A DNA stretch of 64,000 nt from Blastococcus capsensis (GTDB lineage: Bacteria; Actinomycetota; Actinomycetes; Mycobacteriales; Geodermatophilaceae). Positions 1-64,000 of this stretch are shown here, in pieces. The first letter of the stretch is position 1, and every line of letters starts with the position of its first letter. The position numbers and the translations under genes were made by a program. The notes beneath the pieces are model-generated. The model searched no databases. It saw only the letters and a program-made list of their open reading frames with translations, and was not told the DNA's origin. The stretch is from assembly GCF_030165005.1 (NCBI RefSeq), contig NZ_JASNNW010000002.1, forward strand, positions 186,001 through 250,000, given 5' to 3'.

Positions 1-746
1 TGGAGACCGAGGCGACGCTCTCCTTCGAGGAGGCGGTCCTCGGGGTGACGGTGCCGCTGCGCATGCAGAGCCCGGGCAGCTGCCCGACGTGCGCCGGTAG
101 CGGCGCCCGCCCGGGCACCTCGCCGCACACCTGCCCGGTGTGCCAGGGGGCCGGGGTCACCAGCCGCAGCCAGGGGGCGTTCGCCTTCTCCGAGCCTTGC
201 CGCAACTGCCGCGGCAGCGGCCAGGTGGTCGACGACCCGTGCCCCACCTGTACCGGCAGTGGCGTCACGACGCAGGCCCGCACGATCACCGTCCGGATCC
301 CGGCCGGGGTCAGGGACGGCCAGCGCATCAGGTTGACCGGCAAGGGCGCGCCCGGACGGCGCGGCGGCCCGGCCGGCGACCTGTTCGTCGTCGTCCACGT
401 CTCCGAGCACCCACTGCTCGGCCGCAAGGGCGACGACCTGACGCTCACCGTGCCGATCACCTTCGTCGAGGCGGCGCTGGGCACCACCCTGACGGTGCCC
501 ACGCTGGACGGCACCGTCTCGCTCAAGGTGCCCGCCGGTACCGCGAGCGGGCGCACCCTGCGGGTGCGCGGGCGCGGGGTGCCGGGCAAGGGGCGCTCGG
601 GTGACCTGCTGGTCACCGTCGAGATCGCCGTCCCCGTCCGGCTGACCCCCGGCCAGCGGAAGGTGATCGAGACGCTGGCGGAGGAGATGGACGAGGACCC
701 GCGTCCGCAGATCACCGCTGCTGTGCGCGGCGGAGATGAGGGGTGA
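1..746 (+). CDS. dnaJ: Chaperone DnaJ, 3' part (5' end outside window)
   Basis: This is the C-terminal part of the Hsp40 co-chaperone, which delivers unfolded substrates to DnaK and stimulates its ATPase. The frame is open from base 3, so about 247 residues are visible and the J domain lies upstream of the window. The four zinc-finger repeats are all present (CPTCAGSG, CPVCQGAG, CRNCRGSG, CPTCTGSG), followed by the two beta-rich substrate-binding subdomains (GDLFVVVHVSEHP, then DGTVSLKVPAGT) and the C-terminal dimerisation region. The stop overlaps the GTG start of hspR by four bases, the usual end of an actinobacterial dnaK-grpE-dnaJ-hspR operon. The HspR-controlled promoter would lie upstream of the window. 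Confidence 0.96.
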   Translation, partial: ETEATLSFEEAVLGVTVPLRMQSPGSCPTCAGSGARPGTSPHTCPVCQGAGVTSRSQGAFAFSEPCRNCRGSGQVVDDPCPTCTGSGVTTQARTITVRIPAGVRDGQRIRLTGKGAPGRRGGPAGDLFVVVHVSEHPLLGRKGDDLTLTVPITFVEAALGTTLTVPTLDGTVSLKVPAGTASGRTLRVRGRGVPGKGRSGDLLVTVEIAVPVRLTPGQRKVIETLAEEMDEDPRPQITAAVRGGDEG

Positions 747-1195
747 ACGTGCGAGCAGGAGGGCCCCTCGGTGCCGCGGGGCGGGCGGTGGCGGAGGACG
801 CGCCGGTCTTCGTGATCTCCGTGGCGGCCGAGCTGGCCGGCATGCACGCGCAGACGCTGCGGCAGTACGACCGGCTCGGCCTGGTGAGCCCGGGCCGGAC
901 GGCGGGCGGTGGACGGCGGTACAGCCCGCGCGACGTCGCGCTGCTGCGCGAGGTGCAGCGGCTCTCGCAGGAGGACGGCGTCAACCTCGCCGGCATCAAG
1001 CGGATCATCGACCTGGAGTCCCAGGTGGAGGCGCTGCAGGCGCGGGTGCACGAGCTGCTCGAGGAGCTACAGCACTCCGAGAACCGGCGGATGGCGGCGG
1101 AGGCCGCCGTCCCGGCCGCCTACCGCGCCGATCTGGTGCTGCACCGCCGACCGAGCTCGGCGCTGGTGGTCTGGCGACCCGGGGGTGGCCGGTGA
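743..1195 (+). CDS. hspR: Heat-shock repressor HspR (MerR family)
   Basis: HspR represses the dnaK operon and clpB in actinobacteria by binding HAIR inverted repeats, with DnaK as co-repressor (family knowledge). The 150-residue product carries a MerR-type helix-turn-helix (VISVAAELAGMHAQTLRQYD, then RRYSPRDVALLREVQRL) and a C-terminal helix of the dimerising type (DLESQVEALQARVHELLEEL). The GTG start overlaps the dnaJ stop (GTGA), implying translational coupling. The first 18 or so residues before the conserved core are low-complexity and unusual for the family. A textbook HAIR site lies upstream of clpB at 4864-4884, so regulator and target are both in this window. Confidence 0.95.
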   Translation: MNVRAGGPLGAAGRAVAEDAPVFVISVAAELAGMHAQTLRQYDRLGLVSPGRTAGGGRRYSPRDVALLREVQRLSQEDGVNLAGIKRIIDLESQVEALQARVHELLEELQHSENRRMAAEAAVPAAYRADLVLHRRPSSALVVWRPGGGR

Positions 1196-1686
1196 CGGAC
1201 GCGGGCACCGACGCGCACCCGGCCTTCGTCGCGCTCGAGCGGGAGATCGGGCTGCTGCTGCGCAGGTCGCGGGCGATATCCGCCCGGCTGGCCCGTGAGC
1301 TGCACCCAGATCTCGACGGCGCTGCGTACGGCCTGCTGGCGCTGCTCGAGGACACCGGCCCCTTGCGGGCCAGCGACCTGGTGCTCCGGCTGGGCCTGGA
1401 CAAGAGCACGGTCAGCCGGCAGGTCGCCAGCCTGGTCGAGCTCGGGCTGGTCGACCGCGCCGCCGACCCCGACGACGGGCGCGCGCAGGTGCTGACGCCC
1501 TCGGCCGAGGGCTCGGCCCGGCTGTCGCGCATCCGCGCGGCCCGCCGCGCCCGGTGGGCGAGCGACCTGGCCGGATGGCCGGCCGACGACGTGGCGACGC
1601 TGGCGATCCTGCTCGAGCGGCTCAACCGCATCGGTGAGGCGCGCGAGGCCGAGGTCGGCGGCGCCGTGCCGCCTACCGAGGGCTGA
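1192..1686 (+). CDS. MarR family transcriptional regulator
   Basis: A 164-residue winged-helix regulator with the MarR architecture: an N-terminal dimerisation helix, the recognition region (ASDLVLRLGLDKSTVSRQVA), a wing (DDGRAQVLTPSAEG) and C-terminal helices. The GTG start overlaps the hspR stop (GTGA), so it may be co-transcribed with the heat-shock operon. It lies immediately upstream of, and in the same direction as, a drug-exporter gene whose promoter region carries a perfect 8-bp palindrome. The simplest inference is that it regulates that exporter. There is no cysteine in an OhrR-like position, so a small-molecule ligand is more likely than peroxide sensing. Confidence 0.85.
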   Translation: MTDAGTDAHPAFVALEREIGLLLRRSRAISARLARELHPDLDGAAYGLLALLEDTGPLRASDLVLRLGLDKSTVSRQVASLVELGLVDRAADPDDGRAQVLTPSAEGSARLSRIRAARRARWASDLAGWPADDVATLAILLERLNRIGEAREAEVGGAVPPTEG

Positions 1687-1717
1687 CTCACGCCGCTGCA
1701 GGCTGACGTGCCGCGCG

Positions 1718-1747
1718 TTGCGCGTTGCAACTTTTCGCGGGTATGGT
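1718..1747 (+). promoter_or_regulatory. Candidate promoter with palindromic operator for the exporter
   Basis: TTGCGC (1718-1723) and TATGGT (1742-1747) are separated by 18 nt and can serve as -35 and -10. The perfect palindrome GTTGCAAC (1724-1731) abuts the -35, a common operator position. The MarR gene ends 31 nt upstream and is the natural candidate ligand-responsive repressor. The assignment is pattern-based. Confidence 0.45.
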
Positions 1748-1786
1748 TGCGGTCTGCAAGTACGTGATCGCCACAAGGACGTCGTC

Positions 1787-1906
1787 ATGCCCCTCAGCTC
1801 CGCGACCCGTGACCGCCTGGCGGCCAGTGCCCCCGGTGCCGGCGGAGAGCTGCTGAGATCGCTCGCCGCCGTCTCGCCGTCCGGTCGTCCGGCGGCTCCC
1901 CGGTGA
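1787..1906 (+). CDS. Small leader ORF (39 aa) coupled to the exporter
   Basis: An ATG preceded by AAGGA at a 7-nt spacing opens a 39-codon frame (starting MPLSSATRDRLAASAP) that ends in a TGA overlapping the GTG start of the downstream exporter (GTGA). The exporter start itself has no visible Shine-Dalgarno sequence, so its translation probably depends on ribosomes finishing this ORF. The peptide is Ala/Ser/Pro-rich with no recognisable domain. It may be only a translational-coupling device, or a leader peptide that senses ribosome-stalling drugs. It is too short for similarity arguments. Confidence 0.5.
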   Translation: MPLSSATRDRLAASAPGAGGELLRSLAAVSPSGRPAAPR

Positions 1907-3630
1907 GCGCGGCCCCTCCGCCTGCTCCCGCCGCCGCACGGCGACCGCGCCGGCGTCCCGTGCAGGCATCCGCACCGCCGACGCCCGTCGCGCAGCCGGG
2001 GAGGATGACGCACCGCCAGGTTCTGGAGGCCATGTCCGGCCTGATGCTGGCGATGTTCGTGGCGTTCCTGTCCTCCACCGTCGTGTCCAACGCCCTGCCG
2101 ACGATCATCACCGACCTCCGGGGCAGCCAGAACCAGTACACCTGGGTGGTGACGGCGACGCTGCTGTCGTCGACGGCCTCCACGCCCGTCTGGGGAAAGC
2201 TCGCCGATCTGTTCAGCAAGAAGCTGCTGATCCAGCTGTCGATCGTGGTGTTCATCGCCGGGTCGATGCTGGCCGGGCTGGCGCAGTCGGTCGAGACCCT
2301 CATCGCCTGGCGGGCGCTGCAGGGCCTGGGCCTGGGTGGCCTGCAGGCGCTGGTGCAGATCGCGATCGCGGCGATGATCAGCCCGCGCGAACGCGGGCGG
2401 TACGCCGGCCTCATGGGCTCGGTCTTCGCTGCGGCGACGGTCGGCGGTCCGCTGATCGGCGGGGTGCTCGTGGACACCAGCTGGCTCGGCTGGCGCTGGT
2501 GCTTCTACGTGGGTGTGCCCTTCGCCGCCGTCGCGCTGGTGCTGCTGCAGCGCACCCTGCACCTTCCGGTGATCCGGCGGGACGTGACCATCGACTACCT
2601 GGGGGCGGGGTTCCTCGCCGCGGGGGTCTCGGCGCTGCTCATCTGGGTCACCCTCGCCGGCCACGGATTCCCGTGGGCCTCGGTGCAGAGCGCCCTCTTC
2701 CTCGGCGGCGCCGTCCTCGCGGTCGTGGCGTTCCTCGTCACCGAGTCGCGGGCGGTCGAGCCGATCGTGCCGCTCCGGCTCTTCCGGGACCGCACCACCA
2801 CCCTCGCGATCATCGCCAGCATCGCGGTGGGCGTAGCGATGTTCGGGTCCACCGTCTTCCTCGGCCAGTACCTGCAGATCTCGCGCGGCTACTCGCCCAC
2901 GGAGGCCGGGCTGCTGACCATCCCGATGGTGGGTGGCCTGGTCCTGTCCTCGACGGTCTCGGGGCTGCTGATCACCCGCTTCGGCCGGTGGAAGGCTTAC
3001 CTCACGGCCGGCTCGGCGCTGGTGATGGCCGGCTTCGGGCTGCTGGCCACCATCGACCACGAGACGGACATGGTGCTGCTCTGCACCAACCTGTTCATCC
3101 TGGGTGCGGGCATCGGCATGAGCATGCAGAACCTGGTGCTCGCCGTGCAGAACACGGTGGCGGCCGCCGACCTGGGCGCGGCCAGCTCCGCGGTGACCTT
3201 CTTCCGCAGCCTCGGCGGCACCGTCGGCGTCGCGGTGCTGGGGGCGGTGCTGAGCAACCACGTGGGCGACCTCATCGAGGACCGCCTGACCGGCATGCCC
3301 GGCGCTGCCCAGGCGGCCGGAGGCGGTGGCGCGGTCGGGCTGGCCGACCTGGCCGACGCGCCGGCGCCCGTCGAGGCGCTCATCCGGATGTCCTACGGCG
3401 ACGCGACCGGGCGGATCTTCCTCGTCTCCGCCGTCGTGTCGGTGGTCGCCGTCCTCGCGGTCCTCTTCATCCGGGAGGTCGCGTTGCGGACCGAGTCCGG
3501 GGACGAGCGCCAGTGGGCCGAGCGCTCGGACGCCGTGCGCATCGACACCGATCGCATCGAGGGCCGGGACGCCGCCGGCGAGCGCACCGACGAGGTCGGC
3601 CACTCGCTGCAGCAGTCGGTGGTCCGCTGA
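1903..3630 (+). CDS. MFS multidrug exporter, DHA2 (EmrB/QacA) family
   Basis: A 575-residue major-facilitator protein with about 14 hydrophobic segments, expected to export drugs using the proton gradient. Family hallmarks are visible: the TM1 sequence FLSSTVVSNALPTIITDL, the antiporter motif region (WRALQGLGLGGLQALVQIAI) and the loop PRERGRYAGLMGSVFA. The first 34 residues are Pro/Ala/Arg-rich and cytoplasmic. An internal ATG (MTHRQVLEAMSG, about 2005) is an alternative start, but GTG at 1903 overlaps the stop of a well-initiated leader ORF. The C-terminus is charged. The gene is followed by a strong hairpin and then convergent osmC. The upstream MarR gene and operator suggest substrate-inducible expression. 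Confidence 0.88.
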   Translation: MSAAPPPAPAAARRPRRRPVQASAPPTPVAQPGRMTHRQVLEAMSGLMLAMFVAFLSSTVVSNALPTIITDLRGSQNQYTWVVTATLLSSTASTPVWGKLADLFSKKLLIQLSIVVFIAGSMLAGLAQSVETLIAWRALQGLGLGGLQALVQIAIAAMISPRERGRYAGLMGSVFAAATVGGPLIGGVLVDTSWLGWRWCFYVGVPFAAVALVLLQRTLHLPVIRRDVTIDYLGAGFLAAGVSALLIWVTLAGHGFPWASVQSALFLGGAVLAVVAFLVTESRAVEPIVPLRLFRDRTTTLAIIASIAVGVAMFGSTVFLGQYLQISRGYSPTEAGLLTIPMVGGLVLSSTVSGLLITRFGRWKAYLTAGSALVMAGFGLLATIDHETDMVLLCTNLFILGAGIGMSMQNLVLAVQNTVAAADLGAASSAVTFFRSLGGTVGVAVLGAVLSNHVGDLIEDRLTGMPGAAQAAGGGGAVGLADLADAPAPVEALIRMSYGDATGRIFLVSAVVSVVAVLAVLFIREVALRTESGDERQWAERSDAVRIDTDRIEGRDAAGERTDEVGHSLQQSVVR

Positions 3631-3645
3631 CCGGTGCTGCGAACA

Positions 3646-3685
3646 CGACGGCGACCCGTCTCCCCGGGGATACGGGCCGCCGTCG
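3646..3685. terminator. Hairpin terminator between the exporter and osmC
   Basis: CGACGGC (3646-3652) pairs perfectly with GCCGTCG (3679-3685), and an inner CCCGT/ACGGG pairing extends the stem. It lies just after the exporter stop and faces the convergent osmC gene. There is no T-tract, as is usual for this GC content. Confidence 0.6.
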
Positions 3686-3698
3686 CATCAGACGAGGC

Positions 3699-3756
3699 GG
3701 CTCCTGCAGGGTCCCGCCGGGAGCCTGTGAGCGGTGGGGGGCAGGAGGGCCCTTCT
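3699..3756 (-). repeat. Interspersed stem-loop repeat, copy B
   Basis: Read on the minus strand, this element begins at the osmC stop codon and closely matches the element at 46436-46493. Shared blocks include CTGCCCCCCACC and GGGNCCCTGCAGG. The ends pair as CTCCTGC/GCAGGAG, whereas the other copy pairs as CCCCTGC/GCAGGGG; that is a compensatory base-pair change, which supports a conserved hairpin. It probably acts as a 3'-end or terminator element for osmC. Confidence 0.6.
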
Positions 3757-4192
3757 ACTGCTCTAGGGCGGCGTCAAGGGTGATCTCGGTACCCGTGAGG
3801 GCCTTGCTGACGGGGCAGCCGGTCTTGGCCGCCTGTGCCGCCTTCTCGAAGCCCGCGGCATCCAGGCCGTCGACCTCGCCGCGGACCGTCAGCGCGATCC
3901 CGGTGATCGCCGGGGCGCCGTCCTGCTGGCCGAGCGTGACGTCGGCGGAGACCTCCAGCGACTGCGGCGTGCCGCCGGCCTTGCCGATCTCGTTCGAGAG
4001 GGCCATCGCGAAGCACGCCGAGTGGGCGGCGGCGATGAGCTCTTCGGGGCTGGTCGTCCCTCCGGCCTCCTCAGCGGCGCGCTTGGGGAAGGACACCTCG
4101 TAGGTGCCGACCTTGGAGCTACTGAGCTCGACCTGGCCGGAGCCCTCCTGCAGGGTGCCGTTCCAGGCGGTACGAGCGGTACGAGTGGGCAT
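3755..4192 (-). CDS. osmC: OsmC family peroxiredoxin
   Basis: A 145-residue thiol peroxidase of the OsmC/Ohr superfamily, which reduces organic hydroperoxides in the cytoplasm. The two redox cysteines are in the expected contexts (Cys60 in AAAHSACFAMALS and Cys126 in AKTGCPVSK). The spacing and the sequence PEELIAAAHSACF fit the OsmC subgroup better than Ohr. The gene lies downstream of, and on the same strand as, an OhrR-type peroxide sensor (76-nt gap), so co-regulation by oxidised OhrR is likely, although OhrR usually partners with Ohr rather than OsmC. The stop is TAG, and an interspersed stem-loop repeat begins exactly there. Confidence 0.93.
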   Translation of the reverse strand: MPTRTARTAWNGTLQEGSGQVELSSSKVGTYEVSFPKRAAEEAGGTTSPEELIAAAHSACFAMALSNEIGKAGGTPQSLEVSADVTLGQQDGAPAITGIALTVRGEVDGLDAAGFEKAAQAAKTGCPVSKALTGTEITLDAALEQ

Positions 4193-4268
4193 GCTGCCCC
4201 TTCCGGGCCGTGGCCGCCTCTGGCTCGGGCGGCGCCGTGAGCGCCCCCTACCCGGAGAAGGTTGTGCC

Positions 4269-4745
4269 CTACCGTCCGGCGGCCGGCCGGTCCCCGGCCT
4301 CGGCGGGGCCGTTGACCCGGTCGGTGAGCGTCCGCAGCCGGCTCTTGAGGTCGTCGAACTCGCGGGTGTCGAAGCCGATGGCCCCGATCATCTCCTCGGA
4401 GATGGCGGTGGCCTTGTCCTGCAGGGCGCGCCCCGCGTCGGTGAGCGCGATGGACACCGAGCGCTCGTCCTCGACCCGCCGGTTCCGGGTCACCAGGCCG
4501 GCGTTGGTCAACCGCTTGAGCAACGGGGAGAGGGTGCCGCTGTCCAGAGCGAGCCGCGAGCCGAGCTGGCCCACCGTCTGGTCGTCCGACTCCCAGAGCA
4601 GGAGCATCACCAGGTACTGCGGGTAGGTCAGGCCGATGGCGTCGAGCATGGGCCGGTACCGCGCGGTCACCGCACGCGACGCGGCGTACAGGGCGAAGCA
4701 CAGCTGGTCGTCGAGCGCCACGCTCGGCGCCGGCAGGGCGGTCAT
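4269..4745 (-). CDS. ohrR: OhrR-type MarR family peroxide sensor
   Basis: A 158-residue MarR-family repressor that loses DNA binding when its N-terminal cysteine is oxidised by organic peroxides. The hallmark LDDQLCFALYAASRA with reactive Cys16 is present, followed by the YRPMLDAIGLTYPQYLVMLL dimer helix, the recognition helix (LDSGTLSPLLKRL) and the wing (RVEDERSVSIALTDAG). It is upstream of osmC on the same strand. A TAGACT hexamer ends 6 nt before the ATG and no ribosome binding site is visible, so the mRNA is probably leaderless. There is no second cysteine for a 2-Cys mechanism, which suggests the 1-Cys type with an external thiol such as mycothiol. Confidence 0.9.
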   Translation of the reverse strand: MTALPAPSVALDDQLCFALYAASRAVTARYRPMLDAIGLTYPQYLVMLLLWESDDQTVGQLGSRLALDSGTLSPLLKRLTNAGLVTRNRRVEDERSVSIALTDAGRALQDKATAISEEMIGAIGFDTREFDDLKSRLRTLTDRVNGPAEAGDRPAAGR

Positions 4746-4751
4746 GGCGAC

Positions 4752-4757
4752 AGTCTA
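4752..4757 (-). promoter_or_regulatory. -10 element of leaderless ohrR
   Basis: TAGACT on the minus strand fits TAnnnT. It is separated by 6 nt from the ATG at 4745, which would place the transcription start at or next to the start codon. Confidence 0.5.
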
Positions 4758-4863
4758 GGCCGATGTTGCTGTGACGCCGGGACACCGCGGTCCCTTCTCG
4801 TCCGGTCGGGTCAGGTGGCTCGCCCTCGCCACCTGCTGTGCTGCCGGCCACGGTCGTGGCAGA

Positions 4864-4884
4864 GTTGAGCGGAACAGACTCAAC
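4864..4884. promoter_or_regulatory. HAIR element, HspR operator of clpB
   Basis: GTTGAGC-N7-ACTCAAC matches the HspR-associated inverted repeat (known consensus CTTGAGT-N7-ACTCAAG) with the correct 7-nt spacing. It lies 84 nt upstream of the clpB ATG. Since hspR is encoded at 743-1195, the repressor, its operator and a target are all in this window. Confidence 0.9.
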
Positions 4885-4967
4885 CCGTGGGTCGTTGCAG
4901 CCGGCAGATCGCGCCCCTCCACGGAGGGCGCCGGAGACCACGGAGACGAAAGGACGTGCACCCGAGC

Positions 4968-7562
4968 ATGGAGAGCAAGCTCACGACCCGTTCGCAGGAG
5001 GCCGTCGCCGGCGCCCAGCGCCTCGCCGTCGGTCGGGGTCAGGCGGCGCTGGAGCCGCTGCACCTGCTCGCCGCCCTGCTGGAGCAGACCGACGGCATCG
5101 CCGGTCCGTTGCTGACCGCGGTCGGGGCCGACCCGGTGGACGTCCGGAGCAAGGCCGACGCCGCGCTGCGCCGCCTGCCCAGCGTCAGCGGCGCCACCGT
5201 GTCGGCGCCCTCCCCGTCCCGGGAGTTCCTCCGGGTGATCAACGCCGCCGGCGAGCAGGCCGGCGCCCTCGGGGACGAGTACGTCTCCACCGAGCACCTG
5301 CTGGTGGGCCTCGCCGGATCCGAGGGCGAGGCCGGCGCCGTCCTGACCAGCGCCGGGGCCACCCGTGACGCGCTGCTCGCCGCCTTCCGCACCGTGCGCG
5401 GCAACCGCAAGGTGACGACGGCGGACCCCGAGGGCACCTTCCAGGCGCTGGAGAAGTACGCCGTCGACCTCACCGAGCGCGCCCGCGACGGCAAGATCGA
5501 CCCGGTCATCGGCCGGGACACCGAGATCCGCCGGGTGGTGCAGGTGCTCTCCCGGCGCACCAAGAACAACCCCGTCCTCATCGGTGAGCCCGGCGTCGGC
5601 AAGACGGCGATCGTCGAGGGCCTGGCCCAGCGCATCGTCGCCGGCGACGTCCCGGAGAGCCTCAAGGGCAAGCGCCTCATGGCGCTCGACCTCGGCGCGA
5701 TGGTGGCCGGGGCCAAGTACCGCGGTGAGTTCGAGGAACGGCTGAAGGCCGTCCTCCAGGAGATCACCGAGGCCGAGGGGCAGGTCGTCACCTTCATCGA
5801 CGAGCTGCACACCATCGTCGGTGCCGGCGCCACCGGCGACTCCGCGATGGACGCCGGGAACATGATCAAGCCGATGCTCGCCCGCGGCGAGCTGCGGATG
5901 GTCGGCGCGACCACGCTGGACGAGTACCGCGAGCACATCGAGAAGGACGCGGCGCTGGAGCGCCGCTTCCAGCAGGTCTTCGTGGGGGAGCCCTCGGTCG
6001 AGGACACGATCGGCATCCTGCGCGGGCTCAAGGAGCGCTACGAGGTGCACCACGGTGTCCGGATCACCGACACCGCGATCGTGGCGGCCGCGACGTTGTC
6101 CGACCGGTACGTCACGTCCCGGTTCCTGCCGGACAAGGCGATCGACCTGGTCGACGAGGCCGCCAGCCGGCTCCGCATGGAGATCGACAGCCGGCCGGTC
6201 GAGGTGGACGAGGTGGAGCGGGCGGTGCGCCGGCTCGAGATCGAGGAGATGGCGCTGGCCAAGGAGGACGACCCGTCGTCCGAAGAGCGACTGGTGGCTG
6301 TCCAGAAGAACCTGGCCGAGAAGCGCGAAACCCTCGACGAGCTGACGGCCCGGTGGCAGCAGGACAAGAGTGCCATCGTCCGCATCCAGCAGATCAAGGA
6401 GGAGCTGGAGCGGGCGCGCCTGGAGGCCGAGCGGGCCGAGCGGGACGGCCGGCTCGCCCAGGCCGCCGAGCTCCGCTACGGCCGGCTGCCGCAGCTGGAG
6501 AAGGCGCTCGCCGAGGCCGAGTCCTCGGTCGAGACCGGCGACTCCATGCTCAAGGAGGAGGTCGGCCCCGACGACATCGCCGAGGTCGTCCAGGCCTGGA
6601 CCGGCATCCCGGCCGGCCGGCTCCTCGAGGGCGAGACGCAGAAGCTGCTGCGGATGGAGGACGGTCTCGGCGCACGGGTCGTCGGGCAACCGGATGCGGT
6701 CCGAGCTGTTTCGGATGCCGTGCGTCGTGCGCGCTCCGGCGTGGCCGACCCCGACCGTCCGACCGGCTCCTTCCTGTTCCTCGGGCCCACGGGTGTCGGC
6801 AAGACGGAGCTGGCCAAGGCGCTGGCGGAGTTCCTGTTCGACGACGAGCGCGCCATGGTGCGTATCGACATGAGCGAGTACTCCGAGAAGCACTCGGTGG
6901 CCCGGCTGGTCGGTGCTCCTCCGGGCTACGTCGGCTACGAGGCCGGCGGCCAGCTCACCGAGGCGGTCCGGCGGCGCCCGTACACGGTCGTGCTGCTCGA
7001 CGAGGTGGAGAAGGCGCACCCCGACGTCTTCGACGTCCTGCTCCAGGTGCTCGACGACGGCCGGCTGACCGACGGCCAGGGGCGGACGGTGGACTTCCGG
7101 AACACCATCCTCATCCTGACGTCGAACCTGGGCTCGCAGATCATCGCCGACCAGTCGGTGCCGGAGCAGCGGCGGCGCGACGCCGTCCTGGAGGTCGTCC
7201 GGACGCACTTCAAGCCGGAGTTCCTCAACCGGCTGGACGACGTCGTGGTCTTCCGGGCGCTGGGCAGCGACGAGCTGACCGGGATCGTCGACATCCAGGT
7301 CGGCGTGCTGGCCCGCCGGCTGGCCGCCCGGCGGCTCTCGCTGACGGTGACCGACGCCGCGAAGGAGTGGCTGGCCCTGAACGGGTTCGACCCGGTCTAC
7401 GGCGCCCGGCCGCTGCGCCGGCTGGTGCAGTCGGCGATCGGGGACCAGCTGGCGAAGGCGCTGCTCTCCGGCGAGATCCGGGACGGCGACGAGGTGCTCG
7501 TCGACTGGACGGCCGCCGTCGCCGGCGAGGGCGACGCGGGGCTGAGCGTCACCCGCGGCTGA
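4968..7562 (+). CDS. clpB: ATP-dependent disaggregase ClpB
   Basis: A hexameric AAA+ chaperone (864 residues, full length) that extracts polypeptides from aggregates together with DnaK/DnaJ. Visible in order: the N-terminal Clp repeat domain (about 1-145), NBD1 with Walker A GEPGVGKT near residue 206 and Walker B VTFIDELH, a coiled-coil middle domain (about 395-525, rich in Glu/Arg/Lys), and NBD2 with Walker [11 protein letters not shown] near residue 605 and Walker [16 protein letters not shown]. No ClpP-binding loop is expected for this family. The ATG at 4968 matches the usual N-terminus ([12 protein letters not shown]) and has AAAGGA about 13 nt upstream. Repression by HspR through the HAIR site at 4864 is strongly implied. 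Confidence 0.97.
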
Positions 7563-7568
7563 GGCCGT

Positions 7569-7596
7569 GGACGCCCGCCGGGTCCGGTGGGCGTCC
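7569..7596. terminator. clpB terminator hairpin
   Basis: GGACGCCCGCC (7569-7579) pairs with GGTGGGCGTCC (7586-7596) through 11 positions including one G-T wobble. The loop is 6 nt, and it starts 7 nt after the clpB stop. Confidence 0.6.
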
Positions 7597-7687
7597 CGCC
7601 TGATCGGGTGGCGCCGCGTGCCGTGCTGGTTCCCGTCGGTGCCGTCGGTCATGATCGCGGCGACGGGGAGCGACGAGCGGAGGCGTG

Positions 7688-8548
7688 ATGACGGCGGGTC
7701 AGGACGACCAGCACGGCCAGCAGGGGCAGCCGGACGGACAGGGCGGACAGCATCCGGACCGGCCACCGGCGTCGTCCGCGCAGGGGCAGCCCCAGTACGG
7801 GCAGCCGCCGTACGGGCAGCCGCAGTACGGTCAGCCGCCGTACGGGCAGCCGCAGTACGGGCAGCCGCCGCAGGGGCAGCCGCCGCAGGGGCAGCCCCAG
7901 TACGGGCAGCCGCAGTACGGGCAGTCCCAGCCGGGCCAGCCGCCCTACGGCCAGCCCCAGCCGGGCCAGCCGCCCTACGGCCAGCCCCAGCCGGGCCAGC
8001 CGCCCTACGGCTACGCGCCGGCGCCGAGCGCGCCCAGCGGCTGGGGGCCCGACGCCCCGGCGCCCATGGAGCGGCCGGTCACCGTCCGCGCCGGCATCGG
8101 TGCCTTCCTGGCCTCGCTGGTGCTCAGCGCCGTGGGCACGCTCGCGCTGGTGCTCAACTGGGAGCAGTTCCGCGACTGGACGCTGTCCGAGGCCGGTGCG
8201 CAGCTCGGCGAGTCGGAGCTCGAGGGGATCGACGCGGAGGCCTTCGCCGAGCTCACCCTCCAGTTGGGCGTGGCGTTCAGCGTCCTGGTCCTGCTCCTGC
8301 AGCTGCTCTTCATCTGGTTCGCCTGGAAGGGCCGCAACTGGGCCCGGATCGTCCTGTGGGTGCTCGGCGGGCTCGCTCTCCTGGCCACCCCGTTCGCGGG
8401 CACCTCCAGCGGTCCGCTGCCGTTCGTCACGGCCCTGACCTGGTTCCAGATCGCGCTCACCGCGGTCGGCGTCGTGCTCCTGGCACTGAAGCCCTCCAAC
8501 GACTGGTACCGCTTCCGCAAGTGGCAGCGGGCCACCGGCCAGGGCTGA
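7688..8548 (+). CDS. Membrane protein with Gln/Pro/Tyr/Gly-rich repeat tail
   Basis: I do not recognise a named family. The 286-residue protein has a hydrophilic N-terminal third made of repeated [12 protein letters not shown] and [10 protein letters not shown] units (about residues 36-110), likely disordered and cytoplasmic. After that come about four membrane segments: [19 protein letters not shown], an amphipathic stretch with [35 protein letters not shown], and a final helix around [16 protein letters not shown]. Similar Pro-rich tails occur on many actinobacterial membrane proteins. The ATG at 7688 has GGAGG 4 nt upstream; a GTG one codon earlier is too close to it. A perfect terminator hairpin separates it from the convergent gene. 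Confidence 0.75.
7796..8010 (+). repeat. In-frame tandem repeats encoding the GQPxYGQ tail
   Basis: Units built on TACGGGCAGCCG recur many times in frame, first as short [10 protein letters not shown]-coding units and then as three near-identical units coding [10 protein letters not shown]. The nucleotide identity of neighbouring units suggests recent expansion by slippage or recombination, so length is expected to vary between strains. Confidence 0.85.
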
Positions 8549-8555
8549 CCCGGGT

Positions 8556-8577
8556 CCCGCCCGGGCCTCCGGGCGGG
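8556..8577. terminator. Bidirectional terminator hairpin
   Basis: CCCGCCCGG and CCGGGCGGG form a perfect 9-bp stem with the 4-nt loop GCCT in the 31-nt gap between two convergent genes. Confidence 0.8.
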
Positions 8578-8579
8578 GC

Positions 8580-9044
8580 TCAGCCGCCGCTCGCCGCGGC
8601 CAGCCAGTCCCGCGTGGTGCCGGCCAGCAGACTGGCCGCGGCCGCGACCGACAGCACCAGCAGCAGCAGCGAGATGACCGTGACGCCTCCGGCGGTCAGC
8701 ATCGTGGAGATCACCAGCAGCGCCAGCACGACGCTCCCGGCCACCCCGGTCCAGCGGGCCCACGAGCGGTGGGAGGACAACCCCCAGGCCGAGACGGCGT
8801 AGAGCAGGCCGAGGACGAGCGGCGCGGTCGAGTTGACGAGCAGGAACTGCTCGGCCTCCGCCCGGGACAGCCCCGACTCGGTCAGCGCCTCGGTCAGGCC
8901 GTCCCGGCCCAGCCACGTGATCGCCACGTAGAGCAGCAACAGCGCGGCGAGGGTTCCCAGCAGGGCGACGGCGACCCGCACCGACGGGGGTGGCTGCGGA
9001 GTCGCGCCTTCGCCGGCGTCGGTGGGGAAGGGGGAGGACGGCAC
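8580..9044 (-). CDS. Hypothetical small membrane protein
   Basis: An unrecognised 154-residue protein with about four hydrophobic segments: VAVALLGTLAALLLLYVAITWLG, then LLVNSTAPLVLGLLYAVSAWG, then GVAGSVVLALLVISTMLTAG and ISLLLLVLSVAAAASLLAG. A short soluble segment after TM1 (LTEALTESGLSRAEAEQF) may face outside. GTG at 9044 (VPSSPFPTDAG) is chosen because further upstream the frame is Arg/Ser/Pro-rich and unlike a protein; exact start uncertain. It is convergent with the Gln/Pro-rich gene and divergent from the molybdopterin oxidoreductase. Topology resembles the membrane half of the neighbouring gene at 7688, but I cannot show homology. Confidence 0.6.
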   Translation of the reverse strand: MPSSPFPTDAGEGATPQPPPSVRVAVALLGTLAALLLLYVAITWLGRDGLTEALTESGLSRAEAEQFLLVNSTAPLVLGLLYAVSAWGLSSHRSWARWTGVAGSVVLALLVISTMLTAGGVTVISLLLLVLSVAAAASLLAGTTRDWLAAASGG

Positions 9045-9157
9045 CCGCCCAGCCTGGCAGACGTGGCTCGTCCCCCCGCTGCACCGCCGTCCGGGCGGTG
9101 CGCAGGAAGTTCCGTCCGGGATGAATCCGGATCGGGCCCCGGTCGCGAACACCCACC

Positions 9158-10831
9158 GTGACGATGACCGTGCAGGGCTCGCGGCCCACCTCCGGGGCGC
9201 CGGCGACGGCCGGGCGCCGGGGCCGCCGCCCGCTGGCCGCACTTGCCGGTCTGCTCGCGGCCGCGGTCGCCCTCGGCGTGGGCGAGCTGGTGGCCGCCAC
9301 CATCGGCCCGTCCTCCTCGCCGGTGGTCGCGGTCGGCGACTCGGCCATCACGCTCACCCCCGAGGCGGTCAAGAGCTTCGCCATCAGCACCTTCGGCGAG
9401 GACGACAAGATCGCACTCGTCGTCGGCATGCTGGTCGTCATCGCCCTCTATGCCCTGGTCATCGGGCTGGTCGGGCTGCGCAGCCGCCGTCTTGGTGCGG
9501 CGGGCATCGCCCTGTTCGGCGTCGTGGGCGTGCTCGCGGCGGTGACCCGACCGACGGGCGGGATCGTCGACGGCCTGCCGTCGCTGGTCGGTGTGTTCGC
9601 CGGCATCGTCGCCCTGCTCGCGCTCCTCGCCCCGCTGCAGACGACGCCCCCGGCCCCGGCGGCTGCGCCGGCCGCCCGGCCGGCCACGCCGTCCGGCGAG
9701 GGCGCCGCCACGCGGTTGCGCGACGCGCTCGCAGCCGGTGACCGCAAGGGCGCCGGTATGGACCGCCGGCGCTTCTTCCTCACCAGCGGCGCAGCCGTCG
9801 GCGTGGCCGCAGTGGCCGGTGGCGGAGGCCGGCTGCTCCAGCAGCGCTTCGACGTCGCCGGCGACCGGCAGGACCTGGTGCTGCCCCGGCCGGCGTCACC
9901 GGCACCGGTGCTGCCCGCCGGCGCCGACCTCTCCGGCGAGGTCGAGGGTCTGACGCCGCTGTTCACACCCAACCGCGAGTTCTACCGGGTCGACACCGCG
10001 ATCACCGTCCCGCAGATCCGCCCGACGGACTACCGGCTGGCGCTCACCGGCATGTTCGACTCCCCGCGGTCCTACACGCTGGCCGACCTCTTCGGCCGGG
10101 ACGACCTGGTCGAGCGGGACATCACGCTCAGCTGCGTCTCCAACGAGGTCGGCGGCCGCCTCGCCGGCACCGCCCGCTGGCTGGGCGTGCCCCTGGGCGC
10201 CCTCCTCCGCGAGAACGGCGTGCGCGCCGGCAGCACCCAGCTGGTGTGCCGGTCGAAGGACGGCATGACGATCGGTGCGCCGACGCGCTCCGCGCTCGAG
10301 GTCCAGGACGCCATGCTCGCCCTCGGGATGAACGGCGAGCCGCTGCCCGTGGAGCACGGGTTCCCGGTGCGGATGCTCATCCCCGGGCTCTACGGGTACG
10401 TCTCGGCCTGCAAGTGGATCACCGGCATCGAGGCCACCACGTTCGAGGCGTTCGATCCCTACTGGGTCGAGCGCGACTGGGCCGCCGAGGCGCCGATCAA
10501 GGTCTTCTCCCGCGTCGACACCCCTGCCCCGCTGCGGGCGTTCCCCGCGGGCCGGCGGCCCATCGCCGGGGTCGCGTGGGCGCAGACCCGCGGCATCGCC
10601 CGCGTCGAGGTTCGGGTCGACGACGCCGACTGGGTCGACGCCGAGCTCTCGACGCAGGTGGACGCCGACCTGTGGCGGCAGTGGGTGCTGCCCTACGACT
10701 TCACGCCCGGTCGGCACGCGGTCACCGTCCGCGCCACCGACGGCGAGGGCCGGACCCAGACCGAGGAGCGGGCCCGCCCCTTCCCCAGCGGCGCCACCGG
10801 CTGGCACACCGTCCAGGTGGTCGCCCGGTGA
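9158..10831 (+). CDS. Membrane-anchored molybdopterin-dependent oxidoreductase (sulfite oxidase fold)
   Basis: A 557-residue fusion of an N-terminal membrane module (about four helices between residues 25 and 162) with a C-terminal sulfite-oxidase-type Mo-cofactor domain. The catalytic Mo-ligating cysteine is Cys326 in TLSCVSNEVGG, followed by typical downstream motifs (GFPVRMLIPGLYGYVSACKW) and the C-terminal Ig-like dimerisation domain ending TGWHTVQV. A twin-arginine-like stretch (DRRRFFLTSGAAVG, about 199-212) precedes another hydrophobic segment, suggesting that the enzyme domain is outside the membrane. Substrate unknown; sulfite or protein methionine sulfoxide are possibilities from relatives. 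The gene is followed 148 bp later by a FAS1 lipoprotein. GTG at 9158 is used; ATG two codons on is an alternative. Confidence 0.9.
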   Translation: MTMTVQGSRPTSGAPATAGRRGRRPLAALAGLLAAAVALGVGELVAATIGPSSSPVVAVGDSAITLTPEAVKSFAISTFGEDDKIALVVGMLVVIALYALVIGLVGLRSRRLGAAGIALFGVVGVLAAVTRPTGGIVDGLPSLVGVFAGIVALLALLAPLQTTPPAPAAAPAARPATPSGEGAATRLRDALAAGDRKGAGMDRRRFFLTSGAAVGVAAVAGGGGRLLQQRFDVAGDRQDLVLPRPASPAPVLPAGADLSGEVEGLTPLFTPNREFYRVDTAITVPQIRPTDYRLALTGMFDSPRSYTLADLFGRDDLVERDITLSCVSNEVGGRLAGTARWLGVPLGALLRENGVRAGSTQLVCRSKDGMTIGAPTRSALEVQDAMLALGMNGEPLPVEHGFPVRMLIPGLYGYVSACKWITGIEATTFEAFDPYWVERDWAAEAPIKVFSRVDTPAPLRAFPAGRRPIAGVAWAQTRGIARVEVRVDDADWVDAELSTQVDADLWRQWVLPYDFTPGRHAVTVRATDGEGRTQTEERARPFPSGATGWHTVQVVAR

Positions 10832-10838
10832 CGCCATC

Positions 10839-10858
10839 GCCCGGTCGCGGTACCGGGC
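10839..10858. terminator. Short hairpin after the oxidoreductase
   Basis: GCCCGGT (10839-10845) pairs with ACCGGGC (10852-10858) around a 6-nt loop, 8 nt after the stop codon. This is a modest stem, and read-through to the FAS1 gene is possible. Confidence 0.4.
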
Positions 10859-10979
10859 CCCCCAGACCCGTCCCGGCAGCTGCCGACGACGCACCCACCG
10901 GCCGCTCCCGCGGCCGGCGCACCACCCCGACCGAACGCGACACCGTCGTCGCGCAGGACTTGACAGGAGCACACCGATC

Positions 10980-11648
10980 ATGAAGCGCACCCTCACCCGC
11001 GGCGTCCTCCTCACCGCCGTCTCCACGCTGGCCATCACGCTCAGCGCCTGCGGCTCGGACGACGCCGCCGAGGCCCCCGCCGCCTCGGAGACGAGCACCG
11101 GCACCAGCAGCACGTCCGCAGCGCCCGAGAGCTCGGCCGTGCCGGTGTCCGACGAGCCGTTCGGCGAGGGCTGCGCGGCCGTCCCGACCGAGGGCGCCGG
11201 CAGCTTCGAGGGGATGAGCGCCGACCCCGTCGCCACCGCCGCCAGCAACAACCCGGCGCTGTCGACGCTGGTCACGGCCGTCCAGGCCGCCGGCCTGGTC
11301 GACACCCTCAACACCACCGAGGACATCACCGTGCTGGCCCCGGCCAACCCGGCGTTCGAGGCGGTGCCGGCCGACGCGCTCAACGCCCTGCTGGCCGACA
11401 CCCCGCAGCTCACCGCGGTGCTCACCCACCACGTCATCCCCGGCCGCCTGGCCCCGGACGAGCTGGCCGGCACGCACACCACGCTGAACAACGACGAGGT
11501 GACCATCGAGGGCTCCGGCGAGGACTTCAGCATCGGCGCCGACGCGACCGTCCTGGGTCAGATGGAGGCCTCGGTGATCTGCGGGAACGTGCAGACCGCC
11601 AACGCCACCGTCTACATCATCGACCAGGTGCTCGCCCCCGCCGCCTGA
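10980..11648 (+). CDS. Secreted FAS1 (fasciclin) domain lipoprotein
   Basis: A 222-residue lipoprotein with a signal peptide and lipobox (LSACG, Cys near residue 23), then an acidic Ala/Ser/Thr-rich linker and one FAS1 domain containing the usual H1/H2 regions (TEDITVLAPANPAFEAVPA and LTHHVIPGRLAPDEL). It ends with NATVYIIDQVLAPAA, typical of the family. Related to mycobacterial MPT70/MPT83-type proteins, which are surface-associated and adhesive. AGGAG lies about 10 nt upstream of the ATG. The neighbouring molybdopterin oxidoreductase in the same direction fits a recurring actinobacterial pairing, but a functional link is inference. Confidence 0.92.
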   Translation: MKRTLTRGVLLTAVSTLAITLSACGSDDAAEAPAASETSTGTSSTSAAPESSAVPVSDEPFGEGCAAVPTEGAGSFEGMSADPVATAASNNPALSTLVTAVQAAGLVDTLNTTEDITVLAPANPAFEAVPADALNALLADTPQLTAVLTHHVIPGRLAPDELAGTHTTLNNDEVTIEGSGEDFSIGADATVLGQMEASVICGNVQTANATVYIIDQVLAPAA

Positions 11649-11664
11649 GCAAGGATCCTGTCCT

Positions 11665-11741
11665 CCTCACCTCTCGCGGGTGAGGGGACCGGACGTCGCT
11701 ACGCAGGGCCGCCGCCGGACACCCGTCCGACGGCGGCCCTG
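11665..11741. terminator. Double hairpin between the FAS1 gene and pyrE
   Basis: The first stem is CCTCACC (11665-11671) with GGTGAGG (11679-11685). The second, much stronger, runs 11704-11741 with arms CAGGGCCGCCGCCGGA and TCCGACGGCGGCCCTG (15 of 16 pairs). They end 9 nt before the pyrE -10 element. Confidence 0.75.
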
Positions 11742-11750
11742 GGTCGGATC

Positions 11751-11756
11751 TAGGGT
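11751..11756 (+). promoter_or_regulatory. -10 element of leaderless pyrE
   Basis: TAGGGT is 7 nt upstream of the pyrE ATG, and no Shine-Dalgarno sequence is present. The same hexamer precedes purD at 23541. Confidence 0.5.
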
Positions 11757-11763
11757 CGGGCGC

Positions 11764-12366
11764 ATGGAAAAGGACCCGGTCCCCCCCCACTCCTCGTCCC
11801 TCGGGGCGGGCCCCTGGGACGGGGCCTCCCTGCCCGACCGTGACCGGCTGCTCCAGCTGGTCCTCGACCTGGCCGTGGTGCACGGGAAGGTCACGCTCTC
11901 CTCCGGGCGGGAGGCCGACTGGTACATCGACCTGCGCCGGCTGACGCTCCACCACGAGGGCGCGCCGCTGGTGGGCCGGGTGATGCGCCAGCTCACCGGC
12001 GACCTGCGCTACGACGTCGTCGGGGGGCTCACCCTGGGCGCCGACCCGGTGGCCACGGCCATGCTGCACGCGGCCGCCGCGGGCGAGGGGTTTCTCGACG
12101 CCTGCGTGGTCCGCAAGGCGGACAAGGCGCACGGCCTGCAGCGGCGGATCGAGGGTCCGGACGTCGCCGGCCGCGCCGTCCTGGTCGTCGAGGACGTCTC
12201 CACGACCGGCGGCAGCCCGCTCACCGCCGCGCAGGCGCTGCAGGAGGCCGGTGCCGAGGTGGTGGCGGTCGCGGTGATCGTCGACCGTGGTGGCCGTCCG
12301 GCGGTGGAAGAGGCCGGATTCGAGTACCGGGCCGCCTTCACCCTCGCCGACCTCGGCCTGGCGTGA
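11764..12366 (+). CDS. pyrE: Orotate phosphoribosyltransferase
   Basis: Transfers phosphoribosyl from PRPP to orotate to give OMP in pyrimidine synthesis. The 200-residue product contains the PRPP-binding motif VLVVEDVSTTGGS and family regions VHGKVTLSSGREADWYIDLR and VVRKADKAHGLQRRIEG. The first 25 or so residues (beginning MEKDPVPPHSSSLGAGPW) precede the normal family N-terminus (DRDRLLQLVLDLAVVHG) and are encoded by a relative of the interspersed stem-loop repeat found at 46436 and 3699. ATG is the only plausible start, and a -10 hexamer 7 nt upstream suggests a leaderless message. A 15-bp perfect hairpin follows the gene. Confidence 0.93.
   Translation: MEKDPVPPHSSSLGAGPWDGASLPDRDRLLQLVLDLAVVHGKVTLSSGREADWYIDLRRLTLHHEGAPLVGRVMRQLTGDLRYDVVGGLTLGADPVATAMLHAAAAGEGFLDACVVRKADKAHGLQRRIEGPDVAGRAVLVVEDVSTTGGSPLTAAQALQEAGAEVVAVAVIVDRGGRPAVEEAGFEYRAAFTLADLGLA
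11766..11825 (+). repeat. Divergent copy of the stem-loop repeat inside the pyrE start
   Basis: The first 60 nt of pyrE align to the repeat at 46436-46493 (shared AAGGACCC, CCCCCCACTC-like, CGGGCCCCTG and GGGGCC blocks). Its ends still pair nearly perfectly (CCGGTCCC with GGGACGGG). In the repeat copy the corresponding frame would read MRKDPLPPT, close to MEKDPVPPH of PyrE. Confidence 0.5.
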
Positions 12367-12397
12367 CCGCAGCGATGATCAGACGCACCTGATCGTC

Positions 12398-12437
12398 GAG
12401 CGTCCTCCCTCACCGTGGGACATGAGGGAGGACGCTC
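12398..12437. terminator. pyrE terminator, 15-bp perfect inverted repeat
   Basis: GAGCGTCCTCCCTCA (12398-12412) and TGAGGGAGGACGCTC (12423-12437) are perfect reverse complements with a 10-nt loop. A second small palindrome, TCAGGGTCCCTGA, follows at 12443-12455. Confidence 0.85.
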
Positions 12438-12475
12438 CACGGTCAGGGTCCCTGATCGTGGCCGCGGCGGGGTCG

Positions 12476-12481
12476 TACGGT
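12476..12481 (+). promoter_or_regulatory. -10 element of the leaderless FAD-oxidase gene
   Basis: TACGGT is 6 nt upstream of the GTG at 12488. An upstream in-frame ATG at 12422 falls inside the pyrE terminator stem and is therefore unlikely. Confidence 0.45.
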
Positions 12482-12487
12482 GTGACG

Positions 12488-13903
12488 GTGACCACGACGA
12501 CGGCGACGTGGCTCGCCGAGCTGACCGACGCACTGGGCGCTGACTCCGTCCTCACCGACCCGGACGTCACGGTCGGCTATGCCCGCGACCAGGCGATGCT
12601 GGCGCCCGCCGGCACGCCCGCCGCCGTGGTCTTCCCCCGGTACACCGACGACGTCGTCGCCGTGCTGCGGGTCGCGGCCCGGCACGGGCTCCCGGTGGTG
12701 CCGCGCGGCGCCGGCTCGGGGCTGGCCGGGGCCAGCAACGCCGTCGACGGCGGGATCACCGTGGTCATGACCCGGATGGACGCCGTCCTGGAGATCTCCC
12801 CGGCCGACCGGCTGGCCGTCGTCCAGCCCGGGGTGGTGAACAAGCAGCTGCGGGACGCCGTCGCCGGTGCGGGGCTGTTCTACCCACCGGACCCCTCCAG
12901 CTACGACTGGTGCACGATCGGCGGCAACCTCTCCACCAACTCCGGCGGCCTGTGCTGCGTCAAGTACGGGGTGACCACCGACTACGTCCTGGGCCTGGAG
13001 GTGGTGCTGGCCGACGGCCGGGTGCTGCGCACCGGGCGCCGCACGGTCAAGGGCGTGGCGGGCTACGACCTGGCCCGGCTGTTCGTCGGCTCGGAGGGGA
13101 CGCTGGGCATCATCACCGAGGCGACCCTCGCCCTGCGGCCGGCGCCGAAGAAGCCGGTGACGCTGGCCGCCACGTTCGCGACGACCGCGCAGACCGGCCA
13201 GGTCGTCGAACGGGTGGTGACCACCGGGCTCGTGCCGAGCCTGCTGGAAGTCATGGACAACACCTGCATCCGCGCGGTCGACGACCTGCTCAAGGCCGAC
13301 CTGGACCGGGAGGCGCGGGCCCTGCTGGTCGCGCAGTCCGACGCCGGGGGAGAGGCGGCTGCCCGGGAGGTCGCGGCGCTGGAGGAGCTGTGCCGGGAGG
13401 CCGGTGCGGAGTTCGTCCACTCCACCGACGACCCGGCCGACGGGGACCTGCTGCTCGCCGCCCGCCGGATGGCGCTGCCGGCGCTGGAGCAGCTGGGCAG
13501 CACGCTGATCGACGACGTCGCCGTGCCCCGTTCCCGCATCGCGCAGTTCCTCGACGGCTGCGACGCCATCGCTGCGGCCCGTGCACTCACCATCGGCGTC
13601 GTCGGGCACGCCGGCGACGGCAACATGCACCCCACCATCTGCTTCGACCCGACCGACGACGACCAGCGGGTCCGTGCCTTCGCCGCCTTCGACGACATCC
13701 TGGAGCTCGGGCTGGCCCTCGGGGGCACCATCACCGGCGAGCACGGGGTGGGGGTGCTCAAGGTGGACTGGCTGGAGCGGGAGATCGGACCGGTGGCGCT
13801 GGACGTGCACCGCTCGATCAAGTCCGCGCTCGACCCGGCCGGGCTGCTCAACCCGGGCACGGTGTTCCGCTCCGCCGCCCGGGCTGCCACGCTGGGGAGA
13901 TGA
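12488..13903 (+). CDS. FAD-binding oxidase, glycolate oxidase GlcD / D-lactate dehydrogenase type
   Basis: A 471-residue flavoprotein of the VAO/PCMH family. The FAD-binding PCMH domain spans about 35-215, with VVPRGAGSGLAGASNAVDGG binding the pyrophosphate and GGNLSTNSGGLCCVKYGVT around the flavin. The C-terminal oxidase domain carries VVGHAGDGNMHPTI and GGTITGEHGVGVLK, the conserved His/Glu-Asn signatures of D-2-hydroxyacid dehydrogenases. The substrate is thus probably D-lactate, glycolate or another 2-hydroxyacid; no Fe-S partner subunit is adjacent. It overlaps the next gene by ATGA, so the two flavoenzymes are co-translated. GTG at 12488 follows a -10 hexamer directly, suggesting leaderless mRNA; GTG at 12482 is an alternative. 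Confidence 0.88.
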   Translation: MTTTTATWLAELTDALGADSVLTDPDVTVGYARDQAMLAPAGTPAAVVFPRYTDDVVAVLRVAARHGLPVVPRGAGSGLAGASNAVDGGITVVMTRMDAVLEISPADRLAVVQPGVVNKQLRDAVAGAGLFYPPDPSSYDWCTIGGNLSTNSGGLCCVKYGVTTDYVLGLEVVLADGRVLRTGRRTVKGVAGYDLARLFVGSEGTLGIITEATLALRPAPKKPVTLAATFATTAQTGQVVERVVTTGLVPSLLEVMDNTCIRAVDDLLKADLDREARALLVAQSDAGGEAAAREVAALEELCREAGAEFVHSTDDPADGDLLLAARRMALPALEQLGSTLIDDVAVPRSRIAQFLDGCDAIAAARALTIGVVGHAGDGNMHPTICFDPTDDDQRVRAFAAFDDILELGLALGGTITGEHGVGVLKVDWLEREIGPVALDVHRSIKSALDPAGLLNPGTVFRSAARAATLGR

Positions 13904-15252
13904 GCAGGGAGCAGTTGGTCGTCGTCGGTGGTGACGCCGCCGGACTCTCGGCGGCCGCCCAGGCCCGCCGGCTGCGCGGTGCCTCCGAGCTGGAGATCGT
14001 CGTGCTCGAGCAGGGCCCGGAGATCTCCTACTCCGCCTGCGGCATCCCGTACTGGATCGGGGACCTGGTCAGCGACCGGGACAGCCTGCTGGCGCGCACC
14101 CCGCGCCAGTTCGAGGCCGAGGACATCACCGTCCACACGCACACCCGGGCCGAGGAGATCGACCTCGATGCAGGGGAGGTGCGCACCGGCGACGGACGCC
14201 GGCTGGGCTACGACACCCTCGTGGTGGCCACCGGCGGCAGGCCGCTCCGGCCACCGATCCCGGGCCTGGATGCGGTCGGCGTGCACGGGGTCCACCGGCT
14301 GGCCGACGGCGCGGATATCCGTTCCGCGATCGCCGCGGGCGCGCGGCGCGCCGTCGTCCTCGGCGGCGGTTACATCGGGCTGGAGATGGCCGAGGTGCTG
14401 CAGACCCGAGGGCTGTCGGTGACCGTGGTCCTCGCGGACCCGTTGCCCATGGGGCAACTGGACGCCGACATGGGCGAGCGGGTCTGCAAGGCCATGGGGG
14501 ACATGGGCATCGACGTGCAGCCCGAGCAGCCGGTGCGTGCGATCGAGACCGATGCCGACGGCGTGGTCCGGGCGGTGCGCACCGACGCCGGCAGCTACGC
14601 GTGCGACCTCGTCGTCCTCGGGCTGGGCATGGGCCCGGAGGTGTCGCTGGCCCGGGAGGCCGGGTTGCAGACCGGCGTCACCGGGGCGATCGACGTCACC
14701 CGGAACCAGCGCAGCCGGTCGCACCCCGAGGTGTTCGCCGCCGGCGACTGCGCGGAGACCTTCCACCGGATCACCGGCGAACCGATCCACATCGCGCTGG
14801 GCACCCACGCGAACAAGCAGGGGCGGGTGGCCGGGTCGGTGATCGGCGGCCGCGCGGCCCGCTTCCCCGGTGTGCTGGGCACGGCGGTGACCAAGGTCGG
14901 CGAGCTGGAGATCGGGCGGACCGGGCTGTGCAGCACGCAGGCCGAGCAGGCCGGTTTCGACGCCCGGGTGGAGATGATCGAGGCGACGACGCGGGCCGGC
15001 TACTACCCCGGAGCCGATCCGATCGCGGTGAAGCTGGTCAGCGAGCGCGGTTCGGGGCTGCTGCTGGGCGCCCAGGTGGTCGGCGGGCCGGGCAGCGCCA
15101 AGCGCATCGACGTGCTGGCCACCGCCATCTGGGCGGGGATGACCGCCGAGGAGCTGGCCGGCACCGACCTGTCGTACGCGCCACCGTTCTCGCCCACCTA
15201 CGACCCGGTCAGCGTCGTCGCGCGGATCGCGAGCCGGCTCGAGCAGGGCTGA
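13900..15252 (+). CDS. CoA-disulfide-reductase-like FAD/NAD(P) oxidoreductase
   Basis: A 450-residue pyridine nucleotide-disulfide oxidoreductase of the single-cysteine class. The FAD-binding glycine motif is at the N-terminus (VVVGGDAAGLSAAAQARR), the NAD(P) motif is VVLGGGYIGLEMAEVL, and the second FAD motif is VFAAGDCAE. The active-site cysteine is Cys47 in ISYSACGIPYWIGD, matching the CoA-disulfide reductase / NADH oxidase signature. The natural substrate may be CoA disulfide, a persulfide or oxygen. The ATG overlaps the stop of the FAD oxidase (ATGA), and the downstream pentapeptide-repeat gene starts 6 nt after the stop, so these three form a tight operon. Confidence 0.87.
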   Translation: MSREQLVVVGGDAAGLSAAAQARRLRGASELEIVVLEQGPEISYSACGIPYWIGDLVSDRDSLLARTPRQFEAEDITVHTHTRAEEIDLDAGEVRTGDGRRLGYDTLVVATGGRPLRPPIPGLDAVGVHGVHRLADGADIRSAIAAGARRAVVLGGGYIGLEMAEVLQTRGLSVTVVLADPLPMGQLDADMGERVCKAMGDMGIDVQPEQPVRAIETDADGVVRAVRTDAGSYACDLVVLGLGMGPEVSLAREAGLQTGVTGAIDVTRNQRSRSHPEVFAAGDCAETFHRITGEPIHIALGTHANKQGRVAGSVIGGRAARFPGVLGTAVTKVGELEIGRTGLCSTQAEQAGFDARVEMIEATTRAGYYPGADPIAVKLVSERGSGLLLGAQVVGGPGSAKRIDVLATAIWAGMTAEELAGTDLSYAPPFSPTYDPVSVVARIASRLEQG

Positions 15253-15257
15253 GGCCG

Positions 15258-15869
15258 GTGGCTGCGCCCGGCGCACCGGCGCCCGACACCTACCTCCGGG
15301 ACGCGGACTGGTACGGCGAGGACCTCTCCGGTCAGGAGCACACCGACGTGGCGTTCAGCGGGGTGGACCTGACCGAGGCCACCGGCACCGGCGTCGTCTT
15401 CACCGGCTGCAGCTTCCACGACTGCCGGTTCAACCTCGCCGGGTTCACCGGCACCGCCTTCGTGAACTGCACGTTCACCGGCTGCTCCTTCTTCTCCGCG
15501 AGCCTCGCCGACTGCAAGCTCGTCGGCGCCACGTTCGACCGCTGCTCGTTCGACCAGCTCACCGTCGACGGCGGGGACTGGTCGTTCGCGATCCTGCCCG
15601 GCGCGGACCTGGGCCGGGCGGCGTTCCGGGGCACCCGGCTGCGCGAGGCCGACCTCACCCGGGTGCGCGCCGCCGGGGCGACCCTGCGCGACGTCGACCT
15701 CTCCGGAGCGGAGTTGCACGAGGCCGACCTCACCGGCGCCGACCTGCGCGGTAGCGACCTCTCCGCGCTCGATCCCCGCGAGGCCCGGCTGGCCGGTGCC
15801 CGGATCGACCTCGCGCAGGCGGTGCAGCTCGCCGCAGCGCTGGGACTGCGGGTCGACGGAGGGGCCTAG
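15258..15869 (+). CDS. Pentapeptide repeat protein
   Basis: A 203-residue protein dominated by A(D/N)LXX-type pentapeptides from about residue 20 to 185 (for example DVDLSGAELHEADLTGADLRG), which should form a right-handed quadrilateral beta-helix. The first half is Cys/Phe-rich (GCSFHDCRFNLAGF, NCTFTGCSFFSASLADC), the second half canonical. Family members such as MfpA and QnrB mimic DNA and protect gyrase, but most pentapeptide proteins have no known role. GTG at 15258 lies 6 nt after the preceding stop, so it belongs to the operon with the two flavoenzymes. The linkage to redox enzymes is unexplained. Confidence 0.88.
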   Translation: MAAPGAPAPDTYLRDADWYGEDLSGQEHTDVAFSGVDLTEATGTGVVFTGCSFHDCRFNLAGFTGTAFVNCTFTGCSFFSASLADCKLVGATFDRCSFDQLTVDGGDWSFAILPGADLGRAAFRGTRLREADLTRVRAAGATLRDVDLSGAELHEADLTGADLRGSDLSALDPREARLAGARIDLAQAVQLAAALGLRVDGGA

Positions 15870-15894
15870 CGGCCCGGGCGACGGAGGGGACCGG

Positions 15895-16017
15895 GTGGAG
15901 CGACGACGCGCAGGGCTGCTCGCCGTGCTCTGCCGCGGAACGCCGGCTGCCCGGCGGGTCGAGCGAGGGGACGTCGTCGCGGCGTTGCCGCTGCTCGTGG
16001 CGGAGCCCGCCGACTGA
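15895..16017 (+). CDS. Possible small protein (40 aa)
   Basis: GTG at 15895 is preceded by a strong Shine-Dalgarno sequence (GGAGGGG about 6 nt upstream) and opens a 40-codon frame starting VERRRAGLLAVLCRG and ending LLVAEPAD. It is Arg-rich at the start and mildly hydrophobic later. There is no recognisable domain, and the location 25 nt after the pentapeptide gene suggests co-transcription. Only the ribosome binding site and position support it. Confidence 0.3.
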   Translation: MERRRAGLLAVLCRGTPAARRVERGDVVAALPLLVAEPAD

Positions 16018-16147
16018 CCGCGCTGTCGCCCGGTCGGGGGCACCGGCAACCCGTGGTGTCGCGGCCGGGGGGCGCGGCGGGATACTGAGCGCCGACGTCA
16101 GCCGTACCGCGCCGTACAGCCGTAACCGATGCGAGGAGTGCACGCTC

Positions 16148-17182
16148 ATGCCCATCGCGACCCCTGAGGTCTACGCCGACATGATCAACCGGGCCAAGGA
16201 GGGCGGCTTCGCCTACCCGGCGATCAACTGCACCTCCTCGGAGACGGTCAACGCGGCGCTGCGCGGCTTCGCCGACGCCGGCAGCGACGGGATCATCCAG
16301 TTCTCCACCGGGGGGGCGGAGTTCGGCTCGGGCACCCGGGTCAAGGACATGGTCACCGGTGCGGTGGCGCTCGCCGAGTTCACCCACGTCGTCGCCGAGA
16401 AGTACCCGGTCAACGTCGCCCTGCACACCGACCACTGCCCCAAGGACAAGCTCGACTCCTACGTCCGCCCGCTGATCGCGCTGTCGAAGGACCGGGTCGA
16501 CGCCGGTCAGGAGCCGCTGTTCCAGTCGCACATGTGGGACGGCTCGGCCATCGAGCTCACGGAGAACCTCGACATCGCCGAGGAGCTCATGGAGAAGTCC
16601 GCCGCGGCCAAGATCGTGCTCGAGCTGGAGATCGGCATCGTCGGCGGCGAGGAGGACGGCGTCGTCGCCGAGATCAACGAGAAGCTCTACACCGCCGACG
16701 GCGACTTCCTGCGCACCGCCCAGCAGCTGGGGCTGGGGGAGCGGGGGGTCTACCTGCTCGCTGCCACCTTCGGCAACGTGCACGGCGTCTACAAGCCGGG
16801 CAACGTGAAGCTCCGCCCCGACGTGCTGCAGCGCGGTCAGGCGCTGGTGGCCGAGGAATTCGACCTGGGCGAGGGCGCCAAGCCGTTCAACCTGGTCTTC
16901 CACGGCGGGTCCGGCTCGGCGGAGTCGGAGATCCGCGAGGCGCTGTCCTACGGCGTCGTGAAGATGAACGTCGACACCGACACCCAGTACGCCTTCACCC
17001 GGCCGATCGCCGGCCACATGTTGAGCAACTACGACGGCGTGCTGAAGATCGACGGCGAGGTCGGCAACAAGAAGGCCTACGACCCGCGCAGCTACCTCAA
17101 GGCCGCCGAGACGAACATGGCCGCCCGCGTCGTCGAGGCCTGCGAACACCTGCTGTCCGCCGGCCAGTCCCAGGGCGCGTGA
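16148..17182 (+). CDS. fba: Fructose-bisphosphate aldolase, class II
   Basis: Catalyses reversible cleavage of fructose 1,6-bisphosphate to DHAP and glyceraldehyde 3-phosphate in glycolysis and gluconeogenesis. The 344-residue length equals the usual actinobacterial class IIA enzyme. Zinc-binding histidines are seen in VALHTDHCPKDKL, the second metal/substrate loop in FGNVHGVYKPGNVKL, and the phosphate-binding loop in VFHGGSGSAESEI. GAGGAG lies about 10 nt upstream of the ATG. The DUF3151 gene follows 80 nt downstream; fba, DUF3151 and purA also lie near each other in other actinobacteria. Confidence 0.97.
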   Translation: MPIATPEVYADMINRAKEGGFAYPAINCTSSETVNAALRGFADAGSDGIIQFSTGGAEFGSGTRVKDMVTGAVALAEFTHVVAEKYPVNVALHTDHCPKDKLDSYVRPLIALSKDRVDAGQEPLFQSHMWDGSAIELTENLDIAEELMEKSAAAKIVLELEIGIVGGEEDGVVAEINEKLYTADGDFLRTAQQLGLGERGVYLLAATFGNVHGVYKPGNVKLRPDVLQRGQALVAEEFDLGEGAKPFNLVFHGGSGSAESEIREALSYGVVKMNVDTDTQYAFTRPIAGHMLSNYDGVLKIDGEVGNKKAYDPRSYLKAAETNMAARVVEACEHLLSAGQSQGA

Positions 17183-17217
17183 GCGTGACCGAGCTCGCGA
17201 GGTCATCAATGAGCACA

Positions 17218-17257
17218 GCCCGCTGCGGAGCAGGACCGACGAGCGCCAGCGAGGAGG
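17218..17257 (+). repeat. Degenerate copy of the GAGCGCCAGCGA intergenic repeat
   Basis: Contains GAGCGCCAGCGA followed by GGAGG, matching the core of the 36-bp repeats at 24848 and 39037. The GAGGAGG at 17251-17257 serves as the ribosome binding site of the DUF3151 gene. Confidence 0.45.
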
Positions 17258-17261
17258 TCGA

Positions 17262-17684
17262 GTGACGCACTCCCACGGCAACCTGCTGGGCGAGCCGCCG
17301 GCCACCCTGCTGCCCCCGACGCCCGAGGCCGACGCCGAACTCGCCGAGGGCGCCACGCTGGCCGAGGCCGCCGCGCACCACCCGACGGTGAGCGCGGTCT
17401 GGGCCGGCCTGGCCGAGGAGGCGCTGAACCGCACCGAGCGGGCCCTCGGCGACACCGTCCAGGCCTACGCCTACGCGCGCACCGGCTACCACCGAGGGCT
17501 GGACGCGCTGCGTCGCAACGGCTGGAAGGGCTACGGCCCGGTGCCGTGGTCGCACGAGCCCAACCGGGGGTTCCTGCGCTGCGTCACCGTGCTGGCGACG
17601 GCGGCCGAGGCGATCGGTGAGACCGCGGAGGCCGAGCGCTGCCGGCAGCTGCTCCGGGACTGCGACCCGGCACTGGGAGCCTGA
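17262..17684 (+). CDS. DUF3151 family protein
   Basis: A 140-residue actinobacterial protein of unknown function. Recognised by the strongly conserved block YAYARTGYHRGLDALRRNGW followed by PVPWSHEPNRGFLR. The fold is probably all-helical and TPR-like (successive Ala/Leu/Glu helices, no membrane segment). GTG at 17262 has GAGGAGG 4 nt upstream, contributed by a degenerate interspersed repeat. Located directly downstream of fba and probably co-transcribed. Confidence 0.88.
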   Translation: MTHSHGNLLGEPPATLLPPTPEADAELAEGATLAEAAAHHPTVSAVWAGLAEEALNRTERALGDTVQAYAYARTGYHRGLDALRRNGWKGYGPVPWSHEPNRGFLRCVTVLATAAEAIGETAEAERCRQLLRDCDPALGA

Positions 17685-17833
17685 CCTCACCTACGGTAAC
17701 CAGGCGTCCGCTCCGAAACCTTCGCTCACCCGTATGAGCGGGGGATCGGCCGAGCAGGTTTGTCATCGGATCGTCATGGTCACCACTCTCCGTACTCGGT
17801 GCCGCTGGGCGCCTGGAACAGAGAGGGAGTCAC

Positions 17834-17977
17834 ATGGCCACGCTGCTCTGGATCCTCGCCGTCGTCCTGGTGGTCGCCGGCATCGTCGCGCTCGTCCGCA
17901 AGCAGATCGTGCCGGGGATCGTGCTGATCGTGCTCGGCCTCCTGGTCGGCCCCGGCGGCGTCAGCCTCTTCACCTGA
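17834..17977 (+). CDS. GPGG-motif small membrane protein (47 aa)
   Basis: A 47-residue protein with two hydrophobic stretches (LLWILAVVLVVAGIVALV and PGIVLIVLGLLVGPGG) around a short basic RKQ loop, ending GPGGVSLFT. The GPGG motif at the end of the second helix defines a group of small actinobacterial membrane proteins of unknown function. GAGGGAG lies just upstream of the ATG. It has its own upstream region with a small hairpin (CGCTCA/TGAGCG near 17725-17743) and is followed by a 13-bp terminator stem shared with the convergent ABC gene. Confidence 0.8.
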   Translation: MATLLWILAVVLVVAGIVALVRKQIVPGIVLIVLGLLVGPGGVSLFT

Positions 17978-17979
17978 GG

Positions 17980-18035
17980 CCCTGCACCCCGAGCTCCGTG
18001 ACCGCCTCAGCGCTCGCCGAGTTCGGGGTGCAGGG
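17980..18035. terminator. 13-bp stem between convergent genes
   Basis: CCCTGCACCCCGA (17980-17992) and TCGGGGTGCAGGG (18023-18035) are perfect reverse complements. The stop codon of the ABC ATPase gene lies in the 30-nt loop, so the minus-strand arm encodes its last residues (HPELGER). Confidence 0.65.
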
Positions 18036-18837
18036 CGGTCAGGGCGTCGGTCAGGGCGTTCAGCCGTTCGCCGCCGGCCATCAGGGCGGTGAGGACGTCG
18101 GCGTCGACGTCGTCCCGGGTGAGGTTGCCGGCCACGTGCCCGTGCGCGAGCAGCAGGAACCGGTCACCGATGAGGTGGGCGTAGCGCGGGTTGTTCGTGA
18201 CGACCACGACCGCCAGCCCCTGCGCCCGTGCGGCGAGGATCGCCTGCCCGAACAGCGTCTGCCGCGCGACCGTGATGGGGGTCTCCGGCTCGTCGATGAT
18301 CAGCGCCCGCGCGCCGAAGTGCAGTGCGCGGGCCACGGCCAGGCTCTGCCGCTCCCCGGCCTGCAGCGCACTCGCCGGCTGATCGGGGTCCAGCCCGGTG
18401 ACGCCGACCCGGGCCATCGCGCGCACGGTGGTCTCGCGGGCCGCGTCCATGTCCAGCCGGCGCAGCGGCCACACCCCGCGGGTCGGCTCCGCGCCGAGGA
18501 AGAAGTTCCGCCAGACCGAGAGCAGCGGGGCGACCGCCAGGTCCGGCCAGACGGTGGCGATGCCGACGTCCCGCGCCTGCCGGGGCGAGCGGAACCGCAC
18601 CGGCTGCCCACCGACCAGCAGTTCACCCTCGTCGTGCCGGCGCAGCCCCGAGAGCACCGAGACCACGGTGGACTTCCCCGACCCGTTCTCGCCGAGGATG
18701 CAGGTGATCTCACCCGCCATCAGGGTCGCGCTGACCCGCGCCAGGGCGGGCACGTTCCCGTGCCGGACGGTGAGCCCGCGCATCTCCAGCCCCGGGGTGG
18801 GGACGGCCGGCTCCGGTGCCGACGAGGCGGTGCTCAC
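18007..18837 (-). CDS. Sugar-type ABC transporter ATPase with degenerate catalytic motifs
   Basis: A 276-residue single-domain ATPase of the ribose/xylose importer type. Walker A is intact (GENGSGKST), and the region [17 protein letters not shown] is nearly the same as in its paralogue at 44035. However, the Q-loop reads ATVWPDL (paralogue ATVYQDL), the signature LQAGERQ (paralogue LSGGERQ), the Walker B extension IIDEPETPI (paralogue ILDEPTSAL), and the switch histidine is asparagine (VVTNNP versus LITHNP). Loss of Q-loop Gln, signature Ser-Gly and H-loop His should abolish or greatly reduce hydrolysis. GTG overlaps the permease stop (GTGA). No substrate-binding protein is adjacent. Confidence 0.85.
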   Translation of the reverse strand: MSTASSAPEPAVPTPGLEMRGLTVRHGNVPALARVSATLMAGEITCILGENGSGKSTVVSVLSGLRRHDEGELLVGGQPVRFRSPRQARDVGIATVWPDLAVAPLLSVWRNFFLGAEPTRGVWPLRRLDMDAARETTVRAMARVGVTGLDPDQPASALQAGERQSLAVARALHFGARALIIDEPETPITVARQTLFGQAILAARAQGLAVVVVTNNPRYAHLIGDRFLLLAHGHVAGNLTRDDVDADVLTALMAGGERLNALTDALTALHPELGER

Positions 18838-19976
18838 GACCGGGGTACCGCCTTCAGCCGGCGGCGCACCACGCCGTTGGCCACCAGTGCGATCAGGAGC
18901 AGCGCGCCCAGCAGCGCCTGGAACCACCGCGGATCCCAGCCGGCGAGCGTGATCCCCTGCCGGGCGACGGCGTACAGCAGGGCGCCGACGGCGGCGCCGA
19001 TCGTCGAGCCGTAGCCACCGGTGAGCAGGCACCCCCCGATCACCGCCACGACGATGAAGTCGATGCCGCTCAGGATGCCCACCGTCCCGCCTGCCTGCAC
19101 GCTCCCGAACCGCACGAGGGTGATGGTGCCGAGCAGCCAGCCCGCGGAGGCGGTGAGGCAGAACAGCGCGACGGTCGTCCGGCGCACCGGCACGCCCAGC
19201 TCGTGCGCGGCCTGACGGGCGCCGCCGCACGCGAACACCGCGTTGCCGAACTTGGTGCGCCACAGCCCCCACGCGGCCAGTGCGGTCAGCGCCAGCCACC
19301 ACAGGACGGACACGCTGAACCGGCCGTTGCCCACCTGCATCGACCCGTCGAAGAGGGTGACCACCGACGACCAGCCCCGCGCCTGGTCGAGGCCGCCGAC
19401 CCGGGTGGCGCCCGCGACCGCCTGCGACCCGGCCTGGGAGGTGCCCTGGAGGATCAGGAAGGTCGCCAGGGTGACCAGGAAGCTGGGCAGACCGGTGTTC
19501 ACCACGAGCACGCCGTTGACCACCCCGACCGAGAGGGCGGCGAGCAGGGAGACGGCCAGCGCCGGGACGGTGCTCCAGCCGGCGACCTCGATGAGCAGCG
19601 CGGTGAGCAGCGAGCTGGCGACGGCGATCACCCCGACCGAGAGGTCGAACTGGCCGGCGACGAGCAGCAGCGCGACCGCGACCCCGCCGATCCCGAGCAG
19701 CGCGGCGGTGTCCAGCACCGTGGCCAGGCCGAACGGGCTCACCAGGCCCGGCGCGGCGAACGCGAAGAATAGGACGACCACCACCAGGCCGACCACGGCG
19801 GGCAGGCTCGGCCGAGCCAGGGCACGGGCCAGGAACGACCGTCGCTGGGGCGCCCGGGCCGGGAGGTGGCCGAACGCGGGCAGGCGGTCGCCGATCACCG
19901 GTACGGCGACCCGACGGGATGGCAGGGCGTCGGCAGCTGGTCCTCCTCGGCGGTCGGATGGCCTTCCAGTGTCCAC
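18834..19976 (-). CDS. Sugar-type ABC transporter permease (RbsC family)
   Basis: A permease of the BPD_transp_2 family, about 380 residues with 9-10 membrane segments. Family landmarks are LLVAGQFDLSVGVIAVASS, NTGLPSFLVTLATFLILQG and [22 protein letters not shown]. It resembles the permease at 42980 along its length. The reading frame is open further upstream to 20090, but an 11-bp terminator hairpin (19998-20034) separates it from the upstream gene, so a start at GTG 19976 or GTG 19898 is likely; neither has a clear ribosome binding site. It is followed by the ATPase with a GTGA overlap. The substrate is unknown and no binding protein is encoded nearby. Confidence 0.8.
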   Translation of the reverse strand: MDTGRPSDRRGGPAADALPSRRVAVPVIGDRLPAFGHLPARAPQRRSFLARALARPSLPAVVGLVVVVLFFAFAAPGLVSPFGLATVLDTAALLGIGGVAVALLLVAGQFDLSVGVIAVASSLLTALLIEVAGWSTVPALAVSLLAALSVGVVNGVLVVNTGLPSFLVTLATFLILQGTSQAGSQAVAGATRVGGLDQARGWSSVVTLFDGSMQVGNGRFSVSVLWWLALTALAAWGLWRTKFGNAVFACGGARQAAHELGVPVRRTTVALFCLTASAGWLLGTITLVRFGSVQAGGTVGILSGIDFIVVAVIGGCLLTGGYGSTIGAAVGALLYAVARQGITLAGWDPRWFQALLGALLLIALVANGVVRRRLKAVPRS

Positions 19977-19997
19977 GACGCGCCCGGCCGGCTGCAG

Positions 19998-20034
19998 GGC
20001 CTCACCGGGATCCGCGAGCGGTACCGGTGAGGCC
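19998..20034. terminator. 11-bp terminator stem
   Basis: GGCCTCACCGG (19998-20008) and CCGGTGAGGCC (20024-20034) are perfect reverse complements. On the minus strand the hairpin follows the conserved hypothetical gene ending at 20042 and precedes the permease gene. Confidence 0.7.
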
Positions 20035-20041
20035 GCTCCGC

Positions 20042-22080
<2,039 letters not shown>

Positions 22081-22085
22081 GTCTC

Positions 22086-22140
22086 TGTCGTCCTCCGGAC
22101 GACACCGCGGCCATGCTGTCTGTCGTCCTGCCGGACGACA
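22086..22140. terminator. Tandem terminator hairpins after purA
   Basis: Two near-identical units each contain TGTCGTCC pairing with GGACGACA (22086-22104 and 22121-22140), and each is followed by CCGCGGCCA. The first begins 6 nt after the purA stop. The ACGACACCGCGGCC string recurs in the purM terminator. The rest of the gap to 22333 holds no gene I can support. Confidence 0.8.
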
Positions 22141-22333
22141 CCGCGGCCAGGTGCCGTCCTTGTTGAGCTGAGCCGTTGCCGGCCCTCCTCAGGGAGGCCT
22201 TCGGCCGCCCTTCGTCAGGACCGCCTCGCGGGGCGGCCTCCGTCACGTCCCGCGACTTGGTGCCGTCCCTGCTGTTCCGCGCGGCTCCTCGCCCCTCCTC
22301 TGGAGACCCTGCGGGCCCCCGTCGTCGGGGCGA

Positions 22334-23359
22334 TCAGACCAGCTGGGCGCTGATGGCGGTGCGGGCCCGGACGGCGTGGTCCGGGGAGTCGGTGATCAGG
22401 CCGTCGACGCCGAGGTTGAGCAGCTGCAGCGCGTCCCCGACGGCGTCGCCGAGAGCGTTCGGGGCGTCCCCGCGGCGCAGGTGAGCCGGCAGGAAGGCGT
22501 TCTCCGCCCGCAGCGTCCAGCAGAACACCGCCAGTTCGGCTGCGTGCGCCTGGTGCACGAGGTGCGGCGTGCCGGTGAGCGCGTGCTCGGCGGCGCTGGC
22601 CAGGACCCGGTCCCGGCTCGGGGCGACCGCCTGGGCGTAGGTGGAGATCTCGCGCAGGCCGGAGGGGGACACCAGGGCATCGCTCGCCGGGGCGTCGCCC
22701 ACGAGCTGGGCCATCTGCGGTCCGCCGTCGCCGAGCCGGGCGCGCAGCTCGCGCAGCACCGACGCGTCGAACGCCTGGATCAGCACCGTGCCGTCGGCGG
22801 TGTCGGCGCCGAGGCGCCGCAGGTCGCCGGCGACCAGTTCGCCCATCGGCAGGCCGAGATCGGCCGCCCACTGCGGGTGCTTGAGCTCGGCGAGCACCCG
22901 CACCTGCCGCTCGGCGGTGGAGCGGCAGCGGGCCAGCTCGACGACATCGGCGAGGGTGAGGATGCCGAACCTGCCGTCGTACGCGGTGTTCGTGGGGCGC
23001 AGCGCCGGCATCCGCTCGACGGCGCGGAGGATGCGCAGCTCGGCGTAGGTGAAGTCCTCGGTGAACCAGCCGGTGCACAGCTCGCCGTCGATGACCTTGG
23101 TGGTGCGGCGGTCGGCGAACTCAGGGTGCTCGGCGACGTCCGTGGACAGCGAGAGCTCGTTCTCGTGTCGGACGACGAGCACGCCGTCGCGGCTGACCAC
23201 CACGTCGGGCTCGATCAGGTCGGCTCCGAGGTCGATGGCCAGCTCGAAGCTGGCCGCGGTGTGCTCCGGCCGGTAGGCCGGGGCTCCGCGGTGTCCGATG
23301 ACGACGGGCCGGGGAAGGCGTGTCACTGGCTTGCTCGCCAACGACTCGGTCGCGCGCAT
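22334..23359 (-). CDS. Glycerophosphodiester phosphodiesterase
   Basis: Hydrolyses deacylated phospholipids to glycerol 3-phosphate and an alcohol. The 341-residue TIM-barrel protein has the N-terminal catalytic signature VIGHRGAPAYRPEHT, then the metal-binding segment ADLIEPDVVVSRDGVLVVRHE, and the later LAELKHPQW and GVDGLITDSPD blocks. No signal peptide, so probably cytoplasmic. ATG at 23359 is preceded by GGGAG very close by; an upstream in-frame GTG is possible. It is divergent from purD across about 195 bp and convergent with purA. No link to purine synthesis is apparent. Confidence 0.92.
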   Translation of the reverse strand: MRATESLASKPVTRLPRPVVIGHRGAPAYRPEHTAASFELAIDLGADLIEPDVVVSRDGVLVVRHENELSLSTDVAEHPEFADRRTTKVIDGELCTGWFTEDFTYAELRILRAVERMPALRPTNTAYDGRFGILTLADVVELARCRSTAERQVRVLAELKHPQWAADLGLPMGELVAGDLRRLGADTADGTVLIQAFDASVLRELRARLGDGGPQMAQLVGDAPASDALVSPSGLREISTYAQAVAPSRDRVLASAAEHALTGTPHLVHQAHAAELAVFCWTLRAENAFLPAHLRRGDAPNALGDAVGDALQLLNLGVDGLITDSPDHAVRARTAISAQLV

Positions 23360-23540
23360 GACTCCCACAACACAGGAATCGGATGAATCAGGGGCGAACT
23401 GGAGGCAACCGGTCGCGCACTTTTCCGGCGGCCCCGGGGCTGACCAGCGAGCATGGGTGCCGGATGTGGTCGAAATCACCTGGTGTGTCTGTGGCTGATG
23501 GGGCGGACCGCCGGGACAGCACTTCTCCGGCGGCGGTCGG

Positions 23541-23546
23541 TAGGGT
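23541..23546 (+). promoter_or_regulatory. -10 element of leaderless purD
   Basis: TAGGGT, the same hexamer as at pyrE, is 8 nt upstream of the purD GTG with no ribosome binding site between. Confidence 0.45.
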
Positions 23547-23554
23547 CGCCGCTC

Positions 23555-24838
23555 GTGCGCGTGCTGGTGATCGGCTCCGGTGCCCGGGAGCACGCCCTGT
23601 GCGTGGCTCTGCAGTCCGACCCTGCGGTGGGTGCGCTCGCCTGCGCGCCCGGGAACGCCGGGACGCGGGGGGTGGCTCCGCCACCGCCCGGCGGGGAGAC
23701 GCTCGTGGTGGCCGACCCGGTGGCGGTGGCCGACGTCGCCCGCGGCTGGTCCGCCGATCTGGTGGTCATCGGGCCGGAGGTCCCGCTGGTGGCCGGTGCG
23801 GCCGACGCGGTCCGGGAGGCGGGCATCGCCTGCTTCGGGCCGTCGGCGCAGGCCGCGCAGCTGGAGGGCAGCAAGTCCTTCGCCAAGCACGTGATGACGG
23901 CGGCCGGCGTCCCGACGGCCCGGTCGTGGGCCGTGGGCGGGGCCCCCGAGCTGGAGACCGCTCTCGACGAGGTCGCGGCCCTCACCGGGGGCGCCCCCTA
24001 CGTCGTCAAGGACGACGGGCTGGCCGCCGGAAAGGGCGTCGTCGTCACCCCCGACCGGGCGGCGGCCGCCGCCCACGGCCGCCGGGTGCTGGACGCCGGC
24101 GGCTCGGTGCTGGTGGAGGAGTACCTCGACGGGCCGGAGGTGTCGCTGTTCGCCGTCACCGACGGGACGACGGTGCTGCCGCTGCTCCCGGCCCAGGACC
24201 ACAAGCGCCGCGACGACGGCGACGCCGGCCCGAACACCGGTGGCATGGGGGCGTACGCGCCCCTGCCATGGGCGCCGGCCGGCCTGGTCGAGGAGGTGTT
24301 GGCCACCGTCCTGCAGCCGACCGTCGACGAGATGGCCCGGCGTGGGGAGCCGTTCTCCGGCCTGCTCTACGCCGGGCTGGCGCTGACCTCGCGCGGCGTG
24401 CGCGTGGTGGAGTTCAACGCGCGGTTCGGCGACCCGGAGACGCAGGTCGTGCTGCCGCTGCTGGAGAACCCGCTGGCCGGGCTGCTGCACGCCGCCGCGA
24501 CCGGGGAGCTCGCCGGGCACCCGCCACTGCGCTGGCGGAACGGGGCGGCGGTGACCGTCGTCGTCGCCGCGCCGGGATACCCGGAGGCGCCGCGGACCGG
24601 CGACCCGATCACCGGCGCGGACGGCGACGGCGTGCTGCACGCCGGGACCACGGTGAACCCGGAGGGCACGGTGCTCTCCGCCGGCGGCCGCGTCCTGGCG
24701 GTCACCGCGGTGGGCGCGGACCTGGCCGCGGCCCGGCAGGCCGCCTACGAACGGGTCGCCGGGGTGCGGCTCGCCGACGCGCACTGGCGCACCGACATCG
24801 CGCTGGCCGCCGTCGAGGGCCGGGTCGCCGTCGGCTGA
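23555..24838 (+). CDS. purD: Phosphoribosylamine-glycine ligase (GAR synthetase)
   Basis: An ATP-grasp enzyme for step 2 of purine synthesis: phosphoribosylamine plus glycine gives GAR. The 427-residue protein starts with [18 protein letters not shown], contains the ATP-grasp segments [16 protein letters not shown] and [15 protein letters not shown], and the family signature [17 protein letters not shown] at 23555 is chosen because the family N-terminus starts there and a -10 hexamer lies 8 nt upstream, indicating leaderless transcription. Downstream lies a 36-bp interspersed repeat and then the convergent AI-2E family gene. Confidence 0.96.
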
Positions 24839-24847
24839 CAGCCGCGT

Positions 24848-24883
24848 GAGCATCGCAGGGAGCGCCAGCGACCGAGGAGCGGA
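24848..24883 (+). repeat. 36-bp interspersed intergenic repeat, copy 1
   Basis: This 36-bp sequence, running from GAGCATCGCAGG to ACCGAGGAGCGGA, is identical to 39037-39072. It lies 10 nt after the purD stop in the gap between convergent genes. Similarity continues weakly beyond the identical core (GAGGGCGG, GCCGA, then AATG). Confidence 0.85.
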
Positions 24884-24952
24884 GGGCGGCGCGGAAGCCG
24901 ACGAATGTCACCCTGCCGACCGACCGCCGTCCCGGGGCTGTCCGGCGCCTCG

Positions 24953-26380
24953 TCAGCCGGCGCTGACCACCGGGCGGGCGCGTCCGGGACGAGGCTCGGG
25001 TGGGCGCGGCCCCTCGTGGCGGCGGCTCAGGTAGGTGCCGGCCACGTTTCCGCAGGCGACCACCGGCACCGCGATGAGGGCACCGAAGATGCCGGCGACC
25101 AGCAGCCCCGCAGCGATGGCGAGCACGACCGCCAGCGGGTGCACGTGCACGGCGCGCCCGAGCAGCAGCGGCTGCAGGACGTGCCCCTCCAGCTGCATCA
25201 CCAGGACGACGACGGCCAGCGCGATGAGCGCCTTGATCGGGCCGACGGCGACCAGCGCCACCAGCACCGCGACCGTGCCGGCGAGGAACGACCCGATGAT
25301 GGGGATGAACGCGCCGAGGAACACCAGCGCGGACAGCGGGATGACCAGCGGCACCCCGAGCACCGCCAGCCCGATGCCGATGCCGACGGCGTCGACCAGG
25401 GCCACCACCGCCGTCGCGCGCACGTAGGAGATCAACGTGCGCCACGAGCGCCGGGCCGCCTCGTCGAGGTAGGCGCGCGACCCGCCGGGGAACAGGCCCA
25501 CCATCCACAGCCAGATGGTGCGGCCGTCCTTGAGGAAGAAGAAGAGGGTGAACAGCGCCAGGACGATGCCGGTGAAGACCTCGCCGACCGTCGTCGCGGT
25601 GGTGATCGCCCCGGTGGCCAGTTCCTCCTCGTTGCTGACGAGGAACTCCTGCGCCTGGCCGACCGCCTCCTCGAGCTGGTTCGCCGTGATCGGGAAGCTG
25701 CGGACCACGAAGCTCTCGACCTGCTCGAGCCCCTCGCTGACCTGGTTGGCCAGGTCGGCGAACCCCGCGATGACCCGGTTGACCACCAGCGTGATGATTC
25801 CGGCGACGACGCCCAGGCCGACGAGCAGCATCGCGAAGGCGGCCAGCGAGCTCGGCCAGCCGTGCCGCACCAGCGCCGCCGCGCCCGGTTGCAGGAGGGC
25901 GGCGAGCAGCAGCGCCACGATCACCGGCACGACGACGACGGCGACGTAGGCCATCGCGTAGAGCAGCGCGTACAGGCCGGCCAGCACGATCAGCACCCGC
26001 CACGACCACGCGGCCGCCGTGCGCAGCGCCGTCGGCACGCCGTCCTCGACGTGCCCGCGCCGGTGGGTCGGGACCAGGCCGCGGTCCCGGTCGCCGCGGC
26101 GGCGCGGCGGCCCGCCCCCGGGCGGGCCGCTGACCCCGCCGGGGCCCAGCGGGCCGTCCAGATCGGGGGCCCCCGGCTCTGGGCTGCCCAGGCGGATCCG
26201 GTCCTCGCCGTCGGCCTCGGAACCGTCGCCGGGCGGGACGTCGGTCGCCGGCCCGTCGTCGTGGTGCGGAAAGGTGTGGTCGTGGGCGAACCGGTCGTAC
26301 CACGCGTGCGGATCGTGCTCCCGGGCGGCGCGGATGCGTTCCCGCGCCCGCGCGGTCAGGTCGTTGGCGCGGCGCAGCAT
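24953..26380 (-). CDS. AI-2E family transporter (DUF20 membrane protein)
   Basis: A 475-residue membrane protein of the AI-2 exporter/UPF0118 family, whose members export signalling molecules or act as ion/H+ antiporters. About 120 hydrophilic, acidic and Gly/Pro-rich N-terminal residues precede eight or so membrane segments (from WRVLIVLAGLYALLYAMAYV to ILAIAAGLLVAGIFGALIAVP-like end). The typical FFFLKDGRTIWLW and LVFLGAFIPIIGSFLAG motifs are present. The C-terminal tail is Pro/Arg-rich. ATG at 26380 has GGAGG about 6 nt upstream. It is divergent from purB (127-bp gap) and convergent with purD. Confidence 0.88.
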   Translation of the reverse strand: MLRRANDLTARARERIRAAREHDPHAWYDRFAHDHTFPHHDDGPATDVPPGDGSEADGEDRIRLGSPEPGAPDLDGPLGPGGVSGPPGGGPPRRRGDRDRGLVPTHRRGHVEDGVPTALRTAAAWSWRVLIVLAGLYALLYAMAYVAVVVVPVIVALLLAALLQPGAAALVRHGWPSSLAAFAMLLVGLGVVAGIITLVVNRVIAGFADLANQVSEGLEQVESFVVRSFPITANQLEEAVGQAQEFLVSNEEELATGAITTATTVGEVFTGIVLALFTLFFFLKDGRTIWLWMVGLFPGGSRAYLDEAARRSWRTLISYVRATAVVALVDAVGIGIGLAVLGVPLVIPLSALVFLGAFIPIIGSFLAGTVAVLVALVAVGPIKALIALAVVVLVMQLEGHVLQPLLLGRAVHVHPLAVVLAIAAGLLVAGIFGALIAVPVVACGNVAGTYLSRRHEGPRPPEPRPGRARPVVSAG

Positions 26381-26507
26381 CGCGCACCTCCGGGGCGGGC
26401 AGTAGGGACCTGGACGATCATCGAAGCCCCACAGCGGGGTCCCCGCCAGCCCTGCGGGACAATGCCCCCGTGGTGCGACGAGCTGAGCAGTGGCAGGCGG
26501 TACCCGC

Positions 26508-27815
26508 ATGATCGAGCGCTACACGCTCCCGGAGATGGGGCGCGTCTGGAGCGACCAGCACAAGTACGAGCTGTGGTGCCGGGTCGAGACCCTGGTCCTC
26601 GAGGCCCACGCGGCAGCCGGACGGGTCCCCGCCGACGTCGTCGAACCGGTGCGCAACGCCCCGCCGCCGGCCCCGGAGCGGGTCGCGGAGATCGAGGAGA
26701 CGACGCAGCACGACGTCATCGCCTTCCTCACGGCGTGGGCCGACAACACCGAACCGCGCTCGGCGGCCGCGTACGTCCACCACGGCATGACGTCGTCGGA
26801 CCTGCTGGACACGGCGCTCGCGGTGCAGCTCACCGACGCCACCGACGTGCTGCTGGCCAAGGCCGACCGGCTGGTGGCGGTGCTGCGGGACCACGGGCTG
26901 GCGCACCGGGACACGATCAAGGTGGGCCGCACCCACGGCGTGCACGCCGAGCCGGACGTGTGGGGGCACCGGGTCGCCGACCTCGCCTTCGCCGCGGCTC
27001 GCTCGCGGGACCGGCTGCGGGCGGCGCGCGAGCGTGTCGGCGTCGTCGCCATCTCCGGCGCCGTCGGCACGTACTCGCTGATCGATCCGTCGGTGGAGGT
27101 CGTCGTGGCCGAGGCCCTCGGCCTGCGGCCGGCCGAGGCCTCGACCCAGGTGGTGCTGCGCGACTCGATCAGCGAGTGGGTCTCCGCGCTGGCGATCATC
27201 GCGACGGTCTGCGAGGCCGTCGCCCTGGAGGTGCGGCACGGCCAGCGCACCGAGGTGCGCGAGCTGTCGGAGGCGTTCGGGTCGGGCCAGAAGGGCTCGA
27301 GCGCGATGCCGCACAAGAAGAACCCGATCCGCTCCGAACGCATCGCCGGGCTGGCCCGCGTGGTGCGGGCGGCGATCGTGCCGGTGATGGAGGGCATCCC
27401 GCTGTGGCACGAGCGCGACATCTCGCACTCGTCCACCGAGCGGGTCTTCCTGCCCGACGCCGCGATCACCACCGACTACCTGCTGCACCTGACCACCGGG
27501 CTGGTGGAGAACCTGGTGGTGGACGACGAGCGCATGCGCGCCAACCTGGAGTCGACCGGCGGGCTGATCTACACCTCGTCGGTGCTGCTGGAGCTGGTGG
27601 AGAGCGGGTCGTCCCGCGAGGACGCCTACGCACTCGTGCAGTCAGCCGCGATGGAGACCTGGAAGAGCGGGACGCCGTTCCGCGAGACGCTGCGGGAGCG
27701 CGCCTCGTCGTCCGGCCTGACGCTGGACGAGGCGCGGCTGGACGAGATCTGCCGGCCGGAGCAGTACGTGGCCAACCTCGGTCCGCTGTTCGACCGGCTG
27801 GCCGCACTGTCGTGA
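26508..27815 (+). CDS. purB: Adenylosuccinate lyase
   Basis: Eliminates fumarate from SAICAR and from adenylosuccinate, acting twice in purine synthesis. The 435-residue protein begins MIERYTLPEMGRVWSD and carries the superfamily signature SSAMPHKKNPIRSE, the catalytic-His region VGRTHGVHAEPDVWG and the TSSDLLDTA motif. ATG at 26508 has GGCGG 7 nt upstream. GACAAT at 26458-26463 is a plausible -10, giving a short leader of about 38 nt. purC follows 55 nt later. Confidence 0.97.
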   Translation: MIERYTLPEMGRVWSDQHKYELWCRVETLVLEAHAAAGRVPADVVEPVRNAPPPAPERVAEIEETTQHDVIAFLTAWADNTEPRSAAAYVHHGMTSSDLLDTALAVQLTDATDVLLAKADRLVAVLRDHGLAHRDTIKVGRTHGVHAEPDVWGHRVADLAFAAARSRDRLRAARERVGVVAISGAVGTYSLIDPSVEVVVAEALGLRPAEASTQVVLRDSISEWVSALAIIATVCEAVALEVRHGQRTEVRELSEAFGSGQKGSSAMPHKKNPIRSERIAGLARVVRAAIVPVMEGIPLWHERDISHSSTERVFLPDAAITTDYLLHLTTGLVENLVVDDERMRANLESTGGLIYTSSVLLELVESGSSREDAYALVQSAAMETWKSGTPFRETLRERASSSGLTLDEARLDEICRPEQYVANLGPLFDRLAALS

Positions 27816-27870
27816 GCGGTTCTGTGATCGACCGGCTCCGCCGGGCGAGGAGCGAGCCGGTGACCTCGTG

Positions 27871-28758
27871 ATGGACCTGCCCCTCGTCGCCCGCGGCAAG
27901 GTGCGGGAGATCTACGACGCCGGATCCGACCGGCTGCTGCTCGTGGCGTCGGACCGGATCTCGGCCTACGACCACGTGCTGCCCACGCAGATCCCCGACA
28001 AGGGGCGGGTGCTCACCCAGCTGTCGGTGTGGTGGTTCGAGCAGCTGGCCCCGGTGCTGTCGTCGTTCGGGGCGTCCCACCACCTGGTGTCGGCGGCTCC
28101 GGGGGCGGACGACGGGGTGCCGACGTCGGTGGCCGGGCGGGCGATGCTCGTGCGGCGGCTGGAGATGCTGCCCGTGGAATGCGTGACCCGCGGCTACCTG
28201 TCGGGGTCGGGGACGGTGGAGTACCAGCGCACCGGATCCATCCGCGACGTGGCGCTGCCGTCCGGTCTGGTCGAGGGCTCCCGGCTGCCGTCGCCGGTGT
28301 TCACGCCGTCGACCAAGGCAGAGGTGGGGGAGCACGACGAGGCGATCGACTTCGCGGCCGTGGAGGCCGCCGTCGGCGCGGCCCGGGCCGCCGAGCTGCG
28401 CGAGCTGACGCTGGCGCTCTACCGGCGGGGTGCTGAGATCGCGGCCGGCGCGGGCATCGTGCTGGCCGACACCAAGTTCGAGTTCGGGCTGGCCCCGGAC
28501 TCCGCGGACGGAAGGCAGGGCCTGGTGCTCGGCGACGAGGTGCTCACCCCCGACTCGTCGCGCTTCTGGCCGGCCGGCACGTGGGCTCCGGGCTCGGTGC
28601 AGCCCTCGTACGACAAACAGTTCGTGCGCGACTGGCTGACGTCGTCCGGCTGGGACCGCGTCTCGCCGCCGCCGGAGCTCCCCGCCGACGTCGTCGCCGC
28701 GACCCGCGAGCGCTACGTGACGGCCTACGAGCAGCTGACCGGCCGCCGCTTCGCTTGA
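27871..28758 (+). CDS. purC: SAICAR synthetase
   Basis: Ligates aspartate to CAIR using ATP. The 295-residue length is typical of actinobacteria. Motifs include the N-terminal ATP-binding region GKVREIYDAGSDRLLLVASD, RRLEMLPVECVTRGYLSGS, and the signature VLADTKFEFGL followed by DEVLTPDSSRFWP. The ATG at 27871 immediately follows a GTG (27868), either of which could initiate. In the expected order purC-purS-purQ-purL this gene is followed by purS, but here a DUF559-type gene with flanking palindromes is interposed. Confidence 0.97.
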   Translation: MDLPLVARGKVREIYDAGSDRLLLVASDRISAYDHVLPTQIPDKGRVLTQLSVWWFEQLAPVLSSFGASHHLVSAAPGADDGVPTSVAGRAMLVRRLEMLPVECVTRGYLSGSGTVEYQRTGSIRDVALPSGLVEGSRLPSPVFTPSTKAEVGEHDEAIDFAAVEAAVGAARAAELRELTLALYRRGAEIAAGAGIVLADTKFEFGLAPDSADGRQGLVLGDEVLTPDSSRFWPAGTWAPGSVQPSYDKQFVRDWLTSSGWDRVSPPPELPADVVAATRERYVTAYEQLTGRRFA

Positions 28759-28787
28759 CCCGGCCCGCCGGTGCGCACGTCCCCCGC

Positions 28788-28844
28788 CGAGTGCGACGAA
28801 CTCGTGGCCGTCAGCCGCTGATCGCCACGACTCCGTCGCACTCG
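28788..28844. repeat. Imperfect palindrome, left flank of the DUF559 gene
   Basis: The arm starting CGAGTGCGACGAACTCG (28788-28808) pairs with the arm ending CGTCGCACTCG (28824-28844); 19 of 21 positions match around a 15-nt loop. A related palindrome lies on the other side of the gene at 29786. It may be the purC terminator, an element associated with the inserted gene, or both. Confidence 0.7.
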
Positions 28845-28899
28845 CTGGGCCTGTGGACGAGCCCAGCGGGCGACGGCCGCCGCCCGGCAGGCTGCGCCC

Positions 28900-29781
28900 G
28901 TGCCGACCCCGCCCGTCCCGCCGCGCGTGCTGGTGCCGACCAACCGCGCCGGGGCCCGCTCGGCCGGCATCAGCGACTGGCAGCTGCGGCACGCGGGGAT
29001 CGTCCGGATGTCGCGGGACACCTACCTGCCGCGAGCTGCCAGCGACGTGCTGCGGCAGCGCATCGACGCCGTCCTCCTGGGCGCACCTCCCGAGGCGGTC
29101 CTCAGCCACCTGACGGCTGCAGCGCTGTGGGGCTATGAGGTGCCGCTGGTGGCCGACGACCGGCGAGTGCACCTGTCCGTGCCCGTGGAGCGTCGCGTGC
29201 GGTCCCGCGCCGATCGCGTCGTCCACGCCGCCGCTGTGCCGGCTCCGGAGACGCGTCGCCTCAGCGGTCTCCTGGTCACCTCGCCCAGCCGGACCTGGAT
29301 CGATCTCGCGGCGGTGCTGCCGCCGGGGGCGCTGCTCGCGGTGACCGACCAGATGCTGGCCGGGGGATTCCCAGCGGACGAGTTCCCGAACATCGTCCGA
29401 CGGTCCCGCGGACGCCGAGGTGCCGCCCGGGCCCGGGCAGTCATGTCCATCGGCGACCCGCTGGCCGGTTCGCCGATGGAGTCGGTCCTCCGGTGGCTGA
29501 TCCATGAGGCGGGGCTGCCGCGCCCGGTGCTCCAGCACGTCGTCCGGGACGACTCCGGCCGGTTCGTGGCGAGCGTGGACATGGCGTGGCCGGAGCGGCG
29601 GGTCCTCGTGGAGTTCGACGGGGACGTCCACCGCGAGCGGCGGGTCTTCGTGAACGATCTCCGCAGGCAGAACGGAATCGTGCTGGCCGGGTGGCGGGTC
29701 CTGCGGTTCAGCTCGGCCGACGTCCTCGGTCGTCAGGCCGCGGTGGTCGGGCTGCTCGCCGGCGCCCTGTCCGGCAGCTGA
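28900..29781 (+). CDS. DUF559 / AbiEi-like protein with PD-(D/E)xK-type C-terminal domain
   Basis: A 293-residue protein of a type common and multi-copy in actinobacteria. The N-terminal 90 residues form a winged-helix-like region resembling AbiEi antitoxins (ISDWQLRHAGIVRMSRDTYL, then ALWGYEVPL). The C-terminal part resembles Vsr/DUF559 nucleases: DMAWPERRVLVEFDGDVH contains the Asp and Glu-Phe-Asp-Gly-Asp pattern, followed by RRQNGIVLAGWRVLRFSSADVL. DNA cleavage is therefore possible but unproven. No toxin partner is adjacent. It sits alone between purC and purS, flanked by related imperfect palindromes. GTG 28900 lies 6 nt after CAGGCT, a weak -10. Confidence 0.75.
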   Translation: MPTPPVPPRVLVPTNRAGARSAGISDWQLRHAGIVRMSRDTYLPRAASDVLRQRIDAVLLGAPPEAVLSHLTAAALWGYEVPLVADDRRVHLSVPVERRVRSRADRVVHAAAVPAPETRRLSGLLVTSPSRTWIDLAAVLPPGALLAVTDQMLAGGFPADEFPNIVRRSRGRRGAARARAVMSIGDPLAGSPMESVLRWLIHEAGLPRPVLQHVVRDDSGRFVASVDMAWPERRVLVEFDGDVHRERRVFVNDLRRQNGIVLAGWRVLRFSSADVLGRQAAVVGLLAGALSGS

Positions 29782-29785
29782 CGGA

Positions 29786-29843
29786 CGAGTGCGACGTACT
29801 GGTGGTCATCGAGGCCGTGATGGCCACGAGTTCGTCGCAGTCG
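29786..29843. repeat. Imperfect palindrome, right flank of the DUF559 gene
   Basis: CGAGTGCGACGTACTGGTGG (29786-29805) and CCACGAGTTCGTCGCAGTCG (29824-29843) form an imperfect stem with an 18-nt loop, starting 5 nt after the stop codon. Its left arm matches the left-flank element at 17 of 20 positions, and its right arm is similarly close. Confidence 0.7.
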
Positions 29844-29895
29844 AAGGGTGGTGCTTCTCCCGGGCCGCGCGTGCCGAGGGCCGGCCACGGCCCGG

Positions 29896-29901
29896 TACCC
29901 T
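29896..29901 (+). promoter_or_regulatory. -10 element of leaderless purS
   Basis: TACCCT is 7 nt upstream of the purS GTG. It gives purS-purQ-purL their own promoter downstream of the interposed DUF559 gene. Confidence 0.45.
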
Positions 29902-29908
29902 CGTCGGC

Positions 29909-30148
29909 GTGTCCCGGGTGGTCGTCGACGTGGTCCTCAAGCCGGAGATCTCCGACCCGCAGGGGCAGGCGGTGCTCGGAGCGCTGGGCCGGCTCGGCCA
30001 CGACAGCATCACGAGCGTCCGCCAGGGCAAGCACTTCGTGCTCGAGGTCGACGGCACCCCTGACGAGGCGGAGCTGAAGCAGATCGCCGAGACACTGCTG
30101 GCGAACCCGGTCATCGAGGACGTCGAGCTGCACCTCCCCACCGACTGA
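29909..30148 (+). CDS. purS: FGAM synthase subunit PurS
   Basis: The small structural subunit of the three-part phosphoribosylformylglycinamidine synthase, which helps pass ammonia from PurQ to PurL. The 79-residue protein begins [19 protein letters not shown] and includes [13 protein letters not shown], typical of the family. GTG at 29909 is supported by family length and by a -10 hexamer 7 nt upstream. purQ starts 11 nt after the stop. Confidence 0.94.
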
Positions 30149-30159
30149 GAGAGACCGCT

Positions 30160-30831
30160 GTGCGCATCGGTGTCATCACCTTCCCGGGTTCCCTGGACGA
30201 CGTCGACGCCGCGCGCGCGGTGCGCCTGGCCGGCGGTGACCCGATCAGCCTGTGGCATGCCGACCACGACCTGAAGGACGTCGACGCCGTCGTCCTCCCG
30301 GGCGGGTTCTCCTACGGCGACTACCTGCGCGCCGGAGCCATCGCGGCGCGCGCGCCCCTGATGCAGGACGTCGTCGACCGCGCGAAGCAGGGCATGCCGG
30401 TGCTCGGCATCTGCAACGGCTTCCAGGTGCTGTGCGAGGCGGGCCTGCTGCCGGGGGCGCTCACCCGCAACAGCCACCTGCACTTCCGCAACCGCGACCA
30501 GGTGCTGCAGGTGGAGCGGGCCGACACGTCGTGGACGCACGCCTACGAGACCGGCCAGCGCATCGTGATCCCCGTGAAGAACGGCGAGGGCCGCTACGTC
30601 GCCGCCGACGCCGACCTCGACCGCCTGGAGGGGGAGGGCCGCGTCGTGTTCCGCTACGTCGGCGGCAACCCCAACGGGTCCAGCCGCGACATCGCCGGCG
30701 TCACCGGCGCGGACGGCCGCGTGGTGGGGCTCATGCCGCACCCCGAGCACGCGATCGAGGACCTCACCGGACCGTCGACCGACGGCCTCGGCTTCTTCAC
30801 CAGCGTCCTGAAGGCGGTCGTGAGCGCGTGA
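30160..30831 (+). CDS. purQ: FGAM synthase glutaminase subunit PurQ
   Basis: A class I glutamine amidotransferase supplying ammonia for conversion of FGAR to FGAM. The 223-residue protein has the nucleophile Cys85 in GICNGFQVL and the His-Glu pair in PHPEHAIE; it begins [23 protein letters not shown] start with GAGAGAG just upstream. Its stop overlaps the purL GTG start, so the subunits are translationally coupled. Confidence 0.97.
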
Positions 30832-33209
30832 GCGGCGACGGAACGGCGGGTCAGGCCAGCGCCACCGCGGGCCTCTCCGAGCTCGACACCGGCCCGGGCC
30901 GGTTGGGCAACCGGCTCGATACCGTCGACCTGGCGGAAAGCACCCCCGACGACGAGCAGCCCTATGCGGAGCTGGGCCTCGAGGCCGACGAGTACGCCCG
31001 GATCAAGGAGATCCTCGGCCGCCGGCCCACCACCGCCGAGCTGGCGATGTACAGCGTCATGTGGAGCGAGCACTGCTCCTACAAGTCCAGCAAGGTGCAC
31101 CTGCGGCAGTTCGGCGACCTCCCGCCCAGCGACGCCCTCCTGGTCGGCATCGGCGAGAACGCCGGCGTCGTCGACGTCGGGGACGGCTACGCGGTCACCT
31201 TCAAGGTCGAGTCGCACAACCACCCGAGCTACGTCGAGCCCTACCAGGGCGCGGCGACCGGCGTGGGCGGCATCGTCCGCGACATCCTCACCATGGGCGC
31301 GCGCCCGATCGCGGTCATGGACTCGCTGCGGTTCGGCCGGGCCGATGCCCCCGACACCGCCCGGGTGCTGCCCGGCGTCGTCGCCGGCGTGGGCGGCTAC
31401 GGCAACTGCCTGGGCCTGCCCAACATCGGCGGCGAGCTGCTCTTCGACGACTGCTACGCCGGCAACCCGCTGGTCAACGCGCTGTGCGTCGGCGTCATGA
31501 AGCACGAGGACGTGCGGCTGGCCAAGGCCGAGGGCGTGGGCAGCAAGGTCATCCTGTTCGGCGCCCGCACCGGCGGCGACGGCATCGGCGGCGTCTCCGT
31601 GTTGGCGAGCGAGACGTTCGACGCCGAGGGCCCGGCCAAGCGCCCGAGCGTGCAGGTGGGCGACCCGTTCACCGAGAAGCTGCTCATCGAGGCGTGCCTG
31701 GAGATCTTCGCCGCGGACCTCGTCACGGGCATCCAGGACCTCGGCGGCGCCGGCCTGTCCTGCGCCACGTCCGAGCTGGCCAGCGCGGGCACCGGGGGCA
31801 TGCACGTCGACCTCGACACCGTGCCGCTGCGGGACAGCACCCTGACGCCCGCCGAGATCCTGATGAGCGAGTCGCAGGAGCGCATGTGCGCGATCGTCGA
31901 GCCGGACAAGGTCGGCGCCTTCCTCGCCGTCTGCCGCAAGTGGGAGGTGCTGGCCACCGTCATCGGCGAGGTCACCGCCGGCGACCGGCTCACCGTCGAC
32001 TGGCACGGCGAGCGGATCGTCGACGTCCCGCCGCGGACGGTCGCGCACGAGGGCCCGGTCTACCAGCGGCCGATGCAGCGCCCGGCCGACCTCGACGCGC
32101 TCCGGGCCGACGACCCCGCCCGGCTGCCGCGGCCGCAGACCGGGGCGGAGCTGCAGGCGCACTGGCTGGCCGTCGTCGGCAGCCCGGACGGCGCGGACAA
32201 GACGTGGGTGACCGAGCAGTACGACCGCTACGTCCGCGGGAACACCGTGCTCGCCCAGCCCGACGACGCGGGCGTGGTGCGGATCGACGAGCAGAGCCAC
32301 CGCGGCATCGCGCTCTCCCTCGACGGCAACGGCCGCTACGCCCGTCTCGACCCGTACACCGGGACGCAGCTCAACCTCGCCGAGGCCTACCGCAACGTCG
32401 CCGTCTCCGGGGCGAAGCCGCTGGCGGTCACCAACTGCCTGAACTTCGGCTCCCCGGAGAACCCCGAGGTCATGTGGCAGTTCGCGCAGGCAGTCCGCGG
32501 TCTCGCCGACGCCTGCCGGGAGCTGGGCCTGCCGGTCACCGGCGGCAACGTCAGCCTCTACAACCAGACCGGCGACGTGGCGATCAACCCGACGCCGGTG
32601 ATCGGCGTCCTGGGCGTGCACGACGACGTCCGCACCCGCGTGCCGTCCGGCTGGCGCGTGCCGGGGGAGACGGTGCTGCTGCTCGGGACCACGGCGGCCG
32701 AGCTCGGCGGATCCGCCTGGGCGAGCGTCGTGCACGGCCATCTCGGCGGGCGGCCACCGGCGGTCGACCTGGCCGCCGAGCGCGCGCTGGGCGACCTGCT
32801 GGCCGCACTCGGCCGGGAGGGCCTGGTCAGCTCCGCGCACGACCTCGCCGACGGCGGCCTGGCGCAGGCGCTGGCCGAGTCCGCACTGCGCTACGGCGTC
32901 GGCGCCCGGCTGGAGCTGGGTAACCTCCCCGCCGCCCTAGACCCGTTCACCGCCCTGTTCAGCGAGTCCACCGCCCGCGCGGTCATCACGACGTCCGACC
33001 CCGGCGGCGTGAAGACCACGGCCCGGTGGGCCGGGGTGCCGGTCACCGAACTGGGGACGACCGGTGGTGGCGCGCTGGCCGTCGGGGATCTGCTCGAGCT
33101 GCCCGTCGACGAGCTGCGGGCCGCCTGGACGGCCACGTTGCCGGCCCTGTTCGGCAGGCCGGAGGTCACGGTCGGCTCCGTCCCGGCGGGCACCGTCCCG
33201 ACCTCCTGA
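30828..33209 (+). CDS. purL: FGAM synthase large subunit PurL
   Basis: The ATP-dependent synthase subunit of the small (bacterial) type, 793 residues. Visible motifs: the catalytic histidine region [15 protein letters not shown], the glycine-rich [48 protein letters not shown]-like ([12 protein letters not shown]) and [18 protein letters not shown]. The GTG at 30828 overlaps the purQ stop. The first 45 residues are a low-complexity extension before the conserved core ([16 protein letters not shown]). A sterol-carrier-like gene overlaps the stop by one base. Confidence 0.97.
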
Positions 33210-33592
33210 TGCCCGCGGCCGGCCCGATCCCCGCCGAGGAGCTGCGCGCCGCGGTCGACCCGGTGCGGGCCTGGCTCGCCGGGGGAGCCGAGCAGCCGCC
33301 CCGCGCGGTGGTCGGGGTGGCGGTGAAGACCAGCGCCCGCTGGCTGGCCCAGCAGGTGCCGGGGCGCTCCGTGGAGCTGCGGGTGCCCCCGCACGTCGCC
33401 GTCCAGTGCGTCCCGGGGCCGCGGCACACCCGCGGGACGCCGCCCAACGTCGTGGAGACCGACGCGGCGACCTGGCTCCGCCTGGCGACCGGTGCCCTCG
33501 ACTGGGCCACCGCCGTCGCCGAAGGGAAGCTCACCGCCAGCGGCAACCGTGCCGACCTGTCCGGCCACCTCCCCCTGCGCCCGCTGCGATAG
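33209..33592 (+). CDS. Sterol-carrier-like family protein downstream of purL
   Basis: A 127-residue soluble protein of the actinobacterial sterol carrier (SCP-like) family. The pattern [22 protein letters not shown] with [17 protein letters not shown], then a Trp-containing helix and [17 protein letters not shown], matches the family. Its substrate is unknown and the name is only structural. The ATG overlaps the purL stop by one base (TGATG), so it is translated with the FGAM synthase. It is followed by a strong bidirectional hairpin. Confidence 0.78.
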
Positions 33593-33625
33593 GGACTTCT
33601 GTCCAGAAGGTCCCCGGAGAAACCA

Positions 33626-33661
33626 CGACGGCGGGGACCCCCGGAGGGATCCCCGCCGTCG
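33626..33661. terminator. Bidirectional terminator hairpin
   Basis: CGACGGCGGGGA (33626-33637) and TCCCCGCCGTCG (33650-33661) form a perfect 12-bp stem, separating the purL operon from the convergent OFA transporter genes. Weaker CCAC/GTGG pairing extends it. Confidence 0.85.
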
Positions 33662-33677
33662 CGGGTGGTCAGGTGGT

Positions 33678-33821
33678 TCAGCCGGTGAAGAGGGCGCTGG
33701 CCGCCTTCACCGTGTTGTAGAGGCCGTAGACCAGCGGAATGCCGACCAGGGTCCAGGCGAAGGCCACCAGGCCCTTGGAGCCCTCCTGGGGCCCGCGGTC
33801 GTCGGTGCGTGCAGTGCTCAT
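33678..33821 (-). CDS. MFS transporter small subunit (47 aa)
   Basis: A 47-residue single-helix membrane protein: a charged N-terminus (MSTARTDDRGPQEGSKG) followed by the hydrophobic segment LVAFAWTLVGIPLVYGLYNT and a short tail VKAASALFTG. Its ATG overlaps the stop of the OFA-family MFS gene (ATGA). Such mini-proteins next to OFA transporters form a recognised family and are thought to be accessory subunits. Too short for most gene finders, but the overlap, composition and position are convincing. Confidence 0.82.
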   Translation of the reverse strand: MSTARTDDRGPQEGSKGLVAFAWTLVGIPLVYGLYNTVKAASALFTG

Positions 33822-35236
33822 CGGGTCAGGCTCCGGTCTCCGGTCGTGGACGCCGCCTCAGGGACGTCGGTGGGCTTGGGCTCGAAGTACTTCTCGGCGA
33901 CCGGCTTGATCAGCAGGTTGGCGACGAAGCCGACGGCCAGGATGCCGACCATGATGAACAGGGCGGGTCGGTAGTCGGAGGCAACCAGATTCCCCGGCTC
34001 CCCCTGCATGTCCAGGATGCCGTTGATGATCAGGGGTCCGGCGATGCCCGCAGCCGCCCAGGCGGTCAGCAGCCGGCCGTGGATGGCGCCGACCTGGTAG
34101 GTGCCGAACAGGTCGCGCAGGTACGCCGGGACGGTCGCGAACCCACCGCCGTAGAAGCTGATGATGACCGCGGCCAGCGCGACGAACAGCCAGACGGCGC
34201 TGCTGCCGATGGTGGCCAGCCCGATGTAGAGGACGATGCCGACGCCCAGGTAGACCATGTAGATCGGCTTGCGGCCGATGTAGTCCGACGTGGAGGACCA
34301 CACGAAGCGGCCGGCCATGTTGAACAGCGACAGCAACCCGACGAAGCCGGCAGCGGCGGCGGCGGCCACGGCGGACGTCCCGCCCTCGCGGAAGAAGTCC
34401 TGGATCATCGGGGCGGCCTGCTCGAGGATGCCGATGCCCGCGGTCACGTTGCAGAACAGCACCGTCCACAGCAGCCAGAACTGCGGCGTCTTGATGGCGT
34501 TGTTGGCCGACACGTTCTCGGTGGTGACCAGCGACTTCTGCTTGACGGTCGCCGGGTCGAAGCCGTGCGGCCGCCAGTCGGCGGCCGGCACCCGCACGAT
34601 GAAGGCGCCGAACAGCATGAACACCAGGTAGACCAGACCGAGGGTGAGGAACAGGAAGCCGACGGAGTTGCCGCTGGCGACCTCACCGGCCGCACCGGTG
34701 TAGTCGTCGTCGTACCAGTTCATCAGCTGGCGGGACAGCGGCGAGGCCACCATGGCACCGCCACCGAAGCCCATGATGGCCATGCCGGTGGCCAGGCCCG
34801 GCCGGTCCGGGAACCACTTGATCAGCGTGGAGACCGGCGAGATGTAGCCGATACCCAGGCCGATGCCGCCGAGGACGCCGTAGCCGAGGTAGACCAGCCA
34901 GAGTTGGTTGGTGAAGATGCCGAGGGAGCCCACGATGAAGCCGGCCGACCAGAAGACGGCGGCGGTGGCCATCGCGGCACGGGGGCCGTTCTTGTCAACC
35001 CAGGTGCCGAAGAGTGCGGCCGAGACGCCGAGCATGACGATCGCCAGCGAGAAGATGATGCCGATCTCGGTGAGGCTGGCGTTGAAGTGCTCGACGAGGG
35101 CCACCTTGTAGACGCTGGTGGCGTAGGCCTGGCCGATGCTGAGGTGCACGGCGAGAGCCGCTGGTGGGATCAACCACCGGTTGAAGCCTGGCTTGGCGAC
35201 GATGCGCTCGCGTGCCAGGAAGCTGGGTACTGCCAC
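33818..35236 (-). CDS. OFA-family MFS transporter (oxalate/formate antiporter type)
   Basis: A 472-residue major-facilitator protein with about 12 membrane segments. The OFA hallmark regions are present: the N-terminus GFNRWLIPPAALAVHLSIGQ, FGTWVDKNGPRAAMATAAVF, VSTLIKWFPDRPGLATGMAI and GRFVWSSTSDYIGRKPIYMV. The family exchanges small carboxylates (oxalate, formate and related acids), but the substrate here is undetermined. GTG start with GGAGG about 9 nt upstream. The small-subunit gene overlaps its 3' end. The following mscR gene (divergent) makes formate-level products, a suggestive but unproven link to formate export. Confidence 0.88.
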   Translation of the reverse strand: MAVPSFLARERIVAKPGFNRWLIPPAALAVHLSIGQAYATSVYKVALVEHFNASLTEIGIIFSLAIVMLGVSAALFGTWVDKNGPRAAMATAAVFWSAGFIVGSLGIFTNQLWLVYLGYGVLGGIGLGIGYISPVSTLIKWFPDRPGLATGMAIMGFGGGAMVASPLSRQLMNWYDDDYTGAAGEVASGNSVGFLFLTLGLVYLVFMLFGAFIVRVPAADWRPHGFDPATVKQKSLVTTENVSANNAIKTPQFWLLWTVLFCNVTAGIGILEQAAPMIQDFFREGGTSAVAAAAAAGFVGLLSLFNMAGRFVWSSTSDYIGRKPIYMVYLGVGIVLYIGLATIGSSAVWLFVALAAVIISFYGGGFATVPAYLRDLFGTYQVGAIHGRLLTAWAAAGIAGPLIINGILDMQGEPGNLVASDYRPALFIMVGILAVGFVANLLIKPVAEKYFEPKPTDVPEAASTTGDRSLTR

Positions 35237-35429
35237 GGGGAACTACCTCCGAGGACGGGAACGACTCGCCCGGCTGGGCGAAGCCTTGATGCGACTGTGA
35301 TGAACCTCGCGATCGGTGGCACGGTACGGTGTTCCGCGTTTGATCGTGCGCTCAACACTCCCCCGTGATCGGCCAGTTACCCCCCGTGCTGTAGTCGAGA
35401 GCGGACCCGCCACCTGGGAATCGTGCCCC

Positions 35430-35435
35430 TAGGCT
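35430..35435 (+). promoter_or_regulatory. -10 element of leaderless mscR
   Basis: TAGGCT is 6 nt upstream of the mscR ATG and there is no ribosome binding site. The remainder of the divergent region 35237-35429 shows no clear operator. Confidence 0.5.
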
Positions 35436-35441
35436 CCTCCC

Positions 35442-36527
35442 ATGGCCTACGAGGTGAAGGGCGTCGTCGCCCGCGGCAAGGGACAGCCGGTCACGGTGGA
35501 GACGATCGTGGTCCCCGATCCGGGCCCGGGTGAGGCGGTCGTCGACGTGCAGGCCTGCGGGGTCTGCCACACCGACCTGCACTACCGCGAGGGCGGCATC
35601 AACGACGACTTCCCCTTCCTGCTGGGTCACGAGGCGGCCGGCGTGGTCTCGTCCGTCGGTGAGGGCGTCACGAACGTCGCCGTCGGCGACTACGTCGTCC
35701 TGAACTGGCGGGCCGTGTGCGGGGAGTGCCGCGCCTGCCGCAAGGGGCAGCTGCAGTACTGCTTCAACACCCACAACGCCGCCCAGAAGATGACCCTCGC
35801 CGACGGCACGGAGCTCTCCCCGGCGCTGGGCATCGGCGCCTTCGCGGAGAAGACGCTCGTCCACTCCGGCCAGTGCACCAAGGTCGACCCGGCCGCGCCC
35901 CCGACGGCCGCCGGTCTGCTCGGCTGCGGCGTCATGGCCGGCGTCGGCGCGGCGATCAACACCGGTGGCGTGCAGCGCGGTGAGACGGTGGCCGTGTTCG
36001 GCTGCGGCGGCGTCGGTGACGCGGCGATCGCCGGGGCGAAGCTCGCCGGGGCGACGACGATCATCGCCGTCGACATCTCCGACCGGAAGCTGCAGTGGGC
36101 CAAGGGCTTCGGCGCCACGCACACGGTGAACTCGGAGGAGACCGACCCGGTCGAGGCCATCAAGGCGCTCACCGGCGGCTTCGGTGTCGATGTCGCCATC
36201 GATGCCGTCGGGCACCCGAAGGTGTTCGAGCAGGCCTTCTACGCCCGCGATCTCGCCGGCCGCGTCGTCATGGTGGGCGTCCCGACGCCGGGCATGGAGG
36301 TCACGCTGCCGGCCATCGAGATCTTCGGCCGCGGCGGGGCCGTCAAGTCCTCCTGGTACGGCGACTGCCTGCCCAGCCGCGACTTCCCGATGCTGGTCGA
36401 CCTCTACCTGCAGGGCCGCTTCGACCTGGACGCCTTCGTCAGCGAGACGATCGGCCTGGACGACGTCGAGGCGGCGTTCGAGAAGATGCACCACGGCGAG
36501 GTGCTGCGCAGCGTGGTGGTGTTCTGA
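35442..36527 (+). CDS. mscR: S-(hydroxymethyl)mycothiol dehydrogenase
   Basis: A zinc-dependent class III-like alcohol dehydrogenase that oxidises the formaldehyde-mycothiol adduct with NAD and may also reduce S-nitrosomycothiol. The 361-residue length and the N-terminus match the mycothiol group. Catalytic zinc ligands are in [11 protein letters not shown] and LLGHEAAG, and the structural zinc cysteines in [16 protein letters not shown]. The NAD-binding motif is [19 protein letters not shown]. The stop overlaps the MBL-fold gene by one base, the same pairing as in mycobacteria. Presence implies that the organism makes mycothiol. Confidence 0.93.
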
Positions 36528-37135
36528 TGGCGCCCCGCATCGACAAGCTCGTCGTCCCCGGCGTCTTCAGCCTCGACGGGCAGGACTTCGACGTCGAGAA
36601 CAACGTGTGGCTCGTCGGGAACGACGACGAGGTGCTGGTCATCGACGCCCCGCACGACGCCGCGCCGATCGTCGAGGCGATCGGTGGCCGGAAGGTCACC
36701 GCGATCGTGCTCACCCACGGGCACAACGACCACATCACCGCGGCGCCGGCGCTGCGCGAGGCCACCGGCGCCCCGGTCTGGTTCCACAGCGCCGACCGGA
36801 TGCTCTGGGACATGACCCACCCGGACGCCGGGCCCGACGAGGAGCTGCGGGCCGGCACCCGGTTCGACGTCGCCGGCACCCGGCTGGTCGCGCTGCACAC
36901 CCCGGGTCACTCGCCGGGCAGCACCTGCCTGCACGCGGCGGACCTACGGACGGTCTTCACGGGCGACACGCTGTTCTGCGGCGGGCCCGGGGCGACCGGG
37001 CGGTCATTCAGCGACCACCCGACGATCGTGAACTCGATCCGGGCCGAGCTGCTGAGCCTGCACGGCGACACGGTCGTGAAGACCGGCCACGGCGAGGACA
37101 CCACGATCTTCGCCGAGCTGCGCAACGTGCACTGA
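36527..37135 (+). CDS. MBL-fold hydrolase partner of mscR
   Basis: A 202-residue metallo-beta-lactamase-fold protein with the metal-binding motif LTHGHNDH, a later HTPGHSPGS histidine, the bridging Asp in FTGDTLF and the final His in KTGHGEDT. This is the glyoxalase II-like subgroup. Given its overlap with mscR (TGATG) and the conserved pairing elsewhere, the likely role is hydrolysis of S-formylmycothiol to formate and mycothiol, completing formaldehyde detoxification; this assignment is inference. Confidence 0.88.
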   Translation: MAPRIDKLVVPGVFSLDGQDFDVENNVWLVGNDDEVLVIDAPHDAAPIVEAIGGRKVTAIVLTHGHNDHITAAPALREATGAPVWFHSADRMLWDMTHPDAGPDEELRAGTRFDVAGTRLVALHTPGHSPGSTCLHAADLRTVFTGDTLFCGGPGATGRSFSDHPTIVNSIRAELLSLHGDTVVKTGHGEDTTIFAELRNVH

Positions 37136-37461
37136 CTCTCCGGCGCGGCCGCCCCCTCAGCATAGGAAGCAATGCCTGTGGATGGGGCCGCGAAACCGTA
37201 GGCAAAGCCTCCTGTGCCTGGGTGGGGCCGCCGAGGGCGAGCAGCCACTCCACCTGCTCGGCGGCGGGCGGAGCGGGTGGTCATGGTGGGCACGGCGGAC
37301 CTCCGGGGACGGCGACGGGCGGTGCCTCGACGCGCGCGGGACCCCTGTGGTTCCTCGCCGGTCGATCTGTGCGGCGCGGAATGCCCGCCTGACCAGCGTC
37401 GACGCGCCCGCGAGGTGACGCGGTACACCTGCCGGGCTCTCGACCGGGTCGCGATCCCCGG
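37136..37461. other. Intergenic stretch without a supportable gene
   Basis: About 325 bp between the MBL gene and purF. Frames here have atypical Arg/Gly/Ser-rich translations and none has a ribosome binding site with a plausible product. The part near 37160-37230 is less GC-rich than its surroundings and contains two similar stretches around GGGGCCGC. A relic of a gene or a long leader is possible, but I cannot support either. Confidence 0.4.
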
Positions 37462-37467
37462 TAACCT
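37462..37467 (+). promoter_or_regulatory. -10 element of leaderless purF
   Basis: TAACCT is 6 nt upstream of the GTG at 37474. TCGACC at 37440-37445, 16 nt upstream, is a possible -35. Confidence 0.5.
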
Positions 37468-37473
37468 CGACGA

Positions 37474-39012
37474 GTGCCTCGCGGTGATGGACGGCTGACG
37501 CACGACCTCGATCCCCAGTTCCCCGGACCCCAGGACGCCTGTGGCGTCTTCGGTGTCTGGGCGCCGGGCGAAGAGGTCGCGAAGCTGACCTATTTCGGTC
37601 TGTACGCGCTCCAGCACCGCGGGCAGGAGGCGGCGGGTATCGCGGTGTCCGACGGCGCCTCGGTCGTCGTCTTCAAGGACCTGGGGCTGGTCAGCCAGGT
37701 GTTCGACGAGGCGACCCTCGGCAGCCTGCGCGGCCACCTCGCCGTCGGCCACACCCGGTACTCCACCACCGGCGCCTCCACGTGGGAGAACGCCCAGCCC
37801 ACCTTCCGCACCACGGAGGCCGGGACCGGGCTGGCGCTCTGTCACAACGGGAACCTGGTCAACACCGCCGAGCTGGCCGGCAAGGCCGCCGACGCCGGCG
37901 TCCCGGGCGCCTTCTCCGCCACCACCGACTCCGACCTGGTGACCGCGCTGATCGCCTCCTACCAGGACATCTCGGTGGAGGCCGCAGCCATGGAGGTGCT
38001 GCCCCAGCTGCGCGGGGCCTTCTCCATCACGTTCATGGACGAGGACACCCTCTATGCCGCCCGCGACCCGCAGGGTGTCCGCCCGCTGGTGCTGGGCCGG
38101 CTGGAGCGGGGCTGGGTCGTGGCCAGCGAGACGGCGGCGCTGGACATCGTCGGCGCCTCCGTGGTGCGCGAGGTCGAGCCCGGCGAGCTGATCGCCATCG
38201 ACGAGAACGGCCTGCGCAGCCAGCACTTCGCGCCCGCCGAGCCGAAGGGCTGCGTCTTCGAGTACGTCTACCTCGCCCGCCCGGACACCACGATCTCCGG
38301 CCGCAGCGTGCACGCGGCCCGCGTCGAGATCGGCCGCCGGCTGGCCAAGGAGCACCCGGCCGACGCCGACCTGGTCATCCCGGTGCCCGAGTCGGGCACG
38401 CCGGCCGCCGTCGGCTACGCGGAGGCCAGCGGCATCCCCTACGGGCTGGGGCTGGTGAAGAACTCCTACGTCGGCCGCACCTTCATCCAGCCGTCGCAGA
38501 CGATCCGGCAGCTGGGCATCCGGCTGAAGCTCAATCCGCTGCGGGACGTCATCCGCGGCAAGCGGCTGGTCGTCGTCGACGACTCGATCGTCCGGGGCAA
38601 CACGCAGCGCGCGCTGATCCGCATGCTGCGCGAGGCGGGGGCGCTGGAGGTGCACGTGCGCATCTCCTCCCCGCCGGTGAAGTGGCCGTGCTTCTACGGC
38701 ATCGACTTCGCCAGCCGGGCCGAGCTCATCGCCAACGGGCTGGACATCGACGGCGTGCGCGCCTCGATCAACGCCGACTCCCTGGGCTACGTCTCGGAGC
38801 AGGAGCTGATCGCCGCCACCGAGCAGCCGCGGAACCGGCTGTGCACCGCGTGCTTCACCGGCGAGTACCCCATCGACCTGGGGGTGCCCGAGGTGCTGGG
38901 CAAGCACGTGCTCGAAGGCATCGAGCAGCGGGCGGTGACCGGCTGGACCGGCCAGCAGGCCGGCAGTGCGGCGGTGCCCGGTGGCGCCGAGGACGCGCTG
39001 AGGCGGCCGTGA
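37474..39012 (+). CDS. purF: Amidophosphoribosyltransferase
   Basis: The committed step of purine synthesis: PRPP plus glutamine gives phosphoribosylamine. The 512-residue protein has an Ntn-hydrolase glutaminase domain with nucleophile Cys23 (DACGVFGVWAPG), so a 22-residue propeptide must be removed. The PRPP motif is VVVDDSIVRGNT. Cysteines in WPCFYGIDFA and LCTACFTGEYP fit the Fe-S-containing Bacillus-type enzyme. GTG at 37474 is supported by a -10 hexamer 6 nt upstream. purM follows after an interspersed repeat. Confidence 0.96.
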   Translation: MPRGDGRLTHDLDPQFPGPQDACGVFGVWAPGEEVAKLTYFGLYALQHRGQEAAGIAVSDGASVVVFKDLGLVSQVFDEATLGSLRGHLAVGHTRYSTTGASTWENAQPTFRTTEAGTGLALCHNGNLVNTAELAGKAADAGVPGAFSATTDSDLVTALIASYQDISVEAAAMEVLPQLRGAFSITFMDEDTLYAARDPQGVRPLVLGRLERGWVVASETAALDIVGASVVREVEPGELIAIDENGLRSQHFAPAEPKGCVFEYVYLARPDTTISGRSVHAARVEIGRRLAKEHPADADLVIPVPESGTPAAVGYAEASGIPYGLGLVKNSYVGRTFIQPSQTIRQLGIRLKLNPLRDVIRGKRLVVVDDSIVRGNTQRALIRMLREAGALEVHVRISSPPVKWPCFYGIDFASRAELIANGLDIDGVRASINADSLGYVSEQELIAATEQPRNRLCTACFTGEYPIDLGVPEVLGKHVLEGIEQRAVTGWTGQQAGSAAVPGGAEDALRRP

Positions 39013-39036
39013 GCGCCGCGAGGGCGACGCCCGAGC

Positions 39037-39072
39037 GAGCATCGCAGGGAGCGCCAGCGACCGAGGAGCGGA
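39037..39072 (+). repeat. 36-bp interspersed intergenic repeat, copy 2
   Basis: Identical over 36 bp to 24848-24883. It occupies the purF-purM gap, and its downstream extension includes GGGCGGAG shortly before the purM ATG. Confidence 0.85.
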
Positions 39073-39091
39073 ACGAGGGCGGAGCCGAGCA

Positions 39092-40180
39092 ATGAGCGCC
39101 GAGTTCGCCCAGGCGGCCGGAGGCCGCGAGTTCACGTACGCCGCCTCCGGCGTCGACATCGACGCGGGAGAGCGCGCGGTCACCCTGATGCGGGCCGCCG
39201 TCGAGCGGACCAACCGGCCCGAGGTGGTGGGCGGGCTGGGCGGCTTCGCCGGGCTGTTCGCACTGGACACCGCGAAGTACCGCAAGCCCCTCCTGGCCTC
39301 CTCCACCGACGGCGTGGGCACCAAGATCGCGCTCGCCCGGCAACTGGACCGGCACGACACCGTGGGCATCGATCTCGTGGCGATGGTCGTCGACGACCTG
39401 GTCGCCTGCGGCGCCGAGCCGCTGTTCCTCCAGGACTACGTGGCCTGCGGGAAGGTCGTGCCGGAGCGGATCGCGGCGGTCGTCACCGGCATCGCCGCCG
39501 GCTGCACCCAGGCCGGTGCGGCCCTGGTGGGCGGGGAGACCGCCGAGCACGGTGACCTGATGGACGCCGACGAGTACGACCTCGCCGCGACCGCGGTGGG
39601 CGTCGTGGAGGCCGACGCCGTGCTGGGGCCGGAGCGGGTGCGGCAGGGCGACGCGGTGATCGCGATGGCGTCGTCGGGCTTCCACTCCAACGGCTACTCC
39701 CTCGTCCGCCGGGTGGTGGGCGCAGCGGGCCTCGACCTGCACGGGACGCCGGCCGGCCTCGACCGGACCCTCGGCGAGGAGCTGCTCGAGCCGACCCGCA
39801 TCTACGCGCTCGACTGCCTGGCGCTGGTCGGGGAGCTGGGCGTCGAGGGCGCGCACGCCTACGCGCACATCACCGGCGGCGGGCTGGCTGGCAACACCGC
39901 GCGCGTGGTGCCCGAGGGGCTGCAGGCCGTGCTGGACCGCAGCACGTGGGCGCTACCGGCGGTCGTGCGCCTGATGGAGGAGCACGGGGTGCCGCGGGCG
40001 GAGAGCGAGCGCGCCTTCAACTGCGGTGTCGGGATGATCGCCGCCGTCGCGCCGGACCGCGCCGACGCCGCCGTCGCGCTGCTGACCGCCCGCGGGGTCC
40101 CCGCGTGGATCGCCGGGACAGTGCAGGCGCGGCCCGGCGACGCCGCCCCGGCCGCAAGGCTGGTGGGCTCCTACCGCTGA
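39092..40180 (+). CDS. purM: AIR synthetase
   Basis: Cyclises FGAM to aminoimidazole ribotide with ATP. The 362-residue protein contains the family regions SSTDGVGTKIALA, GIDLVAMVVDDLVACGAEPLF and AHITGGGLAGN, and belongs to the same superfamily as PurL. It is in the usual actinobacterial arrangement purF-purM followed by convergent DUF3073. It starts 80 nt after purF and is probably co-transcribed. A 21-bp perfect hairpin ends the unit. Confidence 0.97.
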   Translation: MSAEFAQAAGGREFTYAASGVDIDAGERAVTLMRAAVERTNRPEVVGGLGGFAGLFALDTAKYRKPLLASSTDGVGTKIALARQLDRHDTVGIDLVAMVVDDLVACGAEPLFLQDYVACGKVVPERIAAVVTGIAAGCTQAGAALVGGETAEHGDLMDADEYDLAATAVGVVEADAVLGPERVRQGDAVIAMASSGFHSNGYSLVRRVVGAAGLDLHGTPAGLDRTLGEELLEPTRIYALDCLALVGELGVEGAHAYAHITGGGLAGNTARVVPEGLQAVLDRSTWALPAVVRLMEEHGVPRAESERAFNCGVGMIAAVAPDRADAAVALLTARGVPAWIAGTVQARPGDAAPAARLVGSYR

Positions 40181-40233
40181 GGGCTGCCCATGGTGGCGTG
40201 GCGTTGCCTCACGCCAGGCCCGCGGTAGCCACC

Positions 40234-40251
40234 CGAGCGCTACGGCGCTCG
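40234..40251. terminator. Small hairpin in the purM-DUF3073 gap
   Basis: CGAGCGC and GCGCTCG form a perfect 7-bp stem with a TACG tetraloop, upstream of the stronger hairpin at 40326. Confidence 0.5.
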
Positions 40252-40325
40252 GGGGGCGAGGAGGAGCCGCGCGTCACGTGAGCCGGGTAGACGTGAACCC
40301 ACCGCGCGACGTCGATCCCGGCACG

Positions 40326-40373
40326 CGACACCACGACACCGCGGCCCCGGGAGGCCGCGGTGTCGTGGTGTCG
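40326..40373. terminator. 21-bp perfect terminator hairpin between purM and DUF3073
   Basis: A 21-bp arm (40326-40346, beginning CGACACCACGACACC) pairs without mismatch to 40353-40373 around a 6-nt loop. It separates convergent genes and shares ACGACACCGCGGCC with the purA hairpins at 22098 and 22134. Confidence 0.85.
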
Positions 40374-40399
40374 GACGAACCGGGTGGCGACGCCGCTGG

Positions 40400-40621
40400 T
40401 CAGCGGCTGGCCGCCCAGTCGTCGTCGGAGTCGTCGTCCGCCCAACGATCGGCGTACGCGTCGTCCTCGTCCTCGTCGTCGTCCGCCGCGCCGGGCGGGG
40501 TGTACGTCGATGACGAACCGGCCAGCTCGCGCTGCAGCGCGGTGAGGTCGGTGTTGGGTGAGCTGTACTTGAGCTCACGGGCCACGCGTGTCTGCTTGGC
40601 CTTCGCTCGGCCGCGCCCCAT
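40400..40621 (-). CDS. DUF3073 family protein
   Basis: A 73-residue acidic actinobacterial protein of unknown function. The conserved basic N-terminus (MGRGRAKAKQTRVARELKYS) is followed by a variable acidic tail rich in Asp (DDDEDEDDAYADRWADDD). It is found next to purM in many actinobacteria, which supports the call. GAGGGGG lies about 9 nt upstream of the ATG. The charge layout (basic head, acidic tail) suggests nucleic-acid or ribosome association, which is only a guess. Confidence 0.9.
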   Translation of the reverse strand: MGRGRAKAKQTRVARELKYSSPNTDLTALQRELAGSSSTYTPPGAADDDEDEDDAYADRWADDDSDDDWAASR

Positions 40622-40781
40622 CGGCTCGACCCCCTCGTTACGGAGTGCGGAAGCTCAGCCAAGCGGCTGATGCGGCCCGCGTGGCGACCCCGACTGAGTG
40701 ACTATGTCTCGGACAACACTACGACACCGATCGTCGACGGGCACACGCCCTCCCCCTTCCGGTGGTGCGCGGGCCGCCGGA

Positions 40782-41846
40782 TCAGCGCGGCAACCGGATC
40801 GTGGCCAACCGGCCGACCGAACGGATCCGCTCCTCGGCCAGCCGATCCGCGGCCACGGCGGGGGAGATGCCCTCGGCGTCGGCGAGCGCGAAGACCCGAA
40901 GCGCGACGTCGAAGATGCCAGCGGCCTTGGCCTGCGCGCGCTCGAACGAGAACCCGTGCCGCTCGTCCTCCACCTGGATGACCCCGCCGGCGTTCACCAG
41001 GTAGTCGGGCGCGTAGAGGATCCCGCGCCGGCGGAGCTGCTCGGCGACCTCCGGGGTGGCGAGCTGGTTGTTCGCCCCGCCGCAGACGAAGCGCGACGGC
41101 AGCACCGCCACGGTCTGCTCGTCCAGGGCGCCGCCGAGGGCATTGGGCGAGTAGACGTCGTGCTCGGTGCGGATCAGCGCGGCGGTGTCGGCCACGGCCC
41201 TCACCTGGGGGTGGCGGGCCCGGATGCGCTCGACCGCCGCCGGGTCGACGTCGGTCACCACGACGTCCGCGCCGTCGTCGACCAGATGGCCGATCAGGTG
41301 CGAGCCCACCTTGCCGGCGCCGGCGACGGCGGCGGTGCGACCGGCCAGGGATCGCGAGCCCCAGCAGTGCTGCGCGGCCGCCTGCATCCCGAGGAAGACG
41401 CCGTAGGCGGTGAGCACCGAGGAGTCCCCGCACCCGCCGTGGGCCTCCGACCGGCCGTGGGCGAAGCGGGTCTCCCGCGCGACCACGTCGAGATCGGCGT
41501 TGTGCGTGCCGACGTCGCAGGCGGTCAGGTACCGGCCGCCCAGCGCCTCGACGAACCGGCCGTAGGCGCGCAGCAGCGCCTCGGTCCTGTCGGTGCGCGG
41601 GTCGCCGATGATCACCGCCTTGCCGCCACCCAGGTCGAGTCCGGCGAGGCTGTTCTTGTACGACATGGCCGTCGACAACCGCAGTGCGTCGGCGACGGCG
41701 GCCCCCTCGCTCGCGTAGGGGTAGAAGCGCGTGCCACCCAGCGCCGGCCCGAGGGCCGTGGAGTGGATCGCGATCACCGCCCGCAGCCCCGACTCGGGGT
41801 CGCTGCAGAACACGACCTGCTCATGACCGGATCCCAGGACGTCCAC
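40782..41846 (-). CDS. Leucine/valine dehydrogenase-like amino acid dehydrogenase
   Basis: An NAD-dependent branched-chain amino acid dehydrogenase, 354 residues. The substrate-binding and catalytic lysines are in [19 protein letters not shown], the cofactor motif is [17 protein letters not shown], and [12 protein letters not shown] and [10 protein letters not shown] are typical. Valine dehydrogenase is the likely activity, linking amino acid catabolism to acyl-CoA supply. The GTG start at 41846 is preceded 7 nt away by TAGGCT on the same strand (leaderless). It is divergent from the ABC cassette starting at 41997. Confidence 0.88.
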
Positions 41847-41853
41847 GCCGGTC

Positions 41854-41859
41854 AGCCTA
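41854..41859 (-). promoter_or_regulatory. -10 element of the leaderless amino acid dehydrogenase gene
   Basis: TAGGCT on the minus strand, 7 nt upstream of the GTG at 41846; identical hexamer to mscR. Confidence 0.5.
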
Positions 41860-41996
41860 GATCGATCCGGGCGTGTCGCAGGGGCGGTGGACGCACCGCG
41901 CCGGGCCTCCTGCGGCACCCCCGGTCGGCAGGAAGGGCATGATCCTGGGCGAAGCGAATCGTCCGGGCCCCGGCCCGGCAGCACAGGAGGACCTCG

Positions 41997-42983
41997 ATGG
42001 CCGCACCGAAGCGACTGCTGGCACTGGTCATGGCCGCGCCCGTCGTCCTCGCCGCCTGCACCACCGACGGTGGTGGCGGCGGCGGGGGCGGCGAGGCCGC
42101 CGGGAACGGCGCGGCGGCCGACGGGGAGCTCGCCTTCTCGGTGATCACCCACGGCTCGGCCGGGGACGCCTTCTGGGACGTCGTGCAGAACGGCGCCGAG
42201 GCGGCCGGGGAGGACCTGGGCATCGACGTCGACTACCAGAGCGACGGCGACCCCCAGCGCCAGGCGCAGCTGATCGACGCGGCGGTGAACTCCGACGTCG
42301 ACGGGATCGTGGTCTCGATGGCCAACCCCGACGCGCTGCAGGAGTCGATCGAGGGCGCGGTCGAGGCCGGTATCCCGGTCGTCACCATCAACTCCGGGGG
42401 TGAGCGCTCGGCGGAGTTCGGCGCCATCGGCCACGTCGGCCAGGACGAGCGGATCGCCGGCCAGGGCGCCGGCCGCCGCCTCGCCGAGGAGGGCGCCACG
42501 AGCGTCCTCTGCGTGATCCACGAGGCCGGCAACGTGGGCCTGGACCAGCGCTGCGGCGGCGCGGAGGAGGGTTTCGGCGGCACGTTCGAGACGCTCCAGG
42601 TCGACATCAACGACCTCACCGGGGCGCAGTCGGCGATCACCTCGCAGCTGCAGAGCAACCCCGGCATCGACGGCGTCCTCACCCTGAACTCGGCCGTGGC
42701 ACCCATCGCGGTCGGGTCGGCCCAGGACGCCGGCTCGGAGGCGCAGATCGCGACGTTCGACCTGAACGAGGACGTCATCAGCGGCATCCAGAGCGGCGAC
42801 ATCGCCTTCGCCGTCGACCAGCAGCAGTACGAGCAGGGCTACCTGCCGGTCGTGATGCTCCAGCTGTACGCCGAGAACCTGAACACCGTCGGCGGCGGCC
42901 AGCCGGTGCTGACCGGCCCCGGCTTCGTGGACGCCGGCAACGTCGACGCGATCGCCGACCTGGCCTCGGCCGGCACGCGCTGA
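41997..42983 (+). CDS. Sugar-binding lipoprotein of an ABC transporter (cassette 2)
   Basis: A periplasmic-binding-protein-like lipoprotein, 328 residues, of the ribose/xylose/inositol type. The signal peptide ends in the lipobox LAACTT, followed by a Gly-rich linker. The peripla_BP_4-like fold begins at [20 protein letters not shown] and includes [19 protein letters not shown] and [24 protein letters not shown] lies 6 nt upstream of the ATG. The stop overlaps an in-frame CTG of the permease (CTGA). The substrate is probably a monosaccharide or polyol; not determinable from sequence. Confidence 0.9.
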
Positions 42984-44038
42984 GCGCCCGGGGGACCGTC
43001 GCGCCGGCGGAGCGCCGGGCCGACGAGCGGCTGGGTGCGGCCGGGCCGCTGCGCCGGCTGCTGGTCAAGCCCGAGCTCGGCGCGCTGATCGGCGCGGTCG
43101 CGGTCTTCACGTTCTTCGCCGTCCAGTCGGAGGTCTTCCGGACGCCGCGGGGCATCGCCAACTGGCTGGACCCGGCGTCGACGCTGGGCATCATGGCCGT
43201 GGCGGTCGCGCTGCTGATGATCGGCGGTCACTTCGACCTCTCCGCCGGTGTCATGACCGGGACGACGGCGCTGACCGTCGGCATCGTCGCCGTGGAGTTC
43301 CGGCAGAACCTGTGGGTCGCGATCGCGGCGGCGCTGGTCCTCGCCCTGGCGATCGGCTTCTGCAACGGCTGGCTGGTCACCCGCACCGGGCTGCCCAGCT
43401 TCATCATCACGCTGGGCACCTTCCTGATGCTGCAGGGCCTGAACCTGGGCCTGACCAAGCTGTTCACCGACACGGTCACGGTCGGCGGCATCGACGAGGT
43501 GCCCGGGTACGCCGCGGCCGAGTGGGTGTTCGCCTCGCGCGTGGAGGTGCTGGGGGCGGAGCTCCGGGTGGCGGTGCTCTGGTGGCTGCTGTTCACGGCC
43601 CTGGGCAGCTGGGTGCTGCTGCGCACCCGGTTCGGCAACTGGGTGTTCGCCACCGGCGGGAACGAGGTCGCCGCCCGGAACGTGGGCGTGCCGGCCCGGC
43701 GGACGACGATCGCGCTGTTCATGACGACGGCGGCCGCGGCCTGGTTCGTCGGGACGACGCTCGCCGTGCGCCTGACCTCGGTGCAGGCGAACACCGGCAT
43801 CGGCCAGGAGCTGATCTACATCGTCGCGGCGGTGATCGGCGGCTGCCTCCTGACCGGCGGTTTCGGATCCGCGGTCGGCGCCTCCCTGGGGGCGCTGATC
43901 TTCGGGATGACCCTGCTGGGCATCCCCTACCTGCGCTGGGACGCCGACTGGTTCTACTTCTTCCTGGGCGCGATGCTGCTGCTGGCCGTGCTGGCCAACC
44001 GGCTGGTGCGGCGCTCCGCCGAGGCGGCCCGGCGATGA
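42980..44038 (+). CDS. Sugar-type ABC transporter permease (cassette 2), apparent CTG start
   Basis: A BPD_transp_2 permease of 352 residues if started at CTG 42980. The first transmembrane helix ([18 protein letters not shown]) and conserved [21 protein letters not shown] require translation well upstream of the first ATG/GTG in frame (43193), and no ATG, GTG or TTG precedes that point in the open frame. CTG at 42980 overlaps the binding-protein stop as CTGA, so reinitiation at a near-cognate codon is the best explanation. Its end overlaps the ATPase ATG (ATGA). Close relative of the permease at 18834. Confidence 0.85.
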
Positions 44039-44856
44039 GTGGAGCGGGCGGAAGGCCGGCGGGTGGGGCGCGGCGCGCGACGCCGCTGCTCGAGCTCCGC
44101 GACGTCGGCAAGGACTACGGCTCGGTCATCGCCCTCGACGGCGTGCGCGCGACCGTGCGCGCGGGGGAGGTCACCTGCGTCCTGGGGGACAACGGCGCCG
44201 GCAAGTCGACCCTGATCAAGATCCTGTCGGGGGTGCACCGGGCCGACCGCGGCGCGGTGCTGCTCGACGGGCGGCCGGCGGAATTCGGCTCCCCGCGGGA
44301 GGCGCTGGACGCCGGCGTCGCGACCGTCTACCAGGACCTGGCGATGATCCCGCTGATGTCGATCTGGCGGAACTTCTTCCTCGGGGCGGAGCCCACCCGG
44401 GGGTGGGGACCGTTCCGCCGGTTCGACGCCGCGCGCGCCAAGGAGGTCACGCGCCGGGAGCTGGCGGCGATGGGGATCGACCTCCGGGACCCCGACCAGC
44501 CGGTGGGCACGCTCTCCGGCGGAGAGCGGCAGTCGGTGGCCATCGCCCGCGCGGTGCACTTCGGTGCGCGCGTGCTGATCCTGGACGAACCGACGTCGGC
44601 GCTGGGGGTCAAGCAGGCGGGTGTGGTGCTCCGCTACGTGGCGCAGGCGCGCGATCGCGGGGTCGGCGTCGTCCTCATCACGCACAACCCGCATCACGCA
44701 CACCCCGTGGGGGACCGTTTCCTGGTGCTGAACCGGGGACGCAGCATGGGGGAGTTCGCCAAGGCCGACATCAGCCGCGAGGAGCTGACCCGGCTGATGG
44801 CCGGCGGCGCCGAGCTCGATGCGCTGAGCCACGAGCTGGAGCGGCCGGGAAGCTGA
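44035..44856 (+). CDS. Sugar-type ABC transporter ATPase (cassette 2)
   Basis: A 273-residue single-domain ATPase with all catalytic motifs: Walker [11 protein letters not shown]-loop [10 protein letters not shown], signature [14 protein letters not shown], Walker [13 protein letters not shown] and switch histidine LITHNP. ATG overlaps the permease stop (ATGA). Its paralogue at 18007 shares overall sequence, including the stretch [13 protein letters not shown], but has lost several of these residues, so this protein is the reference for judging that degeneration. Two copies would assemble on a permease dimer. Confidence 0.92.
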
Positions 44857-44882
44857 CCGGCGGGGACGGCCGATGCGCCTCA

Positions 44883-44976
44883 ACGCGCCGATGTCGACAT
44901 ACCGACGGCGATGGGGCGGTCACCGACCGTTCTTCTATCGGCGCGTCTTGAGTGCGGCGTGTTGCCAATGTGACTA
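44883..44976. promoter_or_regulatory. Structured upstream region of the M23 peptidase gene
   Basis: ACGCGCCGAT (44883-44892) and ATCGGCGCGT (44937-44946) are perfect inverted repeats 44 nt apart; the interval also contains CGGTC/GACCG. TTGAGT (44948-44953) and TGACTA (44971-44976) are 17 nt apart and could be -35 and -10. GTGAC occurs twice at a 10-nt interval beginning at 44970. The region may hold a cell-wall stress or MtrA-like control site. Confidence 0.35.
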
Positions 44977-45040
44977 CCGGTGACGGTGGGACCGTTCGCA
45001 GGCCCTACCCCGCACACCCTCTTCCCCAGGGAGCGCACCC

Positions 45041-46435
45041 ATGTCCCAGCGCTGTCCGTCCGGACCGGCGACTCCGCGGGTCGGCCGTCGCCGGCCCGGC
45101 GCGGGCCGTCGCGGCCGTCCGCTGCGCACCGCCGTCCTCGGCATGGTCGCCGGAGCGACGCTGCTGGTGACGGCCGCCCCGGCCGTCGCCGTCCCGCCCC
45201 CGCCGGTGAACCCGAGCGACAGCCAGCTCGGCGATGCGGCGAGCAGGCAGCAGGCCGCCGCGGCCGAGGTCGGCCGGATCGCCGCGCTGCTCGCCGCCGC
45301 GGAGTCCGAGCTCGAGCGGGTCGGCGTCGAGGCGGAGGCCGCGGGCACCGCGTACCTCATCGCCGAGGAGGAGCTGATGCTCGCCCAGGAGGCCGCGGAC
45401 CGGGCGGCCGTCGAGCTGCGCGCCGCCGCCGACGCGGTCGCCGTTGCCGAGACCCGCATCGCGGCGTTCTCGCGGGACAGCTACATGAACGGGTCCTCCC
45501 TGACCAGCTCGGCCGCCCTCCTGGACTCCGCGGGACCGGGTGAGCTGATCCAGCGCGCCGCGATGCTCGACTACGTGGCCGAGACCCAGCTCGACGTCCT
45601 CGGCGGTCTCGAGGTCGCGCGCGTCCGCCAGGCGAACGCCGACTCGACCGCCCGCGCCGCCCGCGACGACCGTGCCGCCGCCGAGGACGCGGCGCAGGCG
45701 GCCAAGGAGGCGGCCGACGCCCAGCTGGCCGTGCACCAGGCCGCCTACGCCGAGGTGGCGACCCAGAAGACGCAGTACGAGCAGCAGCTGCAGGCCGCCC
45801 AGATCCACCTGCTGGAGTTGCAGGGCGCCCGCAACGCCTACCAGCAGTGGGAGGAGCAGAAGCGCGCCGAGGAGGCCGCGGCCGCGGCCGCGGCCGAGCG
45901 CGCCGCCCGGGAGGCGGCCGCCGCCGCCGAGGCCGCCCGGCGGGCCGCAGAGGAGGAGGCCGCGAACGGCGGGGCCGGGAACGGTGGGGACGACGACGGG
46001 AGCGGCGGTGGCGGCGGCGCGCACGCCGGCTACGTGAAGCCCTTCTCCGGACGGGTCACCAGCTGCTTCGGCCCGCGATGGGGCGTGTTCCACAACGGCA
46101 TCGACGTCGCTTCGGCCGTCGGCACCCCGCTCTACGCACCGATCGCGGGAAGGGTGGTGCGGACGGGGCCGGCAACCGGCTTCGGGTTGGCGGTCTACCT
46201 GCGCGGTGACGACGGCGCTGTGTACGTCTACGGCCACATCAACGACTACTTCGTCCGCACCGGTGACCGCGTGGTGGCCGGCGAGCACATCGCCGAGGTC
46301 GGCAACCGAGGGAACTCGACCGGCCCGCACGTCCACTTCGAGGTGCACCCGAACGGGAGGATGTACAGCGGCGCGGTCGACCCCGCGTCCTGGCTGAACG
46401 CCCGCGGGATCAGTGTGGGTGGCTGCGGCGGTTGA
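45041..46435 (+). CDS. Secreted M23 peptidase with coiled-coil region
   Basis: A cell-wall endopeptidase of 464 residues. A Sec signal peptide (TAVLGMVAGATLLVTAAPAVA) is followed by a long Ala/Glu/Gln-rich coiled coil (about 60-305), a Gly/Asp linker, and a LytM/M23 domain (about 325-455). Zinc ligands are in FHNGIDVAS (His and Asp) and the HVH of STGPHVHFEV. The layout resembles EnvC/RipA-type division hydrolases or their activators; intact metal ligands argue for an active enzyme. AGGGAG is about 8 nt before the ATG. It is followed by the interspersed stem-loop repeat and an 18-bp terminator. Confidence 0.92.
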   Translation: MSQRCPSGPATPRVGRRRPGAGRRGRPLRTAVLGMVAGATLLVTAAPAVAVPPPPVNPSDSQLGDAASRQQAAAAEVGRIAALLAAAESELERVGVEAEAAGTAYLIAEEELMLAQEAADRAAVELRAAADAVAVAETRIAAFSRDSYMNGSSLTSSAALLDSAGPGELIQRAAMLDYVAETQLDVLGGLEVARVRQANADSTARAARDDRAAAEDAAQAAKEAADAQLAVHQAAYAEVATQKTQYEQQLQAAQIHLLELQGARNAYQQWEEQKRAEEAAAAAAAERAAREAAAAAEAARRAAEEEAANGGAGNGGDDDGSGGGGGAHAGYVKPFSGRVTSCFGPRWGVFHNGIDVASAVGTPLYAPIAGRVVRTGPATGFGLAVYLRGDDGAVYVYGHINDYFVRTGDRVVAGEHIAEVGNRGNSTGPHVHFEVHPNGRMYSGAVDPASWLNARGISVGGCGG

Positions 46436-46493
46436 GGAAGGACCCCCTGCCCCCCACCACTCGCAAGCTCGCGCCGGGCCCCTGCAGGGGGCC
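46436..46493 (+). repeat. Interspersed stem-loop repeat, copy A
   Basis: Begins directly after the M23 gene stop and matches 3699-3756 (opposite strand), with a divergent relative at the start of pyrE. The ends pair through ACCCCCTGC and GCAGGGGGC. An internal CCCCTGCAGGGG is itself palindromic. Confidence 0.6.
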
Positions 46494-46496
46494 TTG

Positions 46497-46541
46497 CAGC
46501 TGCGGCCCGCCACCTCGGGGATCGGTGGCGGGCCGCAGCTG
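46497..46541. terminator. 18-bp perfect terminator hairpin
   Basis: CAGCTGCGGCCCGCCACC (46497-46514) and GGTGGCGGGCCGCAGCTG (46524-46541) pair perfectly around a 9-nt loop between convergent genes. Confidence 0.9.
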
Positions 46542-46560
46542 TGCGCATGGCGGGTCGAGC

Positions 46561-47076
46561 TCAGCTCGACGGCGCGCTCTCCTCGGCCGACCCGCCCACG
46601 CCGCACTCCTCGGCCAGGTAGTCCTGCACGCTCGTCGACGCCGCGTCCAGCTCCTGCTCGAGCGGGGCCAGCCGCTCCTGGAGGGTGGTGAGCGCCTGGG
46701 GATCGGTGAGGTCCACGTCCCCGATGGTCGTGGCGAACTGCTCGGCACCGTCGGCCAGGGCCGCCCAGTCCTGGGCGATCTCCTCGGGCGGGTCGATCGC
46801 GCGGATCTCCTCGGCGGCCGCGCGGAAGATCTGCGGCAGCTGGCCGGGGTCCCCGCCGGCGGCGCTGCCGCTGATCCGCTCCTGGATGCTGACCGCCTCC
46901 GTGCAGAACGCAGAGTCGGCCGGCTCCTCGGTGGGGGTGGCGGTGGTGGTCTCGGCGGCGGACGTCTCCTCCGACGCGGCGGTGGGTTCCTCGTCCCCGG
47001 AATCGCTGCAGCCGGCGAGCAGGACGACGGCGGCGGCCGCGGGGAGGACGGCGCGGCGGAGCACGGATCGGCGCAT
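46561..47076 (-). CDS. Hypothetical lipoprotein
   Basis: An unrecognised 171-residue lipoprotein. The signal peptide ends in the lipobox LLAGCSDSG, followed by an acidic Thr/Glu-rich linker (about 25-55). A helical domain follows, with CTEAVSIQERISG near the start and DYLAEECGVGG near the end; the two cysteines could form a disulfide closing the helical bundle. The pattern EEIRAIDPPEEIAQDWAALADG occurs in other uncharacterised actinobacterial lipoproteins. The ATG is preceded 7 nt away by TACCGT (leaderless). It is divergent from the MBL hydrolase, whose -10 lies only 34 nt away. Confidence 0.75.
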   Translation of the reverse strand: MRRSVLRRAVLPAAAAVVLLAGCSDSGDEEPTAASEETSAAETTTATPTEEPADSAFCTEAVSIQERISGSAAGGDPGQLPQIFRAAAEEIRAIDPPEEIAQDWAALADGAEQFATTIGDVDLTDPQALTTLQERLAPLEQELDAASTSVQDYLAEECGVGGSAEESAPSS

Positions 47077-47083
47077 GCGGCTG

Positions 47084-47128
47084 ACGGTAGCCGCCGGATG
47101 CGCATCGTGGGGAGGTCGCGGCTAGCGT
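47084..47128. promoter_or_regulatory. Back-to-back leaderless promoters
   Basis: TACCGT on the minus strand (47084-47089) is 7 nt from the lipoprotein ATG, and TAGCGT on the plus strand (47123-47128) is 7 nt from the MBL gene GTG at 47136. The 33 nt between the two -10 hexamers must hold both overlapping -35 regions, implying mutual interference. Confidence 0.45.
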
Positions 47129-47135
47129 GCCGGTC

Positions 47136-48005
47136 GTGGCCCTCCCTCTCGATCCCCGCGGCTCGTGGGCTCTGCCTGCGCCCGGCGCGCTGCCCCGCAC
47201 GGCCGACCTCGAGCCACTGGTCACCCGGGTGCTGGCGCCCAATCCGTCACCGATGACCCTCGACGGCACGAACACCTACGTCGTCGGTGCACCGGGCAGC
47301 GGCCAGGCGGTGGTCGTCGATCCGGGCCCCGACGAGCCCGACCACCTGGCGGCCGTCGAGGCGGCGCTGGCCGCCCGCGACGCAGGGTGCGTCGCGGTCC
47401 TGGTCACCCACCACCACGGCGACCACGCCGACGCCGCACTCCCGTGGGGGCACCGGTTCGGGGTGCCCGTCGCCGCCGCCGCGCCGGACGTCGCCGGCTC
47501 GGGTGGGCGCCTCCTGGCGGCCGGTGAGCGGCTGCAGCTGGCCGGCACGCCGATCGACGTCGTCCCGACCCCGGGGCACACCGCCGACCACCTGGCCTTC
47601 CGGCTCGAGTCGGGGGCCGTGCTCGTGGGCGACCACGTGCTGGGCCGCGGCACCTCGGTGGTCACCCACCCCGAGGGCGACGTCGTCGCGTACCTGGAGT
47701 CGCTGCGGCGCGTGCACGCGCTGGGCCCCAGCGCCCTCTACTGCGGCCACGGGCCCGAGCTGACCGAGGACCCGGGCGCGGTGCTCGACTACTACCTCGC
47801 CCACCGGGCTGCCCGCGAGCAGGAGCTGCTCGACGCGCTGGTCGCCGGTGCGGGAACCGTCGACGAGCTGGTCGCCGTCGTCTACGCGGCGGTGCCGCGC
47901 GCCGTCTGGCCGGCGGCGGCGCAGTCGACCCGCGCCACGCTGACCAAGCTGGCCGCCGAGGGGCGGGTCGAGCTCCTCGACGACAGCCGGGTGCGACCGG
48001 TGTGA
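47136..48005 (+). CDS. MBL-fold metallohydrolase (LACTB2-like)
   Basis: A 289-residue metallo-beta-lactamase-fold hydrolase. The motif VTHHHGDHADA supplies metal ligands, with PGHTADHL, VGDHVLG and YCGHGPELTED giving the others. A C-terminal winged-helix-like region (VDELVAVVYAAVPRAVWPAA, then LTKLAAEGRVELL) is typical of LACTB2/RNase-like and thioesterase-like relatives. GTG at 47136 is chosen over 47127 because a -10 hexamer ends 7 nt before it. The stop overlaps the start of an acyl-CoA ligase gene (GTGA), so the two probably act together. Confidence 0.86.
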   Translation: MALPLDPRGSWALPAPGALPRTADLEPLVTRVLAPNPSPMTLDGTNTYVVGAPGSGQAVVVDPGPDEPDHLAAVEAALAARDAGCVAVLVTHHHGDHADAALPWGHRFGVPVAAAAPDVAGSGGRLLAAGERLQLAGTPIDVVPTPGHTADHLAFRLESGAVLVGDHVLGRGTSVVTHPEGDVVAYLESLRRVHALGPSALYCGHGPELTEDPGAVLDYYLAHRAAREQELLDALVAGAGTVDELVAVVYAAVPRAVWPAAAQSTRATLTKLAAEGRVELLDDSRVRPV

Positions 48006-49315
48006 CCGCCGTGCCGCTCATCACCGCCGCCGACAGCGAACGCGACCAGCGGCGCGCCGCCGCCGCGCTGGCCGCCGCGGGCCTGCGGCCCGGGAACCGC
48101 CTGCTGGTCTCCGCGGCCGCGTCGCCCGCAATGCTGGCCGTCGTCCTGGGTGCGCTGCGCACCGGGATCGTGCCGGTGGTGCTGGACCCGGCGCTCCCGG
48201 CCGGCGAGCGCGCGGAGCTGGCCGCCGACGCCGACGCCGCTCTCGACATCGGTGGGGAACCGGCCCGGTTGCTGGGCGGGGCCGAGGCGGAGCTCGCATC
48301 GGTGCCCCTGGCCCGGCCCATGCACTACACGTCGGGCACGACCGGCCGGCGCAAGGGCGTGTGGTCCGGCGTGCTCGCCGAGGGGGACGCCCTCGCCCTG
48401 GCCGGCGAGGAGATCGAGCTGTGGGGCTTCGGGCCGGAGGACCGGCACCTGGTCCTCTCTCCGCTGCACCACAGCGCGCCGCTGCGGTTCGCGGTGCACA
48501 CGCTGCTCGCCGGTGGTGCGGTGTTGCTGCCGGGGCCGTTCGACGTCGCCCGAGCCGCGCAGGTCATCGCCACGCAGCGGCCGACGACGACGTTCTGCGT
48601 GCCCACGCACCTGCAGCGGCTGCTCGCGCGCGACGACGTCGACTGGTCGTCGTTCCGCCGGCTCGTGCACGCGGGCGCCCCCTGTCCCGAGCCGCTCAAG
48701 CGCGCCGTGCTGGCGGCGCTGCCGGAGGGCAGCGTCTGGGAGTTCTACGGCTCCACCGAGGCCCAGTTCACCGTCTGTTCGCCCGGGGACTGGCTGGCGC
48801 ACCCCGGCAGCGTCGGCAGAGCGCGGCCGGGCCGCCGGCTGGAGACCGACGAACGCGGGCAGCTGTGGTGCGCGGTGCCCCGCTGGGCGCGGTTCGAGTA
48901 CTGGCGGGCGCCGGAGAAGACGGCCGCGGCGTGGCGCGGGGACCTGGTCACCGTGGGCGACCTGGGCCGGGTCGACGACGACGGCGTGGTCTGGCTGGAC
49001 GGCCGTCGGGAGGACCTGATCATCTCCGGCGGGGTCAACGTCTACCCCGCGGAGGTGGAGGCGGTCCTCGACGCCCACCCCGGGGTGGTCGAGAGCGCGG
49101 TGTTCGGCGTGCCCGACGCCGACTGGGGGCAGCGGGTGGTCGGCGCCTACGTCGGGGACGCCGACACCCAGGAGCTCGCCGCCTGGGCCCGGGACCGGCT
49201 GGCGCCGGCGAAGCGGCCGAAGTCGCTGCACCCGGTGGCGGAGCTGCCGCGCACCTCGACCGGCAAGGTGCGCCGGCTCGACCTGCCGGGGGTGCTCGGG
49301 CTCAGCGGTGGCTGA
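48002..49315 (+). CDS. AMP-dependent acyl-CoA ligase, short form
   Basis: An ANL-superfamily adenylating enzyme of 437 residues, shorter than usual (500-550) through a reduced N-terminal domain. The ATP-binding motif is HYTSGTTGRRKGVWSG, the A5 region FYGSTEAQF, the hinge region GRREDLIISGGVNVYPAEVE and the catalytic lysine is in PRTSTGKVRR. The substrate is probably a carboxylic acid; unassigned. It starts with a GTGA overlap on the MBL gene and overlaps the GMC oxidoreductase by 8 bp at its end, so the three form one translational unit. Confidence 0.88.
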   Translation: MTAVPLITAADSERDQRRAAAALAAAGLRPGNRLLVSAAASPAMLAVVLGALRTGIVPVVLDPALPAGERAELAADADAALDIGGEPARLLGGAEAELASVPLARPMHYTSGTTGRRKGVWSGVLAEGDALALAGEEIELWGFGPEDRHLVLSPLHHSAPLRFAVHTLLAGGAVLLPGPFDVARAAQVIATQRPTTTFCVPTHLQRLLARDDVDWSSFRRLVHAGAPCPEPLKRAVLAALPEGSVWEFYGSTEAQFTVCSPGDWLAHPGSVGRARPGRRLETDERGQLWCAVPRWARFEYWRAPEKTAAAWRGDLVTVGDLGRVDDDGVVWLDGRREDLIISGGVNVYPAEVEAVLDAHPGVVESAVFGVPDADWGQRVVGAYVGDADTQELAAWARDRLAPAKRPKSLHPVAELPRTSTGKVRRLDLPGVLGLSGG

Positions 49316-50855
49316 GCACTGGGACGTCGTCGTCGTCGGGGCGGGCACCGCGGGCTGCCCGCTGGCGGCACGGCTGGCCGACGCCGGCCGGCGGGTGCTG
49401 CTGCTGGAGGCCGGGGCCGCGCACCCGGCCGGTGAACTGCGGGACGCGAACAGCCTGCGGGCGGCGGTGCCCGGGCACCCCGCCAACTGGGACCTGCGCG
49501 GGCTGCTGCCCGGCGGGCGGGAGATCCGCGTGCCGCGCGGCCGGGTGGTGGGCGGCTCCAGCGCGGTGAACGCCGGCTACTTCGTCCGGCCCAGCCCCGC
49601 GGACGCCGGCGGCTGGGCCGCGGCGGGCAACGACCTGTGGTCCTACGACCGGCTGCTCCCGGCGATGCGGCGGCTGGAGAGCGACCGGGAGTTCGGCGAC
49701 CGTCCCGAGCACGGGGCCGACGGGCCGATGCCGGTGCAGCGGCTCGCGGACGGGCCGCCGCTGGCCGAGGCGTTCGGCCGGGCGACGGCGGAGCTCGGGC
49801 TGCCCGCCGAACCGGACAAGAACGCCGGAGCGGCGCCGGGCTACGGTGCGTTGCCGCGCAACGTCGTCGACGGCCGGCGGATCAGCGCCGCGGACGCCTA
49901 CCTCGCCCCGCGCCGCGGGCATCCCGGGCTGGCGGTGCGCGGGGGCGTGCGAGCCCTGCGCGTCCTGCTCGAATGGGGGCGTGCGGTCGGGGTGGTCACG
50001 ACCGGGGGAGACGTCCGGGCCGACGAGGTGGTGCTCAGCGCCGGGGCGGTCGGCTCGGCCCACCTGCTGATGCTGTCGGGGATCGGACCCGCGGACGTGC
50101 TGCGGGCGGCCGGCATCCCGGTGCGCGTCGATGCGCCGGGGGTGGGGACGAGCGCGTCGGACCACCCCGTGGTCTACCTGCCGTTCCGCCCGGCCGGGAA
50201 CGTGACGGCGGCGCCCGGGCAGGCGCCGCTGCACGGCGTCCTGCACGCGACGTTGGCCGGCGCGGAGACGCCCGGTGACCTGGAGGTGCTGCCGTGGCTG
50301 GCGCCCTTCTCCCAGGTGATGACCGGCCGGGCCGCGCCGCCCGGGGACGTCGTCGAGTTCGGGGTGGCGCTGCTGCGCACCGTGGGCCGGGGGCGTCTGG
50401 TCCTGACCGGCGGCGATCCCGCCCGGCCGCCGGTGATCGAGTACGGGCACCTGGTCGAGACCGTCGACCGGCGGCGGATGCGGGAGGGGGTCCGGCTCGC
50501 CGCCGAGCTGCTGCGCACCCGGGCGCTGGCCGCTGTGGGAGAGCCCGCGGACGACCTCTCCACGGCCGGCGGCAGAGCATTGGACGGCTGGATCCGGGAG
50601 CGGCTGACGACCGCGGTCCACCTCTCCGGCACCGCGCCGATGGGCCCCGACGGCGATCCCCTCTCGGTGGTGGACCAGCGGCTGCGGGTCCGCGGGATCG
50701 AGGGGTTACGGGTGGCGGACACCTCGGTGCTCCCGCGCGTGCCGAGCCGGGGGCCGGCCGCCACCGCGGTGCTCGTCGGCGAACGCGCCGCCGAGCTGAT
50801 GACCGGCTCCGACCGCCCTCGGGTTCAGGCGCCCGGGCGGCCGCCGCTCTCGTAG
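49308..50855 (+). CDS. GMC family oxidoreductase, MftG-like
   Basis: A 515-residue FAD-dependent alcohol dehydrogenase/oxidase. The N-terminal FAD motif is VVVGAGTAGCPLAARLADAG, the GMC signature 1 region VPRGRVVGGSSAVNAGYFVR, signature 2 SAGAVGSAHLLMLSGIGP. The catalytic His lies in TAVHLSGTAPMG. The C-terminal PSRGPAATAVLVGE region and the GYFVR context resemble MftG, the GMC enzyme tied to mycofactocin, from memory of mycobacterial relatives. No mycofactocin biosynthesis genes are in the window. It overlaps the acyl-CoA ligase gene by 8 bp and is convergent with the PucR regulator (30-bp gap). Confidence 0.82.
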   Translation: MAEHWDVVVVGAGTAGCPLAARLADAGRRVLLLEAGAAHPAGELRDANSLRAAVPGHPANWDLRGLLPGGREIRVPRGRVVGGSSAVNAGYFVRPSPADAGGWAAAGNDLWSYDRLLPAMRRLESDREFGDRPEHGADGPMPVQRLADGPPLAEAFGRATAELGLPAEPDKNAGAAPGYGALPRNVVDGRRISAADAYLAPRRGHPGLAVRGGVRALRVLLEWGRAVGVVTTGGDVRADEVVLSAGAVGSAHLLMLSGIGPADVLRAAGIPVRVDAPGVGTSASDHPVVYLPFRPAGNVTAAPGQAPLHGVLHATLAGAETPGDLEVLPWLAPFSQVMTGRAAPPGDVVEFGVALLRTVGRGRLVLTGGDPARPPVIEYGHLVETVDRRRMREGVRLAAELLRTRALAAVGEPADDLSTAGGRALDGWIRERLTTAVHLSGTAPMGPDGDPLSVVDQRLRVRGIEGLRVADTSVLPRVPSRGPAATAVLVGERAAELMTGSDRPRVQAPGRPPLS

Positions 50856-50885
50856 TCGTCCGGCCGCAGGTCACGCATGGCCAGG

Positions 50886-52193
50886 TCACGCACCTGGCGA
50901 CGTCGGCGTCCCGGCCGATCGGCCTCCCTCCGTGGACGGGCCGAGGGTGGAGTCGTGCACGTGCATCGCGACCAGCCCGGCCTGCAGCAGGCCCACACCG
51001 CGGGTCGTGGAGAGCTGGATCCCGGTGAGCTGGGCGATCCGGTCCAGCCGCTTGTCCAGCGTGTTCGGGTGGACGTGCAGCGTCTCGGCCGTCTCCCGCC
51101 GGCCACGGTCGTGCGCCAGCCAGGATCGGGCGGTCTCCAGCAGGTCCGGATGCGCGCGCAGCGGCTGCACCAGGGCGGCGAGCCGCTCCCGAGCCGGGCC
51201 GGGCGCCGCCAGCTGGTGCTCGAGCACCAGGTCGTCCGGCGTGTGGACGCCGGACGGGCGGCCGAGCAGGCGCACGAGATCGAGCAGGCCCCGCGCCTGC
51301 GCCGCCGCGTTCGGCAGGGCCTCCGGCGACGGAGCCGACACCATCACCGCCGTCGGCTCGGCGTCGGCCGCCCGGGCGAGCAGTTCGACCGCCCGGGTCG
51401 TCTCCGCGGACGCCGGTAGCCGGCCCTGGCAGCCGGGGAGCAGGACCAGGCCGCCGGCCGGGATCAGGGAGGCCAGGGTGGTCGCGCGCCCGGGCAGGCG
51501 GTCGATCGCCGCCTGGACCCGGCGCACCTTCCGGCGTCCGGCGACGTCCGGGTCCACGTCCGCGTCCTGCTCGTCGCCGGTCGGTCCGAGGTGCAGCGCC
51601 ACGACCGTGTAGCAGTCGGCGAGCTGGGCGCCCAGACGTTCCGCCAGCTCCACCTGCGGCGTCCCCTCGAGCACGCTGCGGACGAGGTCCCGCCACGCCG
51701 AGCCGTCGTACCGCTCGATCGAGCGGCGCTCCTCCACGTAGGCGTCCGTGACCGCATGGAGCATTGCCTGCAGGTATCGCTGGAGGAACGGTGTGAACGA
51801 GACCACCTCAGACTCCTGTCCCGGCGGCATCTGCTCCCGCAGCATCTGCCACGTGACCTGGTTGCCTATCACGTAGGCCATGAGGACGGCGTCCAGCGGA
51901 ACGCCCTCCTCGGCCCGGCGCGCGGCTCCGGCGCTGGCTGCGGTCAGCTCGCCGTGGGCGGGCAGCCGGTGCTCTCGGCAGCAGCGCACGAACGCCAGCA
52001 CGTTGTCCCGGCAGACCTGTGCGATCTCCCCGTGGAGCTGCTCGTCCGGCAGCCGCCGGTAGAGCGGGATCTCTCGGACGAACTCGGCGACCATGCGGCG
52101 CGCCGACTCGCCCAGCCGCCGGTAGAGCCCCTCCACCAGATGCGGTGCCGGCGGCACGGGGGAGCCGGTGAGAAGGGGTGAGGGGCTGGTCAT
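50886..52193 (-). CDS. PucR/CdaR family transcriptional regulator
   Basis: A 435-residue regulator with an N-terminal helical sensor region (YRRLGESARRMVAEFVREIP, then GVPLDAVLMAYVIGNQVTW), a central GGDEF-like domain and a C-terminal PucR helix-turn-helix (TAETLHVHPNTLDKRLDRIAQLTG region near residues 375-405). The ATG at 52193 has GGAGGAG just upstream. It is divergent from the ABC cassette, and the 164-bp gap contains overlapping palindromes that are likely its operator. Such regulators commonly activate catabolic operons on substrate binding. Confidence 0.9.
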   Translation of the reverse strand: MTSPSPLLTGSPVPPAPHLVEGLYRRLGESARRMVAEFVREIPLYRRLPDEQLHGEIAQVCRDNVLAFVRCCREHRLPAHGELTAASAGAARRAEEGVPLDAVLMAYVIGNQVTWQMLREQMPPGQESEVVSFTPFLQRYLQAMLHAVTDAYVEERRSIERYDGSAWRDLVRSVLEGTPQVELAERLGAQLADCYTVVALHLGPTGDEQDADVDPDVAGRRKVRRVQAAIDRLPGRATTLASLIPAGGLVLLPGCQGRLPASAETTRAVELLARAADAEPTAVMVSAPSPEALPNAAAQARGLLDLVRLLGRPSGVHTPDDLVLEHQLAAPGPARERLAALVQPLRAHPDLLETARSWLAHDRGRRETAETLHVHPNTLDKRLDRIAQLTGIQLSTTRGVGLLQAGLVAMHVHDSTLGPSTEGGRSAGTPTSPGA

Positions 52194-52239
52194 CGGTCTC
52201 CTCCAGGAGCAGGGCGGCGCGCCCGCGGTCACAGCACCG

Positions 52240-52278
52240 GTGTGATCTGTCACACAGATCGGCCGCCAACTGTAGGAC
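52240..52278. promoter_or_regulatory. Overlapping palindromes and promoter between pucR and the ABC operon
   Basis: GTGTGA-TCTG-TCACAC (52240-52255) and GATCTGT-CAC-ACAGATC (52244-52260) are perfect overlapping inverted repeats. For the rightward operon, TAGGAC (52273-52278) lies 17 nt after TCACAC (52250-52255), which would overlap the -35. Leftward, TTGTCC is the reverse complement at 52275-52280. Good candidate binding site for the PucR protein or a CRP-like factor. Confidence 0.5.
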
Positions 52279-52357
52279 AACGCCCTCTGCCACCCGGAGG
52301 GGGTGCTGGACAGACTTCTGCCACCGGTGGCCGCTCGTGCCCCGTCGAGGAGGAAAC

Positions 52358-53554
52358 GTGCCCCGATCCCCACGGTCCCGTCTCGCGGCGGTGTCGGCAG
52401 CCGCGTGCCTGTCGCTCGTCGCCGCCTGCGGTGGGACCGACAGCGAGGCTGCCAGCAGTGGCGGTCCGGTCGACGACGAGCTGGTCAGCGAGGCGCAGGC
52501 CGCCGTCGAGGCGAACCGGCAGGGCACCGACCGTGCCCTCCCCGACAGTGCTCCTGCGCCGCTGCCCGACCAGAACATCTGGGTCATCTCCTGCACGGAG
52601 GCCGGGGAGGGCTGCTCCGCCCCGGCGGCCGGTGCCAAGGCCGCCGGCGAGGCGATCGGCTGGGACGTCACCGTCTTCGACGGCAAGGGCACGCCCGACG
52701 TCTTCGCCCAGGGCATCCGCACCGCCATCGCCGACCAGGCCGACGGGATCATCCTCGACGTCGTCGACTGCGTCGCCGCGAAGGCCCCGTTGGAGGAAGC
52801 CAAGGCCGCCGGGATCAAGATCTTCGCGTTCTACTCGCTCGACTGCGACGACCCGCTGCTGGGCGGCGGAGACCCGCTGTTCGACGCGGAGGTCCTCTAC
52901 GAGGAGGGCCGTACCTACGCCGAGCAGGTGGAGGACGTGTACTCCAAGAGCGTCGCCGACTACGTCATCGCCGAGACCGGGGGCAACGCCAAGATCATCC
53001 AGTTCATCGAGGACGACATCCTCGTCGGCCAGCACCTCTACAAGGGCTTCCAGAAGCACATCGAGCCCTGCACCGGCTGCGAGATCGTCAAGCAGGTCCC
53101 CTTCACGCTGACCGACCTCGTCACCGGTCAGCTGCAGGGCAAGGCCACCGCGGCGCTCACCCAGCACCCCGACGCAAACGTCGTCTACGTCCCCTACGAC
53201 GCGGCGCTGACGCTCGGCATCGCGCAGGCGGTGACGGCCTCCGGCCGGGACGCCGACGTGCTCGTCACCGGCGGCGAAGGGCTCTCGCCGAACATCGGCT
53301 TCGTCCAGGAGGGCAAGGGTCAGGACATGATCGCCGGCGCCCCCGCCCGGTGGGTGGGCTGGGCGGCCATCGACGGCATGAACCGGCTGCTGCAGGGCGA
53401 GGAGCAGGTCGACCCGGGCATCGGGATGCAGACCCTCGACTCCGACTCGGCCCTGCCGACGGAGACGACCTTCTACGACGGCAACGTGGACGAGCAGGGC
53501 AAGCCCAAGCAGGACTACGAGGCCAACTACCGCACGATCTGGGGCCTGTCCTGA
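52358..53554 (+). CDS. Cysteine-rich substrate-binding lipoprotein of an ABC transporter (cassette 3)
   Basis: A 398-residue sugar-type binding lipoprotein. The signal peptide ends with the lipobox LVAACGG. The mature part has six further cysteines (ISCTEAGEGC, VDCVAAKAP, SLDCDDP and EPCTGCEI), unusual for the family and consistent with three disulfides. The binding fold begins NIWVISCTEAGEGCSAPAAG. GTG at 52358 has a strong GAGGAGGAAAC upstream. The stop overlaps a CTG of the ATPase gene. The ligand is unknown; genes for a phosphotriesterase-like hydrolase and an acyl-CoA ligase downstream argue for a lactone, ester or acid rather than a simple sugar. Confidence 0.9.
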   Translation: MPRSPRSRLAAVSAAACLSLVAACGGTDSEAASSGGPVDDELVSEAQAAVEANRQGTDRALPDSAPAPLPDQNIWVISCTEAGEGCSAPAAGAKAAGEAIGWDVTVFDGKGTPDVFAQGIRTAIADQADGIILDVVDCVAAKAPLEEAKAAGIKIFAFYSLDCDDPLLGGGDPLFDAEVLYEEGRTYAEQVEDVYSKSVADYVIAETGGNAKIIQFIEDDILVGQHLYKGFQKHIEPCTGCEIVKQVPFTLTDLVTGQLQGKATAALTQHPDANVVYVPYDAALTLGIAQAVTASGRDADVLVTGGEGLSPNIGFVQEGKGQDMIAGAPARWVGWAAIDGMNRLLQGEEQVDPGIGMQTLDSDSALPTETTFYDGNVDEQGKPKQDYEANYRTIWGLS

Positions 53555-55098
53555 GGAAAGCCACCGGGGGCGCGCGGGACGTCGTCCTGCGCGCCTCCGG
53601 GCTGAGCAAGACCTTCGGTCCCACCACCGTGCTGCGGCAGGCGGGGCTGACGGTCGGGCGAGGTGAGGTGCACGCGCTCCTCGGTGGCAACGGATCGGGC
53701 AAGTCGACCCTCGTGAAGCTGCTCGCCGGGGTCTACCGCGCCGACCCCGGGGGCTCGATCGCGATCGGGGACCTCGAGACGCCCGCTGATTCCTGGTCGT
53801 CGGAGGTGGCCAAGAAGCAGGGGCTGCACTTCGTGCACCAGGACCCGGCCGTCTTCCCGGCCCTCACCGTCGCGGAGAACATCGCGATCGGCCGGGGGTT
53901 CGTCACCGGGCGGTCCGGCCGGATCGACTGGCGGGCGACCCGGCGCCGAACCGCCGAGGTGCTCGACCGGTTCGCCATCCCGGCCACCCCGGACATGCCC
54001 GTCGCCGCCCTGCGCCCGGCCGACCGCGTGATGATCGCCATCGCACGGGCGCTGCAGGACCAGGAGGGCGCCCGGGACGGCGTGCTGGTGCTCGACGAGC
54101 CGACGGCGTCCCTGCCGGTCACCGAGGTGGAGGTGCTGCTCTCGGCGCTGCGCCGGTACGCGGCTGCCGGTCAGACCATCGTGTACGTCAGCCACCGGCT
54201 GGGCGAGGTGCTGGACTTCGCGGATCAGGTCACCGTCCTGCGTGACGGCGACGTCGTCGGCACCCGGCCCGTGCAGGGCATGACCGAGGACGGACTCGTC
54301 GAGCTGATCGTCGGGCGCCCGTTGGACCGGGTGTTCCCGGAACCTCGTACGGCCGAGCGGCGGAACGTGGTGCTGTCGGTGCGCGGCCTGACGACCGGTC
54401 CGCTGCGGGGGGTGGACCTCGACCTGCACCGCGGGGAGGTGCTGGGAGTCGCCGGCCTCCTCGGCTCGGGGCGCACGGAGTTGCTGCGCGCCCTGTTCGG
54501 CGACCTGCGGGTCACGGCCGGGGAGGTGGTGCTGGAGGGGAAGCCGTTGCGCCCCCGTGGACCGCGGCAGGCGATGAAGGCCGGTCTGGCGATGGTGCCG
54601 GAGGACCGCGGCTCGGAAGGACTGTTCCCCGGCATGTCGGTCCGGGAGAACCTCTCGGCCGCGGTCGTCCCGACGTACTGGCGCGGTGGGCGGCTCCGGC
54701 ACCGCAGCGAGCGGGACGACGCCCAGCGGCTCGTGCAGCAGTACGCGGTGAAACCGGCCACCGATCTCCCGCCGGCGGGCACGCTCTCCGGCGGCAACCA
54801 GCAGAAGGTCGTCCTCGGGCGCTGGCTGCGGCGGGAGCCCACGGTCCTGCTCCTCGACGAACCGACCCAGGGCGTCGACGTGAACGCCCGCGTCGACATC
54901 TACGCCCACGTCCGCGCCGCGGTCGAGCGCGGCACGGCGGTCCTGCTGGTGACCTCGGACTTCGAGGAGATGGCCCACGCCGCCGACCGGGTGGTGGTGC
55001 TGCGCGACGGTGTGGTGGCCGCCGAGCTCCACGCCCCGGACATCACCGAGCAGCGCCTGACCGAACTCTCCTACCTGACCGCGGAGGTCCCCGCATGA
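53551..55098 (+). CDS. Two-domain sugar-type ABC ATPase (cassette 3), apparent CTG start
   Basis: An RbsA/MglA-type protein of 515 residues with two nucleotide-binding domains. Domain 1 has Walker A GGNGSGKST, a divergent signature (LRPADRVMIAIARAL) and Walker B VLVLDEPTAS. Domain 2 has the family's usual altered Walker A (GLLGSGRTE), signature LSGGNQQKV and Walker B VLLLDEPTQGVD. No ATG/GTG/TTG lies between the binding-protein stop and the conserved start (VVLRASGLSKTFG), so CTG at 53551, overlapping that stop as CTGA, is the likely start. Same device as at 42980. Its stop overlaps the permease ATG (ATGA). Confidence 0.88.
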   Translation: MRKATGGARDVVLRASGLSKTFGPTTVLRQAGLTVGRGEVHALLGGNGSGKSTLVKLLAGVYRADPGGSIAIGDLETPADSWSSEVAKKQGLHFVHQDPAVFPALTVAENIAIGRGFVTGRSGRIDWRATRRRTAEVLDRFAIPATPDMPVAALRPADRVMIAIARALQDQEGARDGVLVLDEPTASLPVTEVEVLLSALRRYAAAGQTIVYVSHRLGEVLDFADQVTVLRDGDVVGTRPVQGMTEDGLVELIVGRPLDRVFPEPRTAERRNVVLSVRGLTTGPLRGVDLDLHRGEVLGVAGLLGSGRTELLRALFGDLRVTAGEVVLEGKPLRPRGPRQAMKAGLAMVPEDRGSEGLFPGMSVRENLSAAVVPTYWRGGRLRHRSERDDAQRLVQQYAVKPATDLPPAGTLSGGNQQKVVLGRWLRREPTVLLLDEPTQGVDVNARVDIYAHVRAAVERGTAVLLVTSDFEEMAHAADRVVVLRDGVVAAELHAPDITEQRLTELSYLTAEVPA

Positions 55099-56156
55099 CG
55101 ACCACCCCCGCCCGGACGACGACGGACCAGAGCACGCCCGATCCGGCCGGGCCGGTCCGGAACGAGACCCCGGTACAGGGGCCGGCGGCGCCCTGGACTG
55201 CCCGGTGCACGCCGTTCCTCGAGCGCTACGCCCTGCTGATCCTGTTCGTGCTGCTGTGCGTCTTCTTCAGCACCTACGGACCCACCAGCGGGACGTTCCC
55301 GAGCCTGGCCAACGTGCGCAACATCCTCGGCAACGAGGCCGTCATCGCCGTCACCGCGCTGGCGTCCATCATTCCGTTGACCTGCGGGCAGTTCGACCTG
55401 TCGGTCGGGTCGATCGTCGGCCTGTCGTCCATCGTCACAGCCAGCGCGGCCGCCGAGCACGACCTGCCCGTGGCCGCCGCGATCGGCCTCGGCGTCCTCT
55501 CCGGAAGCCTGGTCGGGCTGTTCAACGGCGTGCTGGTGGCTCGGATCGGCGTCAACCCGCTGATCGCCACGCTCGGAACGGCCACGCTGGTGGCGGGGCT
55601 GATCTCGCTCTACACCGCCAACCAGGTGATCAGCATCGGCATCCCGGAGAGCATCACCGCCATCGGGTCGGGCACCTGGCTCGGGCTGCCGCGCACGGTC
55701 TTCTGGCTGGCGCTGGTGGCCGTGGCGGTCTACTACCTGCTGACCCACACGCCGTACGGCCGCTACCTGGCGTCGGTCGGGGTGAGCCCGGGATCGGCCC
55801 GGCTGGTCGGCCTGAGGGTGGACCGGTACGTCCTGTCCAGCTTCGTGCTGTCCGGCGGCCTGGCCGGCATCGCCGGTGTCCTGCTCCTGGCCCGGGCCGG
55901 CACGGCGAACCCGGCCGTGGGCCCCGGTTTCACCCTGGCCGCCCTGTCCGCCGCGTTCCTCGGCGCAACGGCGATCAAGCCGGGCACGTTCAACGTGGTC
56001 GGCACGCTGCTCGGAGTGCTGTTCGTCGCGGTCAGCGTCAACGGCCTGGTCCTGGCCGGAGCGGCCGACTGGGTCCAGCCTACGTTCAACGGCGCGGCGC
56101 TGATCATCGCCGTCGCGCTGTCCACCGCCATCGCCCGGCGACGCGCCGGCACCTGA
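55095..56156 (+). CDS. Sugar-type ABC transporter permease (cassette 3)
   Basis: A 353-residue BPD_transp_2 permease with about 9-10 membrane segments. It includes the family motif IIPLTCGQFDLSVGSIVGLSS, GLFNGVLVARIGVNPLIATLG and the C-terminal SAAFLGATAIKPGTFNVVG. The first 35 residues are a hydrophilic Thr/Pro-rich tail. ATG overlaps the ATPase stop (ATGA), and the hydrolase gene follows 16 nt after its stop with GAGGAG upstream. It differs clearly from the cassette 1 and 2 permeases, which resemble each other. Confidence 0.92.
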   Translation: MTTTPARTTTDQSTPDPAGPVRNETPVQGPAAPWTARCTPFLERYALLILFVLLCVFFSTYGPTSGTFPSLANVRNILGNEAVIAVTALASIIPLTCGQFDLSVGSIVGLSSIVTASAAAEHDLPVAAAIGLGVLSGSLVGLFNGVLVARIGVNPLIATLGTATLVAGLISLYTANQVISIGIPESITAIGSGTWLGLPRTVFWLALVAVAVYYLLTHTPYGRYLASVGVSPGSARLVGLRVDRYVLSSFVLSGGLAGIAGVLLLARAGTANPAVGPGFTLAALSAAFLGATAIKPGTFNVVGTLLGVLFVAVSVNGLVLAGAADWVQPTFNGAALIIAVALSTAIARRRAGT

Positions 56157-56172
56157 CCCCGAGGAGAACCGC

Positions 56173-57159
56173 ATGCCGCAGGTCCAGACAGTGAAGGGTC
56201 CCGTCGACACCGCCGAGCTCGGCCAGACGCTGATGCACGAGCACGTCTTCGTGCTCAACGCCGACGTCCAGCAGAACTACCCCGAGGAGTGGGGCAGCGA
56301 GGACGACCGCGTCGCCGACGCGGTCCAGAAGCTGAACGAGCTGGCCGCCGTCGGCGTCCGCACCATCGCCGACCCGACCGTGATCGGGCTGGGGCGCTAC
56401 ATCCCGCGCATCCAGCGGATCGCCGAGCAGGTCGACCTCAACATCGTCGTGGCGACCGGCTGCTACACCTACGACGACGTCCCCTTCTTCTTCCACTACC
56501 GCGGCCCGGCGCTGAACGCGGCAGTCGGCGCCGAGGTGCCCGACCCGATGGTCGACATGTTCGTGGGCGACATCGAGAACGGCATCGCCGGTACCGGCGT
56601 GCGGGCGGGCTTCCTGAAGTGCGCCATCGACCACCAGGGCATGACCCCGGGCGTCGAGCGGGTGATGCGCGCCGTCGCCAAGGCCCACCGCGCGACGGGC
56701 GCGCCGATCACGGTGCACACGCACCCGACCAGCCAGCAGGGGCTGGCGGTGCAGAAGGTGCTCGGAGACGAGGGCGTCGACCCGCGGCGGGTCGTGCTCG
56801 GGCACAGCGGTGACACCACGGACGTCGACCACCTCAGCGAGCTCGCCGACGCCGGGTTCATCCTCGGGATGGACCGGTTCGGCATCAACCTCGAGACCAC
56901 GTTCGAGGCCCGCGCCGACACCGTGGTCGAGATGTGCCGCCGTGGCTACGCCGAGCAGATGGTGCTCTCGCAGGACGCCTCCTGCTACATCGACTGGCTC
57001 GCCCCGGGCGTCATGGACCTGCTGCCGCAGTGGCACTACACGCACATCCACGAGGAGGTGCTGCCCTACCTGCGCGAGCACGGGGTCACCGACGAGCAGA
57101 TCGAGACGATGCTGGTGGGCAACCCGCGACGGTACTTCGAGAACGTCGGGACCTACTGA
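56173..57159 (+). CDS. Phosphotriesterase-like lactonase/hydrolase
   Basis: A 328-residue amidohydrolase-superfamily TIM barrel. The binuclear metal site is visible: His22 and His24 in LMHEHVFVL, bridging Lys149 in GFLKCAIDHQG, His182 in VHTHP, His211 in LGHSGD and Asp268 in LSQDAS. Most family members hydrolyse lactones; true phosphotriesterase activity is a side reaction. No signal peptide, so it acts on imported substrate. It is directly downstream of the importer genes and overlaps an acyl-CoA ligase gene by one base, suggesting import, ring opening or ester hydrolysis, then CoA activation. Confidence 0.88.
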   Translation: MPQVQTVKGPVDTAELGQTLMHEHVFVLNADVQQNYPEEWGSEDDRVADAVQKLNELAAVGVRTIADPTVIGLGRYIPRIQRIAEQVDLNIVVATGCYTYDDVPFFFHYRGPALNAAVGAEVPDPMVDMFVGDIENGIAGTGVRAGFLKCAIDHQGMTPGVERVMRAVAKAHRATGAPITVHTHPTSQQGLAVQKVLGDEGVDPRRVVLGHSGDTTDVDHLSELADAGFILGMDRFGINLETTFEARADTVVEMCRRGYAEQMVLSQDASCYIDWLAPGVMDLLPQWHYTHIHEEVLPYLREHGVTDEQIETMLVGNPRRYFENVGTY

Positions 57160-58667
57160 TGGTGCTGCGGCCCTTCGACGAGTCCGGCGTCGAGCGCGAC
57201 GCGGACGGCATCAAGCGCTACGTCGACCTCCCGGACTCCGTGGTGGCCATGCTGCGGGCCTCGGTGGACCGGGACCCCGGTGGCGAGGCCGTCGTGGAGG
57301 TCGACGGGCCGCGGCTGACCTACCAGGAGCTCTGGGCGGCGTCGGCCCGCGTGGCCGGCGGGCTGCGCGAGGCCGGCGTCGGCCGCGGTGACCGGGTGGC
57401 GATCCGGCTGGGCAACGGCGTCGACTGGGTGCTCGGCTTCCTCGGCACCCTGATGGCCGGCGGGGTCGCCGTCCCGGTGAACACCCGCTTCACCGACGAC
57501 GAGGCCCGGTACGTCGTCGAGGACAGCGGATCCCGGCTGGTGCTGGCCCCGGGAGAGCCGCTGCCCCAGGGGGAGCCGTTCACGGTCGACGGCCTGCGGC
57601 GCCACGACCTCGCGGCGATCTTCTACACCTCGGGGACGACCGGGTTCCCCAAGGGGGCGATGACCAGCCACGAGAACTTCCTGACCAACATCGAGAACGC
57701 CCGCCGGGTGGTGGGACTGCCGCGAGAAGATCCCACCCTGCGCAACCTGATCTCGGTGCCGCTGTTCCACGTGACCGGTTGCAACAGCCAGTTGCTGCCC
57801 ACCCTGCAGTGCGGTGCGGCGGCGGTGATCATGCCGGCGTTCGAGGTGGGCAGGTTCCTGCGGGTCATCCCCGAGGAACGGATCGCCGTCGTCACGACCG
57901 TGCCGGCGATCTTCTGGCTGGCCATCAGCCAGGAGGAGTTCGCCCGGGTCGACGTCAGCGGTGTCCGGTACGCGACCTACGGCGGCGCACCCATCGCGCC
58001 GGACCTGGTGCAGGCGATCAAGCGCAGCTTCCCGTCGGCCCGGGTGGGCAACGGCTTCGGGTTGTCGGAGACGTCGTCGATCTCCACCTTCCTGCCGCAC
58101 GAGTACGCGGACACGCACGCCGACTCCGTCGGCTTTCCTGCGCCGGTGGTCGATCTCGAGCTGGCCGACATCGACCCGGAGACGGGTGTCGGGGAGCTGC
58201 TGATCCGTGGCGCCCAGGTCGTGCAGGGCTACTGGAACAAGCCAGAGGCGACGGCGGACGCCTTCACCGACGGCTGGCTGCACAGCGGCGACCTGGCCCG
58301 CATCGACGACGACGGCTTCACCTACATCGTCGACCGGGCCAAGGACATGATCAACCGTGGCGGTGAGAACGTCTACAGCGTCGAGGTGGAGAACGCACTG
58401 GCCGCGGCGCCCGGGGTCTTCGAGGTGGCAGTCGTCGGGGTGCCGGACCAGATGATGGGGGAGAAGGTCGGCGCCGTGGTGGTACCCCAGCCCGGGGTCG
58501 AGTTCGACGTCGACGAATTCCTCGCCTTCGTGCGCACGCGGCTGGCCGACTTCAAGGTGCCCCAGTACGTCGCGGTGCGGCCCGCCGCGCTGCCTCGCAA
58601 CCCGGGGGGCAAGGTGCTCAAGCCGGTCCTGCGCAGGGAGACCGAGTGGGGTTCCCCGCTGCGTTGA
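57159..58667 (+). CDS. Acyl-CoA synthetase (AMP-forming)
   Basis: A 502-residue ANL-superfamily ligase with all core motifs: FYTSGTTGFPKGA for ATP binding, GFGLSETSS, the hinge region DRAKDMINRGGENVYSVEVE and the catalytic lysine in PRNPGGKVLKP. Expected to convert a carboxylic acid, probably released by the upstream hydrolase, to its CoA thioester. ATG overlaps the hydrolase stop (TGATG). It is the last gene of the operon that begins with the binding protein, and a 12-bp terminator stem follows. Confidence 0.92.
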   Translation: MVLRPFDESGVERDADGIKRYVDLPDSVVAMLRASVDRDPGGEAVVEVDGPRLTYQELWAASARVAGGLREAGVGRGDRVAIRLGNGVDWVLGFLGTLMAGGVAVPVNTRFTDDEARYVVEDSGSRLVLAPGEPLPQGEPFTVDGLRRHDLAAIFYTSGTTGFPKGAMTSHENFLTNIENARRVVGLPREDPTLRNLISVPLFHVTGCNSQLLPTLQCGAAAVIMPAFEVGRFLRVIPEERIAVVTTVPAIFWLAISQEEFARVDVSGVRYATYGGAPIAPDLVQAIKRSFPSARVGNGFGLSETSSISTFLPHEYADTHADSVGFPAPVVDLELADIDPETGVGELLIRGAQVVQGYWNKPEATADAFTDGWLHSGDLARIDDDGFTYIVDRAKDMINRGGENVYSVEVENALAAAPGVFEVAVVGVPDQMMGEKVGAVVVPQPGVEFDVDEFLAFVRTRLADFKVPQYVAVRPAALPRNPGGKVLKPVLRRETEWGSPLR

Positions 58668-58720
58668 CGCCGATGTCCGGTCAGCCCCCGCCGGCGCCCG
58701 TTGTGCGCTGACGGCCGGAA

Positions 58721-58755
58721 GGTCCCGGCGGCGCGCCCTCGCAGCCGCCGGGACC
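58721..58755. terminator. Bidirectional terminator hairpin
   Basis: GGTCCCGGCGGC (58721-58732) and GCCGCCGGGACC (58744-58755) form a perfect 12-bp stem between the convergent acyl-CoA ligase and small membrane protein genes. Confidence 0.85.
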
Positions 58756-58769
58756 CCGGGTCCTGGGGG

Positions 58770-58988
58770 TCAGCGGATCGCGGGGATCTCGCTGGTGGTG
58801 GTGGAGCTGAGCGGCGACCACGCGTCGGGGTGCGGGCGGCCGGCGTCGGCGACCCAGCCGGGAGTGCGCGCAGCTCCCTGGGCGCCGCGGCTCGTCGTCG
58901 CCGGGCGGGCACTGAGGCTCACGATCACGGCCAGGAGCACGAGAAGGCCGACCAGCACACCACCGATGACCAGGAGCGTCGAGAGCAT
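58770..58988 (-). CDS. Small single-helix membrane protein (72 aa)
   Basis: A 72-residue protein with an N-terminal membrane helix (LLVIGGVLVGLLVLLAVIVS) and a hydrophilic tail ending SPLSSTTTSEIPAIR. It belongs to no family I recognise. The ATG at 58988 is preceded 6 nt away by TACCGT on the same strand, matching the leaderless pattern seen elsewhere, which supports it as a real gene. It is divergent from the hypothetical gene at 59201. Confidence 0.62.
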   Translation of the reverse strand: MLSTLLVIGGVLVGLLVLLAVIVSLSARPATTSRGAQGAARTPGWVADAGRPHPDAWSPLSSTTTSEIPAIR

Positions 58989-59200
58989 GTGCTCACGGTA
59001 GGTGCGGGACTGCTCCGTGTCACCCGGCAGAAGTATCCGAACATCCGGCGCGACATGGACAGAGTTAGCCGCGCCACGCACCTTCCCGCCCGAACTTCCC
59101 AGCAGCTCTCGCCGGTACACGTGGCTGACGGCGGGCCACCGGCCGGCATAGCCGAGGGGCGCCCGGGTAGGGCGACGGTTCGTGAGGACGGGAGGACGCC

Positions 59201-59893
59201 GTGACGGAGCTCGCGCAGCTGGCGGGGCGGCTGGTGGCGGTGCCGCTCGGCGCGGTGGCGCGGTGGCGGGGTGGCAAGCCCATGCACCCGCGGGGTGTGG
59301 TGCTCGACGCGGTGCTGGAACGGCACGGGGGACGCCCGCCCTTCGGCGTCCCGTGGCTCGATGCGGTCGCCACCGGTGAGGTGGTGGTCCGGATGTCACG
59401 GGGTGCCGGCCTTCCGGCGCCCCTGCCCGACGTGCTCGGCGTGGCCATCCGGATGATCGGCGACGACGGCGCCCCGGTCGACCTCCTGCTGTCGACCACC
59501 GGGCGCGGGCCGATCACCCGCCTGATCCCGGTGCCGCGCAGCGATGCGGCGGCGACCTACAGCTCGATCATGGCCTACCGGTCGGCGGCCGGGCCGGTGC
59601 GCATCGCGGCTCTCCCGGACGCACCATCCCTGCCGTCGGACCCCGAGCCGGTCGCCCGGGAAGCGGCCGCGGGCGGGGTCGCCTTCCGTCTCGCGGCGGC
59701 CGTGGGCGCGGGGGAGTGGCGGCCGTTCGCCCGGCTGCGCGCCACGGGGGCCCGACGGCCCTTGGAGCCGGCGTTCCGCTTCGACGCCGTCCGCAACGCG
59801 CCGCCGGGTCTGACGGCGTCCGGCCCCATGGCGCGCTTCCGCGAGCCCGCCTACGCCACGGCCCGGGAGGTCGGCCGACCGACCGGGGTGTGA
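59201..59893 (+). CDS. Conserved hypothetical protein
   Basis: A 230-residue soluble protein without a signal peptide. Recognisable stretches are GKPMHPRGVVLDAVLERHG, GVPWLDAVATGEVVVRMSRG and LPDVLGVAIRMIG, followed by STTGRGPITRLIPVPR. The arrangement (His-Pro-Arg-Gly near the start, then VVVRMSRG and PDVLGVAIR) recalls catalase-like heme proteins (compare VRFSTV and DPRGFA regions), but I cannot confirm heme binding. It is sometimes annotated as a phosphodiesterase in relatives, without evidence that I know of. GTG has GGGAGG about 5 nt upstream. Confidence 0.65.
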   Translation: MTELAQLAGRLVAVPLGAVARWRGGKPMHPRGVVLDAVLERHGGRPPFGVPWLDAVATGEVVVRMSRGAGLPAPLPDVLGVAIRMIGDDGAPVDLLLSTTGRGPITRLIPVPRSDAAATYSSIMAYRSAAGPVRIAALPDAPSLPSDPEPVAREAAAGGVAFRLAAAVGAGEWRPFARLRATGARRPLEPAFRFDAVRNAPPGLTASGPMARFREPAYATAREVGRPTGV

Positions 59894-59896
59894 CGC

Positions 59897-59916
59897 GGTG
59901 AGCTCGCCGGCTCACC
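59897..59916. terminator. Short terminator hairpin
   Basis: GGTGAGC (59897-59903) and GCTCACC (59910-59916) form a perfect 7-bp stem with a 6-nt loop, 4 nt after the preceding stop codon. The rest of the gap to 60059 shows no gene. Confidence 0.6.
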
Positions 59917-60059
59917 CGATGGAGTCGATGACAGGTTGGTGCGGTGGTGGTTGGGTAGGGCAGTTCGTCTGATCGGCTCGGATCGTGGGCCCGGTCCTGA
60001 CGCGAGCCGCACGGTGATGCCGTGGATGCGCTCGACCGTACGAGGAGCTGCACCGCCGC

Positions 60060-61097
60060 GTGACGCATTCAGAACCGCCGCAGCCTGGGCTGCTCCCGGC
60101 CTCGGGGGACGGCATCCGGGTGGCGTCGATCCCGTATGCCGATCCCTACGTGGACGCGGTCCTGCCGCGTGGATCGGTCCGAGTCGGGACGGCGGCCGAC
60201 CCGAGCCCGTGGCTGGACGTCGGGCACCTGGCGGCGCACGTGGACCAGGTCGACGTCGTGCATCTCCACGCCGGCTACGGCCACCCGGACGCCGCGGCGC
60301 TGGAGGCGTGGGCCGAGGAGCTGCAGCGGCTGGGTGTGCCGCTGGTCGTCACCGTCCACCAGATGTGGAACCCGGCCCAGCCCTCCCCAGGTCGTCACGA
60401 CGCCTCCCTGGCCGCCGTGCTCGCCACGGCGGAGGTGGTGCTCACGCTCACGCCGGGTGCGGCGGACGAGATCGCCGAGCGGTACGGGCGGACGGCGATC
60501 GTGGTGGCGCATCCGTCGATCACCGTCGCCGATCCCGAGCTGGGTGCCGAACGGGGACTCGTCGGCGTGCGCGTGGGCCCGGCGTCCGGCGCGGTGCCCG
60601 ATCCGCCGGCCCTGGTACGGGCTGCTCTCTCGGGCGCCGTGTCGGGCGGGGGACGGCTGCGGATCCTCGTCGAGGACGTGGCGGCGCCGGGGCTGGATCC
60701 CGCGATCATCGCGCTCGCCGGCGAGGGGACGGTGGAGCTGCTGCCGTACCGGGCCGGCGAGTGGGCGGCTGCGCTGCAGCAGCTGCACGTGGCCGTGCTG
60801 CCCGAGCGGTACGGCACCCACTCGCGGGACGTGGAGATCTGCCGCGACGTGGGGACCCGGGTCGTGGCGCCCAGCTGGGGGTGGTTCGCCGACCAGTGGT
60901 CCGAGGTCGTCCCCTACGCCGACGACGAGCACGGTGGCGTGGACCCGGTGTCCCTCGCCGCCGCGATCGGGGCGGCACTGACCCGCCCCATGCCGCGGCC
61001 GGCGGACCAGGCCTGGCGCGAGGGGCAACGGGCGGCCGTGCAGGACGTGCACGCCGAGATCTACGCGCAGGTGGCGGCCGACCGCAGCTGGGCGTGA
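60060..61097 (+). CDS. GT-B glycosyltransferase-like protein
   Basis: A 345-residue protein resembling family 4 glycosyltransferases. The N-terminal half shows the GT-B pattern VDVVHLHAGYGHPD, VVTVHQMWNP and VVLTLTPGAADEIAERYG with IVVAHPSI. The C-terminal half has AVLPERYGTHSRDVEICRDV, placed where the donor-binding Glu-containing motif normally lies, and VVAPSWGWFADQW. Donor and acceptor are unknown. Isolated gene, convergent with the amino acid dehydrogenase. GTG start with GAGGAG about 13 nt upstream; a later start would remove the first 20 residues before the conserved RVASIPYADPY. Confidence 0.72.
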   Translation: MTHSEPPQPGLLPASGDGIRVASIPYADPYVDAVLPRGSVRVGTAADPSPWLDVGHLAAHVDQVDVVHLHAGYGHPDAAALEAWAEELQRLGVPLVVTVHQMWNPAQPSPGRHDASLAAVLATAEVVLTLTPGAADEIAERYGRTAIVVAHPSITVADPELGAERGLVGVRVGPASGAVPDPPALVRAALSGAVSGGGRLRILVEDVAAPGLDPAIIALAGEGTVELLPYRAGEWAAALQQLHVAVLPERYGTHSRDVEICRDVGTRVVAPSWGWFADQWSEVVPYADDEHGGVDPVSLAAAIGAALTRPMPRPADQAWREGQRAAVQDVHAEIYAQVAADRSWA

Positions 61098-61170
61098 TCC
61101 GGTCGGCTCAGGAGTTCCGGCGACGACGGCGTCATGCACGCCCACCGACGTCCTTCCCCGTCACCACCGG

Positions 61171-61193
61171 CCGCGACGTGCACGGCGTCGCGG
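61171..61193. terminator. Hairpin between convergent genes
   Basis: CCGCGAC (61171-61177) and GTCGCGG (61187-61193) form a perfect 7-bp stem around a 9-nt loop. Confidence 0.5.
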
Positions 61194-61209
61194 TCCCACG
61201 GCCCGCGGC

Positions 61210-62388
61210 TCATCCGGTGATGCCCACCCGCGCCTGCACCGCCGCGGAGTTCCGGCTCGCCAGCGCGAGCGCGCTCGCCCGCAGGGTCGTGCCGGTCGTC
61301 TCGGCGTCGGTCGCCACCGTGTCCACGAGGCGGCGCATGACCGTGTCGATCTTGGCGTAGGAGGACTCGGCGGTCGGGGCGATGTCGCCGAAGACGACCC
61401 ACCACCACCAGGCGTTGGTCATCACGTTGGCGAGGAAGTCCGGCAGGACCGGGATTCCCCGGGCGAGGAGGGCTGCCTCGGCGTCCGGCAGCGTCGGCAT
61501 GTTCGCGCCCTCGACGACGACCCTGGCGTCGATGCGGCCGGCGTCCGCCGCCGCGATCACGTAGGACATGGCGGCCGGCACGAGCAGGTCGCACGGCACG
61601 TCGAGCCACTGCTCGGTGGGGGCGGTCGAGTCGGTGGGCCGCAGGGCGGACCGGTCGATGATGCCCAGGCCGTTGCGCGCGGCGAGCAGCGCCTCGACGT
61701 CGAGGCCCGCGTCGTTGCGGATCAGTCCTGCGCGGTCCGCGATCGCGATCACCGTCACCCCGGCCGCGGCGAGGTAGCGCGCCGCAGCGCCGCCGATGGA
61801 GCCGAAGCCCTGCACGACGGCGGTCATCTCACCGGGGGCGAGCCCGAGCCGTTCGACGTAGGTGATGCCGGCCCGCGCCACGCCGTACCCGCCGACGAGA
61901 TCGCCGAGGGAGATCCCGTCGACGTCGACGGCGAACGCCGTGGCCAGCCGGTCGCGTGCCGCCGGGGCGTCGGGCAGCGTGGCGAAGACCGCCTCGACGG
62001 TGGAGGCGAGGCCGAGCTCTGCGGCGACCTTGTCCAGGGTCTCCTGACGCAGCCCGAAGTCCTCTCCGGTGTTCCACTGCTCTTTCACCACCGGCAGGAC
62101 CGCGGCGAGGAAGCGTCGCAGGACGTCGACCGCCTGCGGGTCCGCGGGGTCGATGTCGATGCCGCCCTTGCCCCCGCCGAGCGGGAGGTAGTTGTCCGCC
62201 GGGTCGTAGACCAGCGACTCCTTGCGGGTCATGCCCTGGGCCAGGCCGCGGACCTCGTCGAGGGTGCAGCCCTCCCGCAGCCGCAGGCCGCCGCTGGCCA
62301 GGCCCCGGACCAGGGTGTCCAGGACGACGTAGCCCTTCCGGCCGGTGACCGGGTCGGTCCAGGTGGTCTCGAGGAAGGACGGGTTCAC
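61210..62388 (-). CDS. Glu/Leu/Phe/Val dehydrogenase family protein
   Basis: A 392-residue NAD(P)-dependent amino acid dehydrogenase, with GGLRLREGCTLDEVRGLAQG, the catalytic-lysine loop YLPLGGGKGGIDIDP and the cofactor motif VVQGFGSIGGAAARYLAAAG. It differs from the enzyme at 40782 in length and in an insertion before the lysine loop (MTRKESLVYDPADN), so the substrate is not predictable. GTG at 62388 overlaps the stop of the TPP-enzyme gene (GTGA) and has AAGGAG 7 nt upstream. The coupling suggests that amino acid deamination and 2-oxoacid decarboxylation occur together. Confidence 0.88.
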   Translation of the reverse strand: MNPSFLETTWTDPVTGRKGYVVLDTLVRGLASGGLRLREGCTLDEVRGLAQGMTRKESLVYDPADNYLPLGGGKGGIDIDPADPQAVDVLRRFLAAVLPVVKEQWNTGEDFGLRQETLDKVAAELGLASTVEAVFATLPDAPAARDRLATAFAVDVDGISLGDLVGGYGVARAGITYVERLGLAPGEMTAVVQGFGSIGGAAARYLAAAGVTVIAIADRAGLIRNDAGLDVEALLAARNGLGIIDRSALRPTDSTAPTEQWLDVPCDLLVPAAMSYVIAAADAGRIDARVVVEGANMPTLPDAEAALLARGIPVLPDFLANVMTNAWWWWVVFGDIAPTAESSYAKIDTVMRRLVDTVATDAETTGTTLRASALALASRNSAAVQARVGITG

Positions 62389-64000
62389 GGCTGGGCTCCT
62401 TGCTGGAGAGAGGTGGCGGGGTCGGAGTGGCGCAGGTGGATCACGGTCGCCCGGTCGGCGGCGAACGCCTTCCCGACCGCGGACGCGAGGTCGGCCGGGT
62501 CGTCGAGGGTGACGCCGTGGCAGCCGACGGCCCGGCCGAGGGCCGCGAAGTCGGGTGAGGAGAAGGTCACCGCGTGCACCGGGTCGTCGCGGTCGATCAT
62601 CTCGTTGCGGATCTCGCCGTAGCCGGAGTTGTCGACGACGACGATCGGCAGCGGCATCCGGAGGTCGGCGGCGGTGGCCAGCTCGGCGATGGTGAACATC
62701 GCCCCGCCGTCCCCGATCAGTGCCAGGACCGGCGCTCCGGGGTTGCCGACCTTGGCGCCGACGGCGGCCGGCAGCCCGTACCCGAGGGTGCCGAAGCCCG
62801 TCGGGTAGAGGAACGAGCCTGGGCGGTGGGTGGGCAGGTTGGTCAGCGCGCCGAAGTAGCAGACCATCGCGCTGTCCCCGGCGACGACGGCGTCGCGGGG
62901 CAGGGCCTCGGTGAGGGCCGCGACGACGGGCAGCCACTCGGCGCCCTCCTTCTCGGCGTCGGCGCGCTTGCGGTCCCGCCACTGCGCCGCCCGCCGGGCC
63001 GACGACTCCACCGCCGGAGCGCCGTGGGGCACACCCGGGAGTTGGTCCAGCAGCGCCTCCAGGGTGGCTGCGGCGTCACCGACCAGGGCGACCTCGGCCA
63101 CCGCGTTGGTGAGCACGCCGACCGGGTCGACGTCGATGCGGACCAGGCGGCCGTCGAGCGGCAGGGGGCCGTACCAGAGGTCCGACGGTGCCAGCTCGGT
63201 GCCGATGGCGAGGACGACGTCGGCGTCGGCCACGGCGTCCCGGACGGCGGGCAGGTGCACGCCGGCGCCGAGGGCCAGGGGGTGGTCCTCGGCGAGCACG
63301 CCCTTGCCGTTGGCCGTGGTGACGACGGGGGCGCCGAGCCGCTCGGCGACGCGGCGCACCTGCACTGCGGCGCCTCGCGCGCCGCCGCCGACCACGAGGA
63401 CCGGCCGGCCGGCGTGCGCCAGCCGGGCTGCGGCCGTCGCCACCTCGTCGGCCGGAGCGGCCGCGGTGGGGACCGACGCCCGCGACGACACGCGGACCTC
63501 GTCGGTCTCCCCGAGGACGTCGAGCGGCACCTCGAGGTGGACCGGCCGGGGCCGGCCGCTGGTCATGATGGCGAACGCCTGCGCGACCGCGACCGGGATC
63601 TCCGCGACGCTCGCGGCACGGATGCTGGCCGCGGCGATCGCGGCGAGGGCGGCGCCCTGGTTCCGAGCCTCGTGGAGCAGCCCGTTGCCCAACCCCGGGT
63701 GGCGCAACGGCAGCCCGGGGGACACCACGAGCACCGGCACGGAGTCGGACCAGGCCTGGCCCACCGACGCCGCGGCGTTCAGCAGGGCCGGGCCGCTGGT
63801 GACCACCGCGACGCCGGGCCGGCCGGTCGTGCGGGCGTAGCCGTCGGCGGCGTACCCGGCACCCTGCTCGTGGCGCGGGCTGATGTGCCGCACCCCCTGC
63901 CGGGCGAGGTGCCGGTAGATCTCCAGGTTGTGCGTGCCGGGGATGCCGAACACCGTGTCGACGCCGTGCGCCGCGAGGGCGGTGACCAGGGCCTGCCCGC
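62385..64000 (-). CDS. TPP-dependent 2-oxoacid decarboxylase (AruI/acetolactate synthase-like), 5' truncated
   Basis: A thiamine diphosphate enzyme whose N-terminus lies beyond the window; the frame is open to base 64000. The catalytic glutamate is in SPRHEQGAGYAADGYARTTG, and the TPP-binding motif runs from IGDGGAMFT to DNSGYGEI. The N-terminal VFGIPGTHNLEIYRHLARQG and RHEQGAGY resemble 5-guanidino-2-oxopentanoate decarboxylase (AruI, arginine transaminase pathway) more than true acetolactate synthase, and no small regulatory subunit is nearby. Its stop overlaps an amino acid dehydrogenase gene, consistent with decarboxylating the 2-oxoacid made by that enzyme. Confidence 0.83.
   Translation of the reverse strand, partial: GQALVTALAAHGVDTVFGIPGTHNLEIYRHLARQGVRHISPRHEQGAGYAADGYARTTGRPGVAVVTSGPALLNAAASVGQAWSDSVPVLVVSPGLPLRHPGLGNGLLHEARNQGAALAAIAAASIRAASVAEIPVAVAQAFAIMTSGRPRPVHLEVPLDVLGETDEVRVSSRASVPTAAAPADEVATAAARLAHAGRPVLVVGGGARGAAVQVRRVAERLGAPVVTTANGKGVLAEDHPLALGAGVHLPAVRDAVADADVVLAIGTELAPSDLWYGPLPLDGRLVRIDVDPVGVLTNAVAEVALVGDAAATLEALLDQLPGVPHGAPAVESSARRAAQWRDRKRADAEKEGAEWLPVVAALTEALPRDAVVAGDSAMVCYFGALTNLPTHRPGSFLYPTGFGTLGYGLPAAVGAKVGNPGAPVLALIGDGGAMFTIAELATAADLRMPLPIVVVDNSGYGEIRNEMIDRDDPVHAVTFSSPDFAALGRAVGCHGVTLDDPADLASAVGKAFAADRATVIHLRHSDPATSLQQGAQP

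Follow-up and report, generated by a model that had tools for sequence, protein, structure and literature searches.

Nine adjacent genes of Blastococcus capsensis raise the question of whether they represent one catabolic island or an assembly of parts with different histories. They lie in the window, the stretch of 64,000 nucleotides analysed here (contig NZ_JASNNW010000002.1, positions 186,001 to 250,000). The original prediction presumed that the two units flanking a PucR-type regulator gene, MBL to GMC upstream and the importer genes to ACSL2 downstream, serve a joint dedicated pathway. All nine open reading frames show coding-type codon use, and each was found at its predicted place and matches its predicted family (Table 1). 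According to their coordinates the genes overlap by 4 bp (MBL/ACSL1), 8 bp (ACSL1/GMC), 4 bp (ABC ATPase/permease) and 1 bp (PTE/ACSL2), PTE denoting the phosphotriesterase-family protein. Overlaps were, however, not found throughout as predicted, because the permease and PTE genes are separated by a gap of 16 bp. The ABC ATPase gene has neither ATG nor GTG at its apparent start, where TTG (53539) and CTG (53551) are the options.

Table 1. Features of the locus, with positions in the window.
Feature	Position	Strand	Remarks
MBL-fold hydrolase (MBL), Lactamase_B and BLACT_WH domains	47136..48005	+	layer 1
ACSL1, short acyl-CoA ligase, AMP-binding, 437 aa	48002..49315	+	layer 1
MftG, GMC-family mycofactocin dehydrogenase	49308..50855	+	TIGR03970 above cut-off; layer 1
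PucR-type regulator, divergent to importer	50886..52193	-	HTH_30 58.8 bits; layer 3
GTGTGA-N4-TCACAC palindrome, candidate operator	52240..52255		also in L047 and L149
Cys-containing substrate-binding protein (SBP), Peripla_BP_4	52358..53554	+	layer 3
Double ABC ATPase, ribose-type	53539..55098	+	start uncertain; layer 3
Permease, BPD_transp_2	55095..56156	+	layer 3
PTE, phosphotriesterase-like lactonase (PLL), named by sequence	56173..57159	+	PF02126 320.3 bits; layer 2
ACSL2, acyl-CoA ligase, AMP-binding, 502 aa, lactonase partner	57159..58667	+	layer 2

The nine genes look like layers of different history and not like a single island. MBL-ACSL1-GMC (47136-50855), referred to as layer 1, occurs widely in the family and in syntenic position. 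Among the family slot loci MBL was detected in 54 of 56, with both misses at contig ends, GMC in 55 of 56, most loci having been picked via GMC matches, and ACSL1 in 51 of 56; no ACSL1 match was obtained in any of the 17 sampled genomes of genus g3. The slot behind this core varies among relatives, being empty or holding a PBP, PTE only, ACSL2 only, the PTE-ACSL2 pair or the full set. PTE, which forms layer 2 together with ACSL2 (56173-58667), occurs with at least 84% identity in 17 of the 96 family genomes and in all 17 follows MftG in the same orientation. As the entire neighbourhood from M23 to GT is syntenic, this adjacency is of limited weight. Layer 3, consisting of PucR, the binding protein, the ATPase and the permease, was found in two of the 96 genomes, the same number as for SBP at an identity of at least 84%, and additionally in Geodermatophilus DF01-2. 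The full cassette is present in genome G167 and in locus L047 of DF01-2, so the two halves do co-occur elsewhere; their never doing so had been named beforehand as speaking against the prediction. Genome G201 has kept a decayed permease, which suggests that the importer cassette is being lost.

The GMC protein had been described as MftG-like, and with 424.7 bits against TIGR03970 (curated cut-off 387.45) it belongs to the MftG family. MftG is the mycofactocin dehydrogenase of Mycolicibacterium smegmatis, and its description calls linkage to mft genes a hallmark of mftG, candidates being frequently located within 5 kb of them (PMC11778925). The protein in the window resembles that MftG in its family and in its co-occurrence with mftC, but its gene is located beside MBL and ACSL1 on another contig (C27) than mftC (C14, 651.6 bits). 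MftB, MftD and MftF are encoded near mftC, each above cut-off, indicating that the source genome encodes mycofactocin biosynthesis; only one other GMC protein was detected in the genome at 1e-60 (contig C7). In relatives carrying mftG and mftC on one contig the two are separated by about 150-400 kb. Since the paper reports linkage as frequent, the assignment to MftG by sequence stands despite the missing linkage. In the family sample of 96 genomes MftG was detected above cut-off in 81 and mftC in 88, both occurring together in 80, while one of the eight genomes without mftC has MftG (Fisher p 4e-6). Restricted to genomes at least 90% complete, MftG occurs in none of the four lacking mftC (p 1e-4). 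Genome G185 lacks mftC and MftG and has kept MBL-ACSL1. Roles of MBL as a pathway-specific hydrolase and of GMC as a pathway-specific alcohol oxidase were rejected, because both occur widely in the family at this locus and the GMC protein is an MftG.

Compared with solved structures PTE matched 4if2 best (436 bits), followed by 2vc5 (240 bits), both of which we take to be PLL entries; chains named phosphotriesterase reached at most 172 bits, and 4rdy, a chain named parathion hydrolase, 234 bits. PTE is thus closer to PLLs than to true phosphotriesterases and is predicted to be a lactonase. Its residues H22, H24, K149, H182, H211 and D268, presumably the metal ligands, align with identical residues of 2vc5. 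PLLs are promiscuous enzymes, and PTE may instead be an esterase or a phosphotriesterase. Of the 16 fetched slot relatives with PTE, 12 contain the PTE-ACSL2 pair and four lack ACSL2; G206 carries ACSL2 and no PTE. Elsewhere a ligase adjoins PTE in loci without genes of the upstream unit nearby; in 14 of the 22 non-slot PTE loci, some of them on short contigs, an ACSL2-like ligase was not found at 1e-40.

The set of genes was said to fit no named pathway, which is too strong a claim for the lactonase-ligase part, its architecture being that of the qsd operon of Rhodococcus erythropolis. According to its description, this operon encodes the lactonase QsdA, the acyl-CoA ligase QsdC and the TetR regulator QsdR (PMC6262395). 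Compared by architecture, both systems combine a PLL and an acyl-CoA ligase in one operon, with a 1-bp overlap in the window. Whereas the TetR-type QsdR is located upstream there, a PucR-type regulator, a dedicated ABC importer and the place behind mftG distinguish the locus described here.

The importer contains all domains of the ribose-type (CUT2) sugar-importer family (Peripla_BP_4, double ATPase, BPD_transp_2), but differs from it in a conserved cysteine of SBP and in the company of lactonase and ligase. In the alignment with 2ioy the aspartate of the ribose-type Asp-Arg pair is kept and the arginine replaced by a cysteine, the ligand roles of the two residues being assumed from ribose-type proteins. 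Several related cassettes lie among genes read as catabolic, judged by short translations and not by family searches; some of these loci (L030, L032) have no obvious catabolic neighbours. Import of a compound other than a sugar, as predicted, may well be the case. A PDB comparison of the single SBP sequence gave sugar-binding matches, all of them weak. The phylum search at 1e-90 retrieved SBP in one of 396 genomes, its own, a weak negative with at most four candidates scored per listed genome and G167 absent. Third-position identities to G167, compared to look for a transfer of the importer genes, are raised for SBP and the ABC ATPase and not for PucR.

Besides its HTH_30 domain the PucR-type protein gave a GGDEF_2 match below cut-off (23.0 bits); relatives occur in L047 and L149. 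All three loci compared, which are of related sequence, share the palindrome located between the PucR and importer genes. Its exact form occurs once in the genome, ahead of the downstream unit, and three further places match with one mismatch. Its position makes it a candidate PucR operator. A TGTGA-N6-TCACA-like site scoring at least 8 precedes PTE in 14 of 15 relatives; none was found ahead of MBL (best 7/10 over 54 loci). MftG and PTE are 74-172 bp apart in 13 loci of relatives, a count in which the called upstream gene of L151 is a permease remnant and L158 had none called. The element upstream of PTE in relatives points to a separate promoter, and co-transcription of MftG and PTE is not adopted here. 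Scans yielded no promoter-like signal (shuffles 0.1) and one terminator-like signal (shuffles 1.4).

We consider it likely that a core locus of MBL, ACSL1 and MftG is followed, in a variable slot, by an accessory qsd-like lactone-utilisation module that is controlled by PucR and equipped with an importer. A single catabolic route under PucR to which both units are dedicated appears improbable. PTE does follow MftG on one strand wherever found, and the full set recurs in G167 and L047; however, MftG is far more widespread than PTE (81 versus 17 of 96 genomes) and tracks the mycofactocin system, the only exact palindrome and the TGTGA-N6-TCACA-like sites belong to the downstream side, and lactonase-ligase pairs exist elsewhere without the core genes. 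Most sampled family genomes carry the upstream unit without the downstream one; layer 2 is missing from the majority of MftG-bearing genomes, so that a joint pathway does not follow from the data. Of the original prediction, MftG and the co-occurrence of both halves hold, the downstream unit looks catabolic and the importer may well be non-sugar, but the single joint pathway is not supported.

The slot may, alternatively, simply tolerate insertions, the lactonase module being functionally unrelated to the core and possibly serving the breakdown of quorum-signal or xenobiotic lactones. This reading, which overlaps with the preferred one, is a tentative but real possibility in view of slot contents ranging from empty to the full set. 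It is opposed by the PTE tree, in which the slot label requires two changes compared with a shuffled mean of 12.9 (none of 500 shuffles as low), although near-copies cluster any label and a single change appeared in just 6% of bootstrap trees. Two non-slot PTEs nest within the slot PTEs, and the clustering suits a long residence in the slot. An alicyclic route coupled to mycofactocin, partly compatible with the preferred reading, seems unlikely: a mycofactocin-dependent alcohol dehydrogenase and a Baeyer-Villiger monooxygenase (BVMO) would supply the lactone for PLL and ACSL2, and MftG would feed electrons back into respiration. In L047 the stretch between MftG and PucR indeed carries genes for a putative BVMO, for an alpha/beta hydrolase and for an alcohol dehydrogenase of the NDMA-dependent type, which scores 598.6 bits against TIGR03989 (cut-off 440). 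The BVMO and the hydrolase have relatives in L149, and in L137 a gene 31% identical to the L047 BVMO stands in a row with a ligase and PTE. Nevertheless, the slot in the window lacks both a BVMO and a dehydrogenase, the match behind the BVMO label falls far under the NCBIfam cut-off (212.7 versus 1100 bits), and our literature search retrieved no paper joining mycofactocin and lactonase. Similarly doubtful is the broader proposal that mftG moved out of the mycofactocin cluster in the Geodermatophilaceae and became the anchor of a modular alcohol-to-lactone-to-acyl-CoA locus with interchangeable slot modules (alcohol oxidation, Baeyer-Villiger, lactone hydrolysis, CoA activation) and a PucR-controlled importer.

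In the favoured arrangement of core and accessory module, the swappable genes probably import a lactone-like compound, open its ring and activate the resulting acid. PucR would sense the substrate or product and act at the palindrome, while the binding protein and ABC subunits would import a lactone, an ester or a compound similar to a hydroxy acid, in each case not a sugar. Lactone hydrolysis by the PLL would yield a hydroxy acid, from which ACSL2 would form the CoA thioester for beta-oxidation. MftG would serve mycofactocin-dependent dehydrogenases generally by re-oxidising mycofactocinol, rather than being a step specific to lactone use. The locus would thus represent a lactone module of the qsd kind that comes with an importer and a regulator of its own; simple induction tests could reveal its ligand. 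An mftG gene that is far from the mft genes and nevertheless tracks mftC across the family makes mycofactocin recycling without linkage to the cluster open to testing.

The nine genes claimed in the original prediction were found at the coordinates given there, with coding-type codon use and with the families as stated. Of 2 loci found in a search of genome contigs, L047 of Geodermatophilus sp. DF01-2 is the closest named relative locus, whose ABC ATPase differs from that of the window in having a GTG 18 bp past the binding protein (SBP) gene.

Coordinates of features in the window and in related loci
Feature	Locus	Positions	Remark
MBL, ACSL1 (acyl-CoA ligase), GMC	window	47136-50855	core unit
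PTE (phosphotriesterase-like lactonase by sequence), ACSL2 (acyl-CoA ligase)	window	56173-58667	putative lactonase unit
Apparent start of ABC ATPase frame	window	53539-53551	without ATG or GTG; TTG or CTG required
Second ribose-type ABC importer, upstream	window	41997-44856	permease, ATPase, rhizopine-like SBP (SBP match under cut-off); in several family loci too
AAA (MoxR-like) and VWA-like genes	L047	5631-7549	after NDMA-dependent alcohol dehydrogenase; labels from short translations
AAA-like gene	L046	1746-3635	adjoins NDMA-dependent alcohol dehydrogenase near mft cluster; short-translation label
Apparent deacetylase-type and urease-type genes	L048	13773-17366	after importer; putative, from short translations

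The core unit was followed through 56 loci from 56 family genomes, picked by GMC, PTE or ACSL1 hits, which repeatedly show the arrangement M23-MBL-ACSL1-GMC-[slot]-small ORF-cat-GT, the slot being a variable place behind GMC and the downstream genes being seen in part of the loci. M23, cat, GT and PBP are our own labels, with family matches for M23 alone, all under cut-off. GMC is present in 55, MBL in 54 (the exceptions, L158 and L172, stop at contig ends) and ACSL1 in 51 of these loci. At 1e-100, ACSL1 was detected in 64/96 family genomes and in none of the 17 sampled genomes of genus g3.

With 424.7 bits against a TIGR03970 cut-off of 387.45, the GMC protein is assigned by profile match to MftG. 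The window covers 186001-250000 of contig C27. The sole other GMC of the genome at 1e-60 is located on contig C7, and mftC on contig C14, with MftB, MftD, MftF and an NDMA-dependent alcohol dehydrogenase, all over cut-off, nearby. MftG exceeded the cut-off in 81 and mftC was found in 88 of the 96 family genomes; counted from the two family search tables, 80 genomes have both, 8 mftC only, one (G200, 88% complete) MftG only and 7 neither (Fisher p 4e-6), the corresponding numbers for genomes at least 90% complete being 75, 6, 0 and 4 (p 1e-4), where both p values are descriptive because the genomes are related. Within the mftC-only class, G169 has a partial MftG hit (profile 149-486) and a slot GMC, and G158, G162 and G165 have full-length hits below cut-off, as does G174 (313.8 bits), which is without mftC. 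In G185, also without mftC, MftG is missing, MBL-ACSL1 is kept and a PBP gene occupies the slot. Where both genes share a contig in family genomes they are spaced about 150-400 kb apart, in contrast to the published mftG candidates, which according to one publication are frequently within 5 kb of mft genes (PMC11778925). The mftG of the window lies far from the mft genes yet tracks mycofactocin.

PTE at an identity of at least 84% occurs in 17/96 family genomes (G198 as a partial hit), and in all 17 it follows MftG in the same orientation. In 14 of them none of the other sought genes intervenes and the gap is 81-503 bp, the longest being that of G201, which holds a permease remnant; PTE follows PBP in G204 and the PucR-importer cassette in the window and G167. 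ACSL2 accompanies PTE in 12 of 16 fetched relatives (not in G140, G190, G217 and G204), and G206 has ACSL2 and lacks PTE. When membership of the slot was mapped on a 39-PTE tree, 2 changes were required, where shuffled labels needed 12.9 on average; nested among the slot PTEs are two others of the family that lie elsewhere (L163, L133), and a single change suffices in 6% of bootstrap trees. This distribution would fit one old arrival of PTE followed by later losses. Since the neighbourhood is syntenic throughout, the adjacency of MftG and PTE alone is no proof of a common function.

PTE retains the metal ligands in an alignment to solved relatives, of which 4if2, named 'Phosphotriesterase homology protein', is nearest with 436 bits, followed by 2vc5 (SsoPox) with 240 bits; chains named phosphotriesterase score lower, at most 172 bits. 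Of the PTE loci, 22 lie outside the slot. In 8 of these, one being a Tsukamurella plasmid that also has acyl-CoA dehydrogenases, MaoC and FabG, the locus includes an ACSL2-like ligase (1e-40), separated from PTE by 6-1155 bp; no such ligase was found at this threshold in the other 14, several of which are short contigs. The PTE-ACSL2 pair resembles the qsd operon, which couples a lactonase with a ligase (PMC6262395).

Of the importer cassette, SBP at 84% identity or more occurs in 2/96 family genomes (those of the window and G167), with relatives at 35-39% in 9 more; complete cassettes are also present in G167 and L047. The Nocardioides albidus locus L048 carries SBP-ABC-permease at 65-70% and no PTE match. 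In G201, permease pieces lie between MftG and PTE, aligned by blastn in three blocks (36-321 bases) of which one extends into PTE, and the PTE of G201 groups with those of the window and G223 in the 39-PTE tree, which argues that the cassette was once present there and has since been lost. Across 14 SBP relatives C138 is invariant and C163 nearly so, and in the alignment a Cys replaces the Arg of a ribose-type Asp-Arg pair. Among the matches listed, several related cassettes adjoin genes read as catabolic from short translations, and L030 and L032 are related cassettes without such neighbours.

A GTGTGA-N4-TCACAC palindrome was detected between PucR and SBP in 3/3 loci, with one exact match in the 4.39-Mb genome and three more places at one mismatch. 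Within the 64-kb window it is the sole match at up to two mismatches, against 1.9 in shuffled sequence, and its case therefore consists in conservation and genome-wide uniqueness rather than in the count for the window. A TGTGA-N6-TCACA-like element (at least 8/10), which resembles the CRP consensus, begins 42-80 bp ahead of the estimated PTE start in 14/15 importer-less relatives with PTE, G201 being the lone exception. These loci cannot be counted as independent; in each of the 14, 0-4 of 300 shuffles reach that level, and a score of 8 is reached in 1.2% of random 120-bp pieces. Upstream of MBL no such site at 8/10 or more was found in 54 loci (best 7/10), and the two units, placed in a single catabolic island by the original prediction, thus seem to be under separate control.

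Further genes lie in the slot of L047. One encodes an NDMA-dependent alcohol dehydrogenase, which scores 598.6 bits where the cut-off is 440; the others are a putative BVMO and TetR-like, AAA, VWA-like and alpha/beta hydrolase genes, with labels that are our own or from matches under cut-off; relatives of its BVMO, TetR and hydrolase occur in L149. A slot of this type could encode a mycofactocin-coupled alcohol-to-lactone route, and no treatment of mycofactocin together with a lactonase was found in the full text of open-licence literature, where Baeyer-Villiger occurs alongside mycofactocin in one paper and alongside phosphotriesterase, acyl-CoA, gene cluster and lactone in one paper. The window itself holds, next to its mftG, a genuine catabolic module whose type is already known and whose regulator and importer are unusual.
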